Assembly: GCA_012267415.1 (NCBI GenBank)
Contig: JAAXGN010000115.1
Coordinates: 1 to 64,000, forward strand
Length of the DNA: 64,000 nucleotides
From: Candidatus Poribacteria bacterium
Lineage (GTDB): Bacteria; Poribacteria; WGA-4E; WGA-3G
Direction of reading: 5' to 3'
The notes under the pieces are model-generated. The model did not search any database and was not told the DNA's origin. It saw nothing but the letters and a program-made list of their open reading frames with translations. Each line of letters opens with the position of its first letter. Position 1 is the stretch's first letter. Position numbers and translations under genes: made by a program. Shown in pieces: positions 1 to 64,000 of this stretch.

Positions 1-132
1 TTACGCATGCTGCTCTTTTGTAGCATAAACTGTTAGTTTGTGCTACCACAATGTTAAATTTACGTGAAAGATTACATTGACTTCACAGAAACTTCATGTT
101 ACAATATGCCAAAAATCTGTGAGGCAAGAAAA

Positions 133-1176
133 ATGACAAAGATCGGTATAGTTGGTGCATCTGGCTATAGTGGTAGTGAATTACTTAGGTTTCTCGTCAA
201 CCATCCAGGTGGATTCAACGTGGCACTCGCGACTTCTGAAACCTACGCAGGTCAGCACGTTGACCGTGTCTTACCTCACCTTAGAGGTTTCATAGACCTC
301 GTGTTTGAGCCATTAGATATCCTTTCGCTGAAAGAGCGAGTTGATATCGTGGTGTTGGCAGTTCCGCATAAAGTCGCGATGACCTTCGCGCCCCATATTA
401 TCAAGCAAGGTTTGCGCGTCGTAGATTTTAGTGCAGATTACAGACTATACAATGCAGAAACATATCAAGACTGGTACGATGTAGCGCATAGCAGTGCTGA
501 ACTCATTCAGAATGCCGTATACGGATTGCCAGAACGATATCGTGAAAAGATACGTGACGCACAACTCGTTGCAAATCCTGGATGTTACCCGACGAGTGCT
601 ATTCTTGCCAGCATGCCTTTACTGAATAATAGACTTGTTGAATTGGACTCCATCATCGTTGACTCAAAATCTGGCATTTCAGGTGCTGGACCGAAACCCA
701 AAGATACAACACATTTTCCTAATCGAGAATCTAATCTCGTAGCATATAACATCGGGAAACACCGGCATACACCAGAAATTGAACAAGAGATGAGTGCTGT
801 TGCAGGAGAAACTGTTACTGTCACGTTCACACCGCATCTGGTTCCAATGACTCGTGGTATCCTCAGTACAGTTTACGCCAGACTAAAACAACCACTTGAT
901 TCTGAAAGGTTATTAGAAGAGTATAGAACCTTTTATAATGACGAACCTTTCATCCGAGTGCTTGATGATGACGAATATCCACAGACGAAGTCTGTGCTTG
1001 GTAGCAATTTTTGCGATATAGGTTTAGCAGTTGACAAACGGACGCAACGCGTCGTGGTAATGGCAGCAATTGATAATCTTGGAAAAGGGGCAGCAGGGGC
1101 TGCTGTACAGAATCTGAATTTGATGTTTGACTGCAACGAAACAGATGGACTTATCACACCCGGTCTAATGCCGTAG
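133..1176 (+). CDS. argC: N-acetyl-gamma-glutamyl-phosphate reductase
   Basis: N-terminal Rossmann motif IGIVGASGYSGSELLRFL, catalytic-Cys motif VANPGCYPTSAIL, and HTPEIEQE. Likely start is the internal ATG at 133 (MTKIGIVGASG); the ORF opens at 64. Confidence 0.95.
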   Translation: MTKIGIVGASGYSGSELLRFLVNHPGGFNVALATSETYAGQHVDRVLPHLRGFIDLVFEPLDILSLKERVDIVVLAVPHKVAMTFAPHIIKQGLRVVDFSADYRLYNAETYQDWYDVAHSSAELIQNAVYGLPERYREKIRDAQLVANPGCYPTSAILASMPLLNNRLVELDSIIVDSKSGISGAGPKPKDTTHFPNRESNLVAYNIGKHRHTPEIEQEMSAVAGETVTVTFTPHLVPMTRGILSTVYARLKQPLDSERLLEEYRTFYNDEPFIRVLDDDEYPQTKSVLGSNFCDIGLAVDKRTQRVVVMAAIDNLGKGAAGAAVQNLNLMFDCNETDGLITPGLMP

Positions 1177-1266
1177 TAGCCTGCACACACCGCGTATACC
1201 TTAAGTCAACATGAATGTGCTACCAATACAAGCACAATCTAACAGAATGTGCTACAGCAAATCTCA

Positions 1267-2421
1267 ATGAAAGTAATGATTGTCGCTGGTGAACCATCCG
1301 GAGATCTACACGCATCACATGTTGTAAACGCACTCAAAGCAATAGACCCAAACATCATCCTTACCGGTATGGGTGGAGACATGATGGCGAAAGCAGGTGT
1401 GTCTCTACAAATCCACATCCACGATTCTGCTGTGATGGGATTTGCAGATGCACTGGCTGTACTTCCGAAGTTTTTGAGAAAACTTGCAATATTAAAACAA
1501 CATATACGTCAACATCAACCTGATGCACTACTTCTCATAGATTTTGCTGAGTTTAACATGCCGTTGGCAAAATTTGCATATAGACACAACGTCCGTGTCA
1601 TCTACTACATTCCTCCGAAAGCCTGGGCGTGGCGTGGTGGTAGGGCAAAAAAACTCGCTAAGCGCACAAACGTCATCGCATCGATTTTTCCTTTTGAAAC
1701 AGAATTCTATAGAAATGCTGGCGCACCCGCGGAATTTGTTGGACATCCGCTGGTTGACTTCGCAAATTGCAAGCTTAACGTCAAAGAAGCAAGAGAGAAA
1801 CTTAACCTAAAAAATGATACGCATGTCATCGGACTCATGCCAGGGAGTCGACGTTCCGAAGTACAACGTCATCTACCTATTATGCTAAAGGCTGCTTCCA
1901 ATATTGCCAAGACTTTTCCAGATTCAGAATGGATTCTACCACTTGCACCAGGGATTTCAGAGACACTCGTAGCTAATTGTAAGGAAGGTATTGAAAAACT
2001 TCCCAATATAAAACTAATACAAGGTGAAACTTACACAGCAATGCGAGCAGCAACAGTATTGTTGATTGCATCAGGGACTGCAACCCTTGAAGCAACATGC
2101 ATTGGTACACCTATGATCATCGTGTTTCGCACTTCATGGCATAATTGGCATATCATCAGAGCATTAACGCCTTTGGAAAACAGTGGATTACCAAATCTCA
2201 TAGCAAATAAACGTATTGTCCCAGAACTCCTTCAAGAAAACCTCACGCCTGACACCCTTACAGAACACGCATTGGAGCTACTGCAAAATCTTGATAAACG
2301 CAATGAGCAGTGTGAAGCACTTCAATCGGTATATCAACAGTTAGGCACTTCTGGTGCAGCAGAAAGAACCGCGCAACTCATAGTGGAACAGATTGAATCG
2401 GCACACAATCCACACAAATGA
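1267..2421 (+). CDS. lpxB: Lipid-A-disaccharide synthase
   Basis: MKVMIVAGEPSGDLHAS, YYIPPKAWAWRGGRAKKL, FVGHPLVD and LMPGSRRSEV are LpxB signatures. Start inferred at MKVMIVAGE. Confidence 0.95.
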   Translation: MKVMIVAGEPSGDLHASHVVNALKAIDPNIILTGMGGDMMAKAGVSLQIHIHDSAVMGFADALAVLPKFLRKLAILKQHIRQHQPDALLLIDFAEFNMPLAKFAYRHNVRVIYYIPPKAWAWRGGRAKKLAKRTNVIASIFPFETEFYRNAGAPAEFVGHPLVDFANCKLNVKEAREKLNLKNDTHVIGLMPGSRRSEVQRHLPIMLKAASNIAKTFPDSEWILPLAPGISETLVANCKEGIEKLPNIKLIQGETYTAMRAATVLLIASGTATLEATCIGTPMIIVFRTSWHNWHIIRALTPLENSGLPNLIANKRIVPELLQENLTPDTLTEHALELLQNLDKRNEQCEALQSVYQQLGTSGAAERTAQLIVEQIESAHNPHK

Positions 2422-3509
2422 AAAGAACTCTCTACACATTCATAACTACGAAACAACGCGGTGTTTTAGCGATGCTGCTTTGCATTCTGTTGACGCCGTT
2501 ATGGTTACTCTACGGTGTCGTCATCTGGATAAGGAATTACTGCTATACATGTGGAATTATTAGGCAGAAACAATTACCTTGTCAGGTAATCAGTATTGGT
2601 AATATTGTCGCAGGTGGTACAGGTAAAACGCCGGCGGTTATTGCAATTGCTAAACTTCTTCAGGAAAATAGTTACAAGGTAGGTGTGGTTCTCAGAGGAT
2701 ATAAAGGCAAAAGCAGTAGTAAGATTACGTTTGTTTCGGACGGTGAAAAACGTCTCTGCACAAGGGATGAATGCGGTGATGAAGCAGATATGCTTGCACG
2801 GCAACTTACAGATATACCGATTGTTGTTGGAAAACAACGTTATCTTACAGGAAAAGCCATTATAGAACGTTTTGCATGTGATGTGTTGTTACTTGATGAC
2901 GGTTTTCAGCATCGACAGCTATCACGTGATCTTGATATCCTTACAATTGATGCCACACAACCTTTTGGTACTGGCAAAATGTTACCTATTGGAACATTGA
3001 GAGAACCAAAGTCATCAATACAACGCGCAGACCTAATCCTGCTGACACGGACGGATATGCCTAATATAGATATCGCTAAAATCAAAGCAGACTTGGACCG
3101 CATTGCACCGAATACACCCATCTTGGAGAGTGTGCATGAACCAACATCACTCTACTTTTTAAATCAACAAGGTGAGAACATGTCCTTGCGTGTAGACTAC
3201 CTGAAAAACAAACGTATCCTTGCAGTATGTGGTATCGGCAATCCTAATGCATTTGTTTCAACACTGCAAAAATACAACCCAGAAACAGTGGAACTTTTCG
3301 CCTTTGTTGATCATCACGTCTATACAATGTCAGATTTACAAAAAATTGAACAAAAAATGAAAGAGCATCAATCTGAATTTGTTGTGATTACACAGAAGGA
3401 TGAGCAGAAGATTGCTTCTCTTTCACCGGATCTACCGATTGTAGTCTTGGGAATTGAATTGGTCATCACCGACAATATTGAAGTCCTTATTCAGGCCTCA
3501 CAGAAGTGA
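2418..3509 (+). CDS. lpxK: Tetraacyldisaccharide 4'-kinase
   Basis: SIGNIVAGGTGKTPAVIAIAKLL (P-loop), LLDDGFQHRQLSRDLDIL and FVDHHVYT. ATG overlaps the lpxB stop. Confidence 0.94.
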   Translation: MKRTLYTFITTKQRGVLAMLLCILLTPLWLLYGVVIWIRNYCYTCGIIRQKQLPCQVISIGNIVAGGTGKTPAVIAIAKLLQENSYKVGVVLRGYKGKSSSKITFVSDGEKRLCTRDECGDEADMLARQLTDIPIVVGKQRYLTGKAIIERFACDVLLLDDGFQHRQLSRDLDILTIDATQPFGTGKMLPIGTLREPKSSIQRADLILLTRTDMPNIDIAKIKADLDRIAPNTPILESVHEPTSLYFLNQQGENMSLRVDYLKNKRILAVCGIGNPNAFVSTLQKYNPETVELFAFVDHHVYTMSDLQKIEQKMKEHQSEFVVITQKDEQKIASLSPDLPIVVLGIELVITDNIEVLIQASQK

Positions 3510-3521
3510 TAAAGTTATAGT

Positions 3522-3713
3522 ATAACCTAAGTTGCTACCTATAAGTGTTTGACCCGGAAACCCGTCTTTTAATGAAAAAATGCTGATAATTAGTCAATAT
3601 TTGTAGCACGGGGAATGCCATAAAGGCGTTCATACCGTTGATTTCACTGCCAGTTTGCGCCCCTTATGGCACAATCTGGTAGATTGTGCTACATAGGTAG
3701 CAACTTGGGTTAT
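3522..3713. repeat. MITE-like element, ATAACC frame, copy 1
   Basis: Left end ataacctaagttgctacctata (3522-3543), right end cataggtagcaacttgggttat (3692-3713); 20/22 matched inverted ends. Interior holds gtag-footed palindromes at 3603-3636 and 3669-3692 (gcacaatctggtagattgtgctac). Confidence 0.7.
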
Positions 3714-3735
3714 CATACCCTTCAAAATGTAGTTT

Positions 3736-4782
3736 TTACTTTTTTATTGTTCCCCACTGGGTCTTTTTTTTTCCAGCAGGCGTAACAGACAGCACATCAT
3801 CGCTAATCCAATCAAGAACATTATCTGTACCCGGATGGTCTGTTAGCTTTGTCATTTCCCCTGTTTTGAGGTGATATTTATAGATATTACTCGGAGGCCA
3901 CACAAAATCACGCGGTATCGGTTCATTTAACGGAATTTCAGCATACGCACTGAAAACAATGGATTTGCCATCATCCATCCAGTCAAGACCGTAATAATCC
4001 CAATCCTTCGGTAGGGGTAGTTGTCTGATGTTTGTTCCGTTACGATCACAAATCATAATTCTAAACGCCTTGCGAATCATGGATGTGCCGAATCCTTCTA
4101 CTGCCTCCCAGGTATATTCATTTTGTCTAAATACAATCTGCTTACCATCAGGCGACCAACGCGGACTCCATCTGTGCTTATTTATTCTGCCTACTGCTGC
4201 CGGTATAAGTCTGCGAGGGTTCTGACCATTTTGCCCCATAATCCAGATCGTGCCACCCCCGAGGCCGAGTCTCAAAGGTTCAGTGAAGATTATATACCTA
4301 CCATCAGGTGACCAATCGCAGAAGGTCGCATGCATATCAGAAATGTCTTCCATTTTCCCAGTATGAATATTCAGCACGGTGATGTTGTAGTTTTCTATGT
4401 TGTTTTTCCGAACTGTTCTATTGAAGACAATAGATTTACTGTCCGGTGAAAATGAAACCCTACCGACAGATTGCCACTCTTCCGGTGTGAGTTGACGAAT
4501 ATTCGTGCCATCTGAATTCATCAAGGAAATAGCATAATTTTTATTGGGACGGGCACGTCTTTGAAACGCAATCAGTTTGCCATCTGGCGACCAGCTATTT
4601 GGGTGAGGTCGCAACGCTTCGGATTCGGTCAGGAGTGTTTGGTTACTACCATCATCATCCATAACATAGACTCCCTTTATCCCATTTCGATTAGAGCCAA
4701 AAACGATTTTGGCGGTTGTCCTGCTTGAAAAAAGCAGTAGTAACAGAAGACAGAGCAGACTAACATTTTTGTATCTATTCAT
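3736..4782 (-). CDS. Secreted TolB-like beta-propeller protein (PD40/WD40-like repeats)
   Basis: Repeated SWSPDGKLIAFQR, SFSPDSKSIVFNR, DWSPDGRYIIFTEP, RWSPDGKQIVFRQ units. Signal peptide from MNRYKNVSLLCLLLLLLFSS (start inferred at 4782). Confidence 0.85.
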   Translation of the reverse strand: MNRYKNVSLLCLLLLLLFSSRTTAKIVFGSNRNGIKGVYVMDDDGSNQTLLTESEALRPHPNSWSPDGKLIAFQRRARPNKNYAISLMNSDGTNIRQLTPEEWQSVGRVSFSPDSKSIVFNRTVRKNNIENYNITVLNIHTGKMEDISDMHATFCDWSPDGRYIIFTEPLRLGLGGGTIWIMGQNGQNPRRLIPAAVGRINKHRWSPRWSPDGKQIVFRQNEYTWEAVEGFGTSMIRKAFRIMICDRNGTNIRQLPLPKDWDYYGLDWMDDGKSIVFSAYAEIPLNEPIPRDFVWPPSNIYKYHLKTGEMTKLTDHPGTDNVLDWISDDVLSVTPAGKKKTQWGTIKK

Positions 4783-4837
4783 GGGTATACTCCAATAAAA
4801 GCGTGGCAGGGGAACGTGCCCCTGCCTTATAAATCGG

Positions 4838-5676
4838 TTATGGATTATCATTTTTGTCAAACGTGTTATCAAAACCATCTATGCCGTGCCAAGTGTCCGT
4901 CGTCCCGTTGCCATCTGCGTCAAGATGAATATGGACATTTAAGGTAATCTCTTCTTCCTCTCCAATCGGTCTGCCAACGTGATAATTGAGGATCGAAGAG
5001 TCGGTGTAATAAGGACCGTACGTTCTCTTTATCCCTTTGCCCTCTGGGTCAGGACCAATGTCTTCGGTAGGGGCAGAGTGTTCTTGCCTCCATCCGGTGG
5101 CGAAGTTCGAATGTCGGAACCATGCTGACATTTCACAAATATTATCGGTTGCGTTATAGGCATAGACATATCCATCCATGATGATATCTGTTCCATCAAA
5201 GTAGTGGCGTGAGAGCTCGTTATAGCCAGAGACCCCAGTGACTGTAGGCTTCTCCCAGGTAGACGGTTTTATGCCACTAATAACTATAGGTTGATACACT
5301 CTAAAATTCTTTTCGACGGTGTCCTGGGGAAAGTTCCCATCGTTATCTCGTCGCCAAACATCTACTTTAAGTTTATGTTTTATGCCTTTTACACTTCCTT
5401 CATAACTATAATCATCATACCAGAAATGGTCATCCGTTCGACCATTGCCACCGGAACGTGCCCTATCCATGTATCATCAAGGTAATAGTTAATTTCAACA
5501 TAAGGTTCACTCGTTTGGACATATACATACAGGGTAAAAGTACCGTAGGAATCTGCATAAGGAAAAACTTCTACTGACTCAATCTCAATATCAGCATAAC
5601 TATTGTTGATATACCCGATCAGAATTACAGTCCAGAACAAGATCATTGATATTAGCCCATTGCTAAATCTTAACAT
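4838..5676 (-). pseudogene. Hypothetical secreted protein interrupted by an apparent frameshift
   Basis: Two overlapping minus-strand ORFs (5389-5739 with signal peptide MLRFSNGLISMILFWTVILIGY; 4838-5470). Read-through joins ...INYYLDDTWIG to ...GGNGRTDDHFWYDDYSYEGSVKG around 5390-5470. Confidence 0.55.
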
Positions 5677-5734
5677 TTTTTTTACTCCTTTGCAATAGAA
5701 GAATTGCATTATTGTAATCATTTGGTACGGTCTC

Positions 5735-6208
5735 AACATCTAACACTTTAGTAGAATGTTGAAGTGAGTACCTACTATAACGTGAGTTTGATAAATATAG
5801 TGAACTTTCAAATTATTGGAGACACTTTGATAAACCTGCTTCGGTTGTAGCACAAACTTTTAGTTTGTGCCGATGAGACGCAAACTAAAAGTTTGCGCTA
5901 CAGAAGTGTCCCATTAATTGTAAATTCCACTATGCTTCCAAGTCGATATGTAATACCCTCTATAATTAAAGACACAGGTTTCGACCCTAAAAGGGTGCAA
6001 GTGAAGAAAAAAATTTTCGTCATTTGATTGCATTTTTCCCTTTCATAACTTAAAGACTCATTTTTTTACCCAAATAGGTGCATAAAATGAGGCAAAAAAC
6101 GAAAAAAATGAAGTTTTTCTAAAATTTCAGTCAAAAGGGAAAAAACGAAAGAATCCGTGAATATTATTCAAGAGATCTTGGTGGGGTAATAGAGAAGTGT
6201 TAGATGTT
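5735..6208. repeat. 474 bp region bounded by a 15 bp inverted repeat
   Basis: aacatctaacacttt (5735-5749) versus gaagtgttagatgtt (6194-6208), 14/15 complementary. Contains the nested element at 5797-5933 and A/T-rich noncoding DNA. Confidence 0.45.
5797..5933. repeat. MITE-like element, ATAGTGAA frame, copy 1, with paired GTAG palindromes
   Basis: Left end atagtgaactttcaaattattgg; right end reverse complement atagtggaatttacaattaatggg. Core 5847-5901 is gtagcacaaacttttagtttgtgccgatgagacgcaaactaaaagtttgcgctac. Confidence 0.65.
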
Positions 6209-6356
6209 ATACTCTGGGTGTTGCAAACAGGAGCACCTTAGTAGGATTTACCAGAAAAATATCCACCCTATCAAACCTGTCATGGTCGTTTTCAGCAATA
6301 GTCCTTCGGATGGAACACTTGAGAAAGTTTAAATGAGATATGCTGTAGAAATTGTA

Positions 6357-7262
6357 TTACATCGGTATCGGTTCACCTTGAGTTGCTGTCATCTCAGCAT
6401 AGAGTTCCTGCAGACGGCCTGTCATTGGTCCTGGTTTACCATTGCTAATTTGCCTGCCATCAACTTCTAAGACAGGACTTAACTCACCGACAGTGCCTGT
6501 TGTGAACATTTCGTCTGCGGTGTAGACCTCTGTCAAAGAGACATTCCTTTCAACCAAGGGGATGTCGTTTGCACGTGCCAGGTGAATGACATTACCCCGC
6601 GTAATCCCAGGAAGACAACTGTCTGCATGGGGTGTAAGCACTTCGCCTTTTTTGATGATAAAGATGTTTGTCGCATTTGTTTCGGAGACAAAACCGAAAA
6701 TATCCAGCATAATCGCATCGTCTACACCTGCAACGTTTGCTTCAATTTTTGCCAGAATGTTGTTAATCAGATTGTTATGATGTATTTTAGAGTCAACACA
6801 TTGTGCAGGATTTCGACGTATTGCAGATGTAATCAATCTTACACCGCTGCTTTCATAAATCGGTGCTTTCCATTCCGCCAACACGATCAAACATGTGCCG
6901 TACTGATTTACCTGCGGATTCATGCTTGACGTAACTTTCTTACCACGGCTGAGTGTTAATCGTATATGAACTTCATCGCGCATCCCATTCGCCTTAAGGG
7001 TCTCAAAGATAGCGGATTTGATTTCATCGCGTGTGGGTATTCCTTCAAACGCCATTGCATGTGCGGAGTCCAGTAATCTATCAAGGTGTGCATCTAAGGC
7101 AAAGACCTTTCCATCATAGATACGTAGTCCTTCCCAGACACCATCTCCGCCTTGTGCAAGACTGTCAAAAACGGATATTTTAGCTTCATCACGCGGCAGT
7201 AATTCTCCACCGACGTGGATCATTATGTTTTCATTTCGAGGATCGGGTAATTGTGGTTGCAT
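6357..7262 (-). CDS. Class IV aminotransferase, branched-chain amino acid aminotransferase-like
   Basis: GDGVWEGLRIYDGKVFALDAHLDRLLDSA, IHHNNLINNILAKIEAN, ETNATNIFIIKKGEVLTP, LPGITRGNVI, TGTVGELSPVLEVDGR. Confidence 0.9.
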   Translation of the reverse strand: MQPQLPDPRNENIMIHVGGELLPRDEAKISVFDSLAQGGDGVWEGLRIYDGKVFALDAHLDRLLDSAHAMAFEGIPTRDEIKSAIFETLKANGMRDEVHIRLTLSRGKKVTSSMNPQVNQYGTCLIVLAEWKAPIYESSGVRLITSAIRRNPAQCVDSKIHHNNLINNILAKIEANVAGVDDAIMLDIFGFVSETNATNIFIIKKGEVLTPHADSCLPGITRGNVIHLARANDIPLVERNVSLTEVYTADEMFTTGTVGELSPVLEVDGRQISNGKPGPMTGRLQELYAEMTATQGEPIPM

Positions 7263-7679
7263 TTATCTTCCTTTCTATTGATATTCATTTGAATTGCCAC
7301 ATCAGCATACCAGATTATAGGTACAGTGTCAATCTATATATAAGGCGTGAGTAGAGTTTTTGTTGATACACAATGTCAGTTGTCAGGATCGCGTAAAGAA
7401 ACAGTTAGTTCCAATCAGCACATGTCGCCAGTTAATATTTTAATGGCACTTCGCTCTACCCGACCTACGAAGAAGACTTGACAAGGTAATAGAGATCAGA
7501 TATTTCTATTGGAAAAGAGTTGTTAAAATGGGATTTACATACGAAAAATTTACTTGACTATTTTGCAGATTTTATGTATATTTCATGCAGCATCCAAATG
7601 CGTTCTGAAAGTTCTTCTCGTTGAAGGGAATTGAAACCCGTTGGAGGAAGTCATCTGGAAAGCGAAAGGGATATATGAC

Positions 7680-8028
7680 ATGAAAAATCTTAAGGATGTA
7701 ATGTCCCCTGATGTACAGAAACAGTTGAAAATGTACAGAAAAGGTGTCCTGAGTATCCTGAAAGGATTGCGAAGCGGAGTTATGGACAATCAAGAAGCAG
7801 CACTAAGTCTAATTAGAATCCATGACGCTTTTGCATGGAAAATAGAAACATTGTGGTTACGGTGTCGCACACCCTTATTACATTTTTGCTTCCCGTGTTC
7901 TCCAATCAACAAAACTACTGATGGGAGAAGAATGGGTTGACTTACCACCTGTTTTGAACGGAATTGAACCGATTCATAGCAAACTCACATACCTACCTTT
8001 GCTCGTAATTCTCCACATATTTATATAA
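7680..8028 (+). pseudogene. Small hypothetical protein gene with apparent frameshift
   Basis: MKNLKDVMSPDVQKQLKMYRKGVLSILKGLRSGVMDNQEAALSLIRIHDAFAWKIETLW in one frame. Another frame continues with protein-like GVAHPYYIFASRVLQSTKLLMGEEWVDLPPVLNGIEPIHSKL up to the stop at 8028. Confidence 0.4.
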
Positions 8029-8138
8029 TAGTTGCCTTGTTTGCGTAATTTTGTTATACTTTTGAACCAGTTTTGGGTGGCACTGCCACGTATACTGCCT
8101 GATATATCTGCCATCCTTCCCACGTTAGCAGCGGATAA

Positions 8139-9074
8139 ATGAGCTGGGAACTGGTAAATCTAATGGAGAAACATGAAAAATTAAAACTCCTGTTGTTGGT
8201 CGCCGAAAATAAGGAAAATACAGAATTACGTATTTCATTTAATCAAATTATTAACACACTTCGTATTCCTATACCTTTTGGTGCTGATATGGAAAAAACT
8301 GTCTTTATTGCCAACGTTAGCGAAAATAATAAATTTGCCACTGAACTTCACAGTTTTTTAGAAAGACATGGTATAAAATGTTTCCAGTATACAATTGACC
8401 TCTTGCCGGGAGACAACATAAAACAGGAAACTAAAAAAAATATAGAAGAAAGTGATCACTGCATAATTTGTTTTTCAAAAGAATTCAACGCCCGCAAAAA
8501 ATCAGATATGCATAGAGAAATATATATAGCAATAGGGGATACTTATCAAAGAAAACCCAATAGTGGATACTTAATCCCAGTAAGAGTCAACGATTGCAAT
8601 ATAGAAGATTACGAGATTAATGCAACAACCTCAATGAAAGATCTCTGGTGTCCCGATTTTAGCAAAAACAGTGACAAAGCCCGTCAAGCCTTACTCAATA
8701 AGATACTCGGTCTAAGACCAGAATCTTCTGCTAAAATAAATGCTAACGCAATAACACCTCATCTGATCAGACTTCGTCAAGATGATAAATCATCCCTAAA
8801 GTTCCCTGGCTTCCTGTTAGGTGAATGTACAAACGCTCGTCAATGGAAAATACAAGTCTATGAAACAGCAGAGGATGTAAAAGAATGTAAGTATATTATT
8901 TATGTTGATCGTACAAACGCAAAAGTAGTTGCGGGTCAACAAAAGTATACAGTGAACAAATTTGATTCATTAGATTCCATAAAAACAAGTATATATAAAG
9001 TAACAGTGGATAAGGATTGTGCCAAGGATATATTGGACATGTTAGGTATTGAAGATTATGAATATTTAGAATAG
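8139..9074 (+). CDS. TIR-domain protein with uncharacterised N- and C-terminal extensions
   Basis: KTVFIANVSENNKFATELHSFLERHGIKCFQYTIDLLPGDNIKQETKKNIEESDHCIICFSKEFNARKKSDMHREIYIA has TIR-fold strand/helix order with a Glu in HREI at the expected catalytic position. Lies directly upstream of a type I R-M operon. Confidence 0.75.
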   Translation: MSWELVNLMEKHEKLKLLLLVAENKENTELRISFNQIINTLRIPIPFGADMEKTVFIANVSENNKFATELHSFLERHGIKCFQYTIDLLPGDNIKQETKKNIEESDHCIICFSKEFNARKKSDMHREIYIAIGDTYQRKPNSGYLIPVRVNDCNIEDYEINATTSMKDLWCPDFSKNSDKARQALLNKILGLRPESSAKINANAITPHLIRLRQDDKSSLKFPGFLLGECTNARQWKIQVYETAEDVKECKYIIYVDRTNAKVVAGQQKYTVNKFDSLDSIKTSIYKVTVDKDCAKDILDMLGIEDYEYLE

Positions 9075-9180
9075 AATATATTGAGTTCAAGTAAATTATG
9101 AAAGATTGGAAGGAATTTTCAGAGTAACGACTGTGATAGTTATCTGATAGCTTGTTGGTTTTTGCGGGTCTTTATATTCT

Positions 9181-9208
9181 GTAGGAGCGATTTCCGATTC
9201 GCGACCTA
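9181..9208. repeat. Solitary GTAG-footed palindrome (GTAGGAGCGAT family)
   Basis: gtaggagcgatttccgattcgcgaccta; near-identical modules at 41355-41383 and 63725-63750. Confidence 0.7.
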
Positions 9209-9253
9209 TTGTCGTTATACTATTACTAACACCACTTGAAAGGAACAACATAT

Positions 9254-12200
9254 ATGGCATTAAAGAAATCGCAACTCTATGCATCCTTATGGCAAAGCTG
9301 CGACGAACTCCGCGGCGGTATGGATGCCTCCCAATACAAAGACTACATCCTCACACTCCTGTTCATGAAATACGTATCCGATAAAGCAGCTAAGAACCCT
9401 GATGAAGGTATTGATGTCCCTGAAGGTGCAAGTTTCGCTGATATGGTTGCTTTGCGAAACGATAAAGAGATAGGGGAGAAAATAAACAAAATCATTGAGA
9501 AACTCACAGAAGCAAACGAACCACTTAAAGGAGTGATTGATGAGGTAGATTTCAATGACGATAACAAACTTGGCAGTGACGATGAAAAACAAGAAACTTT
9601 GTCAAACCTGATTGGTATTTTTAATGACCTTGACTTCAGCGGAAACAGAGTTGAGGGAGATGATCTGCTCGGTGATGCTTACGAGTACCTCATGCGTCAT
9701 TTTGCTACACAGTCTGGAAAAAGTAAAGGTCAGTTCTACACCCCCGCCGAAGTCTCTCGCGTCATAGCAAAAGTCATCGGTATCAATGCCAACACCACTG
9801 GAAAACATACCATCTACGACCCAACCTGTGGTTCAGGTTCACTTTTACTGAGAGCAGCAGACGTGGCACCGAATGGCTTATCCATATATGGACAGGAAAA
9901 AGACAATGCCACTTATGCACTAGCATGGATGAATATGATACTCCACGACAACGAGACTGCAATATTGAAGCGTGGCAACACACTTGCATCACCCGATTTC
10001 ACAGATGACCACGGTAACCTTACGAGATTCGACTTTGCTGTGGCAAATCCACCCTTTTCCGACAAGGGTTGGACCAGCGGTGTCAATCTTAAAAACGACC
10101 CATACAGTCGTTTTGATGGATACGACATCCCACCCGCCAAAAATGGTGATTATGCGTTCCTGCTGCACTTCATCGCATCGCTCAAAAATGCAGGTAAAGG
10201 GGCAATCATCCTTCCACACGGTGTGCTGTACCGTGGTAATAGAGAGGAGAACATCCGCAGAAAAATCATCAATCGCGGACATATCAAAGGTATCATTGGG
10301 TTACCTACCAACCTATTTTACGGTACTGGCATCCCCGCATGCATTATCGTCATTGACAAGGAAGATGCTAAACATCGCACTGGTATCTTTATGATTGACG
10401 CAAGCAAAGGATTTATGAAAGATGGCAACAAAAACCGACTTCGCGCCCAAGACATACACAAAATCGTTTCCGTTTTCAACAATCAGACCGAAATAGATGG
10501 CTATTCTCGTATGGTGCCAACCACTGAAATTACCAATACTGCAAACAACTATAACCTCAATATCCGACGTTATATTGACAACAGCGATCCTGAAATCACG
10601 CACGACGTTGACGCACACCTTAATGGTGGTATCCCTGATACTGATATTGACGCATTTAATCCCTATTGGGGAGTTTTCCCTACACTTCGGAAAGAGTTGT
10701 TTATAAGAAACGGAAGACCCGGCTATAGTGAACTGAAAGTGGAAACTCAACTGGTGAAAAACACTATCCTCTCACATTGTGAGTTTACCGCTTACCAACA
10801 ACGTGTAACAACAATTATTGACAAGTGGTGCAACAAACACAAACCCCATCTACTTGGTATTGATACAAACACCTTTCCTGGAAATATTATTCGGACACTA
10901 TCAGAAGACTTGCTGATAGAATTCGGAGATCTATCACCACTTGACAAATATGATGTGTATCAAGAACTGATGAATTATTGGGACGATGTAATGCAGGACG
11001 ATGTTTATTTAATCAGGAAACATGGTTGGGAATCTGGACGGACTATTAGAGAAGCTTATGTCAAGGAGGATCCAGATTTGAAAATTAAAATAGGACAAAA
11101 AACTATAAAGTATGTTGGAGAACTGATTCCTGCATCAATAATAATTGCCACGTTTTTTGATGATGAAAAACAAAAATTAGATGAACTCGAAGCAGAAATT
11201 GAGATGTTAACACAACATAAGGAGGCATTTGAAGAAGAACATGGAGATGGTGATGGTGCGCTCGTAGGACTTGAAGGAAGTAGGGGAAAAATAACAAAAG
11301 GTAATGTGCAAGAGCGCGTAATGGAACATAGGGAAGCCATATTGAAAAAGTACCCTAAAGAGACTCCTCAGCATATTCGAGCGAATAGTATCAAAAAGAC
11401 AACTTTTGATAATAGCCATTGGATTCAGAAGAACATTAGTTATCAAGATGGTCTATTCAAAAAACCAGAGATACCGTTTGAATATGACGAGGAAGGTTTA
11501 TTTGAGGAATTAGACGTTCTCTACGAATATCTACAATTACTAAAAGCTGAAAAGGAAAAAGTGGATGCACATAAACAAACACTAAAAAACTTATATACTT
11601 CAGTAATTGCCAAGTACGCAAAACTCACCGAAGGTGAAATAAAAAATCTTGTGGTTAAACACAAATGGTTTGGAAGTATTCAGTCCTCCATAGAATGTGC
11701 AACACAACGAATTACTCAACGTTTCACTGAACACGTGAATGAATTATACAAACGTTATGCACAAACCCTATCAGAACTGGAACGCCAAGTTGAAATGTGC
11801 TCCAACAAAGTTAAAAAACATCTGAAAAAGTTAACTATAATTGGACATAATGAAGTTACTATGGAGTCACTCCTTACAGGCAAGACTCGTCTACCGGGAT
11901 TCAGCAAAGAATGGGAAACAAAGCGGTTAGGAGATATAGCCTCGTTTTTTAAGGGTTCAAGTCTTTTCAAGAAAACGGATATGTCGCTTGATGGAAAATT
12001 GCGATGCATCCATTATGGAGAATTGTTCACAATCTATGGAGAATGTATTACAGAAGTTCTGCATGGAACTGATAGAGACAAAGCATTTTTCTGTTCTGTA
12101 AATAACGATGTCCTCATGCCAGCATCAGATGTCACACCTAATGGCCTTGCAACTGCAAGTTGTATATCTAAATCTGATATTATCCTTGGTGGTGACATTT

Positions 12201-12490
12201 TAGTTATTAGAGTTCCAGCAGAAATTCTCAATGGAATATTTCTTGCTTATACAATCAAAATCAATCGAAATCAAGTTATGCAGCTTGTTACGGGAACAAC
12301 GGTATATCACCTATATGGCCGTGATATGGCGAACTTTGAATTTGATCTACCAAGTATCCAAGAACAGAACGCAATCGTCCGTGTCCTCTCCGATATGGAT
12401 GCCGAAATCACTGCATTGGAACAGCGTAAACACAAAACCCTCGCCATCAAACAAGGGATGATGCAGCAGTTACTCACAGGCCGTGTCTGA
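9254..12490 (+). CDS. hsdM: Type I restriction-modification fusion protein: HsdM methyltransferase with C-terminal HsdS half-subunit
   Basis: HsdM: SQLYASLWQSCDELRGGMDASQYKDYILTLLFMKYVSD, YTPAEVSRVI, YDPTCGSGSLLL, FDFAVANPPFSDKGW. C-terminus is one HsdS TRD plus conserved coil: TRLPGFSKEWETKRLGDIASFFKG...IVRVLSDMDAEITALEQRKHKTLAIKQGMMQQLLTGRV. Start inferred at MALKKS. Confidence 0.9.
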   Translation: MALKKSQLYASLWQSCDELRGGMDASQYKDYILTLLFMKYVSDKAAKNPDEGIDVPEGASFADMVALRNDKEIGEKINKIIEKLTEANEPLKGVIDEVDFNDDNKLGSDDEKQETLSNLIGIFNDLDFSGNRVEGDDLLGDAYEYLMRHFATQSGKSKGQFYTPAEVSRVIAKVIGINANTTGKHTIYDPTCGSGSLLLRAADVAPNGLSIYGQEKDNATYALAWMNMILHDNETAILKRGNTLASPDFTDDHGNLTRFDFAVANPPFSDKGWTSGVNLKNDPYSRFDGYDIPPAKNGDYAFLLHFIASLKNAGKGAIILPHGVLYRGNREENIRRKIINRGHIKGIIGLPTNLFYGTGIPACIIVIDKEDAKHRTGIFMIDASKGFMKDGNKNRLRAQDIHKIVSVFNNQTEIDGYSRMVPTTEITNTANNYNLNIRRYIDNSDPEITHDVDAHLNGGIPDTDIDAFNPYWGVFPTLRKELFIRNGRPGYSELKVETQLVKNTILSHCEFTAYQQRVTTIIDKWCNKHKPHLLGIDTNTFPGNIIRTLSEDLLIEFGDLSPLDKYDVYQELMNYWDDVMQDDVYLIRKHGWESGRTIREAYVKEDPDLKIKIGQKTIKYVGELIPASIIIATFFDDEKQKLDELEAEIEMLTQHKEAFEEEHGDGDGALVGLEGSRGKITKGNVQERVMEHREAILKKYPKETPQHIRANSIKKTTFDNSHWIQKNISYQDGLFKKPEIPFEYDEEGLFEELDVLYEYLQLLKAEKEKVDAHKQTLKNLYTSVIAKYAKLTEGEIKNLVVKHKWFGSIQSSIECATQRITQRFTEHVNELYKRYAQTLSELERQVEMCSNKVKKHLKKLTIIGHNEVTMESLLTGKTRLPGFSKEWETKRLGDIASFFKGSSLFKKTDMSLDGKLRCIHYGELFTIYGECITEVLHGTDRDKAFFCSVNNDVLMPASDVTPNGLATASCISKSDIILGGDILVIRVPAEILNGIFLAYTIKINRNQVMQLVTGTTVYHLYGRDMANFEFDLPSIQEQNAIVRVLSDMDAEITALEQRKHKTLAIKQGMMQQLLTGRV

Positions 12491-12652
12491 TTATTGAAAT
12501 CAAATGATACACAATAAATAAAAAACGATCCTCAGTGGTCACAAATTGTAATTATAACAGAGACATTATAGGTTACCGAGACTCCACCCAATAGATAGAA
12601 GAGCTTTGTGATGCAAATACCAGTTCATACAAACTCTAAGGGAAGAGCAAAA

Positions 12653-15600
12653 ATGAATAATATCGGTGAAAAAGAAAGACGCATACAAGGACGACTCATC
12701 ACATTCTTTCAAGACGCTTTAGGGTACGAATACCTTGGCAACTGGCAATACCGTGCTAACAATCGTAACATCGAAAAGGATTTGCTGATCAAATGGCTGA
12801 GGACACAAGGGCATAATGAAAAAATAATCAAAAAAGTGTTGGATAAACTGAAAAGGGCAGCAGATGTTGGTGGAACAAAAACACTATACAACGCAAATCG
12901 TAAAATATATGGTTTATTACGATATGGAGCAAATGTGCGACCAGATACCGGACAGAAAAATACCACCGTCAAATTGATAGATTGGAAAAACCCTCATAAA
13001 AACCACTTCGGCATTGCGGAGGAGGTAACACTCCAATCTCAATACTCCAACAAACGTCCTGACCTTGTGTTATACATCAACGGTATAGCGATCAGTGTAA
13101 TAGAGTTGAAACGTTCCTCAGCGTCTGTCTCTAAAGGAATCCGTCAGAACATTGGAAACCAAAAAGTTGAGAACATTGGTCATTTCTTTAGCACCGTGCA
13201 ACTTATAATGGCAGGAAATGAATCGCAAGGTATACGTTACAGTGTCATAAATACAGAAGAGAAATACTGGCTGCAGTGGAAAGAAATAGATGCACATCCC
13301 GATGCAGGAAACAACCTATTGCACAGAGATGTCTGCCAACTTTGCAATAAAGAACGGATACTTGAACTCATTCATGACTTCATCGTTTTTGATGTGGAAA
13401 CAAAGAAAATATGCAGACATAATCAATACTTTAGTGTAAAGGCAGCGCAAGATAAAATCAAAAAACGTGAGGGTGGTATCATCTGGAATACACAAGGTAG
13501 TGGTAAAAGTCTCACTATGGTATGGTTAGCAAAATGGATACTTGAACACAACGCAGACGCGCGCGTGCTCATTATAACAGATCGCACGGAACTTGACGAT
13601 CAGATTGAAGGTGTTTTTCATGATGTCAAAGTGAAAATAAAACGGACGAAAAAAGGGTCGCATCTGTTACAAGTCCTCGGTAATTCCACAGTTAGACTCA
13701 TCTGTTCACTCGTTCATAAATTCCGATCTTCAAGTAATGACGACAAATCAGATATTGATGATTATGTGGAAGATATTGAGGCACAAAGGAAGGATAAATT
13801 TGATCCAAAAGGTGAAATTTATATTTTCGTGGACGAATGTCATCGCACACAGTCTGGCAAACTCCACAGAGCCATGACAACACTCCTTCCCGATGCTGTG
13901 CTTATCGCGTTTACAGGTACACCGTTATTTAAAACCCATAAACAACGGAGCATTGATATTTTCGGTCCGTTCATACACACTTATAAATATGACGAAGGCG
14001 TTCACGATAATATCGTTTTAGACCTGATTTATGAAGCGCGCAACATTGACATAGATATCACATCACAGGAGATGATTGACCATTTTTTTCAAGAGAGAAC
14101 GCAAGGATTATCCAACACAGCAAAGATGCAACTGAAACAGCGATGGGGAACTATAATGAATGTAGAAAGTTCAATAGACCGCTTGGAAAAGATAGTAGCG
14201 GATATTATGATAGATATGAACACGCGCCCGCGATTAATGAGTGGAAAAGGAAATGCAATGCTGGTCGCGAATAATATCTTTTCTGCCTGTCGATTTTATG
14301 ATCTGTTTCAGAATACGGGATTAAAAGGGAAATGTGCAGTCGTTTCTTCATATAAACCCGCAGCAGATAACGACAATAGACAGCAGGAATATAACACCTA
14401 CAGAAAAATGCTCGCTGCGTATTTCAATGAACCGGAAGACACAGCAATGCATAAGGTTGAAGCATTTGAAAATGCTGCCAAAAAGGATTTCGTTGAAAAG
14501 CCAGCCGAAATGAAACTTCTCATCGTTGTGGACAAATTACTTACAGGTTTTGATGCTCCATCTGCAACCTATCTTTATAATGATAAAAAGATGCAAGATC
14601 ACGGTCTCTTTCAAGCAATCTGTCGTGTCAATCGGCTTGATGGAGATGACAAGAAATTTGGATATATTGTTGATTACAAAGACCTATTTGGTTCTCGAAA
14701 AAAGGCAATGACAGAATACACAGGTGAAGCATTTGATAAATACGACATTAAAGATGTAAAAGGATTATTGAAGAATAGACTTGAAAAAGGAAAGGAACGA
14801 TTAGATAACGCCCGCGATCAGATTAAAGGATTGTGTGAACATGTTGATCCGCCCTATGATACCCCTGACTACATGCGCCATTTCTGTTGTGAGGAGATTG
14901 GCAACGATGAACAGATAAAGGCTAATGAACCGAGACGTTTAAAACTTTATAAACTTACAACGGCATTTATGCGTTCCTATGCCAACATTGCGAATGAAAT
15001 GGAAGATGCGAGTTATTCTGATACCGAAGTAGAAAATATAGAAAACGAAGTTTCGTACTACGAAGAAGTCTGCAAAATGATAAAATTGGCGAGCGGGGAC
15101 TATATTGACCTAAAAGTTTACGAACCCGATATGCGTCAACTGCTGGATACATATATCGGTGCTGCGGATACGGAAAAAATTACAACTTTTGACGATACAC
15201 CACTCGTTGAGTTACTTGTTGAAAACAGAGAAAAAGCAATCGATGCACTGCCCGAAAGCATTCGCAACAATGAAGAGGCAATTGCAGCAACTATTGCAAA
15301 CAATGTCCGAAGAGTAATCGTTGATAAGATAAATATAAATCCAAAATATTATAAGGAATTATCAATTCTGCTGGAGGAAGTGATTGACAAACGGAGAGAG
15401 GAGGTAATAGATTACAGAGATTTCCTATCTAAAGTACTTAAATTGGGGGAACAGGCAAATGATCCTGATACTTTTCGAGACTACCCATCAGATATTAACA
15501 CTCCACCTCTCAAAGCAATATATGACAACTTAGGTGATGCATCACCTGACATCAGGCGGGCAGGTGCAATCGCTCTGGACACCGCGATCCGAGGTGTCCT

Positions 15601-15742
15601 CACTGACAATTGGAAAGGTTACGTATTCAAAGAACGTCGTGTCAAAAGTGTAATTAAGAGAGTAATTCAGGAAGAATTGGACAATCTTGACCTTGAGATT
15701 GACGAAATTTTCGAACTTGTTAAGAGGCAAGATGAATACTAA
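12653..15742 (+). CDS. hsdR: Type I restriction enzyme R subunit
   Basis: PDLVLYINGIAISVIELKRSS (PD-ExK nuclease), GGIIWNTQGSGKSLTMVWLAKWI (Walker A), FVDECHRTQSG (DECH box), IAFTGTPLF, VVDKLLTGFDAPSATYLYNDK. Start inferred at MNNIGEKERR. Confidence 0.95.
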   Translation: MNNIGEKERRIQGRLITFFQDALGYEYLGNWQYRANNRNIEKDLLIKWLRTQGHNEKIIKKVLDKLKRAADVGGTKTLYNANRKIYGLLRYGANVRPDTGQKNTTVKLIDWKNPHKNHFGIAEEVTLQSQYSNKRPDLVLYINGIAISVIELKRSSASVSKGIRQNIGNQKVENIGHFFSTVQLIMAGNESQGIRYSVINTEEKYWLQWKEIDAHPDAGNNLLHRDVCQLCNKERILELIHDFIVFDVETKKICRHNQYFSVKAAQDKIKKREGGIIWNTQGSGKSLTMVWLAKWILEHNADARVLIITDRTELDDQIEGVFHDVKVKIKRTKKGSHLLQVLGNSTVRLICSLVHKFRSSSNDDKSDIDDYVEDIEAQRKDKFDPKGEIYIFVDECHRTQSGKLHRAMTTLLPDAVLIAFTGTPLFKTHKQRSIDIFGPFIHTYKYDEGVHDNIVLDLIYEARNIDIDITSQEMIDHFFQERTQGLSNTAKMQLKQRWGTIMNVESSIDRLEKIVADIMIDMNTRPRLMSGKGNAMLVANNIFSACRFYDLFQNTGLKGKCAVVSSYKPAADNDNRQQEYNTYRKMLAAYFNEPEDTAMHKVEAFENAAKKDFVEKPAEMKLLIVVDKLLTGFDAPSATYLYNDKKMQDHGLFQAICRVNRLDGDDKKFGYIVDYKDLFGSRKKAMTEYTGEAFDKYDIKDVKGLLKNRLEKGKERLDNARDQIKGLCEHVDPPYDTPDYMRHFCCEEIGNDEQIKANEPRRLKLYKLTTAFMRSYANIANEMEDASYSDTEVENIENEVSYYEEVCKMIKLASGDYIDLKVYEPDMRQLLDTYIGAADTEKITTFDDTPLVELLVENREKAIDALPESIRNNEEAIAATIANNVRRVIVDKININPKYYKELSILLEEVIDKRREEVIDYRDFLSKVLKLGEQANDPDTFRDYPSDINTPPLKAIYDNLGDASPDIRRAGAIALDTAIRGVLTDNWKGYVFKERRVKSVIKRVIQEELDNLDLEIDEIFELVKRQDEY

Positions 15743-16466
15743 ATCAAATGTTTACAACATTGAAGTACGTGATCTCTCCATAGAAGTAGTCCGAAAAGAC
15801 ATCAAGCATTTCTACATCGGTGTTCATCCACCAAACGGACAGGTACGCGTATCTGCACCGCTGCGACTTGACGATGATGCTGTGCGGATGGCTATTATTT
15901 CACGTTTAGGATGGATTAAACGGAGACAAGCATCATTTGCCAAACAGCAACGCCAATCACAACGTGAATATGTGTCTGGTGAAAGCCACTATTTTGCGGG
16001 AAAACGTTACAGACTAAAAGTCAATGAACAGGATTGCCCACCTAATGTTAAACTACTGAACAACACCAGAATTGGACTGACCGTGCGTCCGGGGACAGAT
16101 CGGGATAAACGTGAGGCGGTATTCTATGAGTGGTATCGCGAACATCTCCAATCACAACTGCCGCCACTTCTTGAAAAATGGGAACCGAAACTGGGGGTGT
16201 CTGTCAACGAGGTACGTATCAAGAGAATGAAAACACTCTGGGGTTCCTGTAATATTGAGGCAAAACGTATCTGGCTCAATCTTGAACTAGCAAAGAAACC
16301 ACAATCCTGTTTGATATATGTATTGGTTCACGAGATGACACATCTACTTGAACGGCATCACAATGATCATTTTCGAGAGTTGATGGACACTTTTTTACCG
16401 AAGTGGCGTTCCTACCAAGATGAACTGAACAGAGCACCGTTAGCACACGAAAACTGGCGTTATTGA
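15732..16466 (+). CDS. YgjP-like (M48/DUF45) zinc metallopeptidase
   Basis: YVLVHEMTHLLERHHNDHFRELMDTFLPKWRSYQDELN (HExxH...H); RIKRMKTLWGSCN. Overlaps the hsdR stop; commonly linked to type I R-M. Confidence 0.9.
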   Translation: MNTKSNVYNIEVRDLSIEVVRKDIKHFYIGVHPPNGQVRVSAPLRLDDDAVRMAIISRLGWIKRRQASFAKQQRQSQREYVSGESHYFAGKRYRLKVNEQDCPPNVKLLNNTRIGLTVRPGTDRDKREAVFYEWYREHLQSQLPPLLEKWEPKLGVSVNEVRIKRMKTLWGSCNIEAKRIWLNLELAKKPQSCLIYVLVHEMTHLLERHHNDHFRELMDTFLPKWRSYQDELNRAPLAHENWRY

Positions 16467-16471
16467 ACCTT

Positions 16472-16500
16472 GTAGTTGCTCACCAGCGACTATTTTTTTT
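16472..16500 (+). terminator. Rho-independent terminator after the R-M operon
   Basis: gtagttgct cacc agcgactat followed by a run of eight T. Confidence 0.65.
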
Positions 16501-16774
16501 ACATCTGTCCTTGTCCAGTAAGTTCAAGCGGAATATACTCTTGATATTGATTGTAATTGGAATGAACAACCGTACTGCCAACGGAGGCTATGCTACATAG
16601 CGCAAGCGTCCAGCAAAGCACAAAAACACCGACACACCGACCACTCTTTTGCTTTTTTTATTTTGACATTTTACATCTGATAGTTTATACTTGATGTATA
16701 CACACTCTGTTACGAATCTTCAGAAATGTCAGCAGGATATACTATGGTGTCCACCCTCATAGGAATAATTAATC

Positions 16775-17710
16775 ATGTCGAATGATAATCAAGATGAAAA
16801 GCAGCCTTTAGCATACTTTTTCGCGAAGAGCAATTTCGGGGATAATCAACCAGATTTTATTAAAATTGGTCACACTATCACGGATATTTCAAAACCTCAA
16901 ACCAATCTAAAACGACTAAAGACCTTACAAACAGGAAATGAAGCCAAAATATGGGACATAGGAGTTATTCCTTTTGATACACCGGATGACGCTTCCAGAG
17001 AAGAAAAGCGACTGCAATCTCAGTTTGGAGCATTTCGAGCTGAAGGAGAATGGTTTATTGCGACGCCCCGAATATTAAAGTTTATCAAGAATTATGCAGT
17101 ACAGCATACCGATCTATTTACTGAGGAAGAACCAACAGAAATAGAAAAACCGACAGAAACAGAAGAACCAACAAAAACAGAAGAAACTAAAGAAATGTCA
17201 TTTGGTGATAGACTTGCTGAAGCAAGGAAATCGGCAGGTATGTCCAGTCAAAAGGATTTGGCAGAAAAAGTTGGTTACTCTCGTTCACACATTGCTCTCA
17301 TTGAACAAGACAGAGGTAAACCCGGAAAAAGTCTATATAAAAAATTAGTTGAGTTATTCGGTGATTCTTTAGAACCTCCCACTGAAACAATATCTGGAAA
17401 TATTCTAGCCGTTAAAATGGAAGATGGAAGTTGGATTTCAGAATATAAAGAGATAGACACATTTATTGAGGTGATTAAGACAATAGGTATCGAAAGGGTA
17501 AAAGAACTCAATAAAAAAGAAGCAGGTATACCTTTGATAGCGGATAAACAGTATCCTGATAAACGACAAAAAAAGGTAGAAACAGAGACAGGAACATATT
17601 ACATATTTGCAGGTCTCGCTAATGTAAGAAAGAAGAAAATTTTGGATAACATCGCAGTTCGTCTAAAGCGTGATATAAAAGTCTTTATCAATCAAGTCAA
17701 GAGCATATAG
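16775..17710 (+). CDS. T5orf172/GIY-YIG-like domain fused to an XRE-type HTH domain
   Basis: FIKIGHTITDISKPQTNLKRLKTLQTGNEAKIWDIGVIPFDTPDDASREEKRLQSQFGAFRAEGEWFIAT resembles T5orf172/MUG113; EPTEIEKPTETEEPTKTEE linker; then FGDRLAEARKSAGMSSQKDLAEKVGYSRSHIALIEQDRGKPGKSLYKKLVELFG (HTH_3). Confidence 0.75.
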   Translation: MSNDNQDEKQPLAYFFAKSNFGDNQPDFIKIGHTITDISKPQTNLKRLKTLQTGNEAKIWDIGVIPFDTPDDASREEKRLQSQFGAFRAEGEWFIATPRILKFIKNYAVQHTDLFTEEEPTEIEKPTETEEPTKTEETKEMSFGDRLAEARKSAGMSSQKDLAEKVGYSRSHIALIEQDRGKPGKSLYKKLVELFGDSLEPPTETISGNILAVKMEDGSWISEYKEIDTFIEVIKTIGIERVKELNKKEAGIPLIADKQYPDKRQKKVETETGTYYIFAGLANVRKKKILDNIAVRLKRDIKVFINQVKSI

Positions 17711-18038
17711 TCATGTCACTTACCCCATTTTTATTTTGTTCTGTTCTATTGCAATGTTTCTCTGCTTTTCAAAACGAAGTCTTTGAAGTTAAAACACGAC
17801 TTGATGTTTCTGAACCTATGTTCAATCTGCATCCCACGTTCCTTCCGGTAAATCGGTCTCACCTATCAAAACGAGTGCTTGTTTCTTTGCACGTTTTGAA
17901 CGCCACAGATGCTGTGCCATATAAGCCAACTATGCTTGCATCACATCTTGATATGGAAAAGGTGTGTCAAGGAAACGCAGCAGCCGTTTTTGTTTAGATT
18001 TTTCTTTCTGAACATCTATCGGTAAACGATAAGCGGCG

Positions 18039-19970
18039 TTAAATCCAGCTATAAACAGCGGAACGGAATATTAGACTCAGCAGAGGCCAAAAACAACCCA
18101 TCAGTGCCTCACCTAATACCAGCCCGATGAAAAAGGGAATTGCTTTACGATATGCGTTTATACCCCCATTTCGCAGTATAATCCACTTTGTCACCATCGC
18201 GATTAACAATGGAAACCAAATTACATCCGTAGTGCCAGGTGCTACACCGATAACATAGCCAGCCGGATGTAGTGGACACCAGACGAAGCGAGAACGTAAC
18301 ATCATGATACCCAAATTCGCAACAAAAGTACCGCCCAACACAGTAGTAGCAATCCAGTCCATCGGTTTGGGGTTTACCAACCAAGATGAAAGAAAATTAT
18401 ACGTATCCGCACCACCTGCATGAATCTGTTCTGAACCTGCTGCAACACCTTCCCGGTATATTGCATAAGGGTAGAGTATCAGACTTGACAATATGCCAAT
18501 AAGGCTTGCGATGATTAGAACTGTGAACATTGTTCTATTTCGGATATTCGTTCTCTCCGCAAGTTTGAATGCTTCCAATTGGTCCGGCATAGGATGTGTG
18601 CGGAATGATGCATAACTGGCTCCGCTAAGCCAATTCAACAGCGATAGCATTGTTAGATTTCCTGCCCGAAGTCTTCGCGTGCCGAGAAGCGAAATCATCA
18701 TGTATTGCGGTGTAAGATAACCGATAGCATGGATTGGCGGACCGAGTTCCGCACGCATCCGAGTTAAACCGACAACAATCAATAAGTATATACCGATAAA
18801 AACAAAAAATGCCCATAAAGACATACCGCCACGTATGCAGAGTATAGCAAGCAAAAATAGTGATACTCCCAGTGTAATCAATGTGCTGCGATATGAAATA
18901 CCTTCATTCTGCGTTCCTGAACGCGTCGGACGAATTGACTGAGAAAAAACGAAGGCAAAGTGTTTACGACCATGCCAACATGCAATAGCAAGTAACGCAA
19001 GTAACGCACCCGCTCCCTGTTCACCTAAAAACGGATAACCCGCAACCTTAGACATACCTGATGCACTGCCAAAAACCAACTGCACCTTCTTCATCAGATA
19101 GAAAAACGTACATGAAAACGCTAAATCCAACGGGAGGATAAATGAGAAACCTATAAGGTAAGGATGGAACCTCAGTGGTGTATTGCCTATCGCATTCCAA
19201 GGCTTTTGTGTAAAATAGATATTGAGATTATATTCTCTAACGGGAATAGTCGGCAAGACAGGAAAAAAATACTGTAATCCATTCAGTAGATTTATCCCCA
19301 TGGCTATGCCAAAACCTATCCAAAGTAGTCGACTCTTGAAAATGCGACGATTCGAGACGACCTCAAGCGGAATCTGGATAATTGGATAAGCGAGTTTTTC
19401 ATTTTCTATCCACTGTTTGCGAATGAGCGATGTCAAACAGAGGAATATCAGCATCAACAGGAAGATCACGGCAGACCAAGAAAGAATCGGAACTATCCAA
19501 AACTGTAAATACCCGCCTGTAAAAAAGTTCGTGTTTCCTTCATAGAAATCATTAACTGTTCTCGGATCCTTGACAACAAGCCAGTCCGGCAGATGGTGAA
19601 AAAGGAGTGCTTCCCAATCATTTTCCGCTGTAGCAAAGCGATAAGCATACGGTATAAGTCCCATGAGCCGAGGTATACAGTCATGTCCAGAAAAGGCACT
19701 CCCTACCGCAAGCATACTATAGACAACAACCAGATCACGTTTTGTCAGTGCAGCAAACGGAGCAAAACTTCTTATCCACAAATTCAGAACCGTTATAACA
19801 AAAATGCCAAACATGACATTTACTGACATCGCTACTGTCGTTAGATGCGCTGTGTGCCAGATCATCTCAATATAAGCAATCCAGTAACTGTTGGCAATGA
19901 TAAGAATAATACCAATAAATACAGCGCGTTTTGTTATAGACTGTGAAGTCTTCAGGTCTGTTTGATTCAT
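18039..19970 (-). CDS. Multi-pass integral membrane protein (DUF6785/DUF6784-like)
   Basis: 643 aa with about 12 or more hydrophobic segments; family assignment from general resemblance only. Confidence 0.6.
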   Translation of the reverse strand: MNQTDLKTSQSITKRAVFIGIILIIANSYWIAYIEMIWHTAHLTTVAMSVNVMFGIFVITVLNLWIRSFAPFAALTKRDLVVVYSMLAVGSAFSGHDCIPRLMGLIPYAYRFATAENDWEALLFHHLPDWLVVKDPRTVNDFYEGNTNFFTGGYLQFWIVPILSWSAVIFLLMLIFLCLTSLIRKQWIENEKLAYPIIQIPLEVVSNRRIFKSRLLWIGFGIAMGINLLNGLQYFFPVLPTIPVREYNLNIYFTQKPWNAIGNTPLRFHPYLIGFSFILPLDLAFSCTFFYLMKKVQLVFGSASGMSKVAGYPFLGEQGAGALLALLAIACWHGRKHFAFVFSQSIRPTRSGTQNEGISYRSTLITLGVSLFLLAILCIRGGMSLWAFFVFIGIYLLIVVGLTRMRAELGPPIHAIGYLTPQYMMISLLGTRRLRAGNLTMLSLLNWLSGASYASFRTHPMPDQLEAFKLAERTNIRNRTMFTVLIIASLIGILSSLILYPYAIYREGVAAGSEQIHAGGADTYNFLSSWLVNPKPMDWIATTVLGGTFVANLGIMMLRSRFVWCPLHPAGYVIGVAPGTTDVIWFPLLIAMVTKWIILRNGGINAYRKAIPFFIGLVLGEALMGCFWPLLSLIFRSAVYSWI

Positions 19971-20041
19971 TATTGTAGGCGGGTTTGGTCAGATTGCTGA
20001 CGCAGTTGTTCTGAGGGACTGAAATTGACGATATTCAATAT

Positions 20042-20200
20042 ATAGTGAACTTTAGAATTAATGCCCGTTAAAATATTGACTGACTTCATAACGGGCGAGG
20101 AGACCTCGCCCCTACGCTGGGTGTTGCGAGGGGACCTCGCCTCTACGCTAGGTGTTCTTGGTAAACGGCGAGATGTTTCATGATATATTCACTTTACTAT
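20042..20200. repeat. MITE-like element, ATAGTGAA frame, copy 2
   Basis: Left end atagtgaactttagaattaatgccc matches the 5797-5933 frame; right end reverse complement atagtaaagtgaata. Contains gggcgaggagacctcgcccctac (20093-20115) and gcgaggggacctcgcctctac (20126-20146). Confidence 0.55.
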
Positions 20201-20379
20201 AAATGGACAAAGTGAAATTGCCAAAATAAAATGGACATATACTCTATGATATGTTATACTAAACAATCAATTGTCTGTCAAGTTCAAATTCACGGTAACC
20301 CTCAGAGAACACAGTATTGCATTACCGTATTCAGTCATATTAGATTGCAGACATAAATGTAAAGTAGGAGTTCTTACGA

Positions 20380-21480
20380 ATGAAACTTGCTTTTGAGAAA
20401 GATGAATTACTATATGCACTACAAATCGTTCAAGGAGTGGCAAGTGGACGGACTACCTTGCCGATACTTTCAAACCTGCTTATACGTGCTGAGGATGGGA
20501 ATATAGAATGTGCATCAACAGATTTAGAAGTTAGTATTAAGATAAGCGTATTGGGTACTATCATTGAAGAGGGTGCCATTACAGTCTCAGCAAAAAAGTT
20601 AGCAGACATCGTAAGAGAATTACCCGATAGCATGATTGAACTTTCAACAACAGCAAATTATAGACTTGACCTGATTTGTGGCGATGGTATATTTAAAATA
20701 TACGGACTTTCCGATGAAGATTTTCCTCAACTACCGTCTATTGATGAAAACGTTATTACTGTTGATGGTGACACGCTCAGAAATGTAATCTATAGAACAG
20801 AATTCGCCGCATCAACAGAAGAGGTGCGATATTTATTGAATGGCTTACACTTTAATTTCAATCAGGAAAAGACAGAGGTAGTTGCAACGGACGGGATTAG
20901 ACAGTTAGCATTGACATACTGCGATTTTTTAGAGAGGACTGAAGAAACCGATAGTTTCACGGTTCCTTTGAAGGCAATTAAGGAAATATCAAGAACATTC
21001 GCAAATTCACAGGAGATAAAGGTAGCACTCGGTAAGAATCAGCTCATACTTTCAGACAATAACGCGACACTTTCATCACGTTTGGTTGAAGGTGAATATC
21101 CAAAATATCATGAAATTATTCCCAGTTCCTTTGAAGGACGAGTGGTCGTTTCAAGAGAAGCTATCTTACAGGCAATACGTCGTGTTGCTTTACTTTCAGA
21201 CCCTAAGCAGTTTGCTGTTTGTTTAGAGATAGAACCGGATGGAATTCGTGTCTCGGCGAAAGCACCTGAAGTTGGGGAAGCGTATGAAATAGTTGCTGTG
21301 GAATCCGGATCCGGTTCTGTACGGATCGGTTCAGAAGCCAGAGCATTAATAGATACATTGGCACACATTGTCGCGGAATCTGTCGTTATAGAATTTTCTG
21401 GAGAGTTCTCACAGTTTACAATAAAACCCATAGGCGATGATCAACAACTTCACGTTATAATGCCTATACGCTTGGAATAA
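20380..21480 (+). CDS. dnaN: DNA polymerase III beta subunit (sliding clamp), copy 1
   Basis: SGRTTLPILSNLLIRAEDGNIECASTDLEVSI, AKKLADIVRELP, FAASTEEVRYLLNGLHF, SSRLVEGEYPKYHEIIP, C-terminal HVIMPIRLE. Confidence 0.95.
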   Translation: MKLAFEKDELLYALQIVQGVASGRTTLPILSNLLIRAEDGNIECASTDLEVSIKISVLGTIIEEGAITVSAKKLADIVRELPDSMIELSTTANYRLDLICGDGIFKIYGLSDEDFPQLPSIDENVITVDGDTLRNVIYRTEFAASTEEVRYLLNGLHFNFNQEKTEVVATDGIRQLALTYCDFLERTEETDSFTVPLKAIKEISRTFANSQEIKVALGKNQLILSDNNATLSSRLVEGEYPKYHEIIPSSFEGRVVVSREAILQAIRRVALLSDPKQFAVCLEIEPDGIRVSAKAPEVGEAYEIVAVESGSGSVRIGSEARALIDTLAHIVAESVVIEFSGEFSQFTIKPIGDDQQLHVIMPIRLE

Positions 21481-21503
21481 TCATAAAACTAAAGGAGCAA
21501 TGC

Positions 21504-22607
21504 ATGGAACTTATATTTGAAAAAGATGATCTATTACATTCACTACAATTAGTACAAAGTGTTGCAGGAGGACGGAATACGCTTCCAATATTGGCAAATG
21601 TCCTCATTCGCGCACAAGATGGGGAAATAGAATGTTCAGCGACCGATTTAGAGGTCGGAATAAAGGTTAAAGTAGATGGCACGATCAATGAAGAAGGATC
21701 AATCACCGTAGCTGCAAAAAAGATGACTGACATCGTCAGGGAATTACCCTCGGACATGCAGGTAAAATTGGTAACAACTGCAAATGATCGTGTTGAACTC
21801 ACATGTGGAACAGGTGTCTATAAGATTATTGGACTTCCCGATGATGATTTTCCAGAGCTACCATCAGCTGAAGGAGAAGGTACTACAATAGATGGTGAAA
21901 CGCTATGTGCAGTTATCCATAAAACAGAATTCGCAGCATCCACCGAGGAATTTAGGTATCAATTAAACGGTCTGTATTTCAATCTGCTTGAAGATAAGAC
22001 AGAGGTAGTCGCAACGGATATGCATTATCTTGCACTCACGCACTGTACACTCATCAAAGCACCCGAAGAAGTTGATGGTTTTATTGTACCTTTGAAGGCA
22101 GTCAAAGAGATCTCGCGCACATTTGCCAATTCACCCCATGTAAAAATTATACCCCTCAAAAATCAGCTCCTCTTGTCAGACGAAAATGCAACCTTGACAA
22201 CTCGCTTAGTTGAGGGTGAATACCAATCCTATCAGACACTCATACGGGAAACTTCACCAGGTCGGGTTGTTGTCTCAAGGGAAGCAATATTGCGAGCAAC
22301 CCGTAGGGTAGCACTGCTTTCAAACCCAAAGAGTTTCGCAATTCGTTTAGAAATAGACCCTGAGAACATACAAATCTCAACTGAAACTCCCGAAGTTGGT
22401 GAAGCTCACGAAACTGTAAAGGTAGAATCTGGCATAGGCAATGTGAAAATTGGGTTGGATGCAAACAGACTCACAGAGATCTTTGCACATATTGAATCAG
22501 AATCTGTGATCCTTGAGTTTTCAGGTGAATTTGAGTTCTTTATCGTCAAACCAGAGAGTGAAGATGGACATACATGTTTCATCGCGCCAATGCGTTTGAA
22601 GTCATAG
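21504..22607 (+). CDS. dnaN: DNA polymerase III beta subunit (sliding clamp), tandem copy 2
   Basis: GGRNTLPILANVLIRAQDGEIECSATDLEVGI, AKKMTDIVRELPSDM, FAASTEEFRYQLNGLYFN, TTRLVEGEYQSYQTLI, C-terminal FIAPMRLKS. Confidence 0.95.
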   Translation: MELIFEKDDLLHSLQLVQSVAGGRNTLPILANVLIRAQDGEIECSATDLEVGIKVKVDGTINEEGSITVAAKKMTDIVRELPSDMQVKLVTTANDRVELTCGTGVYKIIGLPDDDFPELPSAEGEGTTIDGETLCAVIHKTEFAASTEEFRYQLNGLYFNLLEDKTEVVATDMHYLALTHCTLIKAPEEVDGFIVPLKAVKEISRTFANSPHVKIIPLKNQLLLSDENATLTTRLVEGEYQSYQTLIRETSPGRVVVSREAILRATRRVALLSNPKSFAIRLEIDPENIQISTETPEVGEAHETVKVESGIGNVKIGLDANRLTEIFAHIESESVILEFSGEFEFFIVKPESEDGHTCFIAPMRLKS

Positions 22608-22618
22608 AATTGGCGTTC

Positions 22619-22766
22619 AGGTGCGCTTTCCTTGAATGAAGATTTATAAATTGGGTAATATGCGGGCGGGGAAACCCCGCCCCTACGAAGTCTTACTCCT
22701 ACGATGAGTCTTATTCGTAGAATTACCTGATTATTTATTTAATCTTCATATAAGGAAAGCGCACCT
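22619..22766. repeat. MITE-like element, ATGAAGATT frame, copy 1
   Basis: Outer inverted ends aggtgcgctttccttgaatgaagatt / aatcttcatataaggaaagcgcacct (24/26). Core 22664-22686 gggcggggaaaccccgcccctac. Right arm aattacctgattatttatttaatcttcata matches 57979-58008 at 29/30. Confidence 0.7.
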
Positions 22767-22777
22767 ACCGCAGTTCA

Positions 22778-23920
22778 TTAATACCGTTGAGGAGCAGGTT
22801 GAGCAACCCGTATCCCTCTGTCATGTGTGAACGGAAACTTAAAATTTATCGTTTGGTAACGCTGTGCACCTTCAGGCGGTGGTGCTTTTTCAATTTCAAG
22901 AATGACAGTAAGTTCTGTTGCGTTCGGTTTTACTTGAATGAACGGCACAAACCCTTCCGTGCTTTCGCCAGCATTTATACCAACCCGATGCGTCCCAACC
23001 TGTTTTTCAACAATCGGCATACGTTTTTCCAGCAAGACTTCTCGCGCTGTTTGAAGTCCGTTGGTTACATATAAACCTGAGACACGTCTATTAGAGACGA
23101 ATCGATCCTCAAGGTCTCTATAGTAGAGACCTTCGTAGACACTTTCACCTTGGTCAATTATTCTACACTTCTTAACATCAATGATGATGTGCTGCTGACG
23201 ATTGTTGGTAATTTTTACATAAAACACATCAGTGTTTTCTCCTTGATTTCCAGCGGCAGCATTTTCATAGAAAGGTGAATATGAATTTCCACGATTGTAT
23301 TTGTAATCAAGATCCGCACGACGCCAATAACAGATGGATACAGTTATGTCGTCAAGAGTCTTTGTTAGAATAGATTGCTTTGCCGGGATTTCAAAAGCCT
23401 GTGGATAGTTTGAAACTAAAATAACATCAACAATCTTTGAGTCTTGATCTGCCTTTGGTAGTTCAATCTGTGGTTCTACCTCTGCCCATTCTGTTAAGAA
23501 ATTATCCCAATTCTCCAAAGTATATCCATAGTCATCAAACGCCAATACATAAGTTAAGGCATCTGTATTTGCAATGTCTGCATCCGCGATCTTGAGTCCG
23601 ACTGTCTGTAAACCGTGTTTATCAAAGACAGGTTCAGACAATTCCTTTTCAGGATTCGCAGGAACGACAACATTCGCAGATGGATCCTTGGCTAATGTCA
23701 TTTCCGCATCTGCAATATTTTTGATAGGTTGGATTGGTGATAAAGTTTTCAGCGATTGTCCGCAACCTGATATCACCAAAACCAATAAAAAGAACATTCC
23801 AACATTATACAGTTGAGTGATTTGCCGTCGAGATTGCCTGTGTTTAGTCCGGTATTGAGTCGTCCTAGTACACCTCGGTGCTTTTTGGGATGATTCTGTC
23901 TGATGATTAAACCATTTCAT
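22778..23920 (-). CDS. Putative lipoprotein of unknown function
   Basis: Hydrophobic GMFFLLVLVISGCGQ with lipobox-like ISGC; start uncertain. Confidence 0.55.
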   Translation of the reverse strand: MKWFNHQTESSQKAPRCTRTTQYRTKHRQSRRQITQLYNVGMFFLLVLVISGCGQSLKTLSPIQPIKNIADAEMTLAKDPSANVVVPANPEKELSEPVFDKHGLQTVGLKIADADIANTDALTYVLAFDDYGYTLENWDNFLTEWAEVEPQIELPKADQDSKIVDVILVSNYPQAFEIPAKQSILTKTLDDITVSICYWRRADLDYKYNRGNSYSPFYENAAAGNQGENTDVFYVKITNNRQQHIIIDVKKCRIIDQGESVYEGLYYRDLEDRFVSNRRVSGLYVTNGLQTAREVLLEKRMPIVEKQVGTHRVGINAGESTEGFVPFIQVKPNATELTVILEIEKAPPPEGAQRYQTINFKFPFTHDRGIRVAQPAPQRY

Positions 23921-24033
23921 TGATAATATTGCCTCCTTAGATACCACTTTAATAATTATAACGCAGTTAGATATTTTTCATAAGACCTAAATATACAATA
24001 GCATATCTGCTTTTTTTAGTCAACAAGATTAAG

Positions 24034-24073
24034 CTGACATACTCTCCGTCCTGAAGGGTGGCGAGTATGTCAG
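24034..24073. other. Long imperfect hairpin with 11 bp perfect outer stem
   Basis: ctgacatactc (24034-24044) and gagtatgtcag (24063-24073) around tccgtcctgaagggtggc, followed by tcttttt on the plus strand. Confidence 0.6.
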
Positions 24074-24078
24074 TCTTT

Positions 24079-24981
24079 TTACTCTAATCCCCATTCTTTC
24101 TTTGCCTCCTCAAACGAGATTTTCTGACCACCCGTGTGTGATATAGGATTCTTACCGACCCACCTTTCGTCAATCGGATCTTCAGCAGGTTGAAACCTTA
24201 TGTCACAACTGATACGCCATTTATCCGACAGGTTTTTCGTTGAGGTGTGCAGTGTATGCATCGTGAAGACGATGATATCACCCATTTCAAAATCTGCAGT
24301 CTTCCATTTTCCTCCGTATTTTTCACTAATTGCCATCGGATCACGCCCAAAATGTCCTGGTGTCCCATCTCTATCCACATCCGTCTTGCCATAAGTATCG
24401 CGCATCCGAGCAAAACTATCCAGATTGTGTGAACCAACGAGCACAGTCAAGGTACCCATCGTTGCTGGATTATCTCCGAACGGAATCCAACATGTATGTA
24501 GTTGCTGAGACCCTCTACCCATATAGACGAAATCAAAATGGGGTCCTGACCATCCATCAGGCCGGACAAAACGTAACCATTTATAATCAAAGGTCCGCGT
24601 TTCACCACCAAAGAAGTTTCTGAAGAACTTAAAGAGTTCCTCTCCCTCCAAGACAGACAGAACATCTGGGTGATGCGTAACGGCTGGTGCCCCCATCGTT
24701 CGTCCTGGACTCCCTGTGCCTGCAACAGCATCCATCATTTCTGTTCCCGGTTTGAACACTTCATCCTTTCCATTCCCTTGAGCGTATTCAAGAATAGCGC
24801 GGCGTGCTGCGAGAATCTTGTCCTTGTCTATTAGACCGCGAGCGAGCAGGTATCCATCTTCCGCTATCTGTTGATGTAAACCTTCTGCTGAATTTAGCAT
24901 ATCATTACAGTCACGTAGCACCCCGATATTGGGTCCGGGGTATGTCAGTTCATGATCACCTAAATAAACGGTTTCTGCCAT
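24079..24981 (-). CDS. Phytanoyl-CoA dioxygenase (PhyH) family protein
   Basis: GYLLARGLIDKDKILAARRAILEYA, GPHFDFVYMGRGSQQLHTCWIPFGD (HxD), TLTVLVGSHN, FTMHTLHTSTKNLSDKWRISCDIRFQP. Confidence 0.88.
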   Translation of the reverse strand: MAETVYLGDHELTYPGPNIGVLRDCNDMLNSAEGLHQQIAEDGYLLARGLIDKDKILAARRAILEYAQGNGKDEVFKPGTEMMDAVAGTGSPGRTMGAPAVTHHPDVLSVLEGEELFKFFRNFFGGETRTFDYKWLRFVRPDGWSGPHFDFVYMGRGSQQLHTCWIPFGDNPATMGTLTVLVGSHNLDSFARMRDTYGKTDVDRDGTPGHFGRDPMAISEKYGGKWKTADFEMGDIIVFTMHTLHTSTKNLSDKWRISCDIRFQPAEDPIDERWVGKNPISHTGGQKISFEEAKKEWGLE

Positions 24982-25017
24982 TTTTGTCCTCCATATAAGA
25001 CACAATTCGTAAGAATA

Positions 25018-26070
25018 CTAAAACGCATTAAACACTTTTACAGGTTTCCCTGTCTCAATAGATTCCCATGCTGCAACCCCTACTGCAATAGACTTTGCAC
25101 CATCAATTACATTTGGTGAAGGTTCAGTATCCTCCTCAAGACACTGCTGAAAATGACGCATGTATCTGATGACCGTCTGTCCGTGTCCGTAGACACTGGA
25201 GTCAACTTCTGGTGGACATGTCATCTCAAACGGTTCCCTTGCAGACATCTTATCAAACATCAATTTGACCTGACCCCCTTTGTTATCCGTGAAATCGCCT
25301 ATCATAGTACCTTTACTGCCGTAGATAGAGACTTGCATCATTGGCATCGGTGGATGAACAACGTCGTAAAGTCCCATTGCCCGTGCTATCTGTCCACTCT
25401 TAAACTTCAAATTTAGAAAAAAGTTGTTCCTTATTGGATACGCAGGTGTTAACAACCCTTTAGAACCGTAAGCATGCACCTCTTCTACATCACCGAGAAA
25501 ACTACGTAATATATCAACAGGATGAACAACGCCACCATACATAAGGTCTTGAGGCACTTCAAGCCTCCACGGGGTAAAATCATAGACATCGCGTAGATCA
25601 TGGACATAATAGGCATCAGCGACCATGATGTCTCCTAAATCACCGTCGTCAAACAAACGTTTCATCGTGAGGAACTGTAGGTCAAACCGCATCGTCTGTC
25701 CAACAAGAAACTTGACACCGTGTCGTCTGACTAAATCAACTAACCGTTGTGCATCCTCTAATGATGTCACCATCGGTTTTGTACAGACCACATGTTTTCC
25801 AGCTTCAATCGCTGCGATACAGTGTTCAGCGTGAAGATGATCGGGTGAATACACAGCAATGACAGAGATGTCATCTCGTTGAACCAATTCACGATAATCT
25901 GTCGTCCAATAACCGACTCCGATGTGATTTGCATAGTCTTCAAGTATATCAGGACGTTTAGCACATATCCCGCGGAGTTCATAGTTGAGATCAGGAACAT
26001 CTTTAAGTAGGGATGCTGTTGAACCCATATTCGTAGGGTTAATACCGATAACACCTAAACCTATTGCCAT
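25018..26070 (-). CDS. Gfo/Idh/MocA family oxidoreductase
   Basis: AIGLGVIGINPTNMGS, VIAVYSPDHLHAEHCIAAIEAGKHVVCTKPMVTSLEDAQRLVD. Start inferred at MAIGLG. Confidence 0.9.
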   Translation of the reverse strand: MAIGLGVIGINPTNMGSTASLLKDVPDLNYELRGICAKRPDILEDYANHIGVGYWTTDYRELVQRDDISVIAVYSPDHLHAEHCIAAIEAGKHVVCTKPMVTSLEDAQRLVDLVRRHGVKFLVGQTMRFDLQFLTMKRLFDDGDLGDIMVADAYYVHDLRDVYDFTPWRLEVPQDLMYGGVVHPVDILRSFLGDVEEVHAYGSKGLLTPAYPIRNNFFLNLKFKSGQIARAMGLYDVVHPPMPMMQVSIYGSKGTMIGDFTDNKGGQVKLMFDKMSAREPFEMTCPPEVDSSVYGHGQTVIRYMRHFQQCLEEDTEPSPNVIDGAKSIAVGVAAWESIETGKPVKVFNAF

Positions 26071-26217
26071 TCTTTTCCTCCTTTGATTGTAAAATGTTAT
26101 CACATATTGTCTCGATTGACAAGGATATTGTAGAATCAACATGGGTAGCATTGGATTAGAGTTGTATTGCTGATAGAAACATGCTATACTTCACTCACAT
26201 TTTTAAAATGAAGAAAC

Positions 26218-27924
26218 ATGGTAAAACTTACGGAAATGACACAGCAAGTAACCTCCGCCTTAGCACGCGGCATCAATTATCTACTAACACTTCAGCAAGA
26301 CGATGGGAGATTTGAGGGACAACTATCCGCAAGCACTTTTCCCTCCTGTGCTTACGCATGGATTCAACTTGCTCAAGGTGAAACACCATCATCGGAACAG
26401 ATAGCATGGTTCATCAATACACAGAACGAAGAGGGGGCATGGGGATTGGATACTTCAAAACAGTCCAATCCAAATGCCACGTTATTCTCAAAGTTGATTT
26501 TAGAGCAGATATCAGAAGCATCATCCCAATCGCAACTTCAAGATACGTTGTCAAAGATTCCGCATCATCCCCTTGACCTGGCACTACTAAAACTTGCTTA
26601 TGCAACATTCAATAGATTTGACTGGCGCAAACTGTCTATCTCAAAAAAAGCACTTCCATTGATGCATGTCATGAAATTCTTGAAAAGTATACCCATATTT
26701 CGTTCATTACTAAAACCTCCAAGACATAAACTCCCGCCAGTTGACCTATTCAACACCCCTTTATTTCAAGACCTGTTTATTGCCGAACAACATACATTGG
26801 TACCAGTTTTCATTTTAATCGAGCTAAATACCAGCAATCGACAGGATATATTAGAATCATTGGTAACTTGGTTAAAGCTGAAAGTATTGAGTGATGGAAG
26901 TTGGTTTCGGGTGAATTACATTACTGCATTATCCGTGTTAGCACTAATTGAAGTGAAAAAGCGTGGGGGTTCAAATCCGGAAATTAATCAACTCATCCAT
27001 AACGGTATTGAATGGTTAAAATTGACACAGAATCCAGATGGCGGATATCGCGAAGCACTTAACCTTAATGTGTGGGACACAGCATTAAGTGTTATCGCTT
27101 TATCAGAAGTAGATCCAGATTACATAACGCATACAGATGCGATAGAGAATGCTGCACAATGGCTTGTGGATCAACAGAATGAAGATGGGGGTTGGGCATT
27201 TTCCGGTATGCAGGATAGTGCATTACCCAGTGATGCGGATGACACGGCATTAGCGACACTTGCAATCATCAGATCAGAACAGAAGTCAAGAAAGACAAAT
27301 AGTGCTATAGATCAAGGGATTGCATGGCTCAAACAGAACCATGCGGAAGATGGAAGTTGGAGCACATACCAACCGGGACAGGGTGATGTTGGATGTGTTA
27401 GTATCACAGCACATGCTATTGAAACATTATTGACATATCCTGAGAATGGTGAGAACACTCCACAGGTTGCGGATGGTGTTGCATGGCTTCGCGCTGCAAT
27501 ACATAACGACGGATACTGGGACGACCTCTGGTTAGCAAAGCGAACTTATGGAACAGCATCCGCTCTTATTGCACTGGTAAAATCGGATACTGGTGACGTG
27601 CCGGAGATGAGAGAAGGTGTCAGGTGGTTAGAAAACTCACAGAACCCAGACGGTGGATGGGGTGAAGACATGTTTGGTAATCCGACACATAGCACCGTTG
27701 AACAAACTGCCTGGAGCACTTACGCGTTATTGCTTTCAGGTGCTGTTAATCCGACTATCCAGAAAGGCATTGACTATTTCATCAGACAGCAGCGAGGGAA
27801 CGGTTCTTGGCAAGAGAGTTGTGTCGGTATCTATTGGGAGATTATTGGGGGATACAGCGACCCAATTTATGCCTCGGTTTTTCCAATTTTAGCATTGAAT
27901 CAGTATCTCAAACAAACCCAATAA
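26218..27924 (+). CDS. Prenyltransferase/squalene-cyclase repeat protein, class II terpene-cyclase-like
   Basis: QW-type repeats QQDDGRFEG, QNEEGAWGL, QNPDGGYREA, QNEDGGWAFSG, NHAEDGSWST, QNPDGGWGED, QRGNGSWQES; DXDD motif in LPSDADDTALATLAII. Confidence 0.8.
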   Translation: MVKLTEMTQQVTSALARGINYLLTLQQDDGRFEGQLSASTFPSCAYAWIQLAQGETPSSEQIAWFINTQNEEGAWGLDTSKQSNPNATLFSKLILEQISEASSQSQLQDTLSKIPHHPLDLALLKLAYATFNRFDWRKLSISKKALPLMHVMKFLKSIPIFRSLLKPPRHKLPPVDLFNTPLFQDLFIAEQHTLVPVFILIELNTSNRQDILESLVTWLKLKVLSDGSWFRVNYITALSVLALIEVKKRGGSNPEINQLIHNGIEWLKLTQNPDGGYREALNLNVWDTALSVIALSEVDPDYITHTDAIENAAQWLVDQQNEDGGWAFSGMQDSALPSDADDTALATLAIIRSEQKSRKTNSAIDQGIAWLKQNHAEDGSWSTYQPGQGDVGCVSITAHAIETLLTYPENGENTPQVADGVAWLRAAIHNDGYWDDLWLAKRTYGTASALIALVKSDTGDVPEMREGVRWLENSQNPDGGWGEDMFGNPTHSTVEQTAWSTYALLLSGAVNPTIQKGIDYFIRQQRGNGSWQESCVGIYWEIIGGYSDPIYASVFPILALNQYLKQTQ

Positions 27925-27955
27925 TGAGATTTTCTATTAGATGTGGCTTTTTTAT

Positions 27956-28627
27956 ATGATATCGGTCATTATGCCAATATTGAACGAAGCAAAGATATTG
28001 GATAGAACACTTGCCAAACTCCAAGATGAACTGAAGAATCATGAATTGATTGTCGTAGACGGTGGGAGTACTGACGGTTCAATAGAAATTGCTGAGAAGT
28101 ATGGTAGGGTTGTAAAATCTGATCGCGGTAGAGCAAAACAACTCAATGCAGGTGCAAAGGCGGCTTCAGGTTCAATTCTGGTTTTTTTACACGCTGATGT
28201 CGGGCTTGAACAAGGAGCATTATGTGCTATCAAGCGAACATTGTCCTTAGGATATGTTGGTGGCGGGTTCCTTCAAAAGATCAACGGGAAGAGTCCCCTA
28301 TACCGCATCATTGAGCTTACAGCCAATCTGCGTGGGAAATATCAGAAAATTTTCTACGGTGACAGTGGCATATTCTTGTCAAAGAAGGACTTTGAGAGAC
28401 TTGGCGGATTCCCAGATGTTCCGATTATGGAGGAGATAGCGTTTTCCAAGAATTTGCGGAAACTCGGTAAAACCAAAATGATAGAACCCCGAATTCATAT
28501 TTCTCCTCGTAGATGGCAGGCGAAGGGTATTATCCGGACAACAATAACAAACTGGTTTATCACGTTCCTTTATAATTGCGGGTATCCTTTGGAACGACTC
28601 GCAAAACTATACCAAGATATCCGATAG
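27956..28627 (+). CDS. Family 2 glycosyltransferase (TIGR04283-like)
   Basis: MISVIMPILNEAKILDRTL, ELIVVDGGSTDGSIEIAEKYG, DRGRAKQLNAGAKAASGSILVFLHADV, FYGDSGIFLSKKDFERLGGFPDVPIMEEIAFS. Confidence 0.85.
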   Translation: MISVIMPILNEAKILDRTLAKLQDELKNHELIVVDGGSTDGSIEIAEKYGRVVKSDRGRAKQLNAGAKAASGSILVFLHADVGLEQGALCAIKRTLSLGYVGGGFLQKINGKSPLYRIIELTANLRGKYQKIFYGDSGIFLSKKDFERLGGFPDVPIMEEIAFSKNLRKLGKTKMIEPRIHISPRRWQAKGIIRTTITNWFITFLYNCGYPLERLAKLYQDIR

Positions 28628-28635
28628 AATTGAAA

Positions 28636-28669
28636 AAAGCGGGAACAGCAGAATAACTGTACCCGCTTT
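28636..28669. terminator. Bidirectional terminator between convergent genes
   Basis: aaagcgggaacag cagaata actgtacccgctt; symmetric stem with flanking A and T residues. Confidence 0.7.
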
Positions 28670-28685
28670 AGGTCATTGATTGAGA

Positions 28686-29552
28686 TTAACGATTTACTTT
28701 AAGATGTCCCCACGTGGTTGACAACTTGCCATCCGCATGGACGTCTAATGTAGCGTTTTCCGATAACCAATTTTCAATAAATTCAGCGACCCCAATACCG
28801 CGTGGGTCGGTACCCGTCCAATTTGGGATAGTAGCTTGCCACATAGCGGCGATCATACCATTGCCATCTTCACCTGCTTCTTTACTAATGGCTACTGCCG
28901 GATCGGCATTATTTGCGTCTTCCTGTGCGAAAATAACGACATCCCAATTAGAGTTGGCGAGTTGGTCCACATGCCAAGGACGAATTGAGCGAAATGGTTT
29001 AAGCGATGGAATATATTTCTCACCAAGTGCTGTTGGTGTCTGATTTCCGGTTCCGCGCTCATTAAAGTCCAAACCTGGTATGTCAAAAACATTCGCAGCA
29101 CCACCAGCTCCATTTTCCGCGCTTCGGACACCACCTTCATAACTCATGTAGAAGATCCAGTCAGCAACATTTATCACTATATTACCGGCTTCTATAAAGT
29201 TCTCGACATTGGACCCGTCTGGTTTCGCGTTCGGAAATGGATAAAGTGAACTGGGAGCAGTACCACAGGCAAGAAGGATAACGTCTTGTCGTCCATTACC
29301 TGTGTGTGCTTTACACCACTCAGCAAGCGGAGAATCATCTCCCACTTCATCTCCATCCCCAAAATCTTGTATAGAATTAAAGAGAGCCTTAACACCCTCA
29401 TGGTTCATCACAAGTTCTGTGTTGGCTTCTACAGCAGCCGCAGAAATCCAACCAGGATTTGAAGGACCAGAGTAAATTGCCAGGTCACCAGCATAAATCA
29501 TTGTCACACTTAAGAAAAATGTGACGGTTAGTATACAAAAATAACGTTTCAT
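28686..29552 (-). CDS. Secreted protein of unknown function
   Basis: Signal peptide MKRYFCILTVTFFLSVTMIYAG; mature part LAIYSGPSNPGWISAAAVEAN...NVADWIFYMSYEGGVRS. Confidence 0.6.
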   Translation of the reverse strand: MKRYFCILTVTFFLSVTMIYAGDLAIYSGPSNPGWISAAAVEANTELVMNHEGVKALFNSIQDFGDGDEVGDDSPLAEWCKAHTGNGRQDVILLACGTAPSSLYPFPNAKPDGSNVENFIEAGNIVINVADWIFYMSYEGGVRSAENGAGGAANVFDIPGLDFNERGTGNQTPTALGEKYIPSLKPFRSIRPWHVDQLANSNWDVVIFAQEDANNADPAVAISKEAGEDGNGMIAAMWQATIPNWTGTDPRGIGVAEFIENWLSENATLDVHADGKLSTTWGHLKVNR

Positions 29553-29766
29553 TATTGGCAAATACCTCCTATAGAATATATAAAACTGAATATTAAAGGA
29601 CATCGTATTGTCCTCTTCCTTAGGCAACCTATCAAATTTGACAAATTAAGTCAAGAAAAATTTTTTGTCAATGAACGAACGGGTGCGTACAGTTTTTGGC
29701 ATGACGTCATGATGAATGTCATACTGCACAAAAAAGTATCTGCTCAGAATTTGGCGTTATCAAACC

Positions 29767-29915
29767 GTAGCACATTCATCTTGATTGTGCAACGAACCAC
29801 GTCAAACCACGCGATAATGTATCTGCTACGGATTGGGTCTTATCAATGTTGGGCAGAGAGGGGCATTGAAAGATGGTTGTTATCCAAAGAAGCACAATCA
29901 AGATGAATGTGCTAC
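29767..29915. repeat. Perfect 24 bp inverted repeat pair with GTAG termini
   Basis: gtagcacattcatcttgattgtgc (29767-29790) and gcacaatcaagatgaatgtgctac (29892-29915). Confidence 0.85.
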
Positions 29916-30081
29916 AGCTGTCCGACGCTGTTTGTTGAGTGGAGAGGGATAATGATGGGAAAATGTTTTAGAAAGAAGCACAATTACATGCCAAAAACTT
30001 TACACACTCATGTTGTGTCTATGAACGACACTATTGACTTCAATCTCTTGATCTGCTATACTGATTGTATGGAGAAATATT

Positions 30082-30855
30082 ATGGTTACCAAGAAAGACA
30101 TTCAGGCGACATGTGATGACATTGTTCGTGAATTTGCTCCGTTACAGGTTATTCTGTTTGGTTCTCACGCGTATGGAACACCGACAGAAGACTCGGATGT
30201 AGATTTATTGGTTGTGATGGATATACCGGAGTCGGAAACGACTCGTCAAGCGGGAGAGATTTGGCAGCGCATCCCTCGACGCTTTAACATGGATCTGTTA
30301 GTGCGTTCTCCAAAGGAGATTGCATATCGGGTTTCTCATAACGACTGGTTCTTGCGTCAAATCACAGAAAAAGGTGAAGTGCTTTATGAATCTGTTGCGA
30401 GCGCGTACAATGTGGAAGGCAAAGCAGATGGACATATCAAGGAAGAAACTCTCATGAATCCATTAACCATTGAGTGGACAGAGAAAGCTGAAAAAGACTA
30501 TGCTGCGATATTGTTGCATCAACAGGTTGAATCACCAGACTTGGACTTTATCTGTTTCCATGCACAACAGTGTATTGAAAAATACTTAAAAGCTTGGATT
30601 CAAGAGGCAAATATTAATCTTCTGAAATCACATGATTTGATAGGTCTGTTAGGACTGATACTTCCTACTATACCGGACTGGCAAACTTGGCGAACCGATT
30701 TTGAGATTATCTCCCCTTATGCCGTGGAGTTTCGCTATCCCGGTAAATCAGCAGCAACTGCTGAGAATGCGGAACATGCTGTGAAAACTTGTAAAATAGT
30801 TCGCTATGAAGTGAGAAGATCGTTGAAATTGCCTCAAGTAGATTCAATCAATTAG
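30082..30855 (+). CDS. Nucleotidyltransferase (MNT) - HEPN domain fusion protein
   Basis: ILFGSHAYGTPTEDSDVDLLVVMD (MNT GSx10DxD); then WTEKAEKDYAAILLHQQ...DFICFHAQQCIEKYLKAWIQEANINLLKSHDLIGLLGL (HEPN) in one ORF. Confidence 0.88.
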   Translation: MVTKKDIQATCDDIVREFAPLQVILFGSHAYGTPTEDSDVDLLVVMDIPESETTRQAGEIWQRIPRRFNMDLLVRSPKEIAYRVSHNDWFLRQITEKGEVLYESVASAYNVEGKADGHIKEETLMNPLTIEWTEKAEKDYAAILLHQQVESPDLDFICFHAQQCIEKYLKAWIQEANINLLKSHDLIGLLGLILPTIPDWQTWRTDFEIISPYAVEFRYPGKSAATAENAEHAVKTCKIVRYEVRRSLKLPQVDSIN

Positions 30856-30929
30856 GACAGATTCTGGGTAAAAATTAGAGAAAACAATAATACCTATTGT
30901 TCTGTCCAGTTTAATACTGCAGTAACCCC

Positions 30930-30998
30930 GTTCGTAGTAGGGCAATTCATTGCCCGTTCTCTTTTCAAAAACGGGCAATGAATTGCCCTACTACGAAC
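30930..30998. repeat. Inverted pair of GTAG palindromes (29 bp perfect arms)
   Basis: gttcgtagtagggcaattcattgcccgtt ... aacgggcaatgaattgccctactacgaac; each arm contains gggcaattcattgccc. Related solo copy at 38679-38700. Confidence 0.85.
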
Positions 30999-31032
30999 TA
31001 ATTCACAATGTAATTTAAAGGTAGACAGTCTA

Positions 31033-34026
31033 CTATTCAGTTGCATCTTTTAATTCTTCCATACCATTCTTCAACCAATCCTCATTTTTTTCTTTCAACT
31101 TTTCAAGGTCGGCAGGATTCTTTATGTCAATGATATGAGGTGTTATTAAGAATACAATCTCTGTATCTTGCACTTCAGTTTCAGTACTCTTGAAGAGTCT
31201 TCCGAGTAAAGGAATGTCACCAAGAATAGGCACTTTGTTCTCTACCTGCTTCTGCTTCTTACGTATAATACCACCCACGATCAACTGCTGTCCATCTTCT
31301 ACATCAATATAGACACTAAGGCTATTGTCATCGGTTATTGGGGCATTAAAATCAGTAAACTCAATAAAATTACTTGCACTGATGTTTGTTATATCTAACC
31401 CAATTGTCCGCTTCCCATCTTCTCCTGCTTGCGATTTTGCGATGTATGGTGTCAGACTGATATTGATACCTACTGGCGGATCAATAAAGTCGTAGTTGAA
31501 TAGCGGTTGCGTTGCAGTATCACCAAGAATACTGTTCGTGTCAACACTCTGGAGATATGGAATTCTGCGACCACTGCTCCATGTGGCAGGACGACTATCA
31601 CGGGTCGTAATTGTAGGCGTGGACAATGTCTTTACTTTATTCTCACGAATCAGTGTGTGAAGAAGTGCCATGTATTCTCTGGTTACCAGACTGTAATTGA
31701 AACCAGATATTTCTTGTGTGAGACCGAGTTGTGCATCTGCTTCACCAATCAATGGATTATCCGGTGCAAGTTCAAGACCCCCCAACCTTCTTTCATTCGC
31801 AGTAACTTCAATACCCAGTTTAGTTGCTTCATCAAGTGTTACTTCAAGGATCTTAATGTCAATTCGAACCTGTCCTCGGACAAAATCGAGCTGCTTTATG
31901 AGGAGTTTCACCTGTTCCATATAGCGGCGTCGCGTGGTTACGACAAGCGAGTTCGTATCTGGATCAGCATAGACAGTTACCTTACCATACAACGAGTTGA
32001 TGTCGGTCGGTTCGTCAGCAGTAGTCGCTTGCCTGAAGAATCTTCCAAAACCGAACCCGTCATCTTCAGACTGTTGGTCTTGCCACACCTGTGAAAGCAG
32101 TGTCGCAATCGCATCTGCTGTGGCGTATTCCAGACGAATTGTCTCTGTAATCTCTACCTGATCCTCTGGGGTAGGGACGTCAATCTGTTTGATGAATGCT
32201 TCAATCATGTCAAAGTTTCGTTTTGTTCCTGTTGATACAATGACAGCATTCAGATTTACAAAAGGTTCGGCGGAAACATTTCCTGCCAATGAACCTTGCG
32301 TCTGTGATTGTGTAGATGTCTGACCTCGGTTGCGAATCCACCACCAGTCATCATCCCATCTATTGCTCGTACCACCAGTGTTTCCACCATAATGGGAATT
32401 GAGTAAATTTGCAACGTTTTCCGCATCAGCATATTTCAGACGAAATATCTTGGTCCCCCACTCCTGCTCAGGCATGCTAACATCAAGCTCTTCAATAAGA
32501 CCGTCTATCATTTCAAAATTTTGCTTAGCAGTTGAGATAATAAGTGCATTCAACCTTGCATCAAAAACAATATTCACTTGTCCTTGGACGCCAAATCCAC
32601 CTTCAGATGAAGAATCATCACCTCTACCTCTTTCCCACCATGGTCGATCCTCGTCATCACCGGCACCCGCTTCGAATAGGTCATCTAAAAGGGTCTTGAG
32701 ACCTTCAGCGTTGGCATTTTTTAGCAAGTACTTCTTATATTCTTGCTGTGACTGTTCCTGATCCAATTCGTTGATAATCTTATCTATGAGCACAAAATTA
32801 CGCGAGTCTGACGAAACAATGACCAAGTTTAAACGGTCATCCCTTGTGATATTGACCAAACCGACAATGCCTTGGAAGATATTTTCAGGATTTCTTCTAT
32901 CCCGTCTATAGGTAAGCATTTCCAAAATATCTTCTCTGTCAAAAGACCTTCTACCGTTACGTATATTCTCACCAGTGATAAGTTCTTCAAGCGTGGTAGC
33001 AACATCTTCTGCTGAAGCATACTGAAGGCGATAGGTTTTGATTTCTGTACTCAGTTCAGGTGCGGTATCAAGGTGTCGAATTATTTCTTGAACAATAACA
33101 AGGTTATCCTCAGATGCTTTTATAATCACAGAGTTTGAGTTTTCATCTGCAAACACCTTAATATAGCCTTCAACTATTTCTATACCTAATCCTTCTTCTA
33201 ATGCTTGCTTAATCTCCTCAGGATCAACACCTATGGGCACGCTTGCTTTTATATCTTCCTCATCATCATTTTCATCAAACAGGTTATCCATTGTATTCTC
33301 TATTGATGTCGCATCTGCATACGCTAACGGCATAATAGCGATTTTTAAAGACGAAGGGTCTCCTGCATCCGCGAACTGTAATATGTTAACGGCTCTCCGG
33401 ACAGTTGAGGATACATCCGTTATTACCAAAGCGTTGTTTGTAGCATCCGCAAAAATATTCGCTTGTTTATTCAACAAAGGTTTCAGAGCATTGACTTGTT
33501 CAGTAGCATCAGCATTTTGAAGTTGGATGATATAGGTCTGAATCTCATCAGTCATATCAACTAATTCTGGATTAGCTTCAATGATCTTTACTGGAACATT
33601 CATTGCAGTTGCTTTCTCAAATGTCGTTACAAGCAACGTGCTATCAACTCGGACAAATGTGAGGTCGTACTGTGCAAGTACGGTCTTAATTTTCTCTATC
33701 ACTTCATCAAGTGTAACATTGTTCAGATTTATCAAAGCAAATGGTTTGCCTGAAATATCTCCTTCGTTGGCGATAATGGTTAGATCGGTTTGTTGAGATA
33801 ACCATTCAAGTACCGTTTTCAGATCTCGACTTGTAAAGTTGAACGTAAACGTAAGCGGTTCTCCAGTTTCTTCATCCCGTGTAGTAACTTCCATCTGTCC
33901 CTGGTTCTGTGCATGTCCATCATCTGGCAATCCAGCTATCAAGCAGAAACCTATCAGCACAACTAAGCAGATTCTCATTTTTTGTTCAAACATCAAGCAA
34001 ACTAAATCCTTGCATATTTTCATCAT
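31033..34026 (-). CDS. gspD: Type II secretion system secretin with expanded secretin-N repeats
   Basis: Repeated secretin-N-like units (IQTYIIQLQNADATEQ, KIAIMPLAYADATSI, IKTYRLQYASAEDVA, YKKYLLKNANAEGLK, TKIFRLKYADAENVA, TETIRLEYATADAIA); C-terminal secretin GGIIRKKQKQVENKVPILGDIPLLGRLFKSTETEVQDTEIVFLITPHII. Confidence 0.93.
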   Translation of the reverse strand: MMKICKDLVCLMFEQKMRICLVVLIGFCLIAGLPDDGHAQNQGQMEVTTRDEETGEPLTFTFNFTSRDLKTVLEWLSQQTDLTIIANEGDISGKPFALINLNNVTLDEVIEKIKTVLAQYDLTFVRVDSTLLVTTFEKATAMNVPVKIIEANPELVDMTDEIQTYIIQLQNADATEQVNALKPLLNKQANIFADATNNALVITDVSSTVRRAVNILQFADAGDPSSLKIAIMPLAYADATSIENTMDNLFDENDDEEDIKASVPIGVDPEEIKQALEEGLGIEIVEGYIKVFADENSNSVIIKASEDNLVIVQEIIRHLDTAPELSTEIKTYRLQYASAEDVATTLEELITGENIRNGRRSFDREDILEMLTYRRDRRNPENIFQGIVGLVNITRDDRLNLVIVSSDSRNFVLIDKIINELDQEQSQQEYKKYLLKNANAEGLKTLLDDLFEAGAGDDEDRPWWERGRGDDSSSEGGFGVQGQVNIVFDARLNALIISTAKQNFEMIDGLIEELDVSMPEQEWGTKIFRLKYADAENVANLLNSHYGGNTGGTSNRWDDDWWWIRNRGQTSTQSQTQGSLAGNVSAEPFVNLNAVIVSTGTKRNFDMIEAFIKQIDVPTPEDQVEITETIRLEYATADAIATLLSQVWQDQQSEDDGFGFGRFFRQATTADEPTDINSLYGKVTVYADPDTNSLVVTTRRRYMEQVKLLIKQLDFVRGQVRIDIKILEVTLDEATKLGIEVTANERRLGGLELAPDNPLIGEADAQLGLTQEISGFNYSLVTREYMALLHTLIRENKVKTLSTPTITTRDSRPATWSSGRRIPYLQSVDTNSILGDTATQPLFNYDFIDPPVGINISLTPYIAKSQAGEDGKRTIGLDITNISASNFIEFTDFNAPITDDNSLSVYIDVEDGQQLIVGGIIRKKQKQVENKVPILGDIPLLGRLFKSTETEVQDTEIVFLITPHIIDIKNPADLEKLKEKNEDWLKNGMEELKDATE

Positions 34027-35276
34027 TGATAAACCCTCGCAATCATAAGTACATCTACGTTTATTTTATTATCTCTATCGGTGGAAACTTTTAGGTCTCT
34101 TACCATCAACCACTTTGTTTTCGTTTCAATTAAACGATTTAACTTAACAAGCTTATCTAATTCAGTTTTAAACTTCACTTTAATCGTATAACTATCTGGT
34201 GAATAAGTGGTAGGAGCCAATTGCAGCTTCTGGGTAAGATCGGTGATCTGATATTGAATCTGTTCAAGATATACAAGTAGATCCGATGTCAGTTGATCCC
34301 TATTCAGTTCCACTACATCATTATCTATTAGATTTGTTAATTTCATTAAAATATCACTATTCGGACGAAAGTTATAGGTAACGGTAGGTTTCTTGGCACC
34401 AATACCGAAGAAACCTGGCGTAGCCACAGTTTCTGTCTTAAAATATTCACTTTCAAAAAGACCTGTGTCTGCACCGACAAGATGCTGTTCTACCTTCGTT
34501 AACAGTAGTTCTATGAGTTCAATCCTTATAGAACTTGGTATAGATTCCGGGAGAGAAGCAAACTCCCATTTTGATGCATCATCTTCCTGTGCATCAGATC
34601 CCATCTGTTCCTTCTCTGTAGCATCGGAAGTTTGAGTAGCCTCAGACTCTTCGTTCTCTTCCTGTTCAACATTATCCTGAACGTCATGTTCTGCTTCTTC
34701 AGTATCCTCTGTTTCTTCTGCTTCTTCAAGGTCCTCTTCACCTAACCATGCATTCATCAACGTATCCATCATATCCTCTTCAGTGTATGATTCATCTGCT
34801 ATTTCAGCTTCCATTTCAGATGTTAGTATTTCACGTTCTGCTTCTAATTTGTTCTGGTAAAGAAGGACAATCAGGTTGCGTCTGGCTTGCGTTGTGAGTG
34901 GTTCAGATTTCTTTCCTGGCACAGGTTCTATATTCAATTGATAGTTACGTGGGATGCCAGCCTCTCTAATAATCCCATTGATCTTTTTTCGAACAACTGT
35001 ATTCGGAAAATCATCCGTAAAAATATTAGTGCCTTCACTATTATCTGCAAGACCGACTTTTTGATATAGTCCTGACTGAATAGGTTTAAGTAATTCAGAT
35101 GCCATTACCAAGTCTTTAGTAGATTGTAGGTTTATCTGCTTAGACTCAAACTCAGGATTGGAAACTAATTTATACATGTCTGGTCCCCATTGCGTCGCTA
35201 CAGCGATAATAAGGACGACACCTAAGATTCCTATTAATAATTTTGTCGTATTTGTAAGTTGAAGATTCAAGTTCAT
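34023..35276 (-). CDS. Putative GspM-like inner-membrane T2SS component
   Basis: Single N-terminal TM (LLIGILGVVLIIAVATQW), acidic low-complexity middle (EEDLEEAEETEDTEEAEHD), position between gspL-like and gspD genes. Confidence 0.55.
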   Translation of the reverse strand: MNLNLQLTNTTKLLIGILGVVLIIAVATQWGPDMYKLVSNPEFESKQINLQSTKDLVMASELLKPIQSGLYQKVGLADNSEGTNIFTDDFPNTVVRKKINGIIREAGIPRNYQLNIEPVPGKKSEPLTTQARRNLIVLLYQNKLEAEREILTSEMEAEIADESYTEEDMMDTLMNAWLGEEDLEEAEETEDTEEAEHDVQDNVEQEENEESEATQTSDATEKEQMGSDAQEDDASKWEFASLPESIPSSIRIELIELLLTKVEQHLVGADTGLFESEYFKTETVATPGFFGIGAKKPTVTYNFRPNSDILMKLTNLIDNDVVELNRDQLTSDLLVYLEQIQYQITDLTQKLQLAPTTYSPDSYTIKVKFKTELDKLVKLNRLIETKTKWLMVRDLKVSTDRDNKINVDVLMIARVYQ

Positions 35277-35321
35277 TTCTGTTGTATCCTTCTATATGCA
35301 TTATCGTTGGAGCCAGGTTTC

Positions 35322-35344
35322 GTAGGGGCGGGGTTTCCCCGCCC
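35322..35344. repeat. Solitary GTAG-footed GC-rich palindrome
   Basis: gtaggggcggggtttccccgccc; same stem family as 22664-22686. Confidence 0.75.
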
Positions 35345-35387
35345 GTGTATTATTGGGTTTCCCGACCGCGTATTGCTTAGTTCTGCA

Positions 35388-37103
35388 TTATTTATCTTGC
35401 ATTTCCATCTCTCGTTCTTTATCCTCATCTGAGAAATCTGTATTCTGATCTGGTGGAGACATATCAACATCCTCCTCAACCTGTTCAATCAACTCTACCT
35501 CAGGTTTTGGGTAACGCATCTGTGCAATTTTCTGAGCGGCATCTGTTGCCAATTTACAATTGATCTTCACCTCAAATGTGGGTCTACGTTCATCTCCGGT
35601 TGTCGTTACCTCACCCGCATCTATATCACTGAAGATTTCTGAGTTTCTCATGACACCGATCATTGAATCAATGGAATCATGAGCATTCGCTTGTAGACTA
35701 AATGTGATACGCGTTTTGGTAAAATCGTCAAGGTTGTTTGCTTCAAAAGTCTTCCAAGCGACCTTCGTGCGATCATTAAAGAGTTTACTTAGGACATGCA
35801 AGACATCAATAGGTGTAACACTGTGTCTCAGTTTATTAGCCAAAACCAATTCAAGAGAAAGCTGTTTCTTCGCATCCGCTTCTAACCCTCGGTATGTAGC
35901 GATCATGTTATCTAAGTTCAACTCTTTGGACTTTTGCGCTCTACTCCACGTAACACCACATACAGCAATAATTACGATAATAACCGCCGCAAAACCCGCT
36001 GCAATCAGTTGCTGATGTTTACGAGAGGACTCTTCACGTTTGACTCCTATTTCTGTCGGTAAAAGAGATACCGGTTTTTCTGCCTCTATTACATGTAGAC
36101 CGATCCCTAACGGAACAGCGAAAGTGCCACCGTAACTATCAGGATTACTTGCAAGATTACTTGTATCTAAAACACCTGTATTTAGTGGGTTCCAAAGACG
36201 AGTAGGTATCTGAAAGTGATCTTGACATGTTTCAGCTAATTCAGGCACTCGTGCACCGCCACCACATAACAGTATTTCGGAAATCGCTTCAGGTTCAGAC
36301 ATAGTGGTCTCGCGTTCTGCGGCACCGATGGACCGTTCCAATTCAGCAATGAAACGTCTTGTCCAGGTACGCGTTGGAGGTTGATTAGCAGGAATCTGTT
36401 GCTTTTCCTCTTCTGCTGACTCAGCATCAATATCCATTTCTGTCATCAATGTTCTCGTCAAATGGTTACCACTTACAGTGAAACCACGCGAAAACTGGAG
36501 GGACTCACCTTGCATAATACAGAAGTCTGTAAGTCCGGCTCCAATATCAACGATTATAGTGCGACCAGTGGTATCTGAGAGACTCTGACGAGCAATTGTG
36601 GCGATCGCTAACATTGAAGGCACAACCGCAGAGGGTGTAATTCCCATCTCTTTTAAAGCATCCATATACCGGGATACTGTATCTCGACGGGTAGAAAGCA
36701 ACTCCACAGATAGTGAATCCGGAGTACGTCTTATATCATGGTATGTAAAAACAGAATTCTCCTTCTGAAACGGTAGTTCTGTTTCTGCAGCCATATCAAT
36801 CATCGTCGGGAGTTGTGCATCTGTTGTACCTGGTGGTAAATTCGCTAAAGTCTTGGTTACGACATATAAACGCGGAATTGAAATTGCAACATCTATTTTG
36901 TGTTTGTTAAAAAAGTTCCTTTTGATGTTAAGTTGATTCCACAAACTACGCACTGTTTCTGATACGTGAGTTGGATCATCAGGATCAGTGAACGTTTCTG
37001 TCCCCGAATTCAGGATATGTAACCCATCGGGGGTTTTTTCTATGTGGACTATTTTTGCTGTAGCAGTACCGATATCAATTGCTACGACTTGTGTGTTTGC
37101 CAT
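35388..37103 (-). CDS. PilM/GspL-like actin-fold protein fused to a PilN-like membrane segment
   Basis: VVAIDIGTATAKIVHIEK, TIIVDIGAGLTDFCIMQGESLQFSRGF, ILLCGGGARVPELAE (ASKHA fold); TM LIAAGFAAVIIVIIAVCGVTW followed by a PilN-like region. Confidence 0.85.
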   Translation of the reverse strand: MANTQVVAIDIGTATAKIVHIEKTPDGLHILNSGTETFTDPDDPTHVSETVRSLWNQLNIKRNFFNKHKIDVAISIPRLYVVTKTLANLPPGTTDAQLPTMIDMAAETELPFQKENSVFTYHDIRRTPDSLSVELLSTRRDTVSRYMDALKEMGITPSAVVPSMLAIATIARQSLSDTTGRTIIVDIGAGLTDFCIMQGESLQFSRGFTVSGNHLTRTLMTEMDIDAESAEEEKQQIPANQPPTRTWTRRFIAELERSIGAAERETTMSEPEAISEILLCGGGARVPELAETCQDHFQIPTRLWNPLNTGVLDTSNLASNPDSYGGTFAVPLGIGLHVIEAEKPVSLLPTEIGVKREESSRKHQQLIAAGFAAVIIVIIAVCGVTWSRAQKSKELNLDNMIATYRGLEADAKKQLSLELVLANKLRHSVTPIDVLHVLSKLFNDRTKVAWKTFEANNLDDFTKTRITFSLQANAHDSIDSMIGVMRNSEIFSDIDAGEVTTTGDERRPTFEVKINCKLATDAAQKIAQMRYPKPEVELIEQVEEDVDMSPPDQNTDFSDEDKEREMEMQDK

Positions 37104-37137
37104 CTTTAACCTCATACTATGATGTTATACTTCCCAC

Positions 37138-38655
37138 TTAATCTTGTCGCCAGTAAGGGACATTCAGTTGATTTTCTTCTCTGATAACCACGCCAACGCA
37201 CCTTGCAAGCGTCTTACCGGTTGCATCAACTCCCATAGATTCAATTCGGTAACCGCGTGTGCGATATGTAACATAATCTACAACTTGTCTGAAAGTTTGG
37301 TTGTCAATCTCATCAAGTTGCAGGAGTTGTGAAATGTTACTGAATGGATTTCCGGTGACATTATCTTCTGGGTTGTTGTTCTGTTGGTTTTCGCTTTCCT
37401 CTTCACGGCGAGTTTTGATCGCTTGTGCTTTTGCCTGATCCATACCCGGCAGCAACTGTAATATTTCAACGGGTGCAGTATTAATATTGACCAGTCCTTC
37501 AACAGTCTGTCCATCTTCTGTGGTAATCCTATCAACAATACCTGCAAACTCTTGCATCGTCAGAACTCTCACATCTCTGATAGCATCTATGGATTGAAAA
37601 TCACCTTGTGCATCACGATGTGCAACAATTCGTTGTGCGATTCCTTGATCTATACCGGGTAATTCTTCCAATTCATCCTCGTCAGCGTTGTTTATATTAA
37701 CTTGGTTGTTATTGCCGCCACCTTGATTTCCTGGCCCAAAACCGTTATCGTCTTCATTACCCGTATCTATTTCCTGAATTGTGATGCGGCCACTAATGTT
37801 ATTGAAAACTTGATTTGAGACTGCCGGTACATCTAAGAGTGCAGCTAAACCACTAAATTCCCGTGCTTGTATAATTGCTTGTGCTTCCCCTTGTGAGAAT
37901 ACATTTTGATTATTATTACCTCTAATGCCTGATATTTGTTGTGCATTAGCAGAATTGATATTTACCCTCGCTTGTCCATTTGTATCCGTATTCGCGTCAA
38001 GCGAGTGAACGGTTGTTAAGGTTACAATTCCACCAGAACTCGGTTGAATCTGTGCTAACTGCGGCAATTGTGCTAATTCAGTCTGCGGTACCTGTTCTTC
38101 TGACCCACTTGTGGGGGCAGCTTGTACCTGTATCCCATACAGAATCTGTTCTGTCATGCCTTCAATACGTGCAACGTCACGGACAGTGCGAAAGGGACGA
38201 CCTTCAACAATCCGAGCTGCAAGGTCCGTGGATAAATCTGTTTCTGCTTGGGCACCTGATAGCAGGAGCAGATTCCGAATTGTTTCTACTGGGGCAGTAT
38301 TTAGATTTATCCTTGAGGATTCATCAGTGATAGCAGTACGAAACGTAAGGAATCCACCTACCTGAATGCCATCGTCTATCACCTCTTCAATTGGTGCCGC
38401 CCAAGTTTCACCGAGTGAGTCAAAACTTGTTTCATCATTACGTAGTTTTGCTAACCCCAATTCAAATCCTGCTTTAGCAGCATAATGATACTTCACTCTT
38501 TCGGAAAAGTTGCTCTGTGCTTTATTCTCAAGATTAAATGAATATAGCAGCTGCATCGCTACGACTGAAAGGATTGTCAATATCCATAGCGTCGAGACAA
38601 GTGACAAGCCATCTGAATCAGAGATAAAGTTAGTTTTTAGACAAAATCTTTTCAT
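37138..38655 (-). CDS. gspK: General secretion pathway protein K with multiple HhH/ComEA-like repeats
   Basis: LSLVSTLWILTILSVVAMQLLYSFNLENKAQ (GspK N-terminus); repeats RINLNTAPVETI, RVNINSANAQQI, QVNINNADEDELEELPGIDQGIAQRIVAHR, LVNINTAPVEILQLLPGMDQAKAQAI. Confidence 0.88.
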   Translation of the reverse strand: MKRFCLKTNFISDSDGLSLVSTLWILTILSVVAMQLLYSFNLENKAQSNFSERVKYHYAAKAGFELGLAKLRNDETSFDSLGETWAAPIEEVIDDGIQVGGFLTFRTAITDESSRINLNTAPVETIRNLLLLSGAQAETDLSTDLAARIVEGRPFRTVRDVARIEGMTEQILYGIQVQAAPTSGSEEQVPQTELAQLPQLAQIQPSSGGIVTLTTVHSLDANTDTNGQARVNINSANAQQISGIRGNNNQNVFSQGEAQAIIQAREFSGLAALLDVPAVSNQVFNNISGRITIQEIDTGNEDDNGFGPGNQGGGNNNQVNINNADEDELEELPGIDQGIAQRIVAHRDAQGDFQSIDAIRDVRVLTMQEFAGIVDRITTEDGQTVEGLVNINTAPVEILQLLPGMDQAKAQAIKTRREEESENQQNNNPEDNVTGNPFSNISQLLQLDEIDNQTFRQVVDYVTYRTRGYRIESMGVDATGKTLARCVGVVIREENQLNVPYWRQD

Positions 38656-38678
38656 TATTTAACCATGTTTGGCACGAC

Positions 38679-38700
38679 GGGCAATGAATTGCCCTACTAC
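38679..38700. repeat. Solitary GTAG-footed palindrome (GGGCAATTCATTGCCC family)
   Basis: gggcaatgaattgccctactac. Confidence 0.75.
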
Positions 38701-38730
38701 AAGCCAGTTTCAATAGGAATTGACAAAGCA

Positions 38731-39612
38731 CTATTGTGCAGTATCGGTGGCACCAGCAGGTATATATACCATCGTAGACTGCGTTAATGCACCTTGTCCT
38801 ATGACACCAGGGTTCTGTGCTGCAGGTTGAACAGACGTTCTGTTCTGTCTGTTCTCATCAATGACGCTTACAAGTACTTGGACACCAACAGGGATAACAT
38901 CTGTCTGTTCCCAAGATTCAAACATCCCACCCGATTCAGCATCTATATAATTAAGGTCAAAGTTTATGATGCCATCTATCAAAGATTCTACGGTAAACGC
39001 AATCGGCATCCCATTTTCATCTACAGTAGGCTTTACACCAGCATCCATTATCGTCGCGACAATAAACTCTGGGTTTAATGCTGTGGAAACGACACGATAT
39101 AGGGTAAGTCTCTCTTCCTGCTGTTGTACGTTACTACTGTTTGACCCTTGTGATTCGTTAATCGGTGGCGGAACTGATCCGCTTTCAATTTCTTCATACG
39201 GAATCTTCGGTCCAATATAATATACGACACGCCGCACATCACTCAAAGGAGGCATAGGTACAGGACGCGGCCCCTCTAACTGCACAGCAAATACATCTGG
39301 ATCTGTCTTAACTAATGTGACAAAACTGACAATGTCTCTATTCCCGGAAGATGTAGGGACATCTTGAGAGAAGATCGTTAGCAATTCGTCAGATGTATCC
39401 GTCTGAATTTGACTTAGATCGGTGACAAAACGATCTAAAGCAACACGACAACGTTGTCCCTGGATCAATTTCGCCTGCGTGCGATTGTAAGCATCCATCG
39501 CTGTGTTAAAGACTGCGTAGGTGGAACCTCCCATGATTATAATGATGGTAACGGATGTTAACAATTCTACCAACGTAAGTCCGCTTTGACTTTTAGGGTT
39601 TACATATCGCAT
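38731..39612 (-). CDS. gspJ: Type II secretion pseudopilin J
   Basis: SGLTLVELLTSVTIIIIMGGSTYAVFNTAMDAY prepilin signature; position after gspI. Start inferred at MRYVNPK. Confidence 0.8.
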   Translation of the reverse strand: MRYVNPKSQSGLTLVELLTSVTIIIIMGGSTYAVFNTAMDAYNRTQAKLIQGQRCRVALDRFVTDLSQIQTDTSDELLTIFSQDVPTSSGNRDIVSFVTLVKTDPDVFAVQLEGPRPVPMPPLSDVRRVVYYIGPKIPYEEIESGSVPPPINESQGSNSSNVQQQEERLTLYRVVSTALNPEFIVATIMDAGVKPTVDENGMPIAFTVESLIDGIINFDLNYIDAESGGMFESWEQTDVIPVGVQVLVSVIDENRQNRTSVQPAAQNPGVIGQGALTQSTMVYIPAGATDTAQ

Positions 39613-39658
39613 ACTTAAATTCCCAATGAGAGAAGTCTGGGGTATTAGATTCAATACC

Positions 39659-40066
39659 TTAGTTCTGTGTTTGCTGTAATGATCTGTCTGCAATAAAGGA
39701 ATATGTACTGATAGATCTCGGTTGACCAAAATGGTCCCACATAATTGTTAATTGAATTCGCCGCAATCCATCAAATTCTTCAGATTGAACATCTTGGACA
39801 GCAGACTGCCACTGAAAGATGGAACCTTCACCAAATTCTCCACCACTTTCACCGGTTTCTGGGAACCCGTTCATCTCAATTTCCGCCATTTTAAACTTCA
39901 TCAGATAGAGAGCGGTCATTCTGTTATCAGTCAGACGCTGGTTCCGTGAGACATCGTTAAATACTTTCAGCAGTGCTGGAAACACTGCAGCCATAATCGT
40001 AATCGTTACAAGGATTTCTGCAAATGTGAAACCGTCTGTGCTGGGTGAAATTCTAAGAAACCGCAT
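39659..40066 (-). CDS. gspI: Type II secretion pseudopilin I
   Basis: DGFTFAEILVTITIMAAVFPALLKVFND; small size; position in operon. Confidence 0.78.
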   Translation of the reverse strand: MRFLRISPSTDGFTFAEILVTITIMAAVFPALLKVFNDVSRNQRLTDNRMTALYLMKFKMAEIEMNGFPETGESGGEFGEGSIFQWQSAVQDVQSEEFDGLRRIQLTIMWDHFGQPRSISTYSFIADRSLQQTQN

Positions 40067-40072
40067 AGTATT

Positions 40073-40825
40073 TTAATTCCTTATTCCTGCCGCTTGTAAC
40101 TGTTCCGCTGACATATCCTGTATACTCGCACGACCCGTAACGCCTTCAACTGTAATTGCTACCACCTGTTCTCTAAGGTTTTGAAGGTAGATTACGGTGT
40201 CTTGTGATGTAGAAGTCGGCGTAAAATATACGAACCCTGCACCTGTCGTTACTTCCTGGGTTGTCCCACCGAAAGTCGTAGTCATTGAAGGTATAGTTAT
40301 CCTTTCAGTGAGTGATTGCGGGACACCCATGACACCGCCTGTTCGGGAAACGGGGGCCTGTTGATTGTTTGTAGTAGGTGTGTTTGCCGTTCTCCCCGCA
40401 GAAGCCATCGGATTTTGCGTATTGAAAGTTTCGCTTGAAGCTAACCAGTATCTGTTCCCTGTTAGATCAAATACGACAAGGTGTGTATGCCGTTCTGTAA
40501 TCGCCATGTCACGAGCAAATGTGAAAGTATCAACGATTTTCTGTGCAGCAGTCCGGAGTCTTCTTGATGCTGCAAATCCGCGCAAGGCAGGCATTGAAAT
40601 AGTCGTCAAGATGGAGATGATGATTAAAACCAGCATGATCTCCATCATGCTAAAACCGGACGCACCACTTAATCCTCTCCGCTTACATATCTGTGTGATA
40701 TGACACCAGATCCCTGTGCGGGTTTTTATCAGGGATGAATGTGTGTATTGGGTTTTAATCTGTCGCTCCCTCTGCGATAAAGTTAGTAATATCCGCATCA
40801 AAGTCAACACCTCCCAGTTTACCAT
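40073..40825 (-). CDS. gspH: Type II secretion pseudopilin H
   Basis: SGFSMMEIMLVLIIISILTTISMPALRGFAASRRLRTAAQKIVDTFTFARDMAITERHTHLVVFD. True start uncertain (ORF opens inside gspG). Confidence 0.82.
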   Translation of the reverse strand: MVNWEVLTLMRILLTLSQRERQIKTQYTHSSLIKTRTGIWCHITQICKRRGLSGASGFSMMEIMLVLIIISILTTISMPALRGFAASRRLRTAAQKIVDTFTFARDMAITERHTHLVVFDLTGNRYWLASSETFNTQNPMASAGRTANTPTTNNQQAPVSRTGGVMGVPQSLTERITIPSMTTTFGGTTQEVTTGAGFVYFTPTSTSQDTVIYLQNLREQVVAITVEGVTGRASIQDMSAEQLQAAGIRN

Positions 40826-41207
40826 CTCTACCGTAGGAGATCAGGTCAAAATCGTATCCATAATTGTTGCTTGGTGTCACATAGACGTAAGCATTTCCCC
40901 ACGGATCATTTGTAATCTCTTGTGTTAAATAGGGACCACTCCAGTTCGGTGGTTCAGGATTCGGAGCACGCCACAACGCATTTAAACCCTGTTCCGTCGT
41001 AGGATACTGGCCAACTTCAGTTGCATAGAGCTGTAGTGCTGTGGATAGATTACTTATTTCTATTTTTGCTTTTGAGACATTTGCTTTTTGAGGTGCATTG
41101 ATAATCCTTGGCGCAATAAATGCCGCCAAAATACCCAAAATAACGATAACAATCGTCAATTCAATCAGTGTTAATCCTGATTCGTCCTTTTTAAACTGCT
41201 TTAACAT
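40755..41207 (-). CDS. gspG: Type II secretion major pseudopilin G
   Basis: SGLTLIELTIVIVILGILAAFIAPRII, YPTTEQGLNALWRAPNPEPPNWSGPYL, DPWGNAYVY, DLISYGRDGKLGG. Confidence 0.95.
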   Translation of the reverse strand: MLKQFKKDESGLTLIELTIVIVILGILAAFIAPRIINAPQKANVSKAKIEISNLSTALQLYATEVGQYPTTEQGLNALWRAPNPEPPNWSGPYLTQEITNDPWGNAYVYVTPSNNYGYDFDLISYGRDGKLGGVDFDADITNFIAEGATD

Positions 41208-41307
41208 TTTGATTAACTCCTTTTAGTATCTGTCAATTTTATGTCTAGTGCTTAGTCAAGTGTTATTTGATGGAACTAAAAAGTCGGGAATCGGAGTTCA
41301 AATCAAC

Positions 41308-41383
41308 GGTATGAATGCCATTTAGGCATTCACCGCCTACAATAAACAGATTCTGTAGGAGCGATCTCCGAATCGCGACCTAC
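41308..41383. repeat. Two GTAG/CTAC palindromes in a compound intergenic repeat
   Basis: ggtatgaatgccatttaggcattcaccgcctac (41308-41340) and gtaggagcgatctccgaatcgcgacctac (41355-41383). Modules recur rearranged at 63640-63750. Confidence 0.8.
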
Positions 41384-41494
41384 AATAGTCTTTTTACCAA
41401 ATAGACACTTCTCATTTCTATAATTAGACAAGCAACTAATCTAATAGTTTAAAGAACTTCGTATATACTGCCTTCATACATACCGGGAAATGTC

Positions 41495-42718
41495 CTAACT
41501 ACCTATAACATTTTGTGCTTCAAATATCGGCAGAATCATCGCTACAGCAATAAACCCGATGAGCAAACCCATAATCAGAATAACTAATGGACTTATAGAA
41601 CTGGTTAACCTTTCAAGACTCTTCTTGATCTCCATATCATAATACTCGGATAACTTTGACAACATGGTGACAGGTTCTCCAGATTCCTCACCAACTGCAA
41701 TCATGTGTGTCACAAGTGAAGGAAAATCTTTACTTTCTCCTAATTCCCGTGAAAGTGTTGACCCTTGTTCCACCTCTCTTTCAGCATTGGCTACGATATT
41801 ACTGTAGACTCTGTTCCCAATAGTATCTTTTACCACTTGTAAGGCGGGTAGCATACGTACACCGTTCTCTAAGAGTGTTGCCATGGTCCGTGTAAAACGG
41901 ACAATAGCAAATGTACTAAAGACCGGACCAACAAGTGGTATTTTGAGTTTGATGCGATCTAACATTATCTTCCCAGTTTCTGTTTTAAGATACTGTCTCA
42001 GTGCTGTTCCTATAACAGCAGCTCCCAGCAATCCAACCCACCAATACGCAGCAAATGTATCTGAAATACCAATTAAAATCAGTGTGGGTAAAGGGAGTTC
42101 ACTATCAAACTCAAGAAACATCTCCGTGAACTTCGGGATAACAAGGATCATGAGTACGATAATAGCTGTAATCATCAGACCAAAGAGTATGGCAGGATAG
42201 AAAAGTGCTGAAACAACCTGGTTTTTGAGGACCCGTTGTCGTTCAGCAAACTCGGCAAGTCGTTCTAAAACTTCTCCCAGGACACCACCTGCTTCACCAG
42301 CCTTTACCATATTGACATAGAGCTCAGAAAATACTTTAGGGTGTTGTGCCAATGCATCATTAAAGGTCGCCCCGTGTTCAACGTCATGTTTAACCTGCGC
42401 GACGATCTTATGCAACTCTGGATTGCTTATCTGTTCTAATGTAACCTCTAAAGAACGGGGGAGTGCGACGTGTGCATTTACTAGGGCTGCTAATTGATAG
42501 GTAAAAAACTCAACCTCAGCAGATTTAATTCGGCGCGTGCCGACACTGAAAATACGTTTCGCTTTCGTTTCAAGTGCTTCACCCTCTTCTACAACGTCTG
42601 TTGCCCAATACCCCATCTGTTGCAAATTCGCGATAAGTTCCGCACGGGAATCCGCTTCTAATGTACTATTGATCCTTTGACCAGTCTGGGTTACGGCTTC
42701 ATACTGATATCTCGGCAT
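41495..42718 (-). CDS. gspF: Type II secretion inner-membrane protein F
   Basis: VEFFTYQLAALVNAHVALPRSLEVTLEQ, FSELYVNMVKAGEAGGVLGEVLERLAEFAERQ, MIAVGEESGEPVTMLSKLSEYYD. Confidence 0.95.
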   Translation of the reverse strand: MPRYQYEAVTQTGQRINSTLEADSRAELIANLQQMGYWATDVVEEGEALETKAKRIFSVGTRRIKSAEVEFFTYQLAALVNAHVALPRSLEVTLEQISNPELHKIVAQVKHDVEHGATFNDALAQHPKVFSELYVNMVKAGEAGGVLGEVLERLAEFAERQRVLKNQVVSALFYPAILFGLMITAIIVLMILVIPKFTEMFLEFDSELPLPTLILIGISDTFAAYWWVGLLGAAVIGTALRQYLKTETGKIMLDRIKLKIPLVGPVFSTFAIVRFTRTMATLLENGVRMLPALQVVKDTIGNRVYSNIVANAEREVEQGSTLSRELGESKDFPSLVTHMIAVGEESGEPVTMLSKLSEYYDMEIKKSLERLTSSISPLVILIMGLLIGFIAVAMILPIFEAQNVIGS

Positions 42719-42771
42719 GTCTTTTCTCTCATTGTAAGTCTACTCTGTTTATGGTGAATTGATGCCTTCAA

Positions 42772-44679
42772 CTATTGTGCACTGATGCTACTATCCGTCC
42801 CAAACTCAGAACCGGTTCGCAAATGCCCAGTGTTCTCATCTTCATAGTCGTAAGCATCTTCCTGAGTCAACCGTAGAACTTCATCAACGGTTGTATGTCC
42901 AGCAACTACCTTTTGCCATCCATCTTCACGTAGGCTCTTCATTCCTAACTTGACAGCAAGTTGTCTGAGTTCACTGGTTGAGGCTTGCTTGAGTGCTAAA
43001 GCTCGCATCTCCTCGGTCATAAATAAGACTTCAAATATTCCAATCCTACCTCTATAACCGCGTCCACGACACTCTTTACATCCATCATCGTTTGCGCGGG
43101 GGATCCTAAGATCTGTAGGTATGTTGACACCGTTAGATCTAAACAGAACACTGATTTCCTCTGCCGATGGTGTATACATTGTGCAGCATGCTTTACAGAC
43201 TCGACGTGCTAAACGTTGTGCAATGATACCTTCAACTGTTGACGTAACTAAGTACGGTTCAACACCCATATCAATAAGACGTGTTATAGCACCGGGAGCA
43301 TCGTTCGTGTGCAACGTACTGAATACAAGGTGTCCTGTAAGGGATGTGTGTATCGCCATTTCTGCTGTTTCTTCATCACGAATCTCTCCGACTAATACCT
43401 TATCAGGGTCCTGTCGTAATATGTGCCGTAAACCGTTGGCAAATGTAAAACCAATCTCAGGGTTGACCTGGATTTGATTGATACCTTCCAGTTCATATTC
43501 CACAGGATCCTCAAGCGTAATGATTTTGACTTCAGGTGTATTGATCTCTTTCAAACATGCATACAGAGATGTCGTCTTACCACTTCCAGTGGGACCTGTC
43601 GCAAGGATAATCCCGTGAGGTTTATGTATCATCCGTTGAAATAGGTCATAGTTTTCATCGGTAAGTCCAAGCTGTGTCAAACCGAATTCAATAGACTGTC
43701 TGTCAAGAATACGCAGCACGACACTTTCACTATGCTGTGTAGCAACGGTAGGTACAGTAGATACACGTAGGTCAATTTGACGTCTCCCTAAACTACCAAT
43801 CTCCGTGTTGATTTTACCATCCTGTGGTAAACGACGTTCTGCCACATCCATATCTGCCATAATCTTAATACGTGATGTAATCGCAGACTGCAGGTATGCG
43901 GGGGGTTGCTCTTGGTCTTCCAAAACACCATCAACGCGGAAACGAATCTTCAATTCTTCTGGATAAGGTTCAATGTGTATATCACTTGCTCCTGCCCGCA
44001 CAGCATCAATAATCATCTGTGATACCGCATCAACGACTGTCGGGTCTTCGGTTAAGTCCCTTTCATCAATTCCGAAGTCTTCAATGCTTGCACGTTCAAT
44101 TGTAGAGGCTGCACCAACAGGACCTTTAATACCGGCACTCAGAAGTGATGCTGCATCCCTACCGTAAGACCTTACAATCGCTTCTGAAATATCATCTTCG
44201 TCTGCAATTCGAAGATCAATTTCGCACTCCGTCACATAACCTATCTCATCAATCAGCACAATGTCGTTAATATCTGCGATGGCTACAGTCAAGACATTAC
44301 CATCCAACCTAACAGGAACGACTTTATTTCTATATGCAAAACTCGGAGGCACTTTATTGAGGGCATCCTCCTCTGGATTCAGGTCCTCAAGATGCATGAT
44401 AGACGTGCCAGATTCACGACCCTTTTTAGCAAGTTCCAATACCTTAGGAGAGACATACTCATTAAGGATTTCTTCCTCAGATTCACCTGCCTGTTCAATC
44501 TCTTCCAAAATCTGTCTATAACTTTCCGAATCGGAATCAGCAGATTGATCTGATTGGATCGGTTTTTTGACCCATCCTTCAAGGATCTTTTCATGGATTT
44601 CTTGGTAAACTTCATCAGAAATTAGGTTAGCATCTCTCAATACATCGACCAACGATTTTTTCGGTGCTGCTCCATACAT
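42772..44679 (-). CDS. gspE: Type II secretion ATPase E
   Basis: GIILATGPTGSGKTTSLYACLKEI, IITLEDPVEYELEGINQIQVNPEIGFTFANGLRHILRQDPDKVLVGEIRDEETAEMAIHTSLTGHLVFSTLHTNDA; tetracysteine CKACC...CKEC. Confidence 0.96.
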   Translation of the reverse strand: MYGAAPKKSLVDVLRDANLISDEVYQEIHEKILEGWVKKPIQSDQSADSDSESYRQILEEIEQAGESEEEILNEYVSPKVLELAKKGRESGTSIMHLEDLNPEEDALNKVPPSFAYRNKVVPVRLDGNVLTVAIADINDIVLIDEIGYVTECEIDLRIADEDDISEAIVRSYGRDAASLLSAGIKGPVGAASTIERASIEDFGIDERDLTEDPTVVDAVSQMIIDAVRAGASDIHIEPYPEELKIRFRVDGVLEDQEQPPAYLQSAITSRIKIMADMDVAERRLPQDGKINTEIGSLGRRQIDLRVSTVPTVATQHSESVVLRILDRQSIEFGLTQLGLTDENYDLFQRMIHKPHGIILATGPTGSGKTTSLYACLKEINTPEVKIITLEDPVEYELEGINQIQVNPEIGFTFANGLRHILRQDPDKVLVGEIRDEETAEMAIHTSLTGHLVFSTLHTNDAPGAITRLIDMGVEPYLVTSTVEGIIAQRLARRVCKACCTMYTPSAEEISVLFRSNGVNIPTDLRIPRANDDGCKECRGRGYRGRIGIFEVLFMTEEMRALALKQASTSELRQLAVKLGMKSLREDGWQKVVAGHTTVDEVLRLTQEDAYDYEDENTGHLRTGSEFGTDSSISAQ

Positions 44680-44780
44680 ACTATTTTATTCCCTTGTATA
44701 ACGTTTAGATTGCTTTTGTACGTAATAAAACCAAACTCTAAAATCAGAATCGCATTTGTTATATCATTCATACAGTCATG

Positions 44781-44837
44781 GTAGGTGCGATTTCCTAATC
44801 CACATCATCCACGGTAGGTGCGATTTCCTAATCGCAC
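44781..44837. repeat. Tandem direct copies of the GTAGGTGCGATTTCCTAATC module
   Basis: gtaggtgcgatttcctaatc (44781-44800) and gtaggtgcgatttcctaatcgcac (44814-44837). Confidence 0.8.
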
Positions 44838-45051
44838 TGAACATTTTGCTGTTACTTGACACTTTTTGACGATAAAAGTAGCAAATTAGTTTATTCAAAC
44901 CGTCTATGTGACTTAAGACAATACTAATAGATAATAGTTCGTTTCTAAACAAAAAAGCCGTCTCAAAACCGTTTTTCACAGACTAATTCGGATATATGAA
45001 ATTAAATCTTCATTTTTTTTACAAATTTATGCTTTTTTTTAAACTATTTGC

Positions 45052-45081
45052 TTGACAAAACGTTATAGTATAATGTATTAT
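45052..45081 (+). promoter_or_regulatory. Sigma-70-type promoter for the sigma factor gene
   Basis: TTGACA at 45052-45057, 18 nt spacer, TATTAT at 45076-45081, about 50 nt upstream of the start codon. Confidence 0.6.
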
Positions 45082-45130
45082 AACTTTTTGGCAGATTATT
45101 ACGAAATTTTATCACAAGGAGAGGAGAAGA

Positions 45131-46093
45131 ATGGAAACCGAGTTTTTCGGTGACAGTGAAGACATCAATGAAGCCGGCACATACATAGATGAAGTATATC
45201 CGGAGGATACCGAAGATGCAAACGACTATAAGAGTAGTGATAGAACTGCTCTTACCAGTTGGCTAAGAAGTGTAGCGGGACACCGACTGCTAACACGCGA
45301 AGAAGAAGTTGAATTGGCTAAACGAATTGAAACCGGTGATACCACCGCACGAGATGAATTAGTGCAAGCAAATTTGCGCCTCGTCATCTCTATCGCTGTA
45401 AGGTATCAGGGAAACAAGGTACCTCTTGAAGACCTAATACAAGAAGGAAATATCGGTCTTATCAAGGCTGCTGGCAAATTCGATTATCGGAAGGGTTTTA
45501 AGTTTAGCACTTACGCTATCTGGTGGATTAAACAATCTATCATGCGAACGCTTGATAATTTCGCACGTTCAATCCGCTTGCCTGCTTATGTCGTCGCAAA
45601 GATGAATAAGTTTGACGCTACCCACGCAACTTTGTGTCAAGAATTGCAGCGGGAACCCACGCGGGCTGAGATCGCTGAGGCACTTGATCTAACAATTCAA
45701 CAAGTGGAAGAGATCCTTGCATTCAATGCTGATACCATCTCAATGGATCTACCGCTTGGGGATGATCGCTCTCGGTCAGCCGCAACATTAGGTGATCTCA
45801 TTGAAGACCCTGCTTCCTCATCTGAAGATGGGGAAATAGAGAAAATAATCACACACGATCTGGTAGAGCAATTTCTTAGCAAACTCTCGGAACGCGAACA
45901 ACAAGTATTGATAATGCGTTACGGACTCGACGATGGCGAACGAAAAACGCTCCGTGAAATCGGAGATGCACTCGACGTCACACGTGAACGAATCCGACAA
46001 CTAGAAATCTACGCAATTTCGCAGCTAAGCAACCTTTACAACGAAATGGGTGAATTCCGGGCTGAGTATACGGCTGATAAAACAGCTGCTTAG
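45131..46093 (+). CDS. RNA polymerase sigma-70 family factor (RpoD/SigA-like)
   Basis: LTREEEVELAKRIETGDTTARDELVQANLRLVISIAVRYQGNKVPLEDLIQEGNIGLIKAAGKFDYRKGFKFSTYAIWWIKQSIMRTL; region 4 LREIGDALDVTRERIRQLE. Confidence 0.95.
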   Translation: METEFFGDSEDINEAGTYIDEVYPEDTEDANDYKSSDRTALTSWLRSVAGHRLLTREEEVELAKRIETGDTTARDELVQANLRLVISIAVRYQGNKVPLEDLIQEGNIGLIKAAGKFDYRKGFKFSTYAIWWIKQSIMRTLDNFARSIRLPAYVVAKMNKFDATHATLCQELQREPTRAEIAEALDLTIQQVEEILAFNADTISMDLPLGDDRSRSAATLGDLIEDPASSSEDGEIEKIITHDLVEQFLSKLSEREQQVLIMRYGLDDGERKTLREIGDALDVTRERIRQLEIYAISQLSNLYNEMGEFRAEYTADKTAA

Positions 46094-46131
46094 TTCCATA
46101 CACCCTAAGGACCTATTCACAAAGGGGAACT

Positions 46132-46746
46132 ATGAAGAACCTATTCAAGAAAATCGCACGATCTGATACGTCTATTTTGGACATAACAGATACTGCGAAG
46201 GAAAAAATTCAATCTGTCATTGAAGCTGAAGAAGTTCATGTTGAAGGATTGCGCATTAGCATTGAAGGACGATCTGCTACTGCTTTTCAATATAGCCTCG
46301 GTTTGGCTACTGAACCAGAACCAGATGACATTGTCATGGATACAGGCTCTTTTAAGGTTCTCATTGATGCCAAAAGTGCAGATGACCTTAAAGGAGCTGT
46401 GATCGACTATGTCGAAGACCTGAACTCAAGCGGATTCAAAATTGACAACCCGAATACACCAACATGGGACAATCCGAAAGCACAGAAAATTCAAGAACTG
46501 ATTGATGAACGGATTAACCCCGCTGTCGCAGCACACGGGGGACAGATTGAACTGTTAAACGTGGAAGATGATGCTATCTATATACACATGGGCGGCGGAT
46601 GTCAGGGATGCGGCATGGCAAATGCTACATTAAAACATGGTATAGAAGCAATGATTCAAGAAGAATTTCCTGAAATCAAACACGTCATTGATACAACTGA
46701 CCATGCATCCGGAACAAATCCATACTACGCACCCGCTCAAGGGTAA
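46132..46746 (+). CDS. nfuA: Fe-S cluster biogenesis protein NfuA-like
   Basis: N-terminal A-type-like domain plus NifU C-terminal domain INPAVAAHGGQIELLNVEDDAIYIHMGGGCQGCGMANATLKHGIE (CxxC). Confidence 0.88.
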   Translation: MKNLFKKIARSDTSILDITDTAKEKIQSVIEAEEVHVEGLRISIEGRSATAFQYSLGLATEPEPDDIVMDTGSFKVLIDAKSADDLKGAVIDYVEDLNSSGFKIDNPNTPTWDNPKAQKIQELIDERINPAVAAHGGQIELLNVEDDAIYIHMGGGCQGCGMANATLKHGIEAMIQEEFPEIKHVIDTTDHASGTNPYYAPAQG

Positions 46747-46777
46747 AAGAAAGATCGTTGGCTTAAACAATCCTGTT

Positions 46778-47773
46778 TTAGCCAACTTTTCTAATTTCTG
46801 CCCCAGTGTTGTTAGCACTTGCCACGAAACAATTACCACCATTCGGTAATGAAGAAAGAAAGTTCTCAGTTTTTCGTTTCAACTTTCCAATATCCTCGCT
46901 GAGAGCACAAATTGCGGGACCCCAACTACTCACACCCGCACCTAAGGCACCATTCTCCTTCAAAAAATCAACCGTGTGTTGTAATTCTACACCCTGGGCA
47001 TCAATCTCTACTCTTTTCCAACCAAACGTCTGAATCTCGTTTAATACCTTCCCAAAACTAAGCATATCTTTATCAATCACTGCAGGTAGTATCTGTAGTA
47101 ACAACAGATGTGACAACCTCGGTGCTACTGATGCAGGTTGCGGACATAACCTTCGGAACAGGTCCAGTTCTGCCTCCCCATAGATACGAGAACAGTTCGG
47201 CAAGACGATGAGAAGAGGAACATCTGGAAAATCGTATCGCAACAAGATAGGGGGAGGCGCAATGTTTCCTGCCGCAGAAGATGGTAGAAAAGACGACTTC
47301 TCTTCAGGATACTTGTGCCCACCATCAACGATAAAACCACCACGTTCAAACGCCGCTATACCAATGCCAGATGTACCACCACGACCGACAGCAATAGCAA
47401 GTTCAGTGACACTTAGATTAAGATCGTATAGCATGTTAACAGCAGACGCAATTCCGAGAGAAAGTTGTGTCCCGGAACCGAAACCGCAATGCGTAGGAAC
47501 CTCGGAGGTGAATCGTAGTTTGAGACCGGGAAATCGGTAGGTTGTCTGTAGGTTTTTTAGGATGGATGTTGCGCGTTCACGATAGTTTTTTGACTCTACA
47601 AGAATGTCATCGGCAGGTTCTGCTAAAATCTCAAACTTAGGTTCATTGATCGCTAAGCCGAATCCACCATCAATACGGCCCAGTTGACCATTTAGGTCAA
47701 TCAGCGAGAAGTGTAACCGAGAAGGAGTCGTAATATGGATACGTTCTCTGGATGGATTAGTTTCGCCTTTCAT
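46778..47773 (-). CDS. Beta-ribofuranosylaminobenzene 5'-phosphate synthase (beta-RFAP synthase)-like GHMP kinase superfamily protein
   Basis: [90 protein letters not shown]. Confidence 0.85.
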
Positions 47774-48437
47774 CTCGCTCTATGAGACCATCACGTATAT
47801 GAAGCACGCGGTGTGCATGTTCAGCAACCTCGGGTTCATGCGTAACCATAATGATCGTATTACCTTCATCATTTAGACGGTCAAAGATAGCCAAGATCTC
47901 AGCACCTGAACGTGTATCTAAGTTACCCGTCGGTTCATCGGCAAATACGAGAGACGGATTATTCACAAGTGCACGCGCAATCGCAACACGTTGAACCTGT
48001 CCACCAGAAAGCTCTGTAGATTTATGGTCCACTCGGTCCGCCAAACCGACTGCTTCCAAAGACTCAAATGCCCTACGTTTCCGTTCTTTACGTCCTAATC
48101 CTGAGTAAATGAGCGGAAGTTCAACATTATGGAGCGCGCTCGTTCTCGGTAATAAGTTAAACGATTGAAACACAAAACCGATCTTCTTATTGCGGATGTC
48201 TGCTAAACGATTGTCCGACAGTTTTCCTACCTCTTCTCCTTCAAGAAAGTATTCACCTGCAGTCGGTGTTGCCAAACATCCTAAGATATCCATCATAGTG
48301 GATTTACCAGAACCAGACGGTCCCATTATTGCGATAAACTCACCCGGTTCAACTGTGAAAGTCACCCCACGCAGCGCATGAACCTGTACATCACCCATCT
48401 CATAAATTTTTGTTATGTCTTTGACATCAATTAACAT
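47757..48437 (-). CDS. ABC transporter ATP-binding protein (MacB/LolD-type)
   Basis: [80 protein letters not shown]. Confidence 0.95.
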
Positions 48438-48448
48438 ATTAGTATCTC

Positions 48449-50416
48449 TTATTTCTTATTCTCACCTTCACCTTTGGTTAATTCCATCATAGAAGGAACA
48501 AATACACGATCCCCCTCTTTTAATCCAGCTAAAACTTGAAAATGTGTATTGTTTCTTCTCCCTACGGTTATATGCGTTTTGACACCCCTCTCCTCACCTT
48601 TTTTCTTTGATGATTCTCCAGTGTCGAGTTTTACAAAATGCTTACGTTGACTCGCTATCTCTGCTTCTATACCTGAAATTTGTTTGCCATTAGATAGAAC
48701 AAGTGAAATCTCAGTTGGACCAGGACGCATACCTTTAGGGGTTTCGTCAAAAAGCAGTTCAAGGTTCCGACGGGTCTCCTTCGGTAGTACTTTCGTCACT
48801 TGTGCGGAAAACTGGGTACCAATCAGATTCTGGATTTTCAACTTCTGTCCTTGTTGAAACTGTCCAAGACCAGTCTGTTCCAATGTAGCCTTAACAGTAA
48901 ACACCTCTGGACTTAATACCGCTGCTATCGGAATTTGAAGTATATCAGGTTCTTCAAAGACGATTATATCTATATCCGCTGACATACCGGGCTTCAGTTC
49001 ATATTCTTCGTCTGGTTGCTCTACCTCTATTTCCACTTCAAATGTAATCACAGCATTTCCACCGGATTGACCGCGTTGTGTGGAACTTGGAGAGATGTCA
49101 CTCACTTTACCTTGGAAGACTTTATTCCGATAACTATCCACCCTAATTTCAACCCGTTGTCCCTCTGTAATTCTGCCAATCTCAACCTGATTGATCTGGG
49201 TTCTAACAATCATCTGCGTTAGGTCAGCAATACGCATGATTGCCTCTCCCCGGGAAAACGCCGATCTACCTGAAGTGATAATCTCCCCCTCTTCAACGGA
49301 AAGACGTGTAACAGTGCCAGACATTGGTGCAGTTACAGTTGTCCATTCATACCGCTCCTGCTGAGATTTGAGGCGACTTTCTGCTTGAAGTAGATTCGCT
49401 TGCGCGCTGACTTTAGAGTGTTTAGTTAAGGCTTTCTCTTCCTCAGTCGTTTCCTCTGTCTGTTTCAGGCGTGTCCGTGCGTTTTCTAAATCCGCTTTTA
49501 ACTGCTTCTCCTGCGCATCTTGTGATGCTTTGACTGTCTCTACATTCTTTTTGTTTAAGGCAAGTGTCGCTTCTCTACTCTTAATCGCTTCACGCATGGC
49601 ATTGATGCTTTCTCCCCGTGATTTAATGGTTTCTTTCTGTGATTCTACCTCTTTCTGTGAAGTCTCATATTGCGTTTTAGTCGAAGCAAACTGTTTCTCT
49701 GATTGTTCTAAAGTCTGTTTAGATATCAACTCTTGTTCAAATAACTCAGTATTGCGCTCATGTTCTGACTTCGCCGTCTGAAATGATATTTGAGTTGATT
49801 CAACACTTGCCTTAGCACGATCCAGGGTAAGGTTTGCCTGTGTTAATGAAATTTCTTCTTGTTTCAATGATATTTGATCACGGTTCAGTAGGTTCTGTGT
49901 CGTTGCAACAAGTGTTTCTGCCTCATTGATGCGTTGCTGTCTGTTAACAGCGAAAGATTGTAGAGACGCTTCAGCTTTGGCTACTGCGTTCTGTGCTTGA
50001 AGTAGATCACTTTGTTCTCGCTGATCCGCAATTTTTATGCGAAGGTCCGCTTGTTCAAGCTCCGCCAAGCGAGCGTCACGGTACGCTTCCGCTTGTCGTT
50101 TGTCTTCTAATATCTGTTTAGCATCAATTTTCATCAAGGGTTGTCCCTCCTCGACCAAATCACTTTCCTCAACCATGATATCTGTGATCTCTCCCTCTAC
50201 ATTTGACCTAACATCTACTTCAATGCGTGAACGGAGACTACCAGATTCCTGTATTTTTACACGAAAAGGTCCACGATGAACAACTTCTCTTTCGACCTCG
50301 TCATCATCCTTGTTGTTACTTCCATTGATACGGGTTGCACCAATAACCACTGCAGCGATAAGCAGGATCGCAACAGAACTTATCAGCACCCATTTTTTTC
50401 GGAATAATTTCATCAT
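48449..50416 (-). CDS. HlyD/MacA-type periplasmic adaptor with extended coiled coil
   Basis: N-terminal [48 protein letters not shown], long Gln/Glu-rich coil, [38 protein letters not shown]. Confidence 0.9.
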
Positions 50417-51762
50417 TGTAGAATCCCCATGGCGTCCTCTAAGCGCACTTTCGCCACTTTGTAATCATAAAAGGCGTTCACTTGATTATTCAAGGCTTGT
50501 GCATAACTTGTTTGTGCATCAAGCACTTCGAGCAGAATTGCTTTGCCCACTTTATATCTACCTTCAATTACCTCAAAACTCTTCTGAGCATTTACCACCT
50601 GTGTATTTGAAATTTCTACAGCGGTTTCACTCCGTTTCAAATTCAGATAACTTTGCCGGACGCCAAGTGCCACAGAACGTTCTAAGTCACTTGCATTTTC
50701 TCGTGCCTGTTCTAATTGCATATTCTGTTCTCTGACCCTATTTCCCAAGACACCACCATCAAAGAGTGTAAAGTTAAGGGATGCCCCTACACTCCAACTA
50801 CGAAAATCGGAGAAGTTCTGACGTTCGCGAAGATAATCATCAAGGTTGACATTGTAGTTTGCATTTGCACTCAGCCGGGGCCAACGTTGCAGTTTCGAAA
50901 GTGTAAGACTCCATTCTTGCTGTTTTATCTGCGCTTCATTCTCCTTAAACTCAGGTCGATTTTCAAACGCAATTTCTATCGCTTCCTCAACTGTGATTTC
51001 TATCTTTTCAATAGTCCCCCGCTCAATGTATTGCTGAAAGGATTCATCAACAGCAACGTTAATGAGTAGACCAGGATCCAATCCCATCAGTCTCGGTAGT
51101 GTAGCCTGAGAAATCTGCAGTGAATTCCTATTATTCAGCAAACTCAGTTCGCTCTGTGCCTCACGAACACGAGCAGTAGCAACATCTGCAGGGATCAGTA
51201 TACCCGCCTTCTCTAAGGCAACGGTCTGTGCTGTATTCTCTTTTGAACGTTCTAATACATCCTCACTTACTTTCACTAATTCTGAGTCTTTAAGAACATC
51301 GTAATACGCTTGCGTTATTTGAAGAATTAGATTCTGTTTAATTCCCTCGTTCCTGTTCGTGGTAATTGTCAATCCTTCCTTAGTTTGAGCATAACTTACC
51401 TCGCGTTGACCATTATCCCATAGTGTATATTGTCCTGTCAAACCTAAATCGTAGTTTTCTGGTTCAAATCCGAAATCCAGACGATCAGAAAAATCGTAAC
51501 GACCAGAGGATGTAATCCTTGGAAAGTAGTTCGCACGAGCGTTGTTCACACGCAATTCCTGAATAGCCAAACTCAGCCGTGCATTCCGCATGCTGGTGGC
51601 TCTTTCTAAACCTAATTGGATACACTGTTCTAACGTCAGGGGTTGAGATAGGTCAACTTCTTCTGGTACCTGCGCCCCAATATTTGAAATTACAAAAAAC
51701 TGTAATACTGTCAAGACAAACCCAATTCTCCATTGAAGCATTAGCCACTCCTTAAAATGCAA
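50413..51762 (-). CDS. TolC family outer membrane efflux protein
   Basis: SQPLTLEQCIQLGLERATSMRNARLSLAIQEL, TVEEAIEIAFENRPEFKENEAQIKQQEWSLTLSKLQRWPRLSANANY, RYKVGKAILLEVLDAQTSYAQA. Confidence 0.93.
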   Translation of the reverse strand: MHFKEWLMLQWRIGFVLTVLQFFVISNIGAQVPEEVDLSQPLTLEQCIQLGLERATSMRNARLSLAIQELRVNNARANYFPRITSSGRYDFSDRLDFGFEPENYDLGLTGQYTLWDNGQREVSYAQTKEGLTITTNRNEGIKQNLILQITQAYYDVLKDSELVKVSEDVLERSKENTAQTVALEKAGILIPADVATARVREAQSELSLLNNRNSLQISQATLPRLMGLDPGLLINVAVDESFQQYIERGTIEKIEITVEEAIEIAFENRPEFKENEAQIKQQEWSLTLSKLQRWPRLSANANYNVNLDDYLRERQNFSDFRSWSVGASLNFTLFDGGVLGNRVREQNMQLEQARENASDLERSVALGVRQSYLNLKRSETAVEISNTQVVNAQKSFEVIEGRYKVGKAILLEVLDAQTSYAQALNNQVNAFYDYKVAKVRLEDAMGILQ

Positions 51763-51813
51763 AATATGTTATTTAGTATAAATCCTCTGTTATTTTGAGA
51801 TAGAACATTTATA

Positions 51814-51971
51814 ATAACCTAAATTGCTACCTATAAATTTTTAGGCAGACAAATGCTGTTTTTATGCAAGAAAAGTTCATAATTCCCGAAATATCGTAGC
51901 GTAAACTTTCAGTTTGCGCCGTTCTGACACAAACTAAAAGTTTGTGCTACATAGGTAGCAACTTGGGTTAT
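51814..51971. repeat. MITE-like element, ATAACC frame, copy 2
   Basis: Left end ataacctaaattgctacctata (51814-51835), right end cataggtagcaacttgggttat (51950-51971). Core gtagcgtaaactttcagtttgcgccgttctgacacaaactaaaagtttgtgctac. Confidence 0.75.
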
Positions 51972-52069
51972 AATAGTTCAACACTTATTTGAATTAAATC
52001 TGTAGATGAAATCTGCTATTGGATAAGACGCATACTTAGGTATTAAGTTTATAGTGTTCTAAAGGACTG

Positions 52070-53416
52070 TCAATCTTCCAAGGTGATATGTTGAATGTGT
52101 TTGGCAAGTGTATCACGAAAAGTTGAAGGCTTCATAGAGAGCAAACGCGCCGCTTGTGTCTTGTTGCCTTTTGTCTTCCGCATTGCCCAAGCAATCAATT
52201 CTCTCTCTGTCGTCTTAATTATCTCATGAAAAGAGGTCAGACTTGGCGTGTCATCAAATTTCTGAGAAGTCGGCAACTTATATTCAATAGGAATCTCTTC
52301 AACCGTAATGTCAGTACCACTGTTAACCGCAACTAACCTTTCAATGATATTCTCAAGTTCGCTGACATTACCGGGCCATGAATACTCTGTGAGGACCCTA
52401 ACCGCTTCAGGTTGGATACGGACAGGTTGGTTAGATGAGAATATATCAATAAAATGGTTGATGAGCATCGGGATATCCCCTTTCCTTTCACGAAGCGGAG
52501 GTAAATACAGAGGAATGACATTCAATTGATAATAGAGATCCTCAAGGAATTCACCACTTCTGGTCCGATCCTTAAGATTCTCACGACTCGTTGAAATCAT
52601 ACGTACATCAATTGCAAGAGGCTCTTCCTCAGATTGCACTGCTAACGATTTATCCTCTAAAGCAGCTAAGAGTTTCGCTTGTAAAGAAATGGGAATTGTG
52701 TCTACATTCGCGATAAAAAGTGTACCATCCGTTGATAACTGTAGTTTTCCTTGCCGAGAATCATCTCCAAACAATTCTGATTCAACAGCATCAGCATTGA
52801 GACCGTAGCAATTCAGACTTACATAAGGCGCATGCTTTCGTGAACTCTGAAGATGTATCGTTTTTGCTAATAGGGATTTGCCTGTACCCTCTTCTCCGTA
52901 AATCATTACGTTGCTGTCTGCAGCTGCTATTTTCGGTACCTGATCAAATATCTCCTGTATCTGTTGACTCTTTCCGATGAGTGTATGGTAAAGTGAGGAC
53001 TCAGGATTTCTTACACTCGCTTTTACAGACGATTTTGACATCTCTAATGAGGTCTTCCCCTTCAAGGCTTTCAGTTTTTCCAGCATAGAGATCAACGCAT
53101 CACTTGAAAATGGTTTTCTGATATAATTATATGCCCCGAATCTGAGTGCTTCAACCGCTGTCTCAACGCTGGCATAAGCTGTCATTACGATTACAGTAAT
53201 ATGTGGGTGTTCTTTCTTTACGTTTTTCAGGAAGTCAATGCCATGCATCTGAGGCATTCGCAAATCGGTCACTAACACATCAAATGCTTCCTGTTGTAAG
53301 AGTTGGAGACCTATCAGAGGCGATTCTACCGCTATGACATCATATCCAGATTCGCGCAGATCATCTCTTAACGTCATGCGTTTCAATTTTTCATCATCAA
53401 CAACAAGCACTTTCAT
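52070..53416 (-). CDS. NtrC-family response regulator with degenerate AAA+ domain
   Basis: Receiver MKVLVVDDEKLKRMTLRDDL...DVLVTDLRMPQMHGIDFL; Walker A IYGEEGTGKSLLAKTIH; ESELFGDDSRQGKLQLSTDGTLFIANVDTIP lacks GAFTGA; C-terminal Fis-like HTH KGNKTQAARLLSMKPSTFRDTLAKH. Confidence 0.9.
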   Translation of the reverse strand: MKVLVVDDEKLKRMTLRDDLRESGYDVIAVESPLIGLQLLQQEAFDVLVTDLRMPQMHGIDFLKNVKKEHPHITVIVMTAYASVETAVEALRFGAYNYIRKPFSSDALISMLEKLKALKGKTSLEMSKSSVKASVRNPESSLYHTLIGKSQQIQEIFDQVPKIAAADSNVMIYGEEGTGKSLLAKTIHLQSSRKHAPYVSLNCYGLNADAVESELFGDDSRQGKLQLSTDGTLFIANVDTIPISLQAKLLAALEDKSLAVQSEEEPLAIDVRMISTSRENLKDRTRSGEFLEDLYYQLNVIPLYLPPLRERKGDIPMLINHFIDIFSSNQPVRIQPEAVRVLTEYSWPGNVSELENIIERLVAVNSGTDITVEEIPIEYKLPTSQKFDDTPSLTSFHEIIKTTERELIAWAMRKTKGNKTQAARLLSMKPSTFRDTLAKHIQHITLED

Positions 53417-53417
53417 G

Positions 53418-54791
53418 TCACACCTCCTGTTTATGCTCACGTGCAATTGGCAATTTTACCGTAAATGTCGACCCTTTACCTTCTTCACTCTCTACTTCAA
53501 TGACACCTTGATGCTGTCGTACAATTCTGTCAGAAACTGACAGGCCCAATCCAGTACCTTTCTCCATGATCTGTGTCGTATAAAATGGATCAAAAATCCT
53601 GTCTTGAACAGATGCAGAGATACCGATACCTGTATCAATAACCTTCACAAACACAATCGGTTGTCTTATCAACGGGTCTAAACTCATCTCCCCCGTCTCA
53701 AATCGGAGCGTTCCCCCTTTAGGCATTGCCGTAATTGCGTTCAACGAAAGATTGAGGATGACCTGTTCCAATAGATGCTTGTCACCGTGCAGTCGTGCGA
53801 TCTGTTCCTGAAAGCCTGTCTCAATGTGTATGCCTTTCTCCAAGGCACCGTATTCAAGCAACCCAATTGTTTCATTAACAACTTCGTTAATATTGACAGC
53901 TGTGAGTAAAAGTTCATGCGGTCTCGAAAAATCTAATAGTTTACCTATCGTTGCCTCAATACGTCTAATTGCTTCTTCCATCAAATCGAGGTATTCCTGT
54001 GTCTGTTTTACATTTGCAGGATCCCGTTGTATACGGAGAATACAGTTTAAGAGACCATCAAGAGGATTGTTTATCTCATGTGCAACCCCGGCAGCCAATT
54101 CACCAATAGTTGCCATCTTTTCTGAAAAGATAAGCTGCTGTTCCATCCGCTTTCTATCTGCTTCGCGTTCTCTCGCTGTCTGTGTGATGGTCGTTGCCAA
54201 ATATACAGAAAAGAAAAGTGTACTGGTAAAGACGAAAAGCACACCAAATATATAAACAGGATTCCGCCATAAACCATCGAGTAGAAAGCCCTTTAGAGAG
54301 TAATGGGGTATGATCTCAAAATACTCAAGAAAAATGAGTGAACTGAGGAGAACTGTATTCAACGCCGCTAAGATATAACTGACGCGTTTTGATAGGATTA
54401 TGCTCGCAATAATTAAGTGAAATACGAAATAGAATATAAAAGGATTCTCAACACCACCGCTGAAGTGGATGAGTGCAGTTAATGAAAACAGATCAAGGAT
54501 AATGTGAATACAGGCTTGACGTCTAATTGAACTCAGCCGTTGCTGCTCAGGTGCTTTACGATACATCTGAGGTTCAAAGTTATACAGCACCATCAGTGCA
54601 GCAATGATATATAACGGAATGGGGCGCGAAATTATATCCCCAACTAAATTCGCAATCGTCACAGTGAAAAAAACACCACCGATTGCAATCCAGCGAAGTC
54701 GCACCAACCATCCTATCTGCTTGATTAACTCCAGTTTAAACGGCAGTTCATCATCGACTGCTTTTTCCCGGAACAATTGCGTCTGTTCCAT
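53418..54791 (-). CDS. Membrane sensor histidine kinase
   Basis: Multi-TM N-terminus; FSEKMATIGELAAGVAHEINNPLDGLLNCI (H-box), NLSLNAITAMPKGG, VIDTGIGISASVQDRIFDPFYTTQIMEKGTGLGLSVSDRIV. Start inferred at MEQTQLF. Confidence 0.93.
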   Translation of the reverse strand: MEQTQLFREKAVDDELPFKLELIKQIGWLVRLRWIAIGGVFFTVTIANLVGDIISRPIPLYIIAALMVLYNFEPQMYRKAPEQQRLSSIRRQACIHIILDLFSLTALIHFSGGVENPFIFYFVFHLIIASIILSKRVSYILAALNTVLLSSLIFLEYFEIIPHYSLKGFLLDGLWRNPVYIFGVLFVFTSTLFFSVYLATTITQTAREREADRKRMEQQLIFSEKMATIGELAAGVAHEINNPLDGLLNCILRIQRDPANVKQTQEYLDLMEEAIRRIEATIGKLLDFSRPHELLLTAVNINEVVNETIGLLEYGALEKGIHIETGFQEQIARLHGDKHLLEQVILNLSLNAITAMPKGGTLRFETGEMSLDPLIRQPIVFVKVIDTGIGISASVQDRIFDPFYTTQIMEKGTGLGLSVSDRIVRQHQGVIEVESEEGKGSTFTVKLPIAREHKQEV

Positions 54792-54805
54792 TTCAGCCGT
54801 TCTCT

Positions 54806-55093
54806 CTATTTCATGTAGCGAACCTCGCCACAAACCTCTATGGTATCAACGATTGCCATCACAACACCATCAACCGGTTTGTTGCTGGTTACATGTGTCT
54901 GACGCGCTGAACTACCAGTCGCAACCAACACGATCTCACCTATACCCGCACCAACAGCATCCACTGCAACTGTGTATTTGCGATCTAATTCACCATCTAA
55001 ATTTACATCTTGGACAATCAGTAGTTTACTACCAACAAGCTTCTCATCCTTTTGTGTTGCTACGACTGTCCCAGTAACCTTTCCAAGTGTCAT
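54806..55093 (-). CDS. EutN/CcmL-family microcompartment vertex protein
   Basis: MTLGKVTGTVVATQKDEKLVGSKLLIVQDVN...YTVAVDAVGAGIGEIVLVATGSSARQT...DGVVMAIVDTIEV. Confidence 0.92.
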   Translation of the reverse strand: MTLGKVTGTVVATQKDEKLVGSKLLIVQDVNLDGELDRKYTVAVDAVGAGIGEIVLVATGSSARQTHVTSNKPVDGVVMAIVDTIEVCGEVRYMK

Positions 55094-55142
55094 TCAAAAA
55101 CCTTTACCTTTTGTCTATCATTTTACTTTTATACGGATACTT

Positions 55143-55281
55143 ATACCATTTCTAATTGATAATACTTGTTTATTAATGCAGAATACCAAACGCGTATTCT
55201 GCCACAATCTGCCAGATTGTGTCGTCCTCCATTTCAGTTCCCGAAAGTCGGTAATAATGGAAAATCTAATAGAAATGGTAT
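55143..55281. repeat. MITE-like element, ATACCATTTCTA frame
   Basis: Left ataccatttctaattgat; right end reverse complement ataccatttctattagat. Interior palindromes gcagaataccaaacgcgtattctgc (55178-55202) and cacaatctgccagattgtg. Confidence 0.7.
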
Positions 55282-55364
55282 TATAACGTCAAATTGACAA
55301 ATTACATACATCATGATAAACTATTCAATTGAAGAAAGTCAAGTATAAAAGATGGAGCAGATGA

Positions 55365-56471
55365 TTGAAACAGAATCGTGCAGATGTAGCAGTTATCGGT
55401 GGCGGTATAATAGGATGTGCAATTGCATATCAACTCTCAAAAAGGCATGTTGATGTAATCTTAATTGAAAAAGCAGCACGAGTCGGTACAGAAGCATCCT
55501 GGGCTGGGGCTGGTATACTCACATCTCACGCATCAACGCATGAACCTTATCCTATGTTATGTCGAGAAAGTCTTGCATTGTATCCATCACTGTCTGCGGA
55601 ACTAAAGTCAGAAACGAATATTGACATAGAATTCATTCGCTCCGGTACACTCTCAGTCTTTTTTGACGAAACTGAAGCAGCAGGTCTGATTGGATTAGCA
55701 GAACGGAGAGTTAACCGGGGTTTCTCTGCGGAAGTTCTTACTTCAAAACAAGCACGGGAGTTAGAACCTGCTATTTCAGAATCAATTGTAGGTGCTGTGC
55801 TGTTCCCAGAAGATGGACATGTTCGCAATCCAAAAATGGTCACTGCATTAGCAAGTGCTGCAGCCAAACACGATGCGAAATTCGTGTTAGGAAATCCCGT
55901 CACTGGATTCGTCAGAGAAAATGGAAAAGTTGTAGCAACGATTGTCAACGGTGATATGATACATGCCGATACATTCGTCATCGCTGCAGGATGTTGGACA
56001 GGTAACCTGACATCTCAGCTTGACCTACACATGTCAGTCTTGCCAGTCAAGGGACAAATTGTTCTTCTTGAAACGATACCGCCACTATTTCAACACACAA
56101 TAGATGGCCTCGGTATTTATATCGTACCACGCACAGATGGTAAGATACTACTCGGCGCGACAGTAGAATACGTCGGTTACGATAAAACGACTACGGTTGA
56201 TGGTGTCAAACAGATGATTGATGCCGCTGTATTGATCGCACCTGAACTGACAGATAGTGCTTTTGTACAGACTTGGTCTGGGTTACGTCCATATTACAAA
56301 AAAGGTCCATGTCTCGGTTATCTACCCGGACATGAAAACGTTATCATTGCAACGGGACATTTTAAAAACGGTATCTTGCTTGCACCGATAACAGGAAAAC
56401 TTATCACTGAATTGATTACGACAGGAGAAACTTCAATTTCATTACGTCCTTTCACGCCAGTTTGTGATTAG
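55365..56471 (+). CDS. thiO: FAD-dependent glycine oxidase ThiO-like
   Basis: DVAVIGGGIIGCAIAYQLSKRHVDVILIEKAARVGTEASWAGAGIL, VRNPKMVTALASAA, LPVKGQIVLLET, WSGLRPYYKKGPCLGYLPGHENVIIATGHFKNGILLAPITGKLI. Confidence 0.88.
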   Translation: MKQNRADVAVIGGGIIGCAIAYQLSKRHVDVILIEKAARVGTEASWAGAGILTSHASTHEPYPMLCRESLALYPSLSAELKSETNIDIEFIRSGTLSVFFDETEAAGLIGLAERRVNRGFSAEVLTSKQARELEPAISESIVGAVLFPEDGHVRNPKMVTALASAAAKHDAKFVLGNPVTGFVRENGKVVATIVNGDMIHADTFVIAAGCWTGNLTSQLDLHMSVLPVKGQIVLLETIPPLFQHTIDGLGIYIVPRTDGKILLGATVEYVGYDKTTTVDGVKQMIDAAVLIAPELTDSAFVQTWSGLRPYYKKGPCLGYLPGHENVIIATGHFKNGILLAPITGKLITELITTGETSISLRPFTPVCD

Positions 56472-56493
56472 GACATTATATTAAAAGGAGAAA

Positions 56494-56685
56494 ATGATGG
56501 GACCAGGAATAGGCGGATTAGCCACATTTATGTTTCTGATTGGTATTGTTACATCAATTTTATGGTTAGTCATCGGTTGGCGAGCAATGCGTGCACATGA
56601 AAAGATCGCAGATTATATTGAAGTGATGGTACGCAGACAGCTGAATCAACGCGAGACGCAGTCCAATGTTTCAACGGATGATTAG
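56494..56685 (+). CDS. Small single-TM protein
   Basis: 63 aa; aaaaggag ribosome-binding site; GGLATFMFLIGIVTSILWLVIGW transmembrane helix. Confidence 0.55.
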   Translation: MMGPGIGGLATFMFLIGIVTSILWLVIGWRAMRAHEKIADYIEVMVRRQLNQRETQSNVSTDD

Positions 56686-56727
56686 CAGGTTCAGGAAGAA
56701 GAAAACACTTATTTGGAGTATTATATA

Positions 56728-57747
56728 ATGGATAAAATTAGAGTTGCTTTTATCGGATGTGGTTCAATGTCATCTATTTTACAACAGTGTATACCACATA
56801 TCCCTGAGTTTGAATTTATCGCCACATGCGATCTTGTAGAAGAAAAAGCAAAGGCAAACGCTCGAAAATTCGGGGCACTACGTCATTACACCGACTACAA
56901 TGAGATGTTCAAGAATGAAGACCTTAATGCCGTTGCCGTTGTCGGTAGACCAGAAGATAAACTACATCGTGACATCGGCATTGCGTGTTTAAAGAACGGA
57001 TACCATATTTATACCGAGAAACCACCAGCAACCACTTCAGAAGGAGCAAAAATGTTGGTCGATGCGTCTGCTGAAACTGGGAAGACAGGTATGGTCGGAA
57101 CAATGTGGCGGCATGCACCCGCACATCAGATTGCAAAACGTCTTATTGACGAAGACGAATTCGGTACAGCTTGTCAATATCATACACGTTACCTTGCCCC
57201 GGGACCACGCGTCAATCAAGCAGGATCACCTTTTGCATGGCATTTCATGCTGGATCAAGTCATTCATCCAACAGATTGTATGCGATTCTTTATGGGACAG
57301 GTCAGTGAAGTCTATGCGACAGGTGAAGTTGACCCACCTACGGGTTCTGTATCCATGTCAGTAAATCTACGTTACGAAAGTGGTGGGATTGGCACAATGA
57401 CACTCGGTACCGGTCCTGTCTTGGAAGCGATGGTATTTATTAAGGGGACAAATAATCAAGCACTTCAAGTGTTTGAAACACGAAAGTTACGTCGTTACCG
57501 TGTGCCAACATGGCTTGGTCACGGCGGCGGATATGCAGATACACCCACTGAAGAATGGAATCTCAACACAGCATATCACGGTATCAATAGACCCGGTTAC
57601 CTTGAAGAGATGCGACATTGGGCAGCATCATTACAGGCAGGAACACAACCGCATTCAAGTCTTGAAGATGCATATCAAAACATGCGCGTTTTAGAAGCAA
57701 TAAGCCAGAGTATACTCAGTCGTGAAGTGATTCAAATTCCAGCTTAG
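56728..57747 (+). CDS. Gfo/Idh/MocA family oxidoreductase
   Basis: KIRVAFIGCGSMSSILQQCIPHIPEFEFIATCDLVEEKAKANARKFGA, VAVVGRPEDKLHRDIGIACLKNGYHIYTEKPPATTSEGAKML. Confidence 0.92.
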   Translation: MDKIRVAFIGCGSMSSILQQCIPHIPEFEFIATCDLVEEKAKANARKFGALRHYTDYNEMFKNEDLNAVAVVGRPEDKLHRDIGIACLKNGYHIYTEKPPATTSEGAKMLVDASAETGKTGMVGTMWRHAPAHQIAKRLIDEDEFGTACQYHTRYLAPGPRVNQAGSPFAWHFMLDQVIHPTDCMRFFMGQVSEVYATGEVDPPTGSVSMSVNLRYESGGIGTMTLGTGPVLEAMVFIKGTNNQALQVFETRKLRRYRVPTWLGHGGGYADTPTEEWNLNTAYHGINRPGYLEEMRHWAASLQAGTQPHSSLEDAYQNMRVLEAISQSILSREVIQIPA

Positions 57748-57796
57748 TTTGTTAATGTATTTCGTCCATTATATTTCTATAAACATTGCGTCCCTA

Positions 57797-58007
57797 ATGA
57801 AGATTAAGAAATTAATAGGGTGAAACCGATTTTTCCCAGGCCGGTAGGTGCGATTTCCTAATCAATGCAGAATACCAAACGCGTATTCTGCCGGGTTTAT
57901 CCCAACCCTTTCGTTGAAGGTTTCCTCGTAGGATCCGGTGCGATTAGGAAATCGCACCTACCGGCCTGGTGAAATCAAAATTACCTGACTATTTATTTAA
58001 TCTTCAT
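57797..58007. repeat. MITE-like element, ATGAAGATT frame, copy 2, with 28 bp inner inverted repeat
   Basis: Ends atgaagatt (57797) / aatcttcat (58007). Inner perfect inverted repeat ccaggccggtaggtgcgatttcctaatc (57836-57863) / gattaggaaatcgcacctaccggcctgg (57942-57969). gcagaataccaaacgcgtattctgc module nested at 57867-57891. Confidence 0.75.
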
Positions 58008-58049
58008 ACGAGACTAAAGAGAGTATAAATAAGGAATAAAACCAAAGAC

Positions 58050-59060
58050 ATGAAATTAGAAAAGATGCGAATCATCGATTTAAAGAAAGAACTAAAAAGA
58101 CTTGGTTTAAAAGGATATTCATCTTTAAACAAAGCACACTTGATTCAGTATCTATCAACTGGAATTCATCCACTTAAAACCGATACCGAATCGCAGACTT
58201 TGCAAGAGAATGAAATACAGGATTCCCCAATTGAAGGTTCAACGTATTCACAAACCATACTATCAGGAAAAGAGGAAAATCTACCCGTAAATCAGATTGT
58301 CAAAGGTGATTGTCTAACGGTCCTACCAACATTACCAGATGGGATCATTGACTGCTGCATTACCGATCCACCTTTCAATATGTCAAAAACGAAGGGTTTA
58401 GGATGGGCTTTTAGTTCACATGTAACAATGCAAGAACAGTGGGACATCTTTTCTAAGGATGACTATTTTCAGTTCACGGTCGATTGGATTAGAGAAGTTA
58501 TTAGAGTACTAAAGACCAACGGAAATCTATTCATCTTTGGTTCATACCACTGTATCTTTACAATTGGTTTTATTCTTCAGAACCTTTTTGATAGACGGAT
58601 TATCTCTCAGATTGTCTGGTATAAACCGAATGCTCAACCGAATATTACTTGTCGCATGTTCACAGAATCCACCGAGTTCATCATTTGGGCAGTAAACAAC
58701 GAAAGCAAAAAGGCGAAAAATTGGACTTTTAATTATGAGGTGATGAAGGAGATGAACAGTGGTAAGCAGATGCGTAATATGTGGGAAATACCCCTTACAC
58801 CGCGATCAGAACGTAAGCACGGTAAACATCCATCGCAGAAACCACTTTCAGTCGTCAGTCGAATCTTACTTGCAGGAACAAATGAGAACGATCTGATTCT
58901 TGACCCATTTTCAGGAACTGCAACAACAGCAGTCGTCGCGGAACAGCATAACCGAAAATGGATAATGATTGAAAAAAATGAATCATACAATCAAATTGCT
59001 CAAATGCGTATTGATGAGTTATCAAGTCGGTTATTTGAGAAGGATGAAGATAACAATTGA
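58050..59060 (+). CDS. DNA adenine/cytosine-N4 methyltransferase (type II, N6_N4_Mtase) with N-terminal SAP/Rho-N-like domain
   Basis: LKKELKRLGLKGYSSLNKAHLIQYLSTG (SAP-like); IDCCITDPPFNMSKTKG (DPPF); HPSQKPLSVVSRILLAGTNENDLILDPFSGTATTAVVAEQHNRKWIMIEKN. Confidence 0.92.
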   Translation: MKLEKMRIIDLKKELKRLGLKGYSSLNKAHLIQYLSTGIHPLKTDTESQTLQENEIQDSPIEGSTYSQTILSGKEENLPVNQIVKGDCLTVLPTLPDGIIDCCITDPPFNMSKTKGLGWAFSSHVTMQEQWDIFSKDDYFQFTVDWIREVIRVLKTNGNLFIFGSYHCIFTIGFILQNLFDRRIISQIVWYKPNAQPNITCRMFTESTEFIIWAVNNESKKAKNWTFNYEVMKEMNSGKQMRNMWEIPLTPRSERKHGKHPSQKPLSVVSRILLAGTNENDLILDPFSGTATTAVVAEQHNRKWIMIEKNESYNQIAQMRIDELSSRLFEKDEDNN

Positions 59061-59066
59061 TAGGAA

Positions 59067-59698
59067 GTGAAACATTTGGAAAGACAAGAAGGGATTAGTG
59101 AATTAACTAAAATTATTGGTCAGGATCTTTGCGTACTTGCTGAAAAATATGAAATACCAATATTTAAAGAGGTGGTGGAAAGAATAAAGGTTGGGCAGGA
59201 CAGGTTATTGAAAGTCATATTGGCTTACCAATTAATTCCTTGCAACAACCTAATGCGGGTTCTTGGGAGTTAAAGTTGATTTCCTTAAGATACCTAAAAA
59301 ATGGGAAATTGACATTCAAAGAGACAATGCAAGTAACAATGATCAGAGCTGATGATATTTTGATAACAGAATTTGCTGAAAGTCACTTGCTGGCTAAGTT
59401 AGAAAGGTTGGTAGTTGGAGCCAGGATTTGGGAAAGCAAACAGGAAGAACGGTCTATTTTTCATTGTGTGTCCGCTTTTGACTTGGATGATCAAGATATG
59501 TATGATCAAGTTAAGGAAGATTATGAATTGGTTAGAAATACAATCAAAACTAAAGGATTTTCTGCACTCAGTGGTAGATTAGGTGTATATATTCAACCAA
59601 GAACAAAGGGACGAGGACATGGTTCTAAGACAAGAGCATTCTATGCCAAAAAGCCTTTCTTAAAATTGATCTTTCCAGAAATATATTATAAACAATGA
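59067..59698 (+). pseudogene. MutH/Sau3AI-family restriction endonuclease interrupted by an apparent frameshift
   Basis: ORF 59067-59273 ends out of frame. The other frame reads NKGWAGQVIESHIGLPINSLQQPNAGSWELKLISLRYLKNGKLTFKETMQVTMI, continuous with ORF 59240-59698 (RLGVYIQPRTKGRGHGSKTRAFYAKKPFLKLIF). Break near 59175-59190. Confidence 0.7.
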
Positions 59699-59859
59699 GA
59701 TACTTATTAGAAAGAACTAATGCTCTGTCAAGTCTTCTTTCAAAAGCACACGATGTTTACCTAAATTGATGACATCTGAACCAGGATTTACAGGATTATA
59801 GGATTTTCAGGATAAAAGGTCTTTGGAGCATGATTAGATGCTTTAGGTGGATTTTTGGA

Positions 59860-60072
59860 TTATTGGGTTAAGAGGGGAAATTGTAGAAGCGTGGGTAAAA
59901 CACGATTCTCCTGTTCATATAATTCAGCAACAGAACAAAATGCATCAATGGCATTAACTATTGCGTCATCTAACGTATCGCATTCAGTTATTAATTCAGG
60001 TAATTGCTCACACGTAATCGTGAACCCTCCCTCTGGCTGTTTTTCAAGTATAAGGGTTAACCTGTGTTTCAT
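59860..60072 (-). CDS. HicB-like antitoxin domain protein
   Basis: LTLILEKQPEGGFTITCEQLPELITECDTLDDAIVNAIDAFCSVAELY matches the HicB/UPF0150 fold; no HicA-like ORF seen next to it. Confidence 0.7.
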   Translation of the reverse strand: MKHRLTLILEKQPEGGFTITCEQLPELITECDTLDDAIVNAIDAFCSVAELYEQENRVLPTLLQFPLLTQ

Positions 60073-60328
60073 GATATCTCCCCTGTGTGGTAATTGGTAG
60101 GTAATTTTTACAATTTGTGCAAATTATCATACTACAGTATACATTATATCATAAAAAGTTAATAAGAATGAGATAATTTTCAAAAAATCAATAAACGTAA
60201 GGTGTTGGTTGGAAGAATTCGGTGCAATATTTGACTGGACAGTCCACTAAAGAATGTTGTAAAATGCGTTTAGTCAATGTATACTCAAATACTTCATTAA
60301 ATATGCAAACGTTAAGGCAAGAAAACAC

Positions 60329-61375
60329 ATGGAAAAACTAAAAGAACTACACATCTCAAACGACGCAATGAATGATCCTGAGGAGCTCCGCACAAGGATG
60401 GCAGAATCAGGCTACCTCTTCTTCAAGAAACTGCAGGATCCAGATAAACTCTGGGAATTGCGACGAGAAATGCTAACAACAATGCAAAAGGGTGGTTGGC
60501 TCGTAGCAGATACTGACCCAATGGACGGCATCGCTGATATATCTACACAATGCACCGAAGGTGACCCCGAATATACCGATGTATACCACGAAGTATATAA
60601 GTTAGAAACATTCCACCACTCAGGACATTGGCACGAAGTCGTCAATATGGTAGAAAAGATTATTGGCAAAGAAGTGCTACCCCATCCACAAAAAATCGCG
60701 CGTCTATGGTATCCGAAATATACTGAACATACAACACCGATACATCAAGACTTCGTACACTTTCAAGGAAACTTCCAGACCTATACATGCTGGGCACCCG
60801 TTGGTGATTGTCCAATAGAGTTGGGTGGATTAGCGGTTCTCCCCGGTTCCCATAAGATCAATGAAGTCATGGAACATCACTTCTCGCTTGGGGCAGGAGG
60901 TCTTTGTGTCAACACAGACGAGTTATCAGGTGAATGGCATACGACAAACTATGAAATAGGGGATACGCTGATATTCCCCGCATTAACTATCCATAAAGCA
61001 TTACCTAATTTGACCGAAGATAGACTCCGAGTTTCATTAGATAACCGTTACCAAGCCATTGATGATCCAATTGCTGAACACATGCTTGAACCGCATCTCA
61101 ACATATTCAACTCACTACAATGGGAGGATGTCTATCAAAATTGGGAATCCGATGAACTAAAATATTATTGGGAAGACTTTGACTTAACAGTAATTCCAAA
61201 AGATTTTAGCTATACAATGAAAGGATTTGAGGAAGCATTGGAACTGGCAAAAGATGGTGATGATCGTGCTGTATATCAGTTAAAACGTATCATAAAACGC
61301 GACCCAACAGCAGACATGGCAATACAGGCTACAAAAGTTCTGCAGGATGTGAGTATTGAAAGTACAGTCAATTAA
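60329..61375 (+). CDS. Phytanoyl-CoA dioxygenase (PhyH) family protein
   Basis: MAESGYLFFKKLQDPDKLWELRREMLTTM, TPIHQDFVHFQGNFQTYTCWAPVGDCPIELGGLAVLPGSHK, TLIFPALTIHKALPNLTEDRLRVSLDNRYQ. Confidence 0.9.
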   Translation: MEKLKELHISNDAMNDPEELRTRMAESGYLFFKKLQDPDKLWELRREMLTTMQKGGWLVADTDPMDGIADISTQCTEGDPEYTDVYHEVYKLETFHHSGHWHEVVNMVEKIIGKEVLPHPQKIARLWYPKYTEHTTPIHQDFVHFQGNFQTYTCWAPVGDCPIELGGLAVLPGSHKINEVMEHHFSLGAGGLCVNTDELSGEWHTTNYEIGDTLIFPALTIHKALPNLTEDRLRVSLDNRYQAIDDPIAEHMLEPHLNIFNSLQWEDVYQNWESDELKYYWEDFDLTVIPKDFSYTMKGFEEALELAKDGDDRAVYQLKRIIKRDPTADMAIQATKVLQDVSIESTVN

Positions 61376-61599
61376 TCAACTTTATTTTCATTTTCGTCAA
61401 TTTCATGTTATAATACATGTATAGAATAAGAAAGGGATACTGAAAGAAAATAGATGACAAATAGACAGAATAAGAATATCTGGTGCTAAGTTAAATTCGA
61501 CAGAAAGATCATTTTATCATGATTTTCCAACCGTTATTTTACGTAGCATCAGATTTCTGTTTTAAACAAACATAACCTACACATAAATGAGGACAATAA

Positions 61600-63585
61600 A
61601 TGCCATACTCTAACACATTTCGAACTATCTGTTTTAGTTTCATTGTCTCATCGTTCTTATTGTGCTTAAACACACAGGCACAGACGATAGAAGCACAGAA
61701 ACTCCAAACCGCACCAGTGATTGATGGAAAACTCGATGACATTACATGGCAACAGTTAACACCCATTGAAGAGTTCATAATTGCCGAATTTGAGACGACC
61801 GTACCTGATAGAACACAGGTATATATAGGTTATGATGATGTTGCGATCTATTTCGGTTTCCAGTGCTTTCAACCGAAATCAACCATAATCACAACGCAGA
61901 CACGTAGAGACGGCAGCTTTCAGTTTGAAGATCATGTTGCGGCATATCTTGATACGTATCATGACCGACGTAGAACTTACTGTTTTGCAGTAAACCCTCT
62001 TGGCACGCAACGAGACGAGAAACAAGGCGACCTCGGCTGGGATAGCGAATGGATTGCCGCCGCAAACATAGAGGATTCTGTCTGGACTGTCGAAATGAAA
62101 ATTCCATATCAGTTACTTGACCTACCCCGCACCGCAAAGCAAACATGGGGTTTAAACTTAGTTCGTCGTCATCAGAGCATTGATCGCACCAGTACTTGGG
62201 CTGATACAGGCATCAACGTTACGGACGCAAATGAATTCGGCAGTCTGACAAACCTTGAATTCAATCCAAAGAACATTAGGAAGAAAATTGAACTTGGGGG
62301 ATATTTTTCTACAAAACTGGAAGATACATCTGAAACTGATGTCTTGATGGATAGATTAGAACCCGCATTAGGATTTGATGCTTCATATAAGATTACCACA
62401 AGTACCTCCCTCATAGGGACAATCAATCCCGACTTTAGCCACATTGAGTCTGAAGTGCAAGGGATTGTCCTATCAGACCTTGAACAACGGTTAACTGATC
62501 GAAGACCATTCTTTCAAGAAGATGGTCGGATATTTAGATCACCTATTTCTCTTTTTTATAGTCGTCGTATCGGAGAAATTGACTACGGTGCAAAACTAAT
62601 CGGTGAGACTGGTAGAGCTACCTATGGTCTGATGAATGTCATTGAATCGAAAGATGGAAGCTATAACACATTAGCACGAGGATCGTGGGATGTTGGAGAA
62701 TCATCCTCCGTTGGTGTTTTCTTTGCTTCAAAAGAGTTAGAAGAAAACTATAACAGAGCTGCTTCAGTAGACACCAGAATTCGCTTGCCAATGGCATTCA
62801 ATTTTATCGCCAATTATGCTGGCAGCTGGGAACCCGATCACCCCAATCAACGCGCTATATTGACAGAAATCAATCGCAGAGGAAACCCCATTTTTAGCCT
62901 TGCATATCGAGACATTACTGATCACTTTAACCCAATCAACGGATTTGTCCGCCTTAAAGGTGTTAGACAACCCAGTTTCTGGGGGGTATATAATTGGCAT
63001 TTTGAGAATAACTTTCTGCAGACGATTAAGTTTGAAACCGTTCAGAAAACATCATGGAACCATGCAGGTGAAAGGATTAGAGGTGACCACTTTCAACTTG
63101 TCGGATTTGATTTAGGTGAAAAAGTCCAGACCGGTGTTTTCTACAGAAACTGGTTCTTTGATGATTATGAAAATTGGGTCGTAGCAGCCCAAGCTACCTA
63201 CAACCGTCAGAATCCTGACCGAATCTTAGTTGTATGTCAATACGGACAATTTGAGGACGCCAAAGCAACATTCGTTACAACCGCAATGAATATCATACCT
63301 TTCCAATTCTTATCTATCGGCATTAAAGGTGAGAACCTTTGGCAGACATTTTCTGATGGAGGATCGAGCTACAAATTCTCTTTACGATCAAGTGCCAACT
63401 TAGAGTTAGGCAATGAGAAATGGGTTACATTCAGATTACGCTCAGGTGGTAATCACAAACCAAATTTCAATGCGGTCTTCAAATACATGTTCCTTTATGA
63501 CTTCACCTTTTATCTTGTTTACGGTGATCAGGAAGCAGATGAGACCGTCAACCAAATGTTTGCAAAGTTAGCATATATTTGGTAA
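61600..63585 (+). CDS. Secreted CBM9-like/DUF5916 domain protein
   Basis: Signal peptide SFIVSSFLLCLNTQAQ; APVIDGKLDDITWQQLTPIEEF, YIGYDDVAIYFGFQCF; C-terminal beta-barrel-like DUF5916 region. Confidence 0.8.
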   Translation: MPYSNTFRTICFSFIVSSFLLCLNTQAQTIEAQKLQTAPVIDGKLDDITWQQLTPIEEFIIAEFETTVPDRTQVYIGYDDVAIYFGFQCFQPKSTIITTQTRRDGSFQFEDHVAAYLDTYHDRRRTYCFAVNPLGTQRDEKQGDLGWDSEWIAAANIEDSVWTVEMKIPYQLLDLPRTAKQTWGLNLVRRHQSIDRTSTWADTGINVTDANEFGSLTNLEFNPKNIRKKIELGGYFSTKLEDTSETDVLMDRLEPALGFDASYKITTSTSLIGTINPDFSHIESEVQGIVLSDLEQRLTDRRPFFQEDGRIFRSPISLFYSRRIGEIDYGAKLIGETGRATYGLMNVIESKDGSYNTLARGSWDVGESSSVGVFFASKELEENYNRAASVDTRIRLPMAFNFIANYAGSWEPDHPNQRAILTEINRRGNPIFSLAYRDITDHFNPINGFVRLKGVRQPSFWGVYNWHFENNFLQTIKFETVQKTSWNHAGERIRGDHFQLVGFDLGEKVQTGVFYRNWFFDDYENWVVAAQATYNRQNPDRILVVCQYGQFEDAKATFVTTAMNIIPFQFLSIGIKGENLWQTFSDGGSSYKFSLRSSANLELGNEKWVTFRLRSGGNHKPNFNAVFKYMFLYDFTFYLVYGDQEADETVNQMFAKLAYIW

Positions 63586-63639
63586 TTCTATGTGGGTGTA
63601 GAGTTTTGGTCATTAATCCCAAAGTACTTTGTAGGCGGT

Positions 63640-63750
63640 GAATGCCTAAATGGCATTCATACCCGGGGAATGCTAAAAGGCATTCATACCGTTGATTTCT
63701 TGATTTGAACTCCGATTCCCGACAGGTCGCGATTCGGAGATCGCTCCTAC
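63640..63750. repeat. Compound intergenic palindrome cluster
   Basis: gtaggcggtgaatgcctaaatggcattcatacc, gaatgctaaaaggcattcataccgttgattt, and ggtcgcgattcggagatcgctcctac, sharing modules with 41281-41383 in inverted/rearranged order. Confidence 0.75.
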
Positions 63751-63780
63751 AAGTTTTATCTGCCAATTTCTACAAAGACA

Positions 63781-63999
63781 TTACCTAATAGTCTTCCCAT
63801 ATTCATACGACCAATCAGCAACCTTATATCCGAGATTACTATAAAACAGAATCGCTCTATAATTGGATAAATCAGTACTTATAGATGCATGACGATATCC
63901 TGCCTTTTTCATCTCTCTTAGAGAATACTGAAGTAAGAACTTCCCAAATCCTTTTCCTTGAAAACCATTCTCAATACCAAGCCATTTAGTATAAGTCCA
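63781..63999 (-). CDS. GNAT-family N-acetyltransferase, C-terminal part (truncated by window edge)
   Basis: Not in the ORF track (start lies outside). Minus-strand translation WTYTKWLGIENGFQGKGFGKFLLQYSLREMKKAGYRHASISTDLSNYRAILFYSNLGYKVADWSYEYGKTIR* shows the QGKGFGKFLL acetyl-CoA loop. Confidence 0.85.
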   Translation of the reverse strand, partial: WTYTKWLGIENGFQGKGFGKFLLQYSLREMKKAGYRHASISTDLSNYRAILFYSNLGYKVADWSYEYGKTIR

Positions 64000-64000
64000 G

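What the first reader, a model, noticed from the sequence alone, without database searches (positions are those of the whole stretch)
8139..9074. TIR-domain protein with unassigned flanking domains beside a type I R-M operon
A TIR domain with a candidate catalytic Glu (RKKSDMHREI) is followed by about 90 aa (FLLGECTNARQWKIQVYETAEDVKECKYIIYVDRTNAKVVAGQQKYTVNKFDSL...) that I cannot assign and that could be a sensor domain, plus a short helical N-terminal extension. Bacterial TIR proteins are frequently NADase effectors in anti-phage systems. No ThsA-like, STAND or Argonaute partner is adjacent, so it would be a stand-alone effector or partner of the R-M system.
Basis: partly seen in the sequence, partly recalled or inferred. 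Interest (0 to 1): 0.7.

Follow-up and report, generated by a model that had tools for sequence, protein, structure and literature searches.

The report
TIR effector inside restriction island
A bacterium from the phylum Poribacteria carries, next to a DNA-restriction system on a recently acquired gene island, a probable NAD-destroying immune protein (TIR domain) with a small extra domain that is in no family library searched here and that also occurs on a different kind of immune effector in another restriction operon.

Summary
The C-terminal ~105 aa is a separate domain with no match in Pfam, NCBIfam, PADLOC or PDB. It recurs only twice in the collections searched: fused to a bSEFIR effector that also sits between hsdM and hsdS of another type I R-M operon, and as a stand-alone 138-aa protein. 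The genome is Candidatus Poribacteria. The TIR gene lies on a 10.7-kb island (7346-18038) inserted between ilvE and a DUF6785-like gene; close relatives have the empty site. The island holds hsdM-half-hsdS (fused), hsdR, a YgjP/SprT-type gene and an HTH gene. In relatives, the space between hsdS and hsdR carries variable defence genes. Five of 35 such loci have a TIR gene within about 5 kb (about 0.4 expected), though of another TIR subfamily. Best reading: a restriction-linked, abortive-infection TIR NADase with a new accessory domain. NADase activity, trigger and coupling to restriction are untested. New variant of a known kind; interest moderate.

The parts
8139..9074 (+). TIR protein, 311 aa (N-extension, TIR, C-terminal domain)
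8139..8288 (+). N-terminal extension (residues 1-50), weakly predicted helical; alternative starts ATG 8163 and ATG 8289
8301..8693 (+). TIR domain (Pfam TIR_2)
8517..8519 (+). codon of Glu127, aligned with catalytic E77 of SPARTA TIR
8760..9071 (+). C-terminal accessory domain (predicted four strands then two helices, low confidence), shared with a bSEFIR effector and a stand-alone protein
9251..12490 (+). natural HsdM fused to the C-terminal half of HsdS (one TRD)
12653..15742 (+). HsdR, type I restriction subunit
15732..16466 (+). YgjP/SprT-like metallopeptidase, directly downstream of hsdR in relatives
16775..17710 (+). MUG113 (N-terminal) plus HTH protein, possible island regulator
7346..18038 (.). 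10.7-kb island inserted between ilvE and the DUF6785-like gene; site empty in G012

Best explanation
A restriction-linked TIR effector. The protein is most likely an infection-triggered NAD+ hydrolase, held inactive until the C-terminal domain (alone or with a partner) promotes TIR-TIR assembly. It then depletes NAD+ and stops the infected cell, as a second line behind the type I R-M enzyme on the same island. Shown: TIR domain, conserved Glu, separate C-terminal domain shared with a bSEFIR effector, island insertion, recurrent defence genes in cognate R-M loci. Inferred: NADase chemistry, activation by the C-terminal domain, abortive infection. Unknown: the trigger, and whether R-M proteins take part.
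For: TIR_2 E=3.6e-18. Glu127 invariant and aligned with SPARTA E77. Structural hits to TIR-STING and SPARTA. The C-terminal domain is a movable module: 32% identical over 111 aa to the C-terminus of a protein whose first 161 residues match PADLOC bSEFIR (E=9.5e-66), a defence effector family. That protein lies between hsdM and hsdS of another type I R-M operon. The island is absent from close relatives. hsdS-hsdR gaps in relatives carry ThsB_TIR, AAA_21, HEPN_AbiU2, DUF4062 and DUF1828 genes. 5 of 35 related HsdR loci have a TIR gene within 5.3 kb, against about 0.41 expected.
Against: No activity data. The cognate R-M loci carry a different TIR subfamily (ThsB_TIR), four of the five between hsdS and hsdR, not upstream of hsdM. 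No other genome searched carries this TIR plus C-terminal-domain protein. The third C-terminal-domain protein (L036) is not beside an R-M system. Several of the 35 loci are related, so the enrichment is overstated. Co-transcription with hsdM (176-bp gap) was not shown.
Confidence: 0.55

Rival explanations
1. Guard of the restriction enzyme: the C-terminal domain binds HsdM/HsdR, or senses their inhibition (for example by a phage anti-restriction protein), and then releases TIR activity, much as PrrC guards EcoprrI (PrrC from general knowledge).
For: Both effectors that carry the domain (TIR here, bSEFIR in L024) are embedded in type I R-M loci although their effector domains differ.
Against: Only two cases; the two HsdM proteins are only distantly similar (E=3.8e-28); the third copy of the domain has no R-M gene in the stretch around it whose ORFs were read.
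Confidence: 0.15
2. Signal-producing TIR (Thoeris ThsB-like) that makes an NAD-derived messenger for an effector elsewhere in the genome.
For: TIR domains of this superfamily can make messengers (Ofir et al. 2021, title cited in PMC11559045); Poribacteria hold many ThsB_TIR genes.
Against: No ThsA-like gene on the island; this TIR fits TIR_2, not ThsB_TIR; closest solved relatives by sequence are SPARTA-type TIRs. The rest of the genome was not searched for ThsA.
Confidence: 0.15
3. A passenger gene with no tie to R-M: a TIR protein of another role (protein-protein signalling) that sits on the island by shared mobility alone.
For: TIR genes are common in this phylum, about 3 TIR_2 matches per genome, several joined to TPR-like repeats; the TIR gene is outside the usual cargo slot.
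Against: The conserved Glu, and the presence of the C-terminal domain in two R-M loci.
Confidence: 0.15

Closest known systems
SPARTA TIR-APAZ (short prokaryotic Argonaute system)
   Same: Closest solved TIRs by profile (E=7e-11); catalytic Glu aligned
   Different: No APAZ domain detected and no Argonaute gene on the island
bSEFIR defence effector
   Same: A relative, L024, joins a bSEFIR domain to the same C-terminal domain; N-terminal effector domain plus variable C-terminus
   Different: Here the effector domain is TIR, not SEFIR; the PADLOC bSEFIR model does not hit this protein
Thoeris (ThsB TIR)
   Same: TIR effector; ThsB_TIR genes occur as cargo of cognate R-M operons
   Different: Different TIR family, extra C-terminal domain, no ThsA on the island
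Genes embedded in type I R-M operons (PrrC-EcoprrI, Rlo genes; from general knowledge)
   Same: An extra defence gene linked to hsd genes
   Different: PrrC and RloC are anticodon nucleases; this is a TIR protein upstream of hsdM

Membership tests
TIR domain proteins | significant TIR profile match | tested here: met
   TIR_2 E=3.6e-18, 66.6 bits against a cut-off of 28
TIR domain proteins | TIR (flavodoxin-like) fold | tested here: met
   3-sequence AlphaFold model, TIR part pLDDT 56-83; Foldseek E down to 6e-6 to TIR structures
TIR NADases | catalytic Glu at the SARM1/SPARTA position | tested here: met
   Glu127 aligned with E77 of SPARTA
TIR NADases | NAD+ hydrolysis | not testable with these tools
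   needs an assay
Thoeris | ThsA effector gene in the operon | tested here: not met
   no such gene among the island ORFs scanned
Thoeris | TIR of the ThsB family | tested here: not met
   TIR_2, TIR and CAP12-PCTIR_TIR matched; ThsB_TIR not reported at E<=1
SPARTA | APAZ domain fused to TIR | tested here: not met
   PADLOC Aga_TIR models match only the TIR part; C-terminus unmatched
SPARTA | short Argonaute in the operon | tested here: not met
   island ORFs are HsdMS, HsdR, YgjP/SprT and HTH
bSEFIR | SEFIR domain | tested here: not met
   no SEFIR or bSEFIR match for P0001
Type I R-M (neighbouring genes) | HsdM, HsdS and HsdR subunits | tested here: met
   N6_Mtase, one Methylase_S domain, HSDR_N and SWI2_SNF2; HsdS is only half and fused to HsdM

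The most novel reading that the evidence does not exclude
The C-terminal domain is a new trigger module that couples TIR or SEFIR effectors to type I restriction enzymes, so that attack on or failure of restriction releases NAD+ depletion: a restriction-guarding NADase system with exchangeable effector domains.
Probability: 0.12. Interest if true: 0.8.

Novelty: new variant of a known kind. Interest (0 to 1): 0.42.

Why it matters
It links TIR/SEFIR NADase-type effectors to type I restriction loci through a small domain that no family library used here names. It suggests a testable idea, that restriction operons carry a backup effector which fires when restriction fails. It also places such a TIR protein in Poribacteria, an uncultured phylum of sponge-associated bacteria (habitat from general knowledge).

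Tried and rejected
EXLDI (TIGR04342) was suspected for the C-terminal domain from its closing motif. Scans of the domain gave no EXLDI match, and no Poribacteria genome scored above that family's cut-off. The weak NCBIfam hit to peptide arginase (E=0.01-0.065) is far below its cut-off and was ignored. The domain alone was folded from 2 sequences (pLDDT 58, pTM 0.53) and Foldseek gave only chance matches (E>=1.6). Searches of phages, plasmids and IMG/VR for the domain found nothing. The genome contigs pattern scan found only the known Poribacteria relative. Phyla outside Poribacteria could not be searched with the profile, so 'only two relatives' is a statement about the collections and sensitivity used. 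No terminal repeats flank the island, and promoter and terminator scans are at chance level.

Full report
Observation. The ORF 8139-9074 (+) encodes 311 aa. Residues 55-185 match Pfam TIR_2 at E=3.6e-18. The model built from three sequences has the alternating strand/helix TIR core at pLDDT 56-83, and its best Foldseek hits are TIR-STING, SPARTA TIR-APAZ and PdTIR. It is invariant among seven Poribacteria TIRs and falls on position 77 of SPARTA TIR in the profile alignment. E77A is used as the catalytic mutant of the TIR-APAZ/Ago system (PMC10474274). Three features are untested or atypical: NAD+ hydrolysis itself; the usual FISY motif, which here reads FIAN; and the start codon. Codon usage supports the 50-residue extension as coding, but it has no relatives among the fetched loci, and alternative ATGs lie at 8163 and 8289.

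The C-terminal domain. Residues from about 207 to 311 match nothing in Pfam, NCBIfam, PADLOC or PDB, and only weakly (E>=0.03) in PHROGs. A six-frame search of 85 Poribacteria genomes found one relative at E=4.5e-13, and a profile added a second at E=8.5e-6. The first (L023 and L024 are the same gene) is a 273-aa protein whose residues 1-161 match PADLOC bSEFIR at E=9.5e-66, followed by the same domain at 32% identity. It lies between hsdM (L024:3160-4998) and hsdS (L024:11792-13039) of a different type I R-M operon, beside an AAA ATPase and small-protein pair matching PADLOC HEC-03B and HEC-03A; the hsdS there was recognised from its sequence by eye, not by a profile. The second is a stand-alone 138-aa protein (L036:1339-1755) with no R-M gene seen nearby. 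The domain is therefore a real, movable module. bSEFIR-like proteins on plasmids elsewhere match only over the SEFIR part and carry other C-termini, which fits a modular effector with exchangeable partners. The fold of the domain is predicted only weakly, as four strands then two helices, without structural relatives.

The island. The organism is a Candidatus Poribacteria: the bSEFIR relative's record names the phylum, and the genome search places the window's genome in the same family as that relative. In G012 the neighbouring DNA is 94-96% identical and ilvE abuts the DUF6785-like gene. In the window 10,693 bp (7346-18038) sit at that junction. G001, G002 and G014 also have the empty junction, while G015 and G009 carry other inserts there, so the site is a hotspot. 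The insert holds the TIR gene, the HsdM-half-HsdS fusion, HsdR, a YgjP/SprT-like peptidase and an HTH/MUG113 protein. No integrase was recognised among the ORFs examined and no terminal repeat was found.

The restriction system in relatives. The order hsdM, hsdS, variable genes, hsdR, YgjP/SprT is kept in most fetched relatives that show the whole operon. The gap between hsdS and hsdR is 1.8 to 6.2 kb in most and absent or nearly so in two. Its genes include HATPase_c_4/DUF4062 proteins, DUF1828, AAA_21/AAA_15, HEPN_AbiU2 and four ThsB_TIR proteins. Among 35 other loci with a close HsdR relative, five have a TIR gene within 5.3 kb (G009, G026, G063, G079, G082). The phylum-wide TIR density predicts about 0.41 (the matches were counted by hand from the two tables). 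These loci are not independent, and defence genes cluster in general, so this supports a defence neighbourhood rather than a functional bond. The window departs from the pattern: its half-hsdS and hsdR are adjacent, and its TIR gene is upstream of hsdM and of another TIR subfamily.

Mechanism. Established elsewhere: the TIR-APAZ/Ago NADase is activated through TIR assembly, and TIR and SEFIR systems are counted among NAD+-depleting defences (PMC10474274; PMC11559045). Inferred here: the protein is such an effector, the C-terminal domain controls or triggers assembly, and the R-M enzyme is the first line of defence. A guard mechanism coupling the domain to restriction is attractive because both effectors with the domain lie in R-M loci, but it rests on two cases.

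Verdict. TIR fold, catalytic-type Glu, unassigned domain and defence setting are confirmed. A link to HsdMS fusions is not. This is a new variant of a known kind (TIR effector) with a small unnamed domain shared across two effector types.

Noticed in passing
window 9251-12490: Natural fusion of a whole HsdM to only the C-terminal half of HsdS (one TRD; 77% identical to residues 211-421 of the G035 HsdS), with hsdR retained. It resembles the engineered, active M-half-S fusion of PMC6158711, which dimerises and recognises a palindromic site; that one kept the N-terminal half of HsdS, this one the C-terminal half.
   Followed up: partly
window 7345-18039: The ilvE / DUF6785-like junction is an insertion hotspot in this genus: empty in G001, G002, G012 and G014, an 11-kb insert with WD40-repeat and ATPase genes in G015, a 3.4-kb insert in G009.
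   Followed up: partly
L080:10114-11051, L081:3843-4771: A ThsB_TIR protein paired with a small, apparently membrane-type protein between hsdS and hsdR, with no ThsA recognised in the gap; possibly a Thoeris-like variant linked to R-M.
   Followed up: partly
L094:10794-11618 and L087:8669-9289: ThsB_TIR proteins with an N-terminal extension; L094 also has a Fic-like_C C-terminus.
   Followed up: no
L024:7498-9359 and 10580-11542: AAA ATPase plus small protein (PADLOC HEC-03B/HEC-03A) and an unassigned 320-aa protein in the same locus as the bSEFIR gene with the C-terminal domain.
   Followed up: no
window 16775-17710: MUG113 domain (PF13455) plus HTH protein at the island's end, with an 18-nt imperfect tandem repeat in its linker; no relative among the fetched loci.
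   Followed up: partly
window 7641-7940: 99-aa ORF at the island's left end with no relatives found; may be a remnant or not a gene.
   Followed up: partly
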